This document shows positions 1-31,475 of a stretch of DNA of 31,475 nucleotides, piece by piece. The notes beneath the pieces were generated by a model that worked only from the letters and a program-made list of their open reading frames with translations, was not told the DNA's origin and searched no databases. The stretch is taken from NCBI RefSeq assembly GCF_030817315.1, contig NZ_JAUSZF010000005.1:1-31475 (forward strand), written 5' to 3'. The DNA comes from Sphingomonas faeni. GTDB lineage: Bacteria > Pseudomonadota > Alphaproteobacteria > Sphingomonadales > Sphingomonadaceae. Every line of letters starts with the position of its first letter. Position 1 is the stretch's first letter. A program made the translations under genes and the position numbers.

Positions 1-372
1 AAAAACTCGGTTTTGCACGTCGGCCTTTAACTTTTTTGGTAAGGACTCGATCAGTGCCGCCACAGCAGCCGGATAAATGCGTGGGTTTACCGGTCTCGGC
101 CATACCTGGTTTTCGTTAAAACCAGCGCGACGAAGTTCATAGCTTAGCCACACATCTAGGGCCAGGGCAGGCACCCCCGATTGGGTTCCTGCTTTTAAGT
201 AAAGGGGAACGCCAAGTAGCCGCTCAAGGGTATCATAATCAGGTTCGAAATGGGGTTTCCCAGCGGCGCAACGAACCCAAGGATTGCTGTGCTTCCCTTC
301 TGGTGCGGCAAGGGCGACAATGCGATCGAAGATGATCCAGGCCTCAGCCTTTGCTGTTAATTTTGCGACCAC
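1..372 (-). CDS. Putative type II restriction endonuclease, N-terminal part (runs off base 1)
   Basis: Open minus-strand frame of 124 codons that reaches base 1 on a codon boundary. An in-frame stop lies just upstream, so the first usable start is GTG at 372-370, preceded by GAGGG about five bases away. The frame starts 78 bp after the methyltransferase stop, as expected for the last gene of the recombinase-methyltransferase-REase operon. The frame entering at base 31475 on the same strand is open and in the same phase. If the molecule is circular, the two parts form one 350-residue protein whose catalytic-looking half is at 30795-31475. This N-terminal part has no motif I recognise. The restriction-enzyme role is inferred from the neighbouring methyltransferase and from the other half. 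Confidence 0.62.
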   Translation of the reverse strand, partial: MVAKLTAKAEAWIIFDRIVALAAPEGKHSNPWVRCAAGKPHFEPDYDTLERLLGVPLYLKAGTQSGVPALALDVWLSYELRRAGFNENQVWPRPVNPRIYPAAVAALIESLPKKLKADVQNRVF

Positions 373-450
373 GAACTGCCCTCATATTCAACGATTGCGA
401 AGGTCTAGCGGTTTGACGTTCGTTCGTGAACTCCGCGAACCCTGCCGACC

Positions 451-1917
451 TTAATCCGCATAGTGACGCCAACGCCGCATTATGCTGACCCCCTCGTCGA
501 ACGCTACCGCCTCGGCACGTTTAGCTAGTGCTGGCGATGCAAATAGCAGGCGGCCTGCCTCTCGCGGCTCGAGCTTCAGCATGCCGCCACCTAACGGGTG
601 GCCCTCGAGCTCGCAGCTTAGCTGCGCGATGGGTGATCCCCAGTTCGGTAAAAGCTTTTCTGCGAGTGCTCGATCTCGCACACGCACGCTGTGTACGGTG
701 TTGGTGCAAGTTACCCCTGCCGAGTTTTTAACAAGGCTGGCATTCCGGCCTGCCATATAGCTCATCATGAAGTCCGGAATTTGGACGTCGGGCACTGCGT
801 ACCAAGGCTCACGATTCCGACATTTATAACCCAGCCGTGCTTCCTGACCGGCGCTACTATCCAAGTAGCGCCGAACTGAGGCCGTGAGTTCTTGGCCGCG
901 CTGAAGACGAAGGAGCAGAACCGGATCGTCAGCTTTGTGCCAGGCGGCAACCGTGCTGGGAGTGATCGGCCGTTGTGCAAGCACTCGTCCGGTCCGCACA
1001 GTAGAATGGAGGTAAGCCGCCGGAATTTTCCAGCGCGCCGCCTCCGAAGGGCGTAGGTGGAAGAAGCTATTGTCGCCGCTGACATAGCCAATGCCGACAC
1101 TGGCGAAGCTGCTCAGTCGATGACTGTCAGTATCGTCGGCGATCGACCGATACGCATTCCGAATTGCAGCCGGCAGCAAGTACGGCCGTAACCTCCGATT
1201 CCAGATATCCCGCCATTCGCCAAGCATTACCTTCTCGGCCTGCCTGGGGGGGCGCGTAGCCCCCTCAAACCGATCGCAAACTGTGAACTTTATGTGGTCG
1301 GTCGTACCGCCAAACCCATCTGTGTAGAGCAGCCAACAGTCTTCTGAGAGGCCGGGGAACAGCTTTTCGCGAACTGCAACAATCTGCACATGCTTAAAAT
1401 GGGCTACCAAATATTCAATCAGGGGAGATGCGTAAGGCGCATGACCGATCTCGGCAGGTACGACGAAGGCCATACGACCGCCCGGCTTTAGCAGCGCCGC
1501 TGTTGCGACGAGGAACGGAGCCCAAGAGGAGGTAAGCCCGCTGAACGCCGCGCCCTGGGCAGCGCAAAAAGCTTGAGCTCGTGCTCTCACTACGCCTTTG
1601 AACGTATGGTAGCGAATGAAAGGCGGATTGCCGGCTGCGCATTCGAACCGCTCGCCGGTCGCTTCCGCCCACTGGAAAAAGTCTCCTTCGTGGACAAGCG
1701 CGCCTGGGGCCCGTTCGATTGCAGTATGCGCTGATAACGGATCCTGTTCGATACCCACACTGTTGGGATGCTCTACAAGGAAGCGGCCGTCGCCACAGCT
1801 TGGGTCGAGCAGGCGATCACCATCGCGACGCACAGCCCAACTTACTAAGGCGGCAACAACGGCATCCGGCGTGTAATAGGCACCCGCGTGCTTCTGAGAC
1901 AGACGAACCGCGGTCAT
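451..1917 (-). CDS. Adenine-specific DNA methyltransferase (gamma class, Eco57I/TaqI-like)
   Basis: A 488-residue SAM-dependent N6-adenine methyltransferase, the protective half of a type II restriction-modification system. The motif order is that of gamma-class enzymes: YYTP near residues 14-17 (motif X region), DPSCGDGRF at 38-46 (SAM-binding motif I), and the catalytic NPPF at 97-100. The long C-terminal part would be the target-recognition domain, and its specificity cannot be read from the sequence. The ATG overlaps the recombinase stop by four bases (ATGA, 1914-1917), so translation is probably coupled. The putative restriction enzyme follows downstream. The identity as an adenine methyltransferase is firm; the recognition site is unknown. 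Confidence 0.88.
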   Translation of the reverse strand: MTAVRLSQKHAGAYYTPDAVVAALVSWAVRRDGDRLLDPSCGDGRFLVEHPNSVGIEQDPLSAHTAIERAPGALVHEGDFFQWAEATGERFECAAGNPPFIRYHTFKGVVRARAQAFCAAQGAAFSGLTSSWAPFLVATAALLKPGGRMAFVVPAEIGHAPYASPLIEYLVAHFKHVQIVAVREKLFPGLSEDCWLLYTDGFGGTTDHIKFTVCDRFEGATRPPRQAEKVMLGEWRDIWNRRLRPYLLPAAIRNAYRSIADDTDSHRLSSFASVGIGYVSGDNSFFHLRPSEAARWKIPAAYLHSTVRTGRVLAQRPITPSTVAAWHKADDPVLLLRLQRGQELTASVRRYLDSSAGQEARLGYKCRNREPWYAVPDVQIPDFMMSYMAGRNASLVKNSAGVTCTNTVHSVRVRDRALAEKLLPNWGSPIAQLSCELEGHPLGGGMLKLEPREAGRLLFASPALAKRAEAVAFDEGVSIMRRWRHYAD

Positions 1918-2492
1918 GCTGCACGCTCTAGAAGCGAGCTACGGCCACCAGGGATATGGCGATAAAGCGTTGAAGGCTGAACGCCGATCTGCCGAGCAAC
2001 CTCTTCAACTGTAATGGAGGAATCTAACAGCATTGCCTTAGCTCGCCGTATCTCCGGCTCACCCATTGCGGGCTTACGGCCACCGCGACGGCCAAGCGCC
2101 CGCGCCTGAAGAAGACCCGCATGCGTGCGCTCGAGGGTAAGCTCGCGCTCGAACTCGGCTATTGCCGCTAGAAGATGAAAGGTCAGTCGCCCGCTTGGAC
2201 TGGCGGTGTCAATCGCCTGGGTTATGACCTTCAGACCGATCTCCCGGGTCTGGAGAAGCTCGGCGGTTTCAACGAGCTGTCGGACCGACCGCGCTAGGCG
2301 ATCTAGTTTCCAAACGACTAATGCGTCGCCAGCTCTTAAAAACTCGAGCGCTGCACGAAGCTCAGGGCGGTCGCGCTGTGCACCCGAAGCTCTCTCAGTA
2401 AATATCTTTTCGCAGCCGGCTGCACTAAGCGCCTCGAGCTGCAAAGCGGGGTTCTGATCTCGGGTCGAAACTCGCGCATAACCGATCAGCAA
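1914..2492 (-). CDS. Serine recombinase (resolvase/invertase family)
   Basis: A 192-residue small serine recombinase. The N-terminal resolvase domain shows YARVST with the nucleophilic serine at residue 9, and the arginine-containing WKLDRLARS segment. A C-terminal helix-turn-helix (VEEVARQIGVQPSTLYRHI) binds DNA. Length is normal for TnpR/Pin-type enzymes. The start is TTG at 2492-2490, preceded by a strong GGAGG six bases upstream; no ATG fits. It heads the operon with the methyltransferase (4-bp overlap). Likely roles are plasmid multimer resolution, or movement or inversion of the R-M cassette. Its DNA site may be the inverted repeat at 2500-2561, whose left arm overlaps its own ribosome-binding site. 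Confidence 0.87.
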   Translation of the reverse strand: MLIGYARVSTRDQNPALQLEALSAAGCEKIFTERASGAQRDRPELRAALEFLRAGDALVVWKLDRLARSVRQLVETAELLQTREIGLKVITQAIDTASPSGRLTFHLLAAIAEFERELTLERTHAGLLQARALGRRGGRKPAMGEPEIRRAKAMLLDSSITVEEVARQIGVQPSTLYRHIPGGRSSLLERAA

Positions 2493-2499
2493 AACAGAC

Positions 2500-2561
2500 C
2501 TCCGAAAACTCGTCCGGCGACACCGGATTTGGGAGAGGCATACAAGAGAGCGTTTTCGGAG
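2500..2561. repeat. 10-bp inverted repeat upstream of the recombinase (possible res/operator site)
   Basis: CTCCGAAAAC at 2500-2509 is repeated inverted as GTTTTCGGAG at 2552-2561, with 42 bp between. It sits in the 217-bp gap between the divergent recombinase and Rad50-like genes. The left arm covers the recombinase Shine-Dalgarno GGAGG. Serine resolvases commonly bind paired inverted motifs beside their own gene, so this could be a recombination or autoregulatory site. That role is inferred. Confidence 0.45.
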
Positions 2562-2709
2562 ACAATAGTGGAGAACGTAATGCGAACATATTTTCTCGTT
2601 AGCACCCTCCGCTAAACCGCCGTTTACGGGAGGCCCTATTCCCCTTCCTGGCGAACGCCTCTACGCTGCCACATGTGACAGTCAAATTGGCTGCTGAGGG
2701 GGAATATTC

Positions 2710-5427
2710 ATGGGTGCAGCACCACAGTTTAATTTTGGGGACGCTGCCACTTTTGAACAAAATATCGCAGCATTCTCCATAGAGCTAGCGAAGCTGGATC
2801 CAGCCGCAGCACCGGTCTTATCAGCGTCGCTGAATGCACTTGCTGACGAGCAACAGGATAAGGCCGCGCTTTGGAACTCGTTATTTGCTGCCGAAGTAGC
2901 GTCGGATGCGGCCCCTTCAGATAGTGAGATTCCACTACCTTTGATCGCGCCTCCCGTAACAGCCCCGGTACGCTGGTTTCTGGAAAGATTAGAGATTGAG
3001 GGATTTCGTGGAATCAACAACGAAGGTTCACCACTATCACTAAAGTTCAAACCTGACTGCGTCGCTTCGATATCGGCACCAAACGGCGTTGGTAAAAGTT
3101 CAATATTCGACGCACTTAGCTTCGCTATTCGAGGCAAGATCGCTAAACTAGATCGTTTGCTACAGACCGAAAAACCCCAGGACTATTATCTTAACCGTTT
3201 CCATCCGGGTACGATTGGTACTGTAAAGATAACGCTTAAGCCGGACAACGGAGGGCAATCTGTTCCAATATTAGTTACTCGGGATGATAAGGGTAAGCGC
3301 ACCGTCTCAGGACCTGTCGGTGTAGACTCGCAAGCGTTGCTTGCCGAACTCGATCGAGAGTTTGTGCTCTTAGACGCCCCGTCTTTCCAGAGCTTCATAG
3401 ACGACAAGGCCCTTGACCGTGGCCGGGCTTTTTCCGGCCTTCTCGGACTCTCCCGCTACTCAGGTTTACGTCAGCAACTTCAAGCAATCAGTAACACCCG
3501 GGCCTTCAACACTCATTTTGACACCAGCGCCCACGCCGCAAAACTTGCGGCGGCCCAACGCACGGCGACAACGGCGAAAACCGCTATAAGCAACGATTAT
3601 GCCGAACTCGTCAAAGAACCACTCGTTGCAGGCACACCGTCGCCCGAAGCACAGGACCGCTGTCACGCTGCTCTCCACGGCATCCCAGTCTTAGTTGACC
3701 ACTGCGCCGAACGCCCTTTCATAAGTATCGATGTAGATGCTTGCCTAGGCGCGGTTCGCACAGCCGAGGATGGTCCCACGCGAGATCGCTTGGGCACAAT
3801 TATCCGCGAACAGACGAAATGGACCGAGGCTAACAAGGCTTTGCCAACGGAAGCGGATATGTCTCTGCTTAACTCCCTTGCGGTAGCCCGGACCGATGCA
3901 CTTACAAACACAACCGGAGATCTCTTACGTAAGCTATACCGCTTGAGCGAACAGGTCATGACCGGCGACTCCTGGCCTTCGCCTAACGTCTGCCCCACAT
4001 GTGAGAACGACGATGGAAACTCGGTTTTAGAGAACGTACGGACAAAATTGGGCCAGTACGATGCGGCTGAAACGGCTACCATCGCCGTGGCGACCGAATG
4101 GGCCTCAAAGGGCTGGGCAGAACTGACTGATCTCGAGGCACTGACGTTAACAGAAGGCGAGGCTCCACGCATACGCCAGCTCTCAAAAGCAGGGGAAACT
4201 GGCACTCTAGAAAGCACCGAAGCCCTTGAATTGGCGCAACACGTCAAACTATTGCGCGAGAGGGCAACCGTAGCAATCGACGCCCTTGCCCAGGAACGCC
4301 TGAGTCTCGAACGACAATTGCCGCAGTCGCTTGTTATTGTGACTACAGCGGTAGAAACAGCCCGCCGCCTTCAAAGCAATTGGAATGTGCTCGAAGAGGC
4401 TCAATCAGAAGAGAATATTGAGACGGATTACGCGTCCAAGGTTAAGCGGTTAAAGAAGTTTCTCGATAGTACCGCAACGATGTTTGCGGACGCAGAGTCC
4501 GATATGGCCGCGGCTCGTCTCGCGAAAATTGAGCCTCTATGTCAGGAGTTGTTTCGTTATATAATGTACAGCCCCGTTGTACCAACACTTAAAAAGCCGA
4601 AAGGTAGTGAGGATCTAAGCATCGGCCTTGCGGAGTTTTGGGGACTAAAGGATCTTTCTGCACAGGCCTTGTTGTCCGAAAGCTACCGGAACGGATTTGC
4701 CGTATCCGTATATCTAGCAGCGGCATCATTGTACGGCGGGGCTCCACGCTTCATCGTTCTTGATGATATAACTTCAAGCTTTGACGCGGGTCATCAGCAT
4801 CATCTTATAGAGGTTATCCGAACTAGGTTTTCTCGTCCCGTAACGGCAGACGGTCCTCAGGTTATTCTACTGAGCCATGACACGCTACTGGAAAAACTAT
4901 TCAACAAACATTCTAGTACGCCAGAATGGTCCCATCAGCGGATAGAAGGCACTGCGCAAACCGCAATTCTTTTACAGTCCGGTGCGGTAAATAAGGTTAG
5001 AGAAAACACGCTAGAACTCTTGCAGGTTGGACGAGTTGATGATGCTGCACCGAGAATCCGCCAGTATTTGGAATATACTCTACACACTGTAATTGATCGG
5101 TGTCGTATACCGGTCCCGCTTGATATCGCTTTTAGTGACGATAGACGTACGCCCGGCGAGTACCTTGGCGCCATTGAAACAGCCGTAAAACTGTACAAGG
5201 CAGCAGGCCTGCTTGTGCTCGATCCAGTTCAGGAGAGCGCGCTGCAAATGCATTCCGCGATGATTATCAGCAATTTCCTATCGCATTGGTCGACTGGACA
5301 GGCTCAGTCATTCTCCGCTCCAGCTCTGCTTGGCGTCATGCAAGCCATTGATGACTTCCCGGACTGTTTTAAATACGAGCCCACCCCCGGTGCTCCTAAA
5401 AAGTTTTACACTTCTCTTAGATCTTGA
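2710..5427 (+). CDS. Rad50/SMC-like ABC ATPase with zinc-hook motif
   Basis: A 905-residue protein with split ABC-ATPase halves. Walker A is APNGVGKSS (123-131). A CPTC motif at 428-431 is in the position of a Rad50 zinc hook between two helical arms. Walker B is FIVLDD (681-686), followed by the SSFD D-loop (689-692) and the H-loop LSHD (H723). About 90 residues precede the ATPase, and about 165 residues after the H-loop form an extra C-terminal domain. AGGGGGA lies about six bases before the ATG. It is coupled to the small nuclease gene downstream. Such ATPase plus nuclease pairs occur in anti-phage systems (Lamassu, Septu and Gabija are related in concept), but this pairing matches none I can name. 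DNA-end sensing or loading is an inference. Confidence 0.85.
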   Translation: MGAAPQFNFGDAATFEQNIAAFSIELAKLDPAAAPVLSASLNALADEQQDKAALWNSLFAAEVASDAAPSDSEIPLPLIAPPVTAPVRWFLERLEIEGFRGINNEGSPLSLKFKPDCVASISAPNGVGKSSIFDALSFAIRGKIAKLDRLLQTEKPQDYYLNRFHPGTIGTVKITLKPDNGGQSVPILVTRDDKGKRTVSGPVGVDSQALLAELDREFVLLDAPSFQSFIDDKALDRGRAFSGLLGLSRYSGLRQQLQAISNTRAFNTHFDTSAHAAKLAAAQRTATTAKTAISNDYAELVKEPLVAGTPSPEAQDRCHAALHGIPVLVDHCAERPFISIDVDACLGAVRTAEDGPTRDRLGTIIREQTKWTEANKALPTEADMSLLNSLAVARTDALTNTTGDLLRKLYRLSEQVMTGDSWPSPNVCPTCENDDGNSVLENVRTKLGQYDAAETATIAVATEWASKGWAELTDLEALTLTEGEAPRIRQLSKAGETGTLESTEALELAQHVKLLRERATVAIDALAQERLSLERQLPQSLVIVTTAVETARRLQSNWNVLEEAQSEENIETDYASKVKRLKKFLDSTATMFADAESDMAAARLAKIEPLCQELFRYIMYSPVVPTLKKPKGSEDLSIGLAEFWGLKDLSAQALLSESYRNGFAVSVYLAAASLYGGAPRFIVLDDITSSFDAGHQHHLIEVIRTRFSRPVTADGPQVILLSHDTLLEKLFNKHSSTPEWSHQRIEGTAQTAILLQSGAVNKVRENTLELLQVGRVDDAAPRIRQYLEYTLHTVIDRCRIPVPLDIAFSDDRRTPGEYLGAIETAVKLYKAAGLLVLDPVQESALQMHSAMIISNFLSHWSTGQAQSFSAPALLGVMQAIDDFPDCFKYEPTPGAPKKFYTSLRS

Positions 5428-5933
5428 CCCGCCCTTCTATGTCAATGACCCCATTAGAGGTGATCACTGCTAAGCGCGCCCATCTGGCAAGGTTCGCCAA
5501 TGAAGGGGGAGCTGCGGGTGAGCAACAGGCAATAGTCGCAATGGATCGCTGGATTCCTCGTCCACGCGGTCCTGATTTAGTCATGCTCCTTGAGGAGCTG
5601 GCTTCTACTGGAATCGTCATCAAGCCTTCGAGCTTTGACGCACTCGCGCTCCCCCGCCTCATTAGTATGGCAGATCGAGATCAGGTCCGAGCGAGTCTTG
5701 CCGAGATTACCTTTGTAGAAATCAAGACGTCCAACCAGCCGCGCGTAAAACCCGGCTTCAGCGGCTTCTTTTTCGCTATCACAGAGAACGAAATTACAGC
5801 GGCAGAGCAGCTCGGCATCAGGCATCGCATTGCCTTATTTAACAAGATTACTAACGAGATCTTGATTACATCGGTCTCGGAAATATTGGCCCGTACCAAA
5901 TCTATGAATTGGCAGCTCTCAGTCCAGATCTGA
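5424..5933 (+). CDS. Small DUF3883-like (NO VEIN) PD-(D/E)XK nuclease
   Basis: A protein of up to 169 residues whose C-terminal half reads as a restriction-endonuclease-like fold. VEIK (E99-I-K101) is the ExK core, D72 is a candidate upstream acidic residue, and a strand ending in ITENEITAAEQLG resembles the end of DUF3883 domains. The TTG at 5424 overlaps the ATPase TGA; ATGs at 5439 and 5445 are alternatives, and none has a clear Shine-Dalgarno, so translation is probably coupled. It is likely the nuclease effector working with the Rad50-like ATPase. The family assignment rests on motif shape alone. Confidence 0.68.
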   Translation: MTRPSMSMTPLEVITAKRAHLARFANEGGAAGEQQAIVAMDRWIPRPRGPDLVMLLEELASTGIVIKPSSFDALALPRLISMADRDQVRASLAEITFVEIKTSNQPRVKPGFSGFFFAITENEITAAEQLGIRHRIALFNKITNEILITSVSEILARTKSMNWQLSVQI

Positions 5934-6054
5934 CTTTTTGTTCGGTTGGCAAATTTGAGTTATGTTCGTGAGTCTGCCAATATTGTGATTACTTTACCCT
6001 ACTGCACAAGACAGTCGCTCCTATTAAGGGGTTTAGGCAGCTATTAGCGCGACG

Positions 6055-7416
6055 CTAGCCAACTGTCTCATCGGGATGAGTAGGCGTCGTTAATGGAAAC
6101 GGGCAGAAGCGGTCCGCAACGGGACGCACCGATAGTATTTCGGTGAAGGGTGGGTCAGCGCGCGTAGCATCTGTCGGCACGAGCGTGTGCCACCAAGCGA
6201 GGAGCGCGCCACGTGCCAAATAGGCGAACGTGTGGAGAAGCATTGGCGTGTCATCACTGCTCCAGGTGGCGCCCATCGCGGAGCAGGCAAGCCCGCCCGG
6301 AATCTCGGAATAGGGCCCATCATCATAGCGCTCCGGCGGGATACACATCGGATACGGGAATGGGACACCGCCATGGAGAGCGCGCGACCGGAGCGCATAG
6401 ATACGCTTGTACGCCGCAGTCAGAGGTTCACTGGAAAAGTTAAACTTCCCGAATGTCGGACGCTTTTCTGGAGCACCGGGGGCGAACGTCTCCATGAAAC
6501 CGACAAATTTTGCAGTTGCACCCACGACACCTCTGAACGCCCTAGCACCGACAAATTTTGCAGACCTCGGCCTTGTAGAGCCGACAAATTTTGCAGTTGC
6601 ACCCACGACACCTCTGAACGCCCTAGCAACCTTAGGGACCGTGGCCCCGGCACCAGCTTTGTGTAAAAGATTGATCACACCTTGGTAGGAAAGGGCAAAT
6701 CGCTCTTCAGGCGAACGCTGATCGCCATCCCAATGGTTAGCGGCGGTCTCGATTGACGAAACGAGCAACAACCAAGCATTCTCGGGTGTGGAATCCGCGA
6801 CCCAAAGCGCATTTTGGAAAAGGCGTGCAGCTTTTATCAAGGCAGCTGCTCCATCCGGCGTTAGCAATGGCAGCGTCGCAAAATCGGCAAGGCTGCGCAG
6901 ATCGCGCATCCCGTGCAGGTGCGGAAGCTGCGGCGCCCTTTGTGAAATTGGAAGCAGTGGTAAATAGGTCGCGTCGTAACCGCGCGGTCTGCCAAGCGGA
7001 TCTTCTCCAGGCTTGAACTCGCGATCAACCGGACCGGCCATAATCCGTGCGTCGAGCAACAATGAGACGAGGGCCGCCACTTCGTCAAATATGTCTCCGC
7101 CATGATAATGATTATCGTTGGTGTGGAATGGGACGCGCATATCGGCCTTCAGCAGCCACTCGGCGCGCAGCACGATGCCAGGTTTTAGGCTACGCACGTT
7201 TGCACGTGTATGGGCTAGCGCGTTCAGGAAACTATAGGGCCCGAAATCGTAGGCCTCAGCAATGAACTCTGCGTCTGAGTAGAGCCGGAGCTCGGAGATC
7301 TGGATCGCTCCAGATTTTTCGCGATGCGCCTGCCAATTAAGCCAGCTACGCGGCGGTGGCGGGACGATCTCCCCTTTTCCTTCGTCTTCCGGCGCTATTC
7401 CCATTAAAACTTCCAT
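6055..7416 (-). CDS. Protein of unknown function, partner of the RES protein, with internal duplication
   Basis: A 453-residue protein (461 if the GTG at 7440 is used). The ATG at 7416 is preferred because GGGGGA precedes it by nine bases. I do not recognise the family. It begins 44 bp after the RES gene stop (20 bp from GTG 7440), so the two form an operon. A helical segment around ENAWLLLVSSIETAAN is faintly reminiscent of HEPN/Abi-type proteins, which is weak evidence. The middle contains a perfect 27-residue in-frame duplication (bases 6500-6628) rich in AKFVG motifs, suggesting a recently expanded linker. Possible roles are immunity factor, regulator or second effector for the RES enzyme; the sequence does not decide. 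Confidence 0.7.
   Translation of the reverse strand: MEVLMGIAPEDEGKGEIVPPPPRSWLNWQAHREKSGAIQISELRLYSDAEFIAEAYDFGPYSFLNALAHTRANVRSLKPGIVLRAEWLLKADMRVPFHTNDNHYHGGDIFDEVAALVSLLLDARIMAGPVDREFKPGEDPLGRPRGYDATYLPLLPISQRAPQLPHLHGMRDLRSLADFATLPLLTPDGAAALIKAARLFQNALWVADSTPENAWLLLVSSIETAANHWDGDQRSPEERFALSYQGVINLLHKAGAGATVPKVARAFRGVVGATAKFVGSTRPRSAKFVGARAFRGVVGATAKFVGFMETFAPGAPEKRPTFGKFNFSSEPLTAAYKRIYALRSRALHGGVPFPYPMCIPPERYDDGPYSEIPGGLACSAMGATWSSDDTPMLLHTFAYLARGALLAWWHTLVPTDATRADPPFTEILSVRPVADRFCPFPLTTPTHPDETVG
6500..6628. repeat. 81-bp-period duplication inside the 6055-7416 gene
   Basis: A 48-bp sequence at 6500-6547 recurs perfectly at 6581-6628, 81 bp later (27 codons, frame kept). Its first 16 bases, CCGACAAATTTTGCAG, also occur at 6548-6563, giving three copies of that core. 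The identity suggests a recent slippage or unequal-recombination event within the coding sequence. Confidence 0.9.
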
Positions 7417-7460
7417 TATGCAGCTTCCCCCAAATTTCACCTATCCTGCCCAAGCCGCAT

Positions 7461-8879
7461 TTAAAAACCTGGCTCGGTCCAGTCACTAAAGCGAACGGGA
7501 GTTGATTTATTATCATACTGAATTGAGTTCACCGTGATCCGCAGCACACCCTGAGGACCGAGGCGCAAGGCAGTCTCGAGAGCAGGAGCAGGTCGGTGTG
7601 CAGCCCCCAAGATGGCAGCAAAAAAGTCGTCGTCATTCTTAGCCATTCCCGGCGCTGCTGGATCCGCCTGCTCCGGTAGCTGCTTGAAAAAGACGTGGTC
7701 CTCGGGCTCCTCATCCTCATCTTCAGGATCTCGTAAACTGCTGTAAGATACGAACTCGATGCCGCGCTTGGCCTCTTGTTCTACCCCTTCCACCAGCGAC
7801 GCATGAGGAAACAAAACCAGATTATTTCGGCCATTCGAAATTTGTGCCGACTCGAAGATGATCCCGTCGAGCACCGGATCGGCTTCCGACCAGAGATATT
7901 CAGCGACGACTTGCGTCGGAAGATAGTCAAGATTCTCTCGGCCAGGGATTACGGCTCGGCGGACCTCTTGGTGGAAGCCTCGCATAAAACCGCCGTAGCT
8001 TCGCCGTTGAATATAGTTCTGCGAGAAATAGCTCAGATCTTCATAGGCAAGGTCAAGCATCGTCAGGTCAAGGACGCGCAGTGGTCGGACAATCTCGAAG
8101 CGGCCGACAATTGCGCCCCCGCCCACAGGAGTACGCAATTCCGCGACACACGTGTCTTGATCAAGCGCTCCGTAAAACAAACCTATACCGGCGGCGTTCA
8201 TTCGCCCCGCGCCTGCCAATCCAGGTTCGGGGGCGGCAAGCTGCTTTAGCCGGTTCCCGAAAATCGTCTTTTGTTGCGCCTCATCGTTCGCTTTACGGCC
8301 GCGAAAAACATGCGTGATGTCACTGTTCGGCCCAATCGTTCGGATCACGCCATTTGGCGGCCACTCGCCTCGCACGATCGGTCCAAGCAGCTCGTCGAGA
8401 ACCTTTTTGCCTTCTTGTAGAAAGAACCGGCGGCGATGTTTCAATTGATCGCAGAATCGATCCCAGCTTTCATGTAAATCGCTGCCTGTCGGCTCCCGGA
8501 TTGCGAAATCGTCCGACGTCTCATCATAGACATCAATCTCGCCCTCCTGGAAATTGAAGTCATGCCGCTGCGAAAGGATCGCGGCCAATCGCTGACCCAC
8601 AATGTCGTCGTCAACCTGTAGCATGTTGATCAGGATTTGGCTTGGATGGTCCCCTACCGGACCGAAGGTAACCTCTCCGTTGCGGATCCTGACGTCCTCA
8701 TCTGCGATGCCAACCAAATTCAGATAGATTGGATCAATGCGATCAGCGAGTGCTTCGAGCGAAAAGGTTTTCGTACGCCGCCGATTGCAAACCATGCACA
8801 TGTGCCGTGAGCCGCCCGCTGCGATCTCAGCGCTGACGATCGGATCACCGACACAATCCTTACACACATGGTCCGGCAT
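7461..8879 (-). CDS. RES-domain protein with zinc-binding and HEPN/RES-type N-terminus
   Basis: A 472-residue protein. Two CxxC pairs (C6/C9 and C28/C31) suggest an N-terminal zinc ribbon. A helical region to about residue 180 resembles the HEPN/RES N-terminal domain. The RES domain spans about 188-375 and keeps the expected catalytic set: R193 (HVFRG), Y236 (GIGLFYGA) and E247 (CVAEL). RES enzymes are ADP-ribosyltransferase-related and several degrade NAD+ as toxin-antitoxin toxins. The start is ATG 8879 with GGGGGAG about six bases upstream. No Xre/MbcA-type antitoxin is adjacent; the only co-transcribed gene is the unknown protein at 6055-7416. It diverges from the NACHT gene across a ~150-bp gap. 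NAD+ depletion on infection is an attractive but untested role. Confidence 0.85.
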   Translation of the reverse strand: MPDHVCKDCVGDPIVSAEIAAGGSRHMCMVCNRRRTKTFSLEALADRIDPIYLNLVGIADEDVRIRNGEVTFGPVGDHPSQILINMLQVDDDIVGQRLAAILSQRHDFNFQEGEIDVYDETSDDFAIREPTGSDLHESWDRFCDQLKHRRRFFLQEGKKVLDELLGPIVRGEWPPNGVIRTIGPNSDITHVFRGRKANDEAQQKTIFGNRLKQLAAPEPGLAGAGRMNAAGIGLFYGALDQDTCVAELRTPVGGGAIVGRFEIVRPLRVLDLTMLDLAYEDLSYFSQNYIQRRSYGGFMRGFHQEVRRAVIPGRENLDYLPTQVVAEYLWSEADPVLDGIIFESAQISNGRNNLVLFPHASLVEGVEQEAKRGIEFVSYSSLRDPEDEDEEPEDHVFFKQLPEQADPAAPGMAKNDDDFFAAILGAAHRPAPALETALRLGPQGVLRITVNSIQYDNKSTPVRFSDWTEPGF

Positions 8880-9029
8880 TCAGCTCCCCCTTCAATGATT
8901 TAGCCGATTTTCTTTATGGAAACGGCTCTTGGAGCGTGGCTCCCTCCAGCCTTACAACGAAAGTGATCTCAGTCGATTTAGTTATTGAATGGCTTGGATA
9001 GACGTACGGAAATCTGCAAGTTGCGCTGC
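8880..9029. promoter_or_regulatory. Divergent intergenic region between RES and NACHT operons
   Basis: About 150 bp separate the two divergent operons and must hold both promoters. Only the RES ribosome-binding site (GGGGGAG beside 8880) is clear. The stretch around 8970-8990 is AT-richer. I see no convincing -35/-10 pair or operator. Confidence 0.4.
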
Positions 9030-12000
9030 ATGAGCAAGCCCCTTCTCCGTCGTCAACTTTGGTATGTCGATCTTCGCAGCCGCCAAATCGTCGGTCAGGA
9101 ATTTCTAAAAACCGAAAATCGGTCGCTTGTTGTCCTCGGCGAGGCAGGTATGGGTAAATCCACCCTACTGTCGCAACTCCAGGATGTTGATGGCTACGCG
9201 CTGTGCAGTGCACGCAAGCTCATCATCATGCCCGATCCGAAGCTACTGATTGGCGATGCCACTACCTTGGTCATCGACGCTCTCGACGAAGTTTCGGCTC
9301 AGCGCGAGGGTGATGCCGTAGACCTCGTACTGCGCCGTCTCGCAGAACTCGGCTTACCTCGCTTTATCCTCTCGTGCCGAGTCACCGACTGGCGCAGCGC
9401 AACCGCCCTCCAAGGCATCGCCGACATCTATGATCATGCGCCGCTCGAGCTGCATCTTGACCCATTAGACCGAGATAATGCGATTGAATATCTGGCGCAT
9501 TCGATCGGCAACGAGGTGGCCGAAAAGGCAATCGTGCACCTTGAAGCTCGGGGGCTGAGCGGCCTGTGGCGCAATCCGCAGACTTTGGAACTCGTCGCAA
9601 AGGTGGCAGCGCAAGGATGGCTCCCTGACTCAAAGGGACAGCTTTTTGCGGATGCGATCAAGCTGTTACGCATTGAACATCGCAATGAGAAGTCCGCTAC
9701 TCCGTTGGCAACATTGCCCGAAAAAGACGTGCTCGAAGCTGCTGGCGCTGGCTTCGCGACCCTTATTTTTGCTGGCAAGGAAGCTCTTTCCCGAGAGACC
9801 CCGCCCGCTAATTTCGACGCACCACTTGCCGAAGCTTCAGCGTTGCCGGCCGCGGCGCGGTTAAGCGATGTGCTCGATTCCCGACTTTTCGAGGCGCGGG
9901 CGCCCGATCGGTTTACCTATGCGCATCGAGCAATTGGTGAATTTCTTGGCGCGCGTTGGCTGGCCGAACAGGCTGACACGCCGCGCAAACAACGACGAGT
10001 ACTCGAGTTGCTCAACAATCACTCGTTGGTCCCTGCAAACTTACGTGGCATTCATGCTTGGCTTGCTTGGCATTCGCCGACCCTAGCCGACAGGATCATC
10101 ACGTCGGATCCTATGGGTGTCATCGAATATGGCGATGCGGACACCCTCACAGCACCGCAGGGTCGCGCCTTGCTGCTTGCGCTGTTCGAGCTTTCGAAGG
10201 AGAATCCACGGTTCCGGGACTGGTCGGACTACCGAGCAGGTGGCCTAGTACAGCCGGGGATGCTCGCCGAGATCCGAGACGTCGTGCGTGATGCGAACGT
10301 GGAATTCGGGCTTCGCCTACTTGTCCTCCAGGCCCTCAAGGGCTCCGACCTTGCCCCGCTGTTAAATAACGAATTACTGACTCTGCTTCTTGATGGAGAT
10401 TCAATCTTCGCGCTCAGAAGCGAAGCCGGTGATAGGCTAGTTGAGATTCAGGGCGCGATCGATTGGCCTCTGATCGTCCGTAAGCTCATCAATGAGGCGG
10501 GAGAAAACAGCGTCCGCCTTGCCAGCGAGCTGATGAGTGAGCTTGGCTATGCGCAATTTGACAATGCGCTCGTCCTTGACATGATCCGCGCAAATTTCGT
10601 CCGGGTGGACAGCACGGTTGGCGTGTTCTTCGGTCTGGAGCGAAAATTCCCCATCGACCGACTAGCTCCCCTCCTTGACGGCGTCGTCGCGTTCGCGGAC
10701 TCGCTAGGTGATCGGAACGAGCGTCGGAGCAATGACGCGATCACGGATCTTGCCTTCGCGCTGCTCGCGAGGCGGTTGGAAGGTCCATCCCCCGACGCAA
10801 AGCAGCTCTGGTCATGGCTACGTCCTTTCGACGCTAGCCTTGGGTCACAGCGCGAGACGCGCCAAGCCATTTCTAAAGCGTTCGCGGCAAACGATGACCT
10901 TCGCCACTCAGTCCAGCGCCATGTGCTGCTGGATCTGAAAGACGATAAAAACCTTTGGCAGCGCTCCTGGCGGATGCTCGTGCCTGCGTCCGGTCTTAGA
11001 CCAGACGAGGACGATTTGCTCTGGCTCTTAGACCAGATCGAGCTCGGCGATCCGCGCTGGCGTGAGCTTGTCGAACTGTCTGGGCACGGCCCCGAGCAGG
11101 GCACGAAGGTCAGGGCCGCAGCGGAACGGTTCGCCGCTGGCGACGACGAAGCCAACGCGTGGCTTGCCGAACTTGCCGTCCCACAGACGCCGGACTGGCA
11201 AATTGAGCAAGAGCAGCGGGAGCGCGAGCAGACCGCCGAGCGGATAGCCAATTGGGAACGCCACCGAGCAGAATTCGGTGCTCACATCGACGCGATGCGC
11301 GCCGGCGATTATGGAAACATAGTCAACCCCGCGAAAGCCTACCTAAAACTCTTTTTCGACATGGGTGATGCGGCCAAGGATGGCCCAGCGCGCATTGAGG
11401 AGTGGCTTGGCCCCGAGCTGAAGGACGCTGCTTTGGCAGGGTTCGAGGCTTTCCTCACGCAACAGCCGCCAACACCGTCGGCAACTGAAATCGCGATAAG
11501 CCATGCTGAAGGCCGACGGTGGGAAGCCGCCTATATCATCGTTGCTGCGCTTGCCGAACGTATGCGCACCGTTCGGGGATTTGATGACCTCACCGACGAG
11601 CGCCTGATGGCAGGATACATCGAACTTTCCCAAAGCCGGATCGATGACCATGCCGGTATCGGCGACCTCGATAAGCAGCTTTCTCGAGAATTACGTTTCC
11701 GGGATCAATGGGAATCAACGCTCCGGCTTTTCTTCGAGCCGCAGTTCGCCGCGAGCCTTAAGCATGTCAGCGGACTGTACGGCTTTCTACGAAGCGAAGA
11801 AGATGCGGCATTGGCGGACCGGCTGGGGGCCGAGTGGCTAGCGAGATTCCCTCAAATGTCGGAGAACGCGGAAATCGAGCTCATCGATCATCTTTTAACG
11901 AACCACGCCGGTTCAGAGGCTATCCTTGCACTTCTACCTCAACATCTCGCCGAGCCGCTCTCCGACCAGCGACGCCTTACATGGGACGCGGTCGGGATTA

Positions 12001-12971
12001 TCCTAGCTTTTGATACGACGCGCGCTCGACTGGACTTGGCCGGCCCGGTCGGTAAGGAACTATTCTGGAACTTACGTGCCCGACTAGGCCACCGCAGCAG
12101 GACACCTTCGATCACCTCGTTGGGTGTTGATCAACTCGCTTGGGCAATTGAAACTTTCCGACCAATATTCCCTTATGCCCACCGACCGACCGGTGGCACG
12201 ACGGGAGATACCAACAACTGGGATGCGACCGAATACCTCGTGGTATTAATCAATCGGCTTGGTAGTGAAACTGGGCCAAATGCAACCGCTGCTCTGCTCG
12301 CGCTGCGCGATGCGCCGAAGGATGGCTACACTGAACATCTGCGGATCGCGTTGGCGGAGCAAAAGCGTAAAAGAGTCGAGGCGGATTGGGTCGCCCCCGA
12401 CATTGCGACCTTCGCCTCTGCCGTCACCGACCGGGCGCCCACTACCGCACCGCAGCTTCAGGCGGTGATACTTGAAGAACTTAAGCAGGTGCAGGCAAAG
12501 GTTACCGGCGACCCGCGTGACTGGTACAAAGACTTTTTTCTCGAGAATGGCACGCCCAAGGGCGAAGAAGATTGCCGAGACACAATCTTGAAAATGTTTG
12601 GAGACCTTCCGTTCGGGATCCAAGCCGCACCAGAAGGCCATCTCGCGGATGACAAGAGGTGCGACATCGAGTGCACACTTCCCGGAATCATGGTGCCAAT
12701 CGAGATCAAGGGTCAGTGGCATAAAGACCTATGGACCGCGGCGGACAGACAGCTTGACCTTCTCTATACGAACGACTGGCGCGCAGAACGCGGAATTTAT
12801 CTCGTCCTGTGGTTCGGCCTAACAACTGGGAAAAAACCCAAAAAGTCTCCTTTTGACATCGGTACACCTGAAACTGCTGGGCAATTGCGGAATGCTCTAG
12901 CTATTCAGAGTGTGACAACGCGCGAAGGACGGACAGAGATTGTTGTTCTGGACCTGACGCGTCCGACATGA
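9030..12971 (+). CDS. NACHT/STAND NTPase with C-terminal PD-(D/E)XK nuclease domain
   Basis: About 1313 residues from ATG 9030; TTG codons at 8985, 8994 and 9021 are alternatives and no start has a strong Shine-Dalgarno. The N-terminus carries a NACHT domain: Walker A GEAGMGKS (about 37-44), Walker B IDALDE (about 82-87), sensor-like ILSCRVTDW, and a winged-helix-like FTYAHRAIGEFLGARW segment. A long helical middle, probably a repeat sensor, follows. The C-terminus has CDIE then PIEIKGQWH (EIK about 1225-1227) and a following Q, which is the PD-(D/E)XK layout. STAND/Avs proteins sense phage proteins and activate nucleases. Here the nuclease is at the C-terminus, the reverse of most Avs proteins. 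It overlaps the next gene by ATGA at 12968. Confidence 0.82.
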   Translation: MSKPLLRRQLWYVDLRSRQIVGQEFLKTENRSLVVLGEAGMGKSTLLSQLQDVDGYALCSARKLIIMPDPKLLIGDATTLVIDALDEVSAQREGDAVDLVLRRLAELGLPRFILSCRVTDWRSATALQGIADIYDHAPLELHLDPLDRDNAIEYLAHSIGNEVAEKAIVHLEARGLSGLWRNPQTLELVAKVAAQGWLPDSKGQLFADAIKLLRIEHRNEKSATPLATLPEKDVLEAAGAGFATLIFAGKEALSRETPPANFDAPLAEASALPAAARLSDVLDSRLFEARAPDRFTYAHRAIGEFLGARWLAEQADTPRKQRRVLELLNNHSLVPANLRGIHAWLAWHSPTLADRIITSDPMGVIEYGDADTLTAPQGRALLLALFELSKENPRFRDWSDYRAGGLVQPGMLAEIRDVVRDANVEFGLRLLVLQALKGSDLAPLLNNELLTLLLDGDSIFALRSEAGDRLVEIQGAIDWPLIVRKLINEAGENSVRLASELMSELGYAQFDNALVLDMIRANFVRVDSTVGVFFGLERKFPIDRLAPLLDGVVAFADSLGDRNERRSNDAITDLAFALLARRLEGPSPDAKQLWSWLRPFDASLGSQRETRQAISKAFAANDDLRHSVQRHVLLDLKDDKNLWQRSWRMLVPASGLRPDEDDLLWLLDQIELGDPRWRELVELSGHGPEQGTKVRAAAERFAAGDDEANAWLAELAVPQTPDWQIEQEQREREQTAERIANWERHRAEFGAHIDAMRAGDYGNIVNPAKAYLKLFFDMGDAAKDGPARIEEWLGPELKDAALAGFEAFLTQQPPTPSATEIAISHAEGRRWEAAYIIVAALAERMRTVRGFDDLTDERLMAGYIELSQSRIDDHAGIGDLDKQLSRELRFRDQWESTLRLFFEPQFAASLKHVSGLYGFLRSEEDAALADRLGAEWLARFPQMSENAEIELIDHLLTNHAGSEAILALLPQHLAEPLSDQRRLTWDAVGIILAFDTTRARLDLAGPVGKELFWNLRARLGHRSRTPSITSLGVDQLAWAIETFRPIFPYAHRPTGGTTGDTNNWDATEYLVVLINRLGSETGPNATAALLALRDAPKDGYTEHLRIALAEQKRKRVEADWVAPDIATFASAVTDRAPTTAPQLQAVILEELKQVQAKVTGDPRDWYKDFFLENGTPKGEEDCRDTILKMFGDLPFGIQAAPEGHLADDKRCDIECTLPGIMVPIEIKGQWHKDLWTAADRQLDLLYTNDWRAERGIYLVLWFGLTTGKKPKKSPFDIGTPETAGQLRNALAIQSVTTREGRTEIVVLDLTRPT

Positions 12972-14182
12972 TGCGACGCGAGTCTGCCTTTATCCAGCTC
13001 GACGCCGCGGTTGAGCGGAGCGACGTTACGATCTTGAGAGGACTGCCGCGCGTCGGTCGTTCCTCGTTTTTAGAAGATTGGAAAAATCGGCGTGCCGACG
13101 CGATGCGCTGCCTAGTGGAAGACGTTAGACTCGAGGCAGGCATTTTTATTCTCGATCATGTTGATGCTCGAGCGATCGACCAGATCATTGGTATTGTTCG
13201 TACGGCCGAGGATACGAAATCTCGCACTCGCTTGGTCGTAGCTCCCAGCGATCTTGTCACCGCCGAGCGACTACGCACGACGTTACCTGGTGTTGTTGGT
13301 TCAGTTGAGATTGCCCCGCTCCGTATAGAGGAGCTTGCCATCGAGATCGGGCAGCAGCAATTGGCAGCTGGTCCTGTTGAGGCGGCACCGCTTACTGCAA
13401 TCCCTGCGCCCGCCCAGGCTGCGGACCCCAACCGTCATTGGCTGCGGGGCGGCTTTCCCGGCAGCCTGCTGGCCCATGACGACCAAGATAGCTTGATATG
13501 GCGTCGTGGCATGCTCGATGGGCTTTTAGCGCGAGACTATACGGAGTGGGGAGTCGAGCGTGCCTTTCCTATGGGTGACATGTTTCGTTGGCTCGCAAAC
13601 CAAAATAGCGCGGAACTCAACGAGAACAGTTGCGGGTTCGCGAAACGGCAGGAATTAAAATCCGCCGTCTATGTGCTGGAACTCCTTGGCCTCGTTCGGC
13701 GCTTGCCCAACTACCCGGCTGGCAGCAGCGCCAGCATGGACCGGAATCAAAAACTTTTCGTCCGGGACACCGGCCTTCTCCACGCCTCGCTTGGTATCGA
13801 GACATCAACTCAGCTTCGAGCGAACCAAGCTATTGGGGGAAGTTTTGAAAGCTACGCAACGGAAGCGCTGATCCTTGCTGCGGGAGGACGGTGCGGTGCC
13901 CAATTCTACCGAGAACTGGGAGACAACGGTGAGGACGAGATCGATCTGATCCTAGACTTCCCTTCTCAGAAAGGCCGCCTTGTTGCGATCGAGTTTAAGG
14001 TCGGGCCCAACCAGAAGGCCAAAAGGGGCTTCTACAATGGCTGCGCGGCGCTCAACATCGAGGATCGCTTCGTTGTTCACTCTGGCGACGCAGCAGATCT
14101 TGGTGAAGCGGTGCACCGCCTCGATTTGAAATCCGCAGTCGCGCGCATCGCCGGTAAGCGCGGTCTGAGGGCCGCCTTGTAG
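12968..14182 (+). CDS. AAA_14/DUF4143-like protein with degenerate ATPase motifs; 3' end altered by IS66
   Basis: A 404-residue protein with an AAA_14-like N-terminus and a DUF4143-like C-terminus (FVRDTGLLHASLGI, then DEID with D326 and IEFK with E342/K344, a nuclease-type core). The P-loop reads GLPRVGRSS, with arginine where the invariant lysine (K) should be (R31). The Walker B strand ends LDHVD instead of LDEIQ. ATP hydrolysis is therefore doubtful while the nuclease-like residues remain. Translation is coupled to the NACHT gene (ATGA overlap). The last nine codons and the stop come from the IS66 end. Before insertion the gene ended six codons past the target site, at a TAA now at 16697-16699, giving 401 residues. 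Function is probably little changed. Confidence 0.78.
   Translation: MMRRESAFIQLDAAVERSDVTILRGLPRVGRSSFLEDWKNRRADAMRCLVEDVRLEAGIFILDHVDARAIDQIIGIVRTAEDTKSRTRLVVAPSDLVTAERLRTTLPGVVGSVEIAPLRIEELAIEIGQQQLAAGPVEAAPLTAIPAPAQAADPNRHWLRGGFPGSLLAHDDQDSLIWRRGMLDGLLARDYTEWGVERAFPMGDMFRWLANQNSAELNENSCGFAKRQELKSAVYVLELLGLVRRLPNYPAGSSASMDRNQKLFVRDTGLLHASLGIETSTQLRANQAIGGSFESYATEALILAAGGRCGAQFYRELGDNGEDEIDLILDFPSQKGRLVAIEFKVGPNQKAKRGFYNGCAALNIEDRFVVHSGDAADLGEAVHRLDLKSAVARIAGKRGLRAAL
14146..14153. repeat. IS66 target-site duplication, left copy
   Basis: CATCGCCG directly abuts the left end of the insertion sequence and is repeated at 16672-16679. Eight bases is the usual IS66-family duplication length. It lies within the DUF4143-like coding sequence. 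Confidence 0.95.
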
Positions 14183-14228
14183 GCGGAGCGTTCAACGGGT
14201 TGATGGCAGCTCTTTGAACGGGGCCGTG

Positions 14229-14687
14229 ATGTCGGACGAGACTATCGAACCAGCTGCAGATGTAGCGAGTAGTCATACGACCGGTCGTATGAGTGGTCGT
14301 ATCGAGATTGTCGGGCGGGTGTCGGGCCGGCGCCGCTGGACGGTCGAGGAGAAGCTGGCGATCCTGCGCGATGCGTTTGGGCCGGATGGATCGGTCCGGG
14401 CGGCGGTCGAGCGTCACGAGGTCGGCAGCGGCGCGATCTACACCTGGCGGCGCCAGGCGATGTCGGGTGCACTGAGCGGAGTGCCGGCCCGGCCTCAGAC
14501 CGCATTTGCCGAAGTCCAAATCAGCGAGCCGCCCATGATGCTGCCGGCGCCGCCCGTCGAGGCGCCAGCGGACGCCCGGACCGCGGGGCAGATCGGCATC
14601 GAGCTGCCTTCGGGTGTGCGACTGACCGTCGACGGCACGGTCGACGCCGAGGCGCTGTCGCGCGTGATCGGCGTGCTGGCACGATGA
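14229..14687 (+). CDS. tnpA: IS66-family accessory protein TnpA
   Basis: A 152-residue small DNA-binding protein. The N-terminal helix-turn-helix (RRWTVEEKLAILRDAF then VRAAVERHEVGSGAIYTWRRQ) is typical of the IS66 OrfA, which assists transposition. ATG 14229 is chosen over the upstream start at 14214 because GGGG precedes it. Its stop overlaps the tnpB start (ATGA at 14684-14687), giving translational coupling. Confidence 0.93.
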   Translation: MSDETIEPAADVASSHTTGRMSGRIEIVGRVSGRRRWTVEEKLAILRDAFGPDGSVRAAVERHEVGSGAIYTWRRQAMSGALSGVPARPQTAFAEVQISEPPMMLPAPPVEAPADARTAGQIGIELPSGVRLTVDGTVDAEALSRVIGVLAR

Positions 14688-15031
14688 TCCCGCAGCCGAC
14701 ATCGAGGCGGATATTCCTGGCGTGCGGCGTCACCGACATGCGCAAGGGCTTTGATGGCCTGGCGGTATTGGTGCAGCAGGTGCTCCGGGAGAAACCACAT
14801 TCCGGTGCGCTGTTCGCGTTCCGCGGCAAGCGGGGCGACCTGATCAAATTGCTGTGGTTCGACGGTCAGGGACTCTGCCTGTTTTCGAAGCGGATGGACC
14901 GGGGGCGTTTTGTCTGGCCGGTGACCGCAACCGGCACAGTGGCGCTGACGTCGGCGCAGGTGTCGATGCTTTTGGAAGGCATCGACTGGCGTCGTCCCGA
15001 GCGGACGTGGTCACCAACATTGGCGGGCTAA
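14684..15031 (+). CDS. tnpB: IS66-family accessory protein TnpB (IS66 Orf2)
   Basis: A 115-residue protein with the conserved IS66 Orf2 layout: RIFLACGVTDMRKGFDGLA near the start, FRGKRGDLIKLLWFDGQGLCLFSKRM in the middle, and a short C-terminus. It is required for transposition in this family; the biochemical role is not settled. Start is coupled to tnpA by a 4-bp overlap. Confidence 0.95.
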   Translation: MIPQPTSRRIFLACGVTDMRKGFDGLAVLVQQVLREKPHSGALFAFRGKRGDLIKLLWFDGQGLCLFSKRMDRGRFVWPVTATGTVALTSAQVSMLLEGIDWRRPERTWSPTLAG

Positions 15032-15092
15032 AAACACAGCTTTTCCGCCATTTTTGCTCGTGTGAGAGTGGGCGAACTGCTATGAAAATGAG

Positions 15093-16646
15093 GTGTCGCA
15101 AGCCTCTCTTGCCCCATCTGATGCCGAGGCGCGGATCGCCGTGCTGGAGGCCTCGCTCGCCCGAGCCAATGCAGCACTCGCCGCCCGCGACCTGCTCATC
15201 GAGACACTGCGTGGACAGATCGCTCGGCTGCGGCGGATGCAGTTTGGCGCATCCTCTGAGAAGTTGACGCGCGAGATCGCCCAGCTCGAACTCGCACTTG
15301 AGGAACTGGAAACCGAGAGCGCAGTACCGGAGACCGGCGCGGCCTTGTCAGACACGCCCGGGCGACCGGCACCAGTCCGTGCGTTGCCCGACCACCTGCC
15401 ACGCGAGGAGGTCGTCCACGAACCCGCCTCCGGCGCCTGCACATGCCCGGACTGCGGCGGTGCGCTACGCCGTCTCGGGCAGGACGCCCATGAGATGCTC
15501 GACGTCCTGCCGGTGCACTGGCGCGTGGTGCGGAACATCCGACCGAAATACAGCTGCCGGACTTGTGAGAAGATCGTCCAGGCAGTTGCCCCGGTGAAGG
15601 CAGTCGCACGCGGAAAGGCGACATTCGCAACGCTGGCCCATGTCGTCGTCTCGAAGTTCGAACATCACCTGCCGCTTTATCGGCAGTCCGAGATGATGGC
15701 GGCCCAAGGCTTGGACATCGACCGCTCGACGCTGGCGGGCTGGGTCGGTCAGGCAGCCGCGCTGCTTGACCCCATCGTCAGTCGCATCCGCGAGGAAGTG
15801 CTGAAAGGCGACAAAATCCACGCGGACGACACGCCAGTCCCGGTGCTCGACCCAGGCCGCGGACGCACCGCGACCGGGCGGCTATGGGTCTATGCAGTCG
15901 ATGACCGCGCCTCCGGTAATACGGCTCCGCCAGCGACATGGTATCGCTTCACGACCGACCGTACCGGTGCACATCCGCAAGCCCATCTCGCCGGATTTCG
16001 AGGCTTCCTCCAGGCCGACGCCTATGCCGGTTACGACGGGCTCTATCGAAGCGGCGTCACCGAAGTCGCGTGCTGGGCCCATTTCAGGCGCAAGGTGTTC
16101 GACCTGCACGAGCGGGTTGCTACGCCGCTGACCACCGACATTCTTGAACGCATCGGTGCCTTGTACAGCATAGAGGCCGAGGTCCGCGGCAGGCCGCCTG
16201 ACGTGCGGCTGGCGGCGCGGCAGAACCGGACGAAGCCTCTGGTCGATGCGCTGCGCGAGGCACTGGACGCAGCACTGCGCCGGCTGTCGCCGAAGTCCGA
16301 CATGGCCAAGGCTATCGCCTATGGCACGAAGCGATGGCTCGCACTGTGTCGCTTCCTCGATGACGGGCGCCTGGAGATCGACAACAACATCGCCGAACGC
16401 GCGTTGCGCGGCGTTGCCGTCGGACGGCGAAACTGGCTGTTCGCTGGTTCGAAAACGGGCGGCGAGCGCGCCGCGGCGATCTACACCGTCATCCAGACCT
16501 GCAAGGCCAACGGCGTCGACCCGCAGACCTACATCGCCGACGTCACTGGGAAGATCGCAGCGGATTGGCCGGCCGCGCGATGGGACGAACTCATGCCCTG
16601 GAACTGGTCCGCGCAAACCGCAGAGCGAGTGGCGCAAGCCGCGTAA
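15093..16646 (+). CDS. tnpC: IS66-family transposase TnpC
   Basis: A 517-residue DDE transposase. It starts with GTG 15093. In order: an N-terminal coiled coil (about residues 10-75), a zinc-finger region with CTCPDCGG and CRTC, then the catalytic DDE core: D in IHADDTPVPVL, D in LQADAYAGYDG, and E in DNNIAERALRG. Length is normal, and no frameshift or stop interrupts it. Confidence 0.96.
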   Translation: MSQASLAPSDAEARIAVLEASLARANAALAARDLLIETLRGQIARLRRMQFGASSEKLTREIAQLELALEELETESAVPETGAALSDTPGRPAPVRALPDHLPREEVVHEPASGACTCPDCGGALRRLGQDAHEMLDVLPVHWRVVRNIRPKYSCRTCEKIVQAVAPVKAVARGKATFATLAHVVVSKFEHHLPLYRQSEMMAAQGLDIDRSTLAGWVGQAAALLDPIVSRIREEVLKGDKIHADDTPVPVLDPGRGRTATGRLWVYAVDDRASGNTAPPATWYRFTTDRTGAHPQAHLAGFRGFLQADAYAGYDGLYRSGVTEVACWAHFRRKVFDLHERVATPLTTDILERIGALYSIEAEVRGRPPDVRLAARQNRTKPLVDALREALDAALRRLSPKSDMAKAIAYGTKRWLALCRFLDDGRLEIDNNIAERALRGVAVGRRNWLFAGSKTGGERAAAIYTVIQTCKANGVDPQTYIADVTGKIAADWPAARWDELMPWNWSAQTAERVAQAA

Positions 16647-16671
16647 TCTGCGGTCTGCCGACCACGCTTAC

Positions 16672-16699
16672 CATCGCCGAGATGTCGCAAGCCGGTTAA
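16672..16699 (+). pseudogene. Right target-site copy plus displaced 3' end of the DUF4143-like gene
   Basis: CATCGCCG (16672-16679) is the second target-site copy. Reading on in the frame of the interrupted gene gives GAG ATG TCG CAA GCC GGT TAA, so the original C-terminus was VARIA followed by EMSQAG and a stop at 16697-16699. This fragment is no longer translated as part of the gene. Confidence 0.9.
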
Positions 16700-16901
16700 A
16701 TCACTCGTGTCAAAACCGAACGGTGAGACACAAAAAACCCGGGCAACAGCGCTGAGCATCAGCTCCGCCAACTTCTTCAATGCTGCGATCGTCATCGCCT
16801 CCCGCGTCCTTGGATGCGCCCACCCCCGCCGCTCGGCGGTATTGACGCTCTGTATACAAGTTAGCGGTTGAAAGCCCTCCGCCGACGGCAAATAATCGGC
16901 C

Positions 16902-17252
16902 ATGACCAAGGAACGGGACGAATACCTTGGCGGGCCACGACATGCTCGCTTTAAGTATCGGGATGATGACGTCATCCAACGCCGCATAGATGCTGGCGAA
17001 ACTGCCTCCGATGTCATCCGCCATTTCGTAGAGTCGGGCATATCCAATAGCGCATCCTACCACCACTGCATTCCGGCCATCCCGCTGGATTTCACAGAAA
17101 AGCTTCTGCTTGACCGCTTCATGGCTCTGTCTGGCAGCGATCCTGTCAGCGTCATCAAATCCCTTGTCCTCAACGAAGCGCATAGGACTCTCAATGCACA
17201 CGACGAACGCCTCCGCGCCGCCACCTCACCCGCCGGCAAAGCCCAACCCTGA
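16902..17252 (+). CDS. Small protein at the head of the transfer block, possibly RHH-like
   Basis: A 116-residue protein of unknown family. The segment RFKYRDDDVIQRRIDAGETASDVIRHFVESG looks like the strand-helix-helix of ribbon-helix-helix DNA-binding proteins such as MobC-type relaxosome factors; this is a shape judgement. No clear Shine-Dalgarno precedes ATG 16902, and long frames overlap on the minus strand. It runs 59 bp into the next gene, which starts in another frame. Its place before the coupling protein suggests a relaxosome or regulatory role. Confidence 0.5.
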   Translation: MTKERDEYLGGPRHARFKYRDDDVIQRRIDAGETASDVIRHFVESGISNSASYHHCIPAIPLDFTEKLLLDRFMALSGSDPVSVIKSLVLNEAHRTLNAHDERLRAATSPAGKAQP

Positions 17253-18099
17253 CTATCACCCAGACTGGGAGCAACTGCACGACGACGCAAACGCTCGCCG
17301 GGAAGCGGCGTGGGCGGTGAAAGCCAGTCTAATGGGTCGTCTGCCGGATCTCACCGACACAGAGCGGACCGACCTGGCCGAGGCCGAGGTGGAATGGGAA
17401 GCCGCGCACCAGCTTTGTATGCTCTGCCTGGATACCTACCAGCACCGCACCTTCGAGGATGCAATGGCATGGCTGAACCAGACATTTTGTTCAATCAATC
17501 CGGTGAGTCTCCCCGATCTGCATGCGTTCAGCGACGTCCGGCAGCTCATAAAAGCAGCGTATCGGATCCACAGCAAACGGCTGGAGATGGAGACCATCGA
17601 GCGCAACATGCTCGATCTATCGCAAGCCGATAGGTTTTTGCCGTTCCTTAAGTTCGCGAACTGCAAAACGTGGGAAGTCACTATTCCCGCACATAATTAT
17701 CGGACCGCATCTGACATCCATGCCCACTACACAATTGATGAAGTGGACAACGGCCTACATGTCGCAATACAAAATGCCAGGCGCTCTATGAGCGCCATCA
17801 ACGCGTGCGAGATTCTCATCGAAGAGTTCTTGCGCCAGCAAGTAAGCCCATGGACGACACGACGCTGGTTCTTCGCCAAAAAACTACCGGCTATCACCTT
17901 CTATACATACATGCCGCCATCCCAATATAGCAAAGAGATGTTCAACCGCGTTGAACTGAGCGCACCGCTTGCTCGCGGCAAGCGGATCTCCGTGGTGGGA
18001 TGGCCAAGCGTTGGATGCGTGCCAGCTGCAGTCAGACCCAACTGGTTGCCCGGCGGTCTCGCCGACTGGGGCACGTTCGACGACAACGCTGACACATGA
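17194..18099 (+). CDS. Hypothetical protein coupled to the TraD-type ATPase gene
   Basis: A 301-residue, mostly helical soluble protein with no domain I recognise. The start is ATG 17194, preceded by AGGA about seven bases upstream. The frame is open further upstream, but that part lies over the preceding gene. Its stop overlaps the coupling-protein ATG (ATGA, 18096-18099), implying co-translation and a role in mobilization, perhaps as an adaptor between relaxosome and coupling protein. Confidence 0.72.
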   Translation: MHTTNASAPPPHPPAKPNPDYHPDWEQLHDDANARREAAWAVKASLMGRLPDLTDTERTDLAEAEVEWEAAHQLCMLCLDTYQHRTFEDAMAWLNQTFCSINPVSLPDLHAFSDVRQLIKAAYRIHSKRLEMETIERNMLDLSQADRFLPFLKFANCKTWEVTIPAHNYRTASDIHAHYTIDEVDNGLHVAIQNARRSMSAINACEILIEEFLRQQVSPWTTRRWFFAKKLPAITFYTYMPPSQYSKEMFNRVELSAPLARGKRISVVGWPSVGCVPAAVRPNWLPGGLADWGTFDDNADT

Positions 18100-19922
18100 C
18101 CAGGGCTCAAAAGATCGGCCTGACCTGCTTCGCGCTCGTCGCGCTGCTCGGCACGCCGACCCTGGTCTTTCCGTTGGTCTGCGGCATATCGCGGCTTGGC
18201 TATGCGCCGGCGAACCCGGTGCCACCGTGGTGGTGGACCACACAGCAGAACCCCTTCGCCTCGACCTTCGCCTGGTTAAACTACGCCAACGCGGACGGCT
18301 GGCTCGGCTATGCGCACCTCTTCTGGTCGCAGACCGCCTTGTGGTGGCACGGATACGACATAACCCATGCCCTGGCCCCTCGCCTCGTTGCCAGCGGGCT
18401 CGCCGGCGTAGCGGTCGCGTTCAGCCTGGTCGTGGCAGCCGTTCGCGCCGCCCAACCCGAAACCCGTACCGAACGCCATCACGAACGCGGCTCGAAGCTC
18501 GTCGAGCGTGAGGACGCCGCCCGGTTCGTTCGGGCACTCGTTGTCCGGGAAATAGAGACATCGCACGGCAAACTCGCGGCAATCGCGAGCAGCATCGGCT
18601 TACGCCTGCGCGGGCCGTCAGGCCGTCACATCCGAGCGGTACGCAAGGACGCCAAGGTTCAACCCCGCCAGATCTCGCGAGCAACCGCGCGCGGCGACGC
18701 TGCAGTCATGAAGATTGCTGCGGCCGGCGTTGATGCAGGCCTGGTGCGGATGGCAGGCATCCCGATGCCCTATTCGAGCGAAACCCTGCACACCCTCATC
18801 GCCGCCTCGCCCGGTACGGGCAAGACCGTGGCGCTGCGCGAACTGCTCACCGATCTCAGGCGCCGGGGCGACCGCGTGATCTGCGTCGATGCCGGTTACG
18901 ACCTGAGCCCTGGCTTTCGCAGTCCTGACGATCTGATCCTGTCACCCGTCGATCCACAGTCGGTCGGTTGGTCGCTGCGCAACGAGGTTCGGAATGAGAC
19001 CGAATGGGGCTCGCTGATCAAATCGATGATCCCGGCGCAGAACGGCCCGGCCGGCACCTGGCAGCGCAAAGCTCAGGATTTCATGACCTCGCTGTGCGAG
19101 GCGGTTGGGAGCGCAGCCGACAACCGTAAGCTGCTCGAGATCGCCACGGTCTGGTCGACCGACCAGTTGCTCGAGCTGCTCGAGGGCACGCCTGCCGCCA
19201 TCGCGCTCGGCGAAGGCGGCGAGGAATATCTCAACAGCGTGCGCAACAACATCAATGAAAGTCTGTCGGCCTGGAAACGCGGGCCTGACGGCAACTTTTC
19301 GGTCCGCAGCTACATGAATGCCAGCGATGAACGCCGCTGGCTCTGGCTGCCTTACACCGATCTGGAAGCGGCAGTCTGCCAGCCCGCGATCGCAAGCTGG
19401 ATCGACATCATGATCAACGCTGCAACCGAACGTCGTGATGCAGGTGGCAAGCCCGGCGGGCACCGCACCTGGATCATCATCGACGAGCTGAACTCGATGG
19501 GCCTCATCCCCAATCTGTCGAAGCTCGGCGCGCGCCTGCGCAAATATGACATTTGCGGGGTCGGCATCATCCAGGACGATGCCCAGCTGAAATCGACCTA
19601 CGGCGTCTACGACGCCGATACGATCTTCAGCACGTTCTCGAACAAGGTCTATTTCCGCTGCAGCAGCGCCGGCCTCGCCAGACGCATATCGGACGACCTC
19701 GGCATGACCGAATACCGCGAGGTGCGCTATGCCACCTCGCGGTCGCGCACCGCCGGTAAGGTTACGCAAAGTACCTCGACGTCGGAGCAACACGTCAAAC
19801 GCGAACTGTTTTTGCCAAGCGAGATCCAGAACCTTCCCACCCGTTGCGGCGTCGTCAAATTCGCCGAAGTGGACTCAGTGCTGCCGACCTACCTGTGGGT
19901 GCCGCCTCGCCCGCGCCGATGA
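18096..19922 (+). CDS. Type IV coupling protein (TraD/TrwB/VirD4-like)
   Basis: A 608-residue membrane-anchored DNA pump that delivers the relaxase-bound strand to a type IV secretion channel. Two hydrophobic segments (about 7-30 and 97-116) with a tryptophan-rich periplasmic loop between them form the anchor. The cytoplasmic domain carries Walker A SPGTGKTV (about 238-245) and Walker B WIIIDEL (D463/E464). The later IIQDDAQLKSTYG and FSNKVYFRC segments are typical of TraD/TrwB proteins. No other type IV secretion genes are present, so it must use a channel supplied by another element. Its stop abuts the relaxase stop on the other strand with no spacer. Confidence 0.92.
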   Translation: MTRAQKIGLTCFALVALLGTPTLVFPLVCGISRLGYAPANPVPPWWWTTQQNPFASTFAWLNYANADGWLGYAHLFWSQTALWWHGYDITHALAPRLVASGLAGVAVAFSLVVAAVRAAQPETRTERHHERGSKLVEREDAARFVRALVVREIETSHGKLAAIASSIGLRLRGPSGRHIRAVRKDAKVQPRQISRATARGDAAVMKIAAAGVDAGLVRMAGIPMPYSSETLHTLIAASPGTGKTVALRELLTDLRRRGDRVICVDAGYDLSPGFRSPDDLILSPVDPQSVGWSLRNEVRNETEWGSLIKSMIPAQNGPAGTWQRKAQDFMTSLCEAVGSAADNRKLLEIATVWSTDQLLELLEGTPAAIALGEGGEEYLNSVRNNINESLSAWKRGPDGNFSVRSYMNASDERRWLWLPYTDLEAAVCQPAIASWIDIMINAATERRDAGGKPGGHRTWIIIDELNSMGLIPNLSKLGARLRKYDICGVGIIQDDAQLKSTYGVYDADTIFSTFSNKVYFRCSSAGLARRISDDLGMTEYREVRYATSRSRTAGKVTQSTSTSEQHVKRELFLPSEIQNLPTRCGVVKFAEVDSVLPTYLWVPPRPRR

Positions 19923-21137
19923 TCACTCACGCTGGCCGCGTGGCTTAGGTGCCTCGCCTGACACCGCGCTTGGCTTTTCACCCCGCGCAGACAAATCGCT
20001 TCTTTCTCCGACCGCGCGCTGCGGTCCGCTAGCCTGACCGACCTGCTCGGCCCGTGCGAGCCGCTCAGCGGCCGTCAGGGGCGCATCTGGCGGTTGGGCC
20101 GCCCTTTCCTGCTCGATGCGCCTGAATCTGTCTGACACAGCCTCCCTGCCCGCCTGTGAAGACCCTTCGGCCTCACGCTCGCGATTGATCCGCTCGAAGC
20201 GCTCCTGAACGCTACCGAGCACCTGCCCGACCTTCTGGCCAATGCCCTGCACCACCTCACGCGCCACCTGAGCGGCGCGCTCGACCTGGTGGCGGACCTG
20301 CTCGCGCATCTGCTGCGCCAGCACACGCGCTTGCTCCACCCAGTTGTCGATCGCGCTGGCCGCGTCGCGGGCCTGCATGCGGGGATCGTCGCTCCGCGGC
20401 GTCCCCGCGCCAATCCCCATCTCCTGCAGCTCGTCGCGGATCTGCGCCATCTCCTGCGCAACCGCACGGCGCTCGGCCGTGATCTCACGCCCGAAATGCT
20501 CCTTCTGAGGTTCCTGTGCGATGCCCCGCTCGGCATGGCTACGGTGATCGACCCGCCGTTCGACCTGCGCCAGTTCCAGCGCATCGTTCTGGATCTGGGC
20601 GAGGCGTTCGCGCAGCGCCAATATCTCCTTGGGACCCTGTTTTTGGTCGTCCAGCTCGCGGGTTTTCTGCCCGAACCCGTCGGGGTCGACCGTCCGCGTC
20701 GTTGTCAGCACATGCATGTGCCAGTTGCGCTGATCGCCGTCCGGGCTTGGTGTGTGCAAGGCCACGTCGACAGCGACCCGGTAGCGTTGGACGAGCTCGC
20801 GGGCGAACTGCTCGGCAACCTCGCGCCGCTCTTCCTTGTTCAGCTCATGGGGTAAGCCAACGATATACTCGCGGGCCGTCTGCGAGTTACTCCGCCGTTC
20901 GGCGTGTTCAGCGGCATTCCACAGTACCGAGCGGTCCTGGGCCCATTCGGCCCCCTCCGGCGTGACGATGAACCCATCCTCGACGCCGCCCCGCGCCCGG
21001 AAGTCATGGATCTCACCAGTGCGCTCGTCGGTGAACCGTTCACCGTGCCGATAGGCGGCAGCCGCCACCGCACTGTCACCCCGGCTGCGCTGCACGGGGC
21101 TGGTGCGGACATGGGGCATGGCGGTGACGGTAGTCAT
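19923..21137 (-). CDS. mobA: MobA/MobL-family (MOBQ-type) relaxase
   Basis: A 404-residue relaxase that nicks at oriT and stays covalently bound to the transferred strand. The nicking domain is N-terminal. Y29 in AAAAYRHGERF is the probable catalytic tyrosine, and H128 with H140/H142 (NWHMHVL) form the metal-binding three-histidine motif. The C-terminal half is a charged, glutamine-rich helical region with coiled-coil character. It is short compared with TraA-type relaxases and has no helicase or primase domain. Start is ATG 21137, with ATG 21119 as an alternative; neither has a good Shine-Dalgarno. The putative oriT lies immediately upstream. Confidence 0.92.
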   Translation of the reverse strand: MTTVTAMPHVRTSPVQRSRGDSAVAAAAYRHGERFTDERTGEIHDFRARGGVEDGFIVTPEGAEWAQDRSVLWNAAEHAERRSNSQTAREYIVGLPHELNKEERREVAEQFARELVQRYRVAVDVALHTPSPDGDQRNWHMHVLTTTRTVDPDGFGQKTRELDDQKQGPKEILALRERLAQIQNDALELAQVERRVDHRSHAERGIAQEPQKEHFGREITAERRAVAQEMAQIRDELQEMGIGAGTPRSDDPRMQARDAASAIDNWVEQARVLAQQMREQVRHQVERAAQVAREVVQGIGQKVGQVLGSVQERFERINREREAEGSSQAGREAVSDRFRRIEQERAAQPPDAPLTAAERLARAEQVGQASGPQRAVGERSDLSARGEKPSAVSGEAPKPRGQRE

Positions 21138-21149
21138 GACAAACGACGA

Positions 21150-21295
21150 CTATCGCAAGGGGTGCAGGGGGGTCGCGTAGCCCCCTTGCCGGGGTACGGG
21201 GCGCGAAGCCCTGTGCGGACCATCAGGCCGCTGGGGTGCAGGGACCACCCTGCCGCAAACGCCCCAATGGGGCGGCAAACTCGTAGAGTTTGCAT
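21150..21295. other. Hairpin-rich putative origin of transfer (oriT)
   Basis: Five inverted repeats occupy about 145 bp between the divergent relaxase and small traD genes. GCAAGGGG/CCCCTTGC (21155-21162, 21182-21189) competes with the inner AGGGGG/CCCCCT stem (21166-21186). ACGGGGC/GCCCTGT (21196-21214) has one G-T pair. GCAGGG/CCCTGC (21238-21253) has a 4-base loop. CGCCCC/GGGGCG (21260-21274) has a 3-base loop. GCAAACTC/GAGTTTGC (21275-21293) has a 3-base loop. Position beside the relaxase and this structure suggest oriT; the nick site is not identified. Confidence 0.6.
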
Positions 21296-21368
21296 CTTTG
21301 CGCTTTCTCTACTTCCTTCTGTCATTTGCTCTGTCTACACCCGGCCCGTATTTTGGCAAGGATCCACC

Positions 21369-21728
21369 ATGGCACAGCCCCCAACATCCGATCCCAAACT
21401 CGCCAAACTGCTCCGTGAGGTCGAAATTGTGGAGCGCAAGATCGAACGCGCTCAGGCCCTCTCTCAACGCCTAAAACGTCTCGCCGTTGATCACTCCAGA
21501 CGAGCCGACACACGCCGCAAGATCATCCTGGGCGGTGCACTTCTGAACGCTGCCCGCTCCGAACCCGAGCTTGCCGAACTAGTCGCTCGCTTCGTAGCTG
21601 CTATTACTCGCTCGGCTGATCTCAAGCCCTTCGAAGGCTTCTCCACCGAAGAGCTCATCGCAGCATCTATGGACCAAAATGCGAGTTCACCGCGGCGTCC
21701 TCGCCGGCTCACCCACAAGCCAGATTAA
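21369..21728 (+). CDS. traD: Small TraD-family conjugal transfer protein
   Basis: A 119-residue protein with a long N-terminal helix and the TRRKIILGGALLNAAR motif characteristic of the small TraD family found next to TraA/MobA relaxases in alphaproteobacterial plasmids. It is unrelated to the large coupling ATPase. AAGGA precedes ATG 21369 by about six bases. It probably assists relaxosome assembly at the adjacent oriT. It is transcribed divergently from the relaxase. Confidence 0.83.
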   Translation: MAQPPTSDPKLAKLLREVEIVERKIERAQALSQRLKRLAVDHSRRADTRRKIILGGALLNAARSEPELAELVARFVAAITRSADLKPFEGFSTEELIAASMDQNASSPRRPRRLTHKPD

Positions 21729-22056
21729 GAAAAGTACGCAGCTTTCCGTATGGACTATGTGGACCGTATTGAACGGATGTTCGTCGGTTCTTCTTCCTGT
21801 GAAACGATGCAGGCACACACCGGCATCCACCGTGCCTTCCGCCAAGTTTGCGGCTCATCGGTCGCCTTGTGACGGCGTCAGCCGAGACGAAGCAAACGTA
21901 CATTGTTCCTCAGGATCAATCCCACCAGTTTCGTTTTCTCTCGGCTTGGTCCTCGGTTTGGCTTTAGAGATTCTGTTAAATATGAACTGTTAAGAAGGTT
22001 AAGGCTATCACAAAGCGAAATCTTCGCTGTGATTAGAATGGCTTACAGACTGGCCT

Positions 22057-22289
22057 GGTGGGTGATACCCCGTGATTCGGTGGGTGATCCCCCGATAGCA
22101 TGGTGGGTGATCCCCCGAAGCAATAGTGGGTGAAACCCCGAGGCCCATCGCCTGGGAAAACGGTTTTCGGGTTGGTTATCCACAGGCTGGCCGGCATATC
22201 GAACTTAGACCAAGTAGCCTGACTTCTCGCAGTTGATCCTTTTGGTGGGTGATACCCCGACAATTTTATTGGCGGTGGGTGATACCCCG
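22057..22289 (+). repeat. Six 16-bp iterons, consensus GGTGGGTGATACCCCG
   Basis: Copies are at 22057-22072, 22079-22094, 22102-22117, 22125-22140, 22244-22259 and 22274-22289. The second and third read GATCCCCCG and the fourth reads AGTGGGTGAAACCCCG. The first four are spaced 22-23 bp (two helical turns). The last two stand apart, 30 bp from each other. They are the likely binding sites of the RPA-type initiator. Confidence 0.93.
22176..22184 (+). promoter_or_regulatory. DnaA box TTATCCACA
   Basis: A perfect match to the DnaA box consensus, lying between the four-iteron and two-iteron groups. It supports the reading of this region as oriV, with host DnaA recruited beside the plasmid initiator. 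Confidence 0.85.
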
Positions 22290-22293
22290 ATAG

Positions 22294-23247
22294 TCACCGC
22301 CGACCTGAGAGATGATCCATTTTTGCGTCTACCTGCTCGGTACGCCGGCGATCAGCATCAAAGCGAGCGCGTCGATCTTCCTCGGCCCGCGTTCGTTCAG
22401 CGAGGGCCATCGCTTCGGCTTCACCACGACGTCTGAACATGACAGCCGGGCTTTTATCGGCCGTTTCTGCTGGTTCCATCATATAGTCAGGGAGTTGATC
22501 GGCCTCGATCACCCGCCGGAGCATCCGGTTGAACTCCTTGGGTTGGGCATCGCTGCCGGTTTTGTCACGCAGCACCTCTATCCGGCATAACCATCCGCCT
22601 TGTTGCGATCCGACATGCTTACGCGCGATGCGGTACAGCGCCCGTTCCAGCCCCCCGGACAGGAGGAAATAATCAGGGTGCATAGTCAGCAACGATTTCT
22701 CGTTGACGATCCCCTCGTAAACCCAGTCCGATAGGGTCAAGGTCATACCCCGAGGTTGCTCGGTCTCAACGTCAGTGTCGAACGTCCAGCTATCGAGCCA
22801 GTTAAAGCCAGCCTTCTGCCGCCGCTTCGTTGCGCGGATCGAGGTCGTGATGGAAGTGGTCTGCAGACGGAGCAGTGCTGCTTGCAGTTCCTGATAGTCC
22901 CTGCCGCCCGTGCCGCGTTTGATAGCCCGCAAAAGGTCGTAGGGCGTCGTCGTCAGCGTGCGCGGTAGGTCGTTCAGACCCTGCTGTTTCATACGGTTTA
23001 GCGTGGATGCAGCCCATATCAGAATATCGGCATCCCATATGGTTGCCATGCCATAATCAGGGATCGCCTGCACACGCACCCACGCCTCGCCGTCCGGGCT
23101 GCGGTATTCGATCGGCTTTAGACGCTTACGCTTCTGAAGCGAGAAGAATGGTCTCTCCATGACCTCTCGCTGGTCGCGAAGCGACAGATCGCCTAGCGCC
23201 GGGATGAACAGGTCAAACTCGGGACTAGGATCGCGCCGCTTGCTCAT
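22294..23247 (-). CDS. repA: Plasmid replication initiator protein (RPA family)
   Basis: A 317-residue initiator of the RPA (replication initiator protein A) family common on alphaproteobacterial plasmids. Recognisable segments include ERPFFSLQKRKR near residue 31, IWDADILIWAASTLN, RALYRIARKHVG and a charged, arginine-rich C-terminal tail. It should bind the iterons just past its own 3' end and open the origin. The ATG overlaps the stop of the RHH gene (ATGA, 23244-23247), so it is the third gene of the parA-RHH-repA operon; partition and replication are co-expressed. Confidence 0.93.
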   Translation of the reverse strand: MSKRRDPSPEFDLFIPALGDLSLRDQREVMERPFFSLQKRKRLKPIEYRSPDGEAWVRVQAIPDYGMATIWDADILIWAASTLNRMKQQGLNDLPRTLTTTPYDLLRAIKRGTGGRDYQELQAALLRLQTTSITTSIRATKRRQKAGFNWLDSWTFDTDVETEQPRGMTLTLSDWVYEGIVNEKSLLTMHPDYFLLSGGLERALYRIARKHVGSQQGGWLCRIEVLRDKTGSDAQPKEFNRMLRRVIEADQLPDYMMEPAETADKSPAVMFRRRGEAEAMALAERTRAEEDRRARFDADRRRTEQVDAKMDHLSGRR

Positions 23248-23579
23248 GGTGCAAACCTGGTATGGCCCCGCTTGACCAGATACTGACGGAGCAAGCGCTC
23301 GGTAACGACGGTGAGCGGTTCCCCACCCTCTTCGACGCTGAGTTGACGCAACGCACGGTGCATATCTTCGGGGATGTGGATCAGTACCGGCTTCTTGCCG
23401 GGATGGCTGCTGCGGCGCGCCGGTGCAGACACCGCCGCCGACACATTTGCCGGACGTCGCGACTTTGCCGCCTGCGGCGGTTCGGGAACCACGTCGGCAA
23501 CGGGGATAGGTACAGGTGTTGAATCCCCAGGTTCGTCATCGAAGATGCTGGAAAGAGCGGAAGGCTTCCGGGCCATCAT
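23244..23579 (-). CDS. Ribbon-helix-helix centromere-binding protein (ParB-like partner of ParA)
   Basis: A 111-residue protein. Residues 1-60 are a flexible proline/alanine-rich tail. The C-terminal part (about 63-105, PVLIHIPEDMHRALRQLS then LTVVTERLLRQYL) has the strand-helix-helix pattern of RHH proteins. With a short ParA it makes a type Ib partition system in which the RHH protein plays the ParB role, as ParG and omega proteins do. RHH partition proteins bind short tandem repeats; the octamers at 23586-23625, 24244-24305 and 25705-25784 are the obvious candidates. It overlaps parA and repA by four bases each. Confidence 0.82.
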   Translation of the reverse strand: MMARKPSALSSIFDDEPGDSTPVPIPVADVVPEPPQAAKSRRPANVSAAVSAPARRSSHPGKKPVLIHIPEDMHRALRQLSVEEGGEPLTVVTERLLRQYLVKRGHTRFAP

Positions 23580-24229
23580 GCCACCTCGCTTACTAGCTTA
23601 GTCGTATATCCGCTTAGTCGCTTAGCTTCTACATAAGCGGCTTGCAGTTCGGCTGCTGCTTTGCCGCCGGGGTCGGTCTCGGCAGCGGTGCGTCCCAGCG
23701 GTGTAGCTTTGTAGAAATCTTTGCGGAAATGAAGCCGGCTGTCGAACACTGTCACGCCCTTGGCGACGAAGCCGGCATGGGCCTCCTGCCCCTCCCCACC
23801 CTGATGTGGAACTTGGGTCAGGATAACCGCGAACGGGGTGCCGGCCTGCTGCACCTGCTTGACGGTCTGTAAAACCGAATGAACATCCAGCCCGCGTGGA
23901 GCGACCGGGATGATGACGAAATCCGCCTGCTCTGCTGCGAGCATGGCGATGTCCTTAGAGTTTGCCGGCGTGTCGATGATGATAAGATCAATTTTGCCGC
24001 TGCCTCGGCCACGCGAGACGTGGAGCGGTAGACCTGCGACGCTGCTGTCTTTCACGGTCACATCTTCCTCGCCCCGACGCTCCGACCAGTAGAGCGCCGA
24101 GCCCTGCCGGTCGTCGGCATCGAGAATTACAACGGATGCACCTTCGCGTGCGGCCTCAACGGCAAATCCCGTGGAGAGGGTGGTCTTGGATTGACCGCCC
24201 TTTTGCGCGATCACGGCCCATACCTGCAT
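23576..24229 (-). CDS. parA: ParA-family partition ATPase (type Ib)
   Basis: A 217-residue Walker-type ATPase that moves plasmid copies apart. The deviant P-loop is KGGQSKTT (residues 10-17), followed by ILDADDRQGSA and LIIIDTPAN. It lacks the N-terminal helix-turn-helix of type Ia ParA, consistent with the RHH partner acting as repressor. ATG 24229 is preceded by AGGAG eight bases upstream. It is the first gene of the operon. Its last 20 codons are built from in-phase copies of the octamer that also forms the upstream and distal arrays. Confidence 0.95.
   Translation of the reverse strand: MQVWAVIAQKGGQSKTTLSTGFAVEAAREGASVVILDADDRQGSALYWSERRGEEDVTVKDSSVAGLPLHVSRGRGSGKIDLIIIDTPANSKDIAMLAAEQADFVIIPVAPRGLDVHSVLQTVKQVQQAGTPFAVILTQVPHQGGEGQEAHAGFVAKGVTVFDSRLHFRKDFYKATPLGRTAAETDPGGKAAAELQAAYVEAKRLSGYTTKLVSEVA
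23586..23625 (-). repeat. Octamer repeats inside the 3' end of parA
   Basis: Plus-strand octamers in phase: TCGCTTAC, TAGCTTAG, TCGTATAT, CCGCTTAG, TCGCTTAG. Four of the five match the complement of CTAAGCGG closely. They are coding (parA C-terminus) and may be extra binding sites for the RHH protein. Confidence 0.7.
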
Positions 24230-24243
24230 AGCTGCTGCTCCTA

Positions 24244-24305
24244 CTAAGCGGTTAAGCGACTTATATAGCTTAGCCGCTTAGTCGTAAAGATGATTAGTCG
24301 CTTAT
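24244..24305. promoter_or_regulatory. Octamer cluster upstream of parA (operator / part of centromere)
   Basis: CTAAGCGG and TTAAGCGA in tandem (24244-24259) face an opposite set (TAGCTTAG, CCGCTTAG, then weaker TCGTAAAG, ATGATTAG and TCGCTTAT, 24266-24305). They are separated by an AT-rich six-base spacer. The position just before the parA start suggests binding by the RHH protein to repress the operon and to nucleate partition. Confidence 0.72.
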
Positions 24306-24455
24306 CAATTTCTGGGCCCCCAGGGGGAACGCGATCGCTATGCGCACGCGCGAGGGTAGGGGGACACGCCGATGGCCCCTTGGTTCAGCCTTGTCGCGAA
24401 CAGTGTGGACAACTGGAATATCCACGGGGGTGCAGGCAGTGAGCCAAGCGAGGAA

Positions 24456-24494
24456 GGGGACCGGTGAGAGGATGTTCGGAATCGTACGCTAAGC
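24456..24494 (+). repeat. 39-bp inverted repeat, left copy
   Basis: It starts GGGGACCGGT and ends CGCTAAGC. It matches the complement of 25485-25523 at 38 of 39 positions (one G/T difference). Similarity stops sharply on both sides. The pair brackets the ParD-like and NTF2-like genes. Confidence 0.92.
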
Positions 24495-24512
24495 CTAAGC
24501 CTAAGCCTAAGC
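24489..24512 (+). repeat. Four tandem CTAAGC hexamers
   Basis: A perfect 6-bp tandem repeat that overlaps the right end of the 39-bp inverted repeat. The hexamer is the core of the CTAAGCGG octamer used elsewhere on the plasmid, so it may be a further site for the RHH partition protein, or simple slippage. Confidence 0.8.
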
Positions 24513-24707
24513 CTTTGCGGCGCATAGATCGGGTGACGGGTTGCGTGACATGGATCGCCCACGATCGAACAGGACCAGCGATCGTCACGCAAACCCTCGT
24601 TTGCGGAGCGTCCCGTTTTCCATGTCTAATGGGTAATTTTTGTCTCTCTGAGCCTTCCTTTGCGGGAAAGCGGGCATCGGGCAGGGCCACGGTAGGTCCA
24701 ACGCCTG

Positions 24708-24746
24708 TTGACCCTCGAATATATGATCCATATACGGAACGTATAT
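24708..24746 (+). promoter_or_regulatory. Promoter with overlapping palindromic operator for the ParD-like gene
   Basis: A -35 TTGACC (24708-24713) and a -10 TATACG (24731-24736) are 17 bp apart. The -10 is inside a perfect palindrome, ATATACG-GAA-CGTATAT (24730-24746). A repressor bound here would block the promoter; autoregulation by the ParD-like protein is the simplest guess. Confidence 0.65.
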
Positions 24747-24767
24747 TATAGGTGTGAGGATTGGGTG

Positions 24768-24974
24768 ATGGGTTTGGTGAAGATCGACGATGAGCTGCAC
24801 GAGGAAGCCCGCCGCGCTAGCGCCGTTATGTGCCGGTCGATCAACGCCCAGGCCGAGTTCTGGATGAAGATCGGGATGCTCGCCGAGGCCAATCCCACCA
24901 TGGCCTTCAACGACATCGTGAAGGCGCAACTCGCGGAGGCGAACGTCCTCCTGGTCCAGCCACTCGCGGCTTGA
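24768..24974 (+). CDS. ParD-like antitoxin family protein
   Basis: A 68-residue protein. It begins VKIDDELHEEARRAS and continues MCRSINAQAEFW, as in the ParD-like family, which are ribbon-helix-helix-type DNA-binding proteins of presumed antitoxin origin. ATG 24768 is preferred over the upstream start at 24708 because GAGGA lies about seven bases before it and the promoter overlaps the longer version. The next gene (25016) is NTF2-like, not a ParE/RelE toxin, so a toxin partner is not apparent. Confidence 0.8.
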   Translation: MGLVKIDDELHEEARRASAVMCRSINAQAEFWMKIGMLAEANPTMAFNDIVKAQLAEANVLLVQPLAA

Positions 24975-25015
24975 TCGAGCGCCGCCAACCATCCCTACCA
25001 CCTGCTAGGACTGAC

Positions 25016-25426
25016 ATGCCCTTTCACGACGAAATCACAGACTTCTTCGGCCGCTACGTCGATGCCTTCGCGCGCGAGGACGCCGACACGTTAAGCGAGC
25101 TATGGGACGAGGTTGGACTGTTCCCCACCCCTACCGGCAACTTCGCTATGCCGCGATCCGCGTTCCGCGACCATTGCGCCACGCTGTTCGGTTTTTATCG
25201 AGCCCAGGGCGTCGTGCGGCCGGAAGGCGCTCTGCTGTCCGCCGACGAGCTGTTCCCGGGCGTTGCTCAGGCGCGCGTGGCCTATCGCATGATGGGCGCC
25301 GACGACGCTCCGGTTGCCGAGTGGGAGCATGTCTATGTCCTACGGCACACCGACACCTGGCGCGTATCGCTAACCATAGCGGATGGCGAGATGGCAGCCT
25401 GGACGGCCAAAGGCGTTCAGCTCTGA
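25016..25426 (+). CDS. NTF2/SnoaL-like protein
   Basis: A 136-residue protein with the pattern of the NTF2-like (SnoaL/DUF4440) cone fold: an opening helix FFGRYVDAFAREDADTLSELW, and later a VAEWEHVYVLRHTDTWRVS strand pair. Such proteins range from enzymes to binding subunits, and no specific substrate can be read. AGGA lies six bases before ATG 25016. It follows the ParD-like gene by 41 bp and is probably co-transcribed, and the pair lies between the 39-bp inverted repeats. Confidence 0.75.
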   Translation: MPFHDEITDFFGRYVDAFAREDADTLSELWDEVGLFPTPTGNFAMPRSAFRDHCATLFGFYRAQGVVRPEGALLSADELFPGVAQARVAYRMMGADDAPVAEWEHVYVLRHTDTWRVSLTIADGEMAAWTAKGVQL

Positions 25427-25484
25427 TCGAATTTGCTGCTGCTCGACCATTACCGAAATACCATCTCAATCGAGACCGCCGAGC

Positions 25485-25523
25485 GCTTAGCGTACGATTC
25501 CGAACATCCTCTAACCGGTCCCC
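25485..25523 (-). repeat. 39-bp inverted repeat, right copy
   Basis: Inverted copy of 24456-24494 with one mismatch. No further similarity extends beyond either end. The copies are 990 bp apart and enclose two genes with their promoter. Confidence 0.92.
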
Positions 25524-25704
25524 AGGAAGTTACGGCTAGCTGATTGCGCCTACTGGTAGGGCGCGGTGACGATCTTCCCTCTGATCGGACTACGTTGCTG
25601 GTAATCGCCGAAGTCCTCAACCGCGCGTGCACGATAGAGCCATCCCTACGGAGCGCGCCAATAGCCATATAAATAAGCTACCAAGCGCATAAGCTACTAA
25701 CCGA

Positions 25705-25784
25705 CTAAGCGGCTAAGCGGCTAAGCGGCTAAGCGGCTAAGCGGCTAAGCGGCTAAGCGGCTAAGCGGCCAGGCGGCCAGGCGG
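25705..25784 (+). repeat. Tandem octamer array: eight CTAAGCGG plus two CCAGGCGG (putative parS)
   Basis: Eight perfect contiguous copies of CTAAGCGG fill 25705-25768, followed by two CCAGGCGG variants at 25769-25784. The same octamer occurs upstream of parA and within its 3' end. Short contiguous direct repeats are the known target type of RHH partition proteins (omega, ParG), so this is a probable centromere, about 1.4 kb from parA. Confidence 0.8.
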
Positions 25785-26106
25785 TCAAAGGCTAAAACCT
25801 GGCGTCCCTGTGCTACCCGTTAAGTCAGCCTTTCGCGGCCGCACGCTATCAAACGTTTCGCTAGGACCTGTCCTCTAGAATGCGAATGGCGATATAACGC
25901 GCGTTGGTAAGGTTACACACGGCAAAGGGGACGCCGTTCCTGAACATTCCCCATTTAGGAACGACTATCGGAACGCGAACAGGGCTGGCACGCCATCAGA
26001 CACTTGGTGTCACGGAATTACGACGTTTACCAGATTGCTTACGGGGGGTCGGAAAACGTTCACATGCCAGGTTACTGCTCCTAGGTCATAATTTATTGGA
26101 TCTTCT

Positions 26107-27222
26107 ATGATCGACCAAGTGCCTTCTGAATATTACATCGATGAGAGCGGCAATACCGGCGACCTCAGCACCGTCAAAATCGAAAACTATTTCACCGAAC
26201 AGCGCATATTCGCTTTAGCGGCGGTTGGCGGAAAGCTTGATAATACGCTCATTGAACAATTTGAAACACTCAAACTGGCTCACCGGCTTCAAGGGCAGGA
26301 GGTAAAGTCCAGACAGGCCTATGACAGGCCGCGGTTCCTCCTCGATCTGCTCGACTTGCTGGAAACGCGCAGCTGCCCAATATTCATTGAGATTGTCGAC
26401 AAACACTATTTTGTAGTAGCGAACATCATAGAACGGATGGTGGTCCCCTATGTCGCCGAGTGCGACATCACGCCGGACGCTCTCTGGATGAAAGGCCTAA
26501 TGGCAGATTATATGGCGCTCTACGCGCCACCCAGTCTCACGCACGCCTTCGCCGCTTGCTGCCAGAGTAGGGATTATATTGAAATACGCGACCTCTATAA
26601 GCGCATCATTGCCTGGGCAGAGGGAAAGCAGGCACCGTCGGAAATTGCTGAAGGTATCGCCCGCTTCACGCGAGATAGCCTGAAGGACTTTCGCAAGCTG
26701 ACCAAGCTTAAGGCCGTCGAGCGGGCGCTGCCGGTTCCCGACGCAAACCCCGCTGGAAAGCTCTTATGGGTACTTCCCAACATGACATCATTCACGCATA
26801 TTTATGCGCGGATCAACCGCTACGCGCACAAACAGATTTCCGGCGTAACACTGTTTCACGATGAACAACTACAGTTTGGGGATATTCTTCAGTACGCAAA
26901 GTCACAGACCGAAAGGTCTGCAGAGTTTGGTCTGAAACTTCCTCTAAAGGCAGCTGACTTTAACTTTTCTCAGGCAGCCGAACTACGATTCCTACAGTCA
27001 CACGACTCGATTGGCATTCAGATCGCCGACGTCATGGCTGGGTTTATCGCGCGCTACATCCAGGATGCGGTATGGGGTGGCGCTGCCATGCATGCTGACA
27101 AGGTCACCATTTTCGACCGTCTCGTATCGATGGGAGATCGAAGGCGCGGCACAGGAGTCAATTTTGTAGCGCCAGACAGTCTGGTCCGCCATCTCGGTAT
27201 CGTGCCACAGGCGAACTACTAA
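26107..27222 (+). CDS. DUF3800-domain protein
   Basis: A 371-residue protein of the DUF3800 family, which has an RNase H-like fold and uncertain biochemistry. The family motifs are in order: YYIDESGNTG (D12/E13), GQEVKS (ExK-like), LFHDEQ, and SIGIQIADVMAG (D308). These acidic residues could bind metal, so nuclease activity is plausible. It stands alone on the plus strand and converges on a second DUF3800 gene. DUF3800 genes are frequent in mobile and defence regions. Confidence 0.83.
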   Translation: MIDQVPSEYYIDESGNTGDLSTVKIENYFTEQRIFALAAVGGKLDNTLIEQFETLKLAHRLQGQEVKSRQAYDRPRFLLDLLDLLETRSCPIFIEIVDKHYFVVANIIERMVVPYVAECDITPDALWMKGLMADYMALYAPPSLTHAFAACCQSRDYIEIRDLYKRIIAWAEGKQAPSEIAEGIARFTRDSLKDFRKLTKLKAVERALPVPDANPAGKLLWVLPNMTSFTHIYARINRYAHKQISGVTLFHDEQLQFGDILQYAKSQTERSAEFGLKLPLKAADFNFSQAAELRFLQSHDSIGIQIADVMAGFIARYIQDAVWGGAAMHADKVTIFDRLVSMGDRRRGTGVNFVAPDSLVRHLGIVPQANY

Positions 27223-27379
27223 TGCGGCTGGAACATCTGGGCCGGTCGATCATCCCGGATTCTGCCGCTCTTCTCCAGGCATGCTGTGGATGATGTTCTG
27301 GTGTGGGCAGAGTACTGTCCCGCTTTAGTCGGAGGATCGGTTGCGATAGCGCGTTCAGGTCCTCTCTCCAGTGATAACA

Positions 27380-28432
27380 CTATGTATGCGTTCCAAAATT
27401 GGCCGAGAAATAATCGATCATCTCTCCGCCTTGCGATCCGGCGCGAAAGCGGCGCTGCTCCGTAACGTCCATCGACGGGGCTAAATAAATGATCTGATCT
27501 TCCCTATAAAGGGGAGTCCCCCTCTCCGGGTCCAACCCGCCTTTGCGCAAGTGCGCCAAGGTGTTCGCCATTTCGAGCGTGGCCCCCACGAGGACGTCCG
27601 CGAGCTGCACCGCCGGGCTGGCCACGGAGTTAACCTGTACGACGCCTGTCAACTTCAGGGGGAATTTGAGTGTTGCGATTTCCGAGGATCGGAACTCGAC
27701 CTTCGCGTCGTGCGCGATGAGCTTCTGGATCAAGCCGTGATAGGTTTCCAGGTTCTTCGACTGGTCGTGCTCGACGCGATACGGACCGTCGGACATCATT
27801 TCCATCCGACCGATTAAGCCCTGAAGCACCACCATCGCCGCGTCCGTCGTCACACCGGGCGTCGCAATGGTAGCCAAGCACTCAGGCGCGGCGTTCGCGA
27901 TTGGACCTAGCGCTTCTGGCAATTCCCGCCAGTTGGTTCGGCGCGCCGCCCCGACGAGATCGCCTAGAGCCTCCGGGGTCTTCTCCTTCATGGCACGCTG
28001 AAACGCGGCAATGAGCTGATCGAATAGCCCATCTCCGAGCAGGCTGGGCCCGGCCTGAAAAAGGATCGAACCGAGCGTGAAGTTTCGGCCATTTTCGTAA
28101 AAGTTCACGCCGCGTTCGTAGTAATAAGGTTCTGCGGCATAGTCGAGAAACATAAGCGTAAGTAGAAAGCGCTTGTCGCAGACATAGGTTACAGACCTGT
28201 ACTCCGCTAGCATATCGCGCAGTAATCCCAGCAGTCGATCGTGGTTAGATGGCCTTCGGGATAGCGAACTATACTTGAGCTCTGGTGCCTGCAGGCGAGG
28301 AAAGTGGTGCCTGATCAGCGCGGCGGCATCATCGTCGTTGATCGCAATGGCGGTCGCGCCTTGGAATCGCTGCTCGGGATTGAGCAGATCGAAGCCGGTA
28401 TATCCGCTCTCGTCGATCCTGAAGCATACCAT
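27380..28432 (-). CDS. Second DUF3800-like protein, divergent in sequence
   Basis: A 350-residue protein with the same motif order as the gene at 26107-27222: FRIDESGYTG (D7/E8), PELKYS (E51-L-K53), VEHDQSK, and SPAVQLADVLVGA (D279). Beyond these motifs the two share little visible identity, so they are old paralogues or independent acquisitions rather than a recent duplication. ATG 28432 has only a weak upstream purine run. The two genes are convergent, separated by 157 bp. Confidence 0.78.
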   Translation of the reverse strand: MVCFRIDESGYTGFDLLNPEQRFQGATAIAINDDDAAALIRHHFPRLQAPELKYSSLSRRPSNHDRLLGLLRDMLAEYRSVTYVCDKRFLLTLMFLDYAAEPYYYERGVNFYENGRNFTLGSILFQAGPSLLGDGLFDQLIAAFQRAMKEKTPEALGDLVGAARRTNWRELPEALGPIANAAPECLATIATPGVTTDAAMVVLQGLIGRMEMMSDGPYRVEHDQSKNLETYHGLIQKLIAHDAKVEFRSSEIATLKFPLKLTGVVQVNSVASPAVQLADVLVGATLEMANTLAHLRKGGLDPERGTPLYREDQIIYLAPSMDVTEQRRFRAGSQGGEMIDYFSANFGTHT

Positions 28433-28593
28433 GTCGACTATCTTACCGCACTTCTTGCCGAGTGGGACGTCAAAAAAGACGGCGGCATTCCGTTTACGTT
28501 ACGTCCACAAATCCGTTGCACCGGCATGGCCCCCGGGGGCCGAGGGCATGGGCATGCCGCCACCTACATTCTCGCGATGGCAGATAACTCTGT

Positions 28594-28621
28594 TTGACTT
28601 TGTCCAAAGTATGTCTATCTA
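28594..28621 (+). promoter_or_regulatory. Promoter with palindromic spacer upstream of 28652
   Basis: A -35 TTGACT (28594-28599) and a -10 TATCTA (28616-28621) are 16 bp apart. A perfect palindrome ACTTTG-TC-CAAAGT (28597-28610) overlaps the -35 and spacer, a good position for a repressor. The regulator is unknown. Confidence 0.5.
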
Positions 28622-28651
28622 TGTGGCAAGGTATACACATAGAGGCGCTGT

Positions 28652-29131
28652 ATGAGTGACGTCATTTCGGTATTCACGTCTAAGTCGATGGAAACCATCC
28701 TTGCGGATGGTGGGTCGCAGTCTTGGGCGCTTGACCGCTCCCGGGCAGCGCGCTGTGACTATCTGGTCGCGTGCCGAAATGCTCATGGCGATGCGGAAGG
28801 GCCGGAGCCACATCGCCAGGCATTTCTAGTCGGCAAGGTTGCGGATGTTGTCGCCTCGACTGATACGGATGGACGCTTCAAAATCGTAATTAGCGAGTTC
28901 GCGGAGGTCTCATGGGAGGACGGCTGGGAAGAAGGCCGCCGCAACCCCGTCGCCTATTACAAGGATCACGATTTTACCGACGACGACGGCAAACCTATGG
29001 ATTTTAAGGCGTTACCGTTCAAAAAGCTGGACACCGCTCCGCGTGGGCTTAGCCTCGCGGAGGCGAAGGCAGGGCTGGCTGTTACCTTCGGCGTGCCTGA
29101 AAGCGCCATCGAAGTTACGATCCGTGCATGA
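28652..29131 (+). CDS. Hypothetical protein, acidic, 159 residues
   Basis: I do not recognise the family. The protein is acidic (for example EVSWEDGWEEGRRNP and DHDFTDDDGKPMDF) and has no signal peptide or membrane segment. Its C-terminus (LSLAEAKAGLAVTFGVPESAIEVTIRA) looks like a small helix-strand unit. GAGG lies seven bases before ATG 28652, and a promoter with a palindrome lies upstream. It is first in a plus-strand series that ends with the nuclease-like gene at 29846, so it may be a regulator or accessory of that module. Confidence 0.7.
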   Translation: MSDVISVFTSKSMETILADGGSQSWALDRSRAARCDYLVACRNAHGDAEGPEPHRQAFLVGKVADVVASTDTDGRFKIVISEFAEVSWEDGWEEGRRNPVAYYKDHDFTDDDGKPMDFKALPFKKLDTAPRGLSLAEAKAGLAVTFGVPESAIEVTIRA

Positions 29132-29324
29132 GGCCGCTGCCCCGTCGGTTGCGGCAGCCGTACGGCACGCGGCCCTCCGCACACGCTCAGGTAAGGATCC
29201 TGAGACGGAGCAAGTCCGCGCCTTCCTGCAAGCCGGCCATCCGTTGCTCGCCTTTAGCGTAGTCCTGGTGCGCAGATTGGGCATGTGCGCTGCGCTCGCA
29301 TATGGAGTGTTCTTCCTGCATTGA
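29124..29324 (+). CDS. Possible small membrane protein (66 residues)
   Basis: A GTG-started frame overlapping the end of the previous gene by eight bases. Codons favour G/C in the third position, and the C-terminal third is hydrophobic (LLAFSVVLVRRLGMCAALAYGVFFLH). No strong ribosome-binding site is visible and no family is recognised. It may be a real small gene or a chance frame. Confidence 0.35.
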   Translation: MHEAAAPSVAAAVRHAALRTRSGKDPETEQVRAFLQAGHPLLAFSVVLVRRLGMCAALAYGVFFLH

Positions 29325-29391
29325 ACGACCGCTGGCATCATTGTTTGTCTGGCTGCACTATACGGTCGTGTTCCCGCTATGAGGCCCGGCT

Positions 29392-29844
29392 ATGGCAATA
29401 AGCGAAGAGGTTCGGCAGGTAATTTTCATCCTCGAAGAGGAAGGCTTTGCCGCTCTGGCCGGCGAACTCCTGACCGAGATGAGTCTTGGGCGAGAAGTTG
29501 AGAAAGAGATCGCTGCCGTCGACGATCGCGCGGTGGACGGCGATCGAGATACGGTCCTGCGTCGCGTGCCAATCGACGAGAGCGACCAACTTCGTACGGC
29601 AATGAATTTCCTCCGCTTTCGGCTGGTCCTGCCGGTACGCGCATTCGCTGAGGCGGAGCGGATCGCCGGTCAAATTGCAGGGGAGGGGGGTACTAGGATC
29701 AGGTTCGTCGATCCCGAACAACGCCAAGAGAGCGAGCCTCTTAGTCGGCGGGATATCGGGGATGCATCGCTTGCCGATGAGCTCGACGCGTTCCTGGAGC
29801 GCCTTCCTGAGATGACTTCGCCACCGATCGTCCGAGATTCCTGA
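29392..29844 (+). CDS. Hypothetical protein preceding the nuclease-like gene
   Basis: A 150-residue acidic, helical protein with no family I recognise. GAGG lies about eight bases before ATG 29392. One base separates its stop from the next ATG (29846), so the two are almost certainly an operon and translationally coupled. By position it could be the sensor, inhibitor or antitoxin of the nuclease-like protein. Confidence 0.72.
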   Translation: MAISEEVRQVIFILEEEGFAALAGELLTEMSLGREVEKEIAAVDDRAVDGDRDTVLRRVPIDESDQLRTAMNFLRFRLVLPVRAFAEAERIAGQIAGEGGTRIRFVDPEQRQESEPLSRRDIGDASLADELDAFLERLPEMTSPPIVRDS

Positions 29845-29845
29845 T

Positions 29846-30646
29846 ATGGCGCTGACGACGACTGCAGAAACCGAATTACGTAACATCCTGCGCAGCTTTC
29901 GGGCTGCGCACGGGGGCGCCGTCGCCCCGACGAGCGAAGGTAAGGCACTTGAAGTATGGGTGTTGATGAAGCTCGCACACACCGTGCATCAAACCCTGTC
30001 GGCAAACTGGCGAGTGACCCTGCGCCGCGGTGACGGCAGCTTGCTCCCTGTGGGTGGCAACTTCGACCTACCAAGCCAGCGGTCAAAAATACAGCCGAGC
30101 AGCCCGACCGCCCCTGGCTATGTGCTGTTAGAGCACAGGAGGCATGCCGACCGCCGGCTCGAGCTCCGTGGTAGCTTGCAATGGATGGGAAGGAGCGGCG
30201 CCAAGCACGAGATCGACGTGTCCGTGCTCCCCGCTCAGATCGGCGAGGCGATCAGGAACAACGGCGGGGGATATCCGCACGGGCTCCCAATCGCCGCGGT
30301 CGAATGCAAGGACAAGGGCGGCTTCGGGCCGCTAGACGAGACGCGCCAGACACTCGCTCGGATGTACGATCTCGTACTTGTAACGCAGCCGATCTCGAGC
30401 TGGTCATGCCGCATCTTCGAGGCTGCTACGTATACATACTGGGGACGAAAAAGTTCGCGCTACGTCTCATTCTTCAAAAAGGGCACTTTCGGTATTGTGC
30501 GTGCAGGTCAATTCCAGTCGGGCGCTAGCACGCTCGCCAGCCACTATTCGATCGGACACTATCCGGGCATCTATGACAACGCGAGCGTGATCCACCGGTT
30601 GGAGTCCAGCTTCCGCCGCACTGTGGCAACTATCAGCGACTTCTGA
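29846..30646 (+). CDS. Putative PD-(D/E)XK-type nuclease
   Basis: A 266-residue protein with the elements of a restriction-endonuclease fold in order: an early helix with E36 (ALEVWVLMKLA), HEID with D124, and AVECKDK with E153/K155, followed by a helix LDETRQTLARMYDL. It resembles the nuclease part of stand-alone restriction-like proteins, but I cannot name a family. It is coupled to the preceding 150-residue gene. With no methyltransferase nearby it is more likely an abortive or conditional nuclease than a classical R-M enzyme. It converges with the REase gene at 30795. Confidence 0.68.
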   Translation: MALTTTAETELRNILRSFRAAHGGAVAPTSEGKALEVWVLMKLAHTVHQTLSANWRVTLRRGDGSLLPVGGNFDLPSQRSKIQPSSPTAPGYVLLEHRRHADRRLELRGSLQWMGRSGAKHEIDVSVLPAQIGEAIRNNGGGYPHGLPIAAVECKDKGGFGPLDETRQTLARMYDLVLVTQPISSWSCRIFEAATYTYWGRKSSRYVSFFKKGTFGIVRAGQFQSGASTLASHYSIGHYPGIYDNASVIHRLESSFRRTVATISDF

Positions 30647-30794
30647 AAAGGGCCGCTGCCGAGGAGTTGCCTTCGACCTACACCTAACGAAGATGGACTA
30701 ATAGTATCCCGTAAACAGGCGTTTTTAAACAGCGGGCGGGTAATTTTCGAAGAATTCGATGACATATTCCCTTAAGGCGAGATGGATATATTTT

Positions 30795-31475
30795 CTAAGA
30801 TATCATTGCGGACGCCGTGGCAGGAATGTTCGAAAGGGATGCGAGACGCGCTCGTGCTTCCTCATGCATGTTCACCGGGGTTGTATCGAGAACTCGCGTC
30901 ACCATTGCAGTTAGAAAAAGGCCCGGTACAAGGTTAACCGGCGTATGCTCCTTAACTATCCTTACTTTTGGTAAATTTTCGATAGTTTGATTGATGATGT
31001 CTTCGGATATAGATTCTGCTGCGACTTCCTCTTCTTCTTCCGACTCTGGACCAGGATCTGGTATTTCTGTAGAATCCAACCCGTTTTCGGTTTCTGGAGA
31101 GGCGAAGTCTCCCGAATATTCCATAAGAATCAAACAAGTAGCGTGATATGCATCATCCTCACGCCCAAGCTTTCCAAGTAGGTCAAATAGCCAAAGAGCA
31201 GTTTTAGGTTCCTTCTGAAGAATATCAGAACGAAGTCCAAATACAAAACCGAGGGCAGCTAGTGGATGTCTTAATCGTAAGTTTTTGGCATCTCCGTATG
31301 ATTCTTCAATCCTATTTGGAGCATTTTTTCCATAAGATGAATCCATACGCTTTGTTGATACGAGCAACTCAGGCCCCGTCGCCCAATCAGTTATAACAAC
31401 ATCAACCTGCTTTACGTAATTCTTTCCAAGAATATTAGCTGAAGAGGATGTAACGCCTTTGATTGACGTTTTTGC
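30795..31475 (-). CDS. Putative type II restriction endonuclease, C-terminal part (enters from base 31475)
   Basis: An open minus-strand frame from base 31475 to TAG 30795-30797, 226 residues with no start needed inside the window. It is AT-richer than most neighbours. Joined in phase to 1-372 it completes a 350-residue protein. In that numbering KQVDVVITD supplies D149/D154, and LLVSTKRM supplies K166 with E160 nearby. This is the PD-(D/E)XK arrangement with serine at the usual glutamate position, as in REases with a migrated acidic residue. A helix NRIEESYGDAKNLR and an acidic stretch (EEEEE) follow. The role is inferred from this core and the methyltransferase in the same operon. Confidence 0.68.
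   Translation of the reverse strand, partial: AKTSIKGVTSSSANILGKNYVKQVDVVITDWATGPELLVSTKRMDSSYGKNAPNRIEESYGDAKNLRLRHPLAALGFVFGLRSDILQKEPKTALWLFDLLGKLGREDDAYHATCLILMEYSGDFASPETENGLDSTEIPDPGPESEEEEEVAAESISEDIINQTIENLPKVRIVKEHTPVNLVPGLFLTAMVTRVLDTTPVNMHEEARARLASLSNIPATASAMIS

Follow-up and report, generated by a model that had tools for sequence, protein, structure and literature searches.

A predicted EruA-type NACHT gene and its DUF4143 neighbour recur as a two-gene unit beside unrelated cargo on a Sphingomonas faeni plasmid contig

Introduction

EruA is catalogued in NCBIfam (NF058535) as a NACHT domain-containing antiphage protein, and the entry consists of one protein. The NACHT protein studied here matches this model over its full length and above the curated cut-off; it differs from the entry in that its operon also encodes a DUF4143 protein. 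No paper on antiphage EruA, and none joining DUF4143 to NACHT, was found in the literature searched, outside which preprints and most subscription papers lie; within it, a paper on Thermus Argonaute, judged by its title, joins DUF4143 to defence. As far as searched, the sensor EruA is thus already known, while the DUF4143 partner is undescribed. The partner shares its DUF4143 domain (3.6e-17) with AAA_14-DUF4143 ATPases and matches the PADLOC candidate PDC-S01 at 2.4e-27. Unlike AAA_14-DUF4143 ATPases, it has no AAA_14 match, its P-loop lysine is replaced by arginine and its Walker B motif is changed from DE to DH. HyoA (NF058534) is another related model, which the NACHT protein matches in part (116 bits, best stretch residues 140–760), far under the HyoA cut-off of 1200.

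The second operon of the locus encodes a RES protein and a HEPN-like protein. RES domains phosphorolyse NAD+, according to the available part of the source (PMC9503650), and an architecture of RES with HEPN/RES-NTD1 and a Zn ribbon was published in Biology Direct in 2013 (PMC3710099); compared with the accessible portion of that paper, our RES protein has the same architecture, with no difference noticed. RES-Xre toxin–antitoxin modules, as far as the partly available source describes them, include a helix-turn-helix antitoxin gene, whereas neither gene adjacent to this RES gene matches one. ApeA/Apea-like HEPN proteins share an Rx4H motif with the HEPN-like protein, one relative of which (P0095) is named 'Apea-like HEPN domain-containing' in its source; unlike them, the family of the HEPN-like protein has no Pfam match (19 members, E <= 0.1) and no convincing fold match.

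Setting and gene layout

The DNA analysed (the window) spans all 31,475 bp of contig C5, one of the five contigs that make up a 4.37-Mb genome. Genes for RPA replication, ParA, MobA/MobL and a TraG/TrwB-type protein lie on it; by this gene content the contig is a plasmid, and the four genes of Table 1 are its cargo. No exact overlap of 15–200 bp was found between the contig ends. The GC3 of the four genes (0.58–0.61) lies below that of the IS66, TraG and Mob genes (0.76–0.79), with RPA and ParA in between (0.65–0.66). The description in the earlier note of four intact genes in two tight operons around a divergent gap of about 150 bp was accurate: all ORFs are intact, and because the database starts the NACHT protein at ATG 9030, giving 1313 aa, the gap measures 150 bp. 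No sigma-70-like site was found in this gap (8880–9029). The HEPN-like ORF (6055–7440, minus strand) can start at a GTG, giving 461 aa, or at the ATG at 7416 that the database uses, giving 453 aa, so that its distance from the RES ORF is 20 bp or 44 bp, respectively. On the other side, the DUF4143 start codon overlaps the NACHT-gene stop as ATGA.

Table 1. Position and character of the four genes and the gap between the operons
Feature	Coordinates	Strand	Basis and remarks
HEPN-like protein, 453 aa, Rx4H	6055..7416	-	Alignment of 19 sequences; independent neighbour
RES protein, 472 aa, N-terminal CxxC...CxxC and HEPN_RES_NTD1	7461..8879	-	PF08808 5e-19, PF18870 5e-8; independent neighbour
Divergent gap between operons, 150 bp	8880..9029	.	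Database start of NACHT protein
Predicted EruA-type NACHT/STAND NTPase, 1313 aa: N-terminal NTPase, long middle, C-terminal PD-(D/E)XK	9030..12971	+	NCBIfam NF058535
DUF4143 partner, 404 aa, degenerate AAA and nuclease signature E...EID...IEFK	12968..14182	+	PF13635 3.6e-17

Other genes of the plasmid deserve mention in their own right. At 2710–5933 lies a gene for a RecF/SMC-like ATPase of 905 aa (PADLOC LmuB-like 2.5e-20, mad3-like 8e-15), overlapping a 169-aa ORF that has no Pfam match; the two are possibly another two-gene defence unit. An Eco57I-type methyltransferase gene adjoins a serine resolvase gene with a stop/start overlap at 451–2492. A DUF3800 protein (4.9e-12) is encoded at 26107–27222, distant from the four genes, with a GC3 of 0.60 that resembles theirs.

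Independence of the two operons

The earlier note had proposed that all four genes form one co-regulated system combining DNA cleavage with NAD+ depletion in a single response. The short divergent gap and the similar GC3 across the four genes speak for this proposal, but the operons lie side by side in no other genome or locus examined, and each gene type follows its own scattered distribution. Of 202 EruA relatives found in genome contigs, 80 loci were kept, with flanks of up to 10 kb per side (less at contig ends), and neither a RES nor a HEPN-like gene was found in the fetched flanks of any of them (0/80). Across 397 genomes of the host family, the window's included (samples of the same size and agreeing in their listed members were treated as one set), the HEPN-like gene was detected in 3, RES in 12 and EruA in 14, at E-value limits of 1e-3 for the HEPN-like protein and 1e-15 for RES and EruA. 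Besides the window, two of these genomes held two of the genes together, each time on different contigs: HEPN-like and RES in G790 (C22 and C32), and RES and EruA in G681 (C19 and C3). No genome among the 397 other than the window's had both HEPN-like and EruA genes. At the level of the class, 3 of 385 genomes have the HEPN-like gene (one match at E 9.7e-4), and within the genus 3 of 295, its own included. Eight named-plasmid regions around HEPN-like, RES or EruA relatives contained none of the other operon's genes. The two operons thus occur independently in the genomes and loci examined, the outcome that the earlier note had set as refuting its proposal; the four genes are neighbouring plasmid cargo and not one defence system, and we give a joint response almost no credence. 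The cleavage half of the proposed response fits the antiphage family EruA.

RES and HEPN-like genes

The RES protein scored 69.3 bits against PF08808 (cut-off 23.2) and 33.8 bits against PF18870, HEPN_RES_NTD1 (cut-off 27.4); with both domains above the Pfam cut-offs, its earlier assignment as a RES-type protein appears sound. Five aligned RES proteins have R, Y, E and S positions in common, which we take to be the catalytic ones. Among 72,556 plasmid records, 733 carry matches to the protein; Klebsiella accounts for 461 of these, and just 4 have a match covering at least 80% of the protein in one place.

The product of the adjoining gene had been described as an unknown of 453 residues. The length holds from the ATG start, and the protein carries a HEPN-like Rx4H motif. 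An RSxxLHxG sequence (R343, S344, L347, H348, G350) is invariant in 19 aligned sequences and fits Rx4-6H, given as the signature of HEPN RNases in the available part of PMC3710099. Neither the protein nor its 18 aligned relatives gave a Pfam match at E <= 0.1, and a fold search with its model returned no convincing match. The window gene contains an 81-bp (27-residue) in-frame insert derived from a 47-bp repeat, absent in the 18 aligned relatives; the model has low confidence where the insert lies. A relative from a Polymorphobacter megasporae plasmid (L007, 8001–9188) is spread over more than one reading frame; part of it carries the annotation 'hypothetical protein', and the remainder overlaps an opposite-strand 'HNH endonuclease'. 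Further relatives (H71, H73–H75) lie on actinobacterial plasmids of Kocuria, Arthrobacter and Streptomyces; for so rare a gene, this is a broad distribution.

The two genes could form a two-toxin unit of their own that targets NAD+ and RNA. They share a strand across a gap of 20 to 44 bp, and the accessible text of PMC3710099 places both kinds of domain in conflict systems. However, no HEPN-like gene was found within about 1.5 kb of the RES relatives at any of 13 loci, nor any RES relative (E <= 0.1) in the fetched flanks of HEPN-like relatives at 7 loci, one of them at a contig end (H71, H73–H75 and two viral relatives lie outside this sample). The pairing is not conserved in the loci examined, and a dedicated unit appears very unlikely.

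The EruA-type NACHT protein

Against the NCBIfam EruA model, the NACHT protein scored 1249.2 bits (cut-off 1000) over profile positions 1–1317 of 1318, which identifies it, by this model, as a predicted EruA-type antiphage protein. Its match to Pfam NACHT is weak (E about 7e-4, under the Pfam cut-off). The motifs are intact, with Walker A reading GEAGMGKST and Walker B VIDALDE, and G42, K43, S44, D83, D86 and E87 are invariant in a NACHT alignment of 15 sequences. A C-terminal PD-(D/E)XK domain at about residues 1179–1308 is predicted from a modelled restriction-endonuclease fold, a fold match and invariant residues; its use as an EruA criterion is our own, the NCBIfam title naming NACHT alone. 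The reading of this gene as a NACHT NTPase with a C-terminal nuclease is supported, its Walker motifs being plain and its nuclease part modelled. The expectation of an undescribed system fared differently in its two parts: the NACHT-nuclease belongs to the named EruA family, but no description of its DUF4143 partner was found in the literature searched.

A recurring pair of EruA-type and DUF4143 genes

DUF4143 neighbours were sought with a profile grown from the window partner over the ORFs around the EruA relatives. Of the 80 loci, 18 have a DUF4143 gene directly next to the EruA-type gene and in the same orientation, downstream in 6 (76 loci with room) and upstream in 12 (74 loci with room); the flank is shorter than 300 bp downstream in 4/80 loci and upstream in 6/80. 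Two loci, L079 and L081, encode identical proteins, leaving 17 of the 18 pairs distinct. The longest possible EruA ORF of L093 extends through the partner, so adjacency there was taken from where the match begins, and overlap lengths of upstream partners in general hinge on longest-ORF starts. No abutting DUF4143 gene was found in 62 of the 80 loci, and the partner is thus dispensable for the family as a whole; one flank is too short for a partner in 10 of the 80, and one of these 10 has a partner on its other flank. The downstream arrangement also occurs in L002, a Paracoccus plasmid, and in L139–L143, from five other host-family genomes; counting the window, 6 of the 14 host-family genomes that match EruA carry the partner.

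Clustering of the tight same-strand neighbours from 78 loci placed 16 in the DUF4143 group and at most 2 in any other, making DUF4143 the sole recurrent tight neighbour of EruA-type genes in the loci clustered. In the 1.35 Mb of flank around the 80 loci, 18 of 21 DUF4143 ORFs abut EruA, a proportion to be read with the profile in mind, which was built from abutting copies and may undercount distant DUF4143 genes. With equal contig size as a proxy for location on one contig, at least 34 of 75 partner-family proteins have a longest contig exactly as long as that of an EruA relative (n = 119). Among the 52 whose contig reaches 5.4 kb, the number is again at least 34; since the comparison drew on the best 120 of 284 relatives of EruA, these counts are probably lower bounds. 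The same comparison gave 0/97 for the HEPN-like family and 0/22 for the remaining partner-search hits (P0298 among the 22). For 35 pairs (34 by equal-sized contig and the window pair), EruA and partner distances correlated at r = 0.891, a value reached by none of 2000 permutations, and the partner diverges faster than EruA (mean distance 0.53 versus 0.43). The co-divergence shows joint inheritance, as expected from linkage, and does not imply physical contact. The right-hand operon is a real, recurring two-gene unit of EruA and its DUF4143 partner.

Sequence and family of the DUF4143 partner

The P-loop of the partner reads GLPRVGRSS, with lysine changed to arginine, its Walker B DE has become DH (LDHV), and Pfam AAA_14 gives no match at E up to 0.1. 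Together with its DUF4143 match, this bears out the earlier assignment as a DUF4143-like protein that has lost its P-loop lysine. Its family was delimited as 76 sequences (P0004, P0223–P0297) against an outgroup of 21 (P0299–P0319), with a border set by hand from the search ranking; the P-loop count excludes P0298, a fusion or chimaera involving another enzyme. Arginine replaces the lysine in 70/70 family members having the region (6/76 are without it); in the outgroup of 21 DUF4143 proteins, the region is present in 20, of which 19 carry K and 1 carries R. The motif GLPRVGR[ST] is itself conserved in the family, Walker B is mostly DH, and the nuclease ExK is kept in 74/74 members having that region, in a family extending to 31% identity with the window protein. 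In this alignment, the arginine is a fixed trait of the window partner's family, and a predicted pseudo-ATPase with a nuclease signature is thus a conserved EruA companion in Alphaproteobacteria; a mechanism is proposed below.

These patterns bear on three other explanations of the partner. It could act as a brake that binds EruA and holds the nuclease off until infection, in the manner of an antitoxin. The ATGA overlap, the joint inheritance with EruA and the loss of the partner's own P-loop lysine would all suit such a role, as would a side branch (see below) that kept the gene despite loss of ExK; but 62/80 EruA-type loci do without an abutting partner, and a pure brake would need no ExK, so we consider this unlikely. 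Alternatively, the partner could be a bait or sensor in which the altered P-loop resembles a target from phage or host, binding of which triggers EruA. Conservation of the rewritten motif means that it may do something besides ATP hydrolysis, but baits would be expected to evolve fast and GLPRVGR[ST] does not, which leaves the bait quite unlikely. Finally, the partner might be a decaying hitch-hiker from an old ATPase gene. Its faster divergence points this way, as does a graded loss from an intact through an arginine P-loop to a truncated AAA domain; a fixed single substitution is not expected of decay, however, and the invariant arginine and ExK in a family this divergent make decay highly improbable.

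Two partner arrangements

The EruA tree comprises 86 rows from 95 candidates after removal of 7 fragments or duplicates and 2 short ORFs, and leaves out five more fetched family loci (three duplicates and two with interrupted ORFs). Upstream- and downstream-partner states fall in separate halves of this quick tree, which has 14 weak forks and in which rows without room for a partner were scored 'none'. The DUF4143 tree likewise splits the two partner kinds, and three DUF4143 genes that are not adjacent to EruA fall on the side of the upstream kind. The trees suggest two captures of DUF4143 by EruA-type sensors, provisionally because the partner tree has long branches. When seven further EruA-type proteins were tested against the NCBIfam EruA model, six exceeded the cut-off; two of the seven represent the upstream-partner branch, L065 passing (1113) and L094 failing (915). 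By this model, both partner arrangements go with EruA-type proteins.

Upstream partners keep GPRQxGKT/S and DE, and with an intact P-loop in this branch, loss of the ATPase is not general among partners. Among downstream partners, the P-loop is intact in L142 and L143, partly changed in L140 and of the arginine form in the window, L002, L015, L017, L023, L032 and L034. The downstream partners of L047, L139 and L141 are short (275–290 aa) and have neither the AAA domain nor the ExK lysine; this side branch argues, by its sequences, against nuclease activity as the conserved function. Pfam AAA_14 matched L094 (3e-20), L143 (1e-15) and L140 (5e-9) and gave no match for L015, L047 and L139. In L142 (5554–12142), an EruA-type gene has DUF4143 genes on both sides, both with intact P-loops and both nearer the downstream kind on the tree.

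Proposed mechanism

Our preferred reading, with a probability of roughly 0.6, is that EruA would be a sensor-nuclease made together with a DUF4143 auxiliary nuclease or positioning subunit, with unrelated plasmid cargo alongside. From STAND/NLR biology, the basis for the sensing and oligomerisation steps, we infer that the long middle region of EruA would sense a phage product, that its NACHT domain would bind ATP and oligomerise, and that oligomerisation would bring the C-terminal PD-(D/E)XK domains together, cutting DNA and stopping the infection. The partner is probably co-made with EruA through translational coupling and would most likely dock on it as an auxiliary nuclease or nuclease-positioning subunit. 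It may descend from an ordinary AAA_14-DUF4143 ATPase. In association with EruA, the partner would have had no need of its own ATP switch, and the P-loop lysine could have become a fixed arginine and the Walker B glutamate been lost, while the nuclease signature would have stayed as the ATP site changed. In the side branch of L047, L139 and L141, the partner is probably structural or regulatory.

Taken further, alphaproteobacterial EruA would form an NLR-like system of two components, the second a nuclease with a purpose-made, arginine-type pseudo-P-loop. EruA-type sensors would have taken up DUF4143 ATPases on at least two occasions, and in one lineage the partner would have lost its own ATP switch and come under EruA control. 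We hold this wider proposal tentatively, at slightly less than even odds.

Implications

A conserved partner with a start–stop overlap and a rewritten P-loop would show an NLR-like sensor recruiting and controlling a second enzyme. DUF4143, still a 'domain of unknown function', would gain a testable role. The recurring pair also cautions against assaying EruA of these lineages without its partner.
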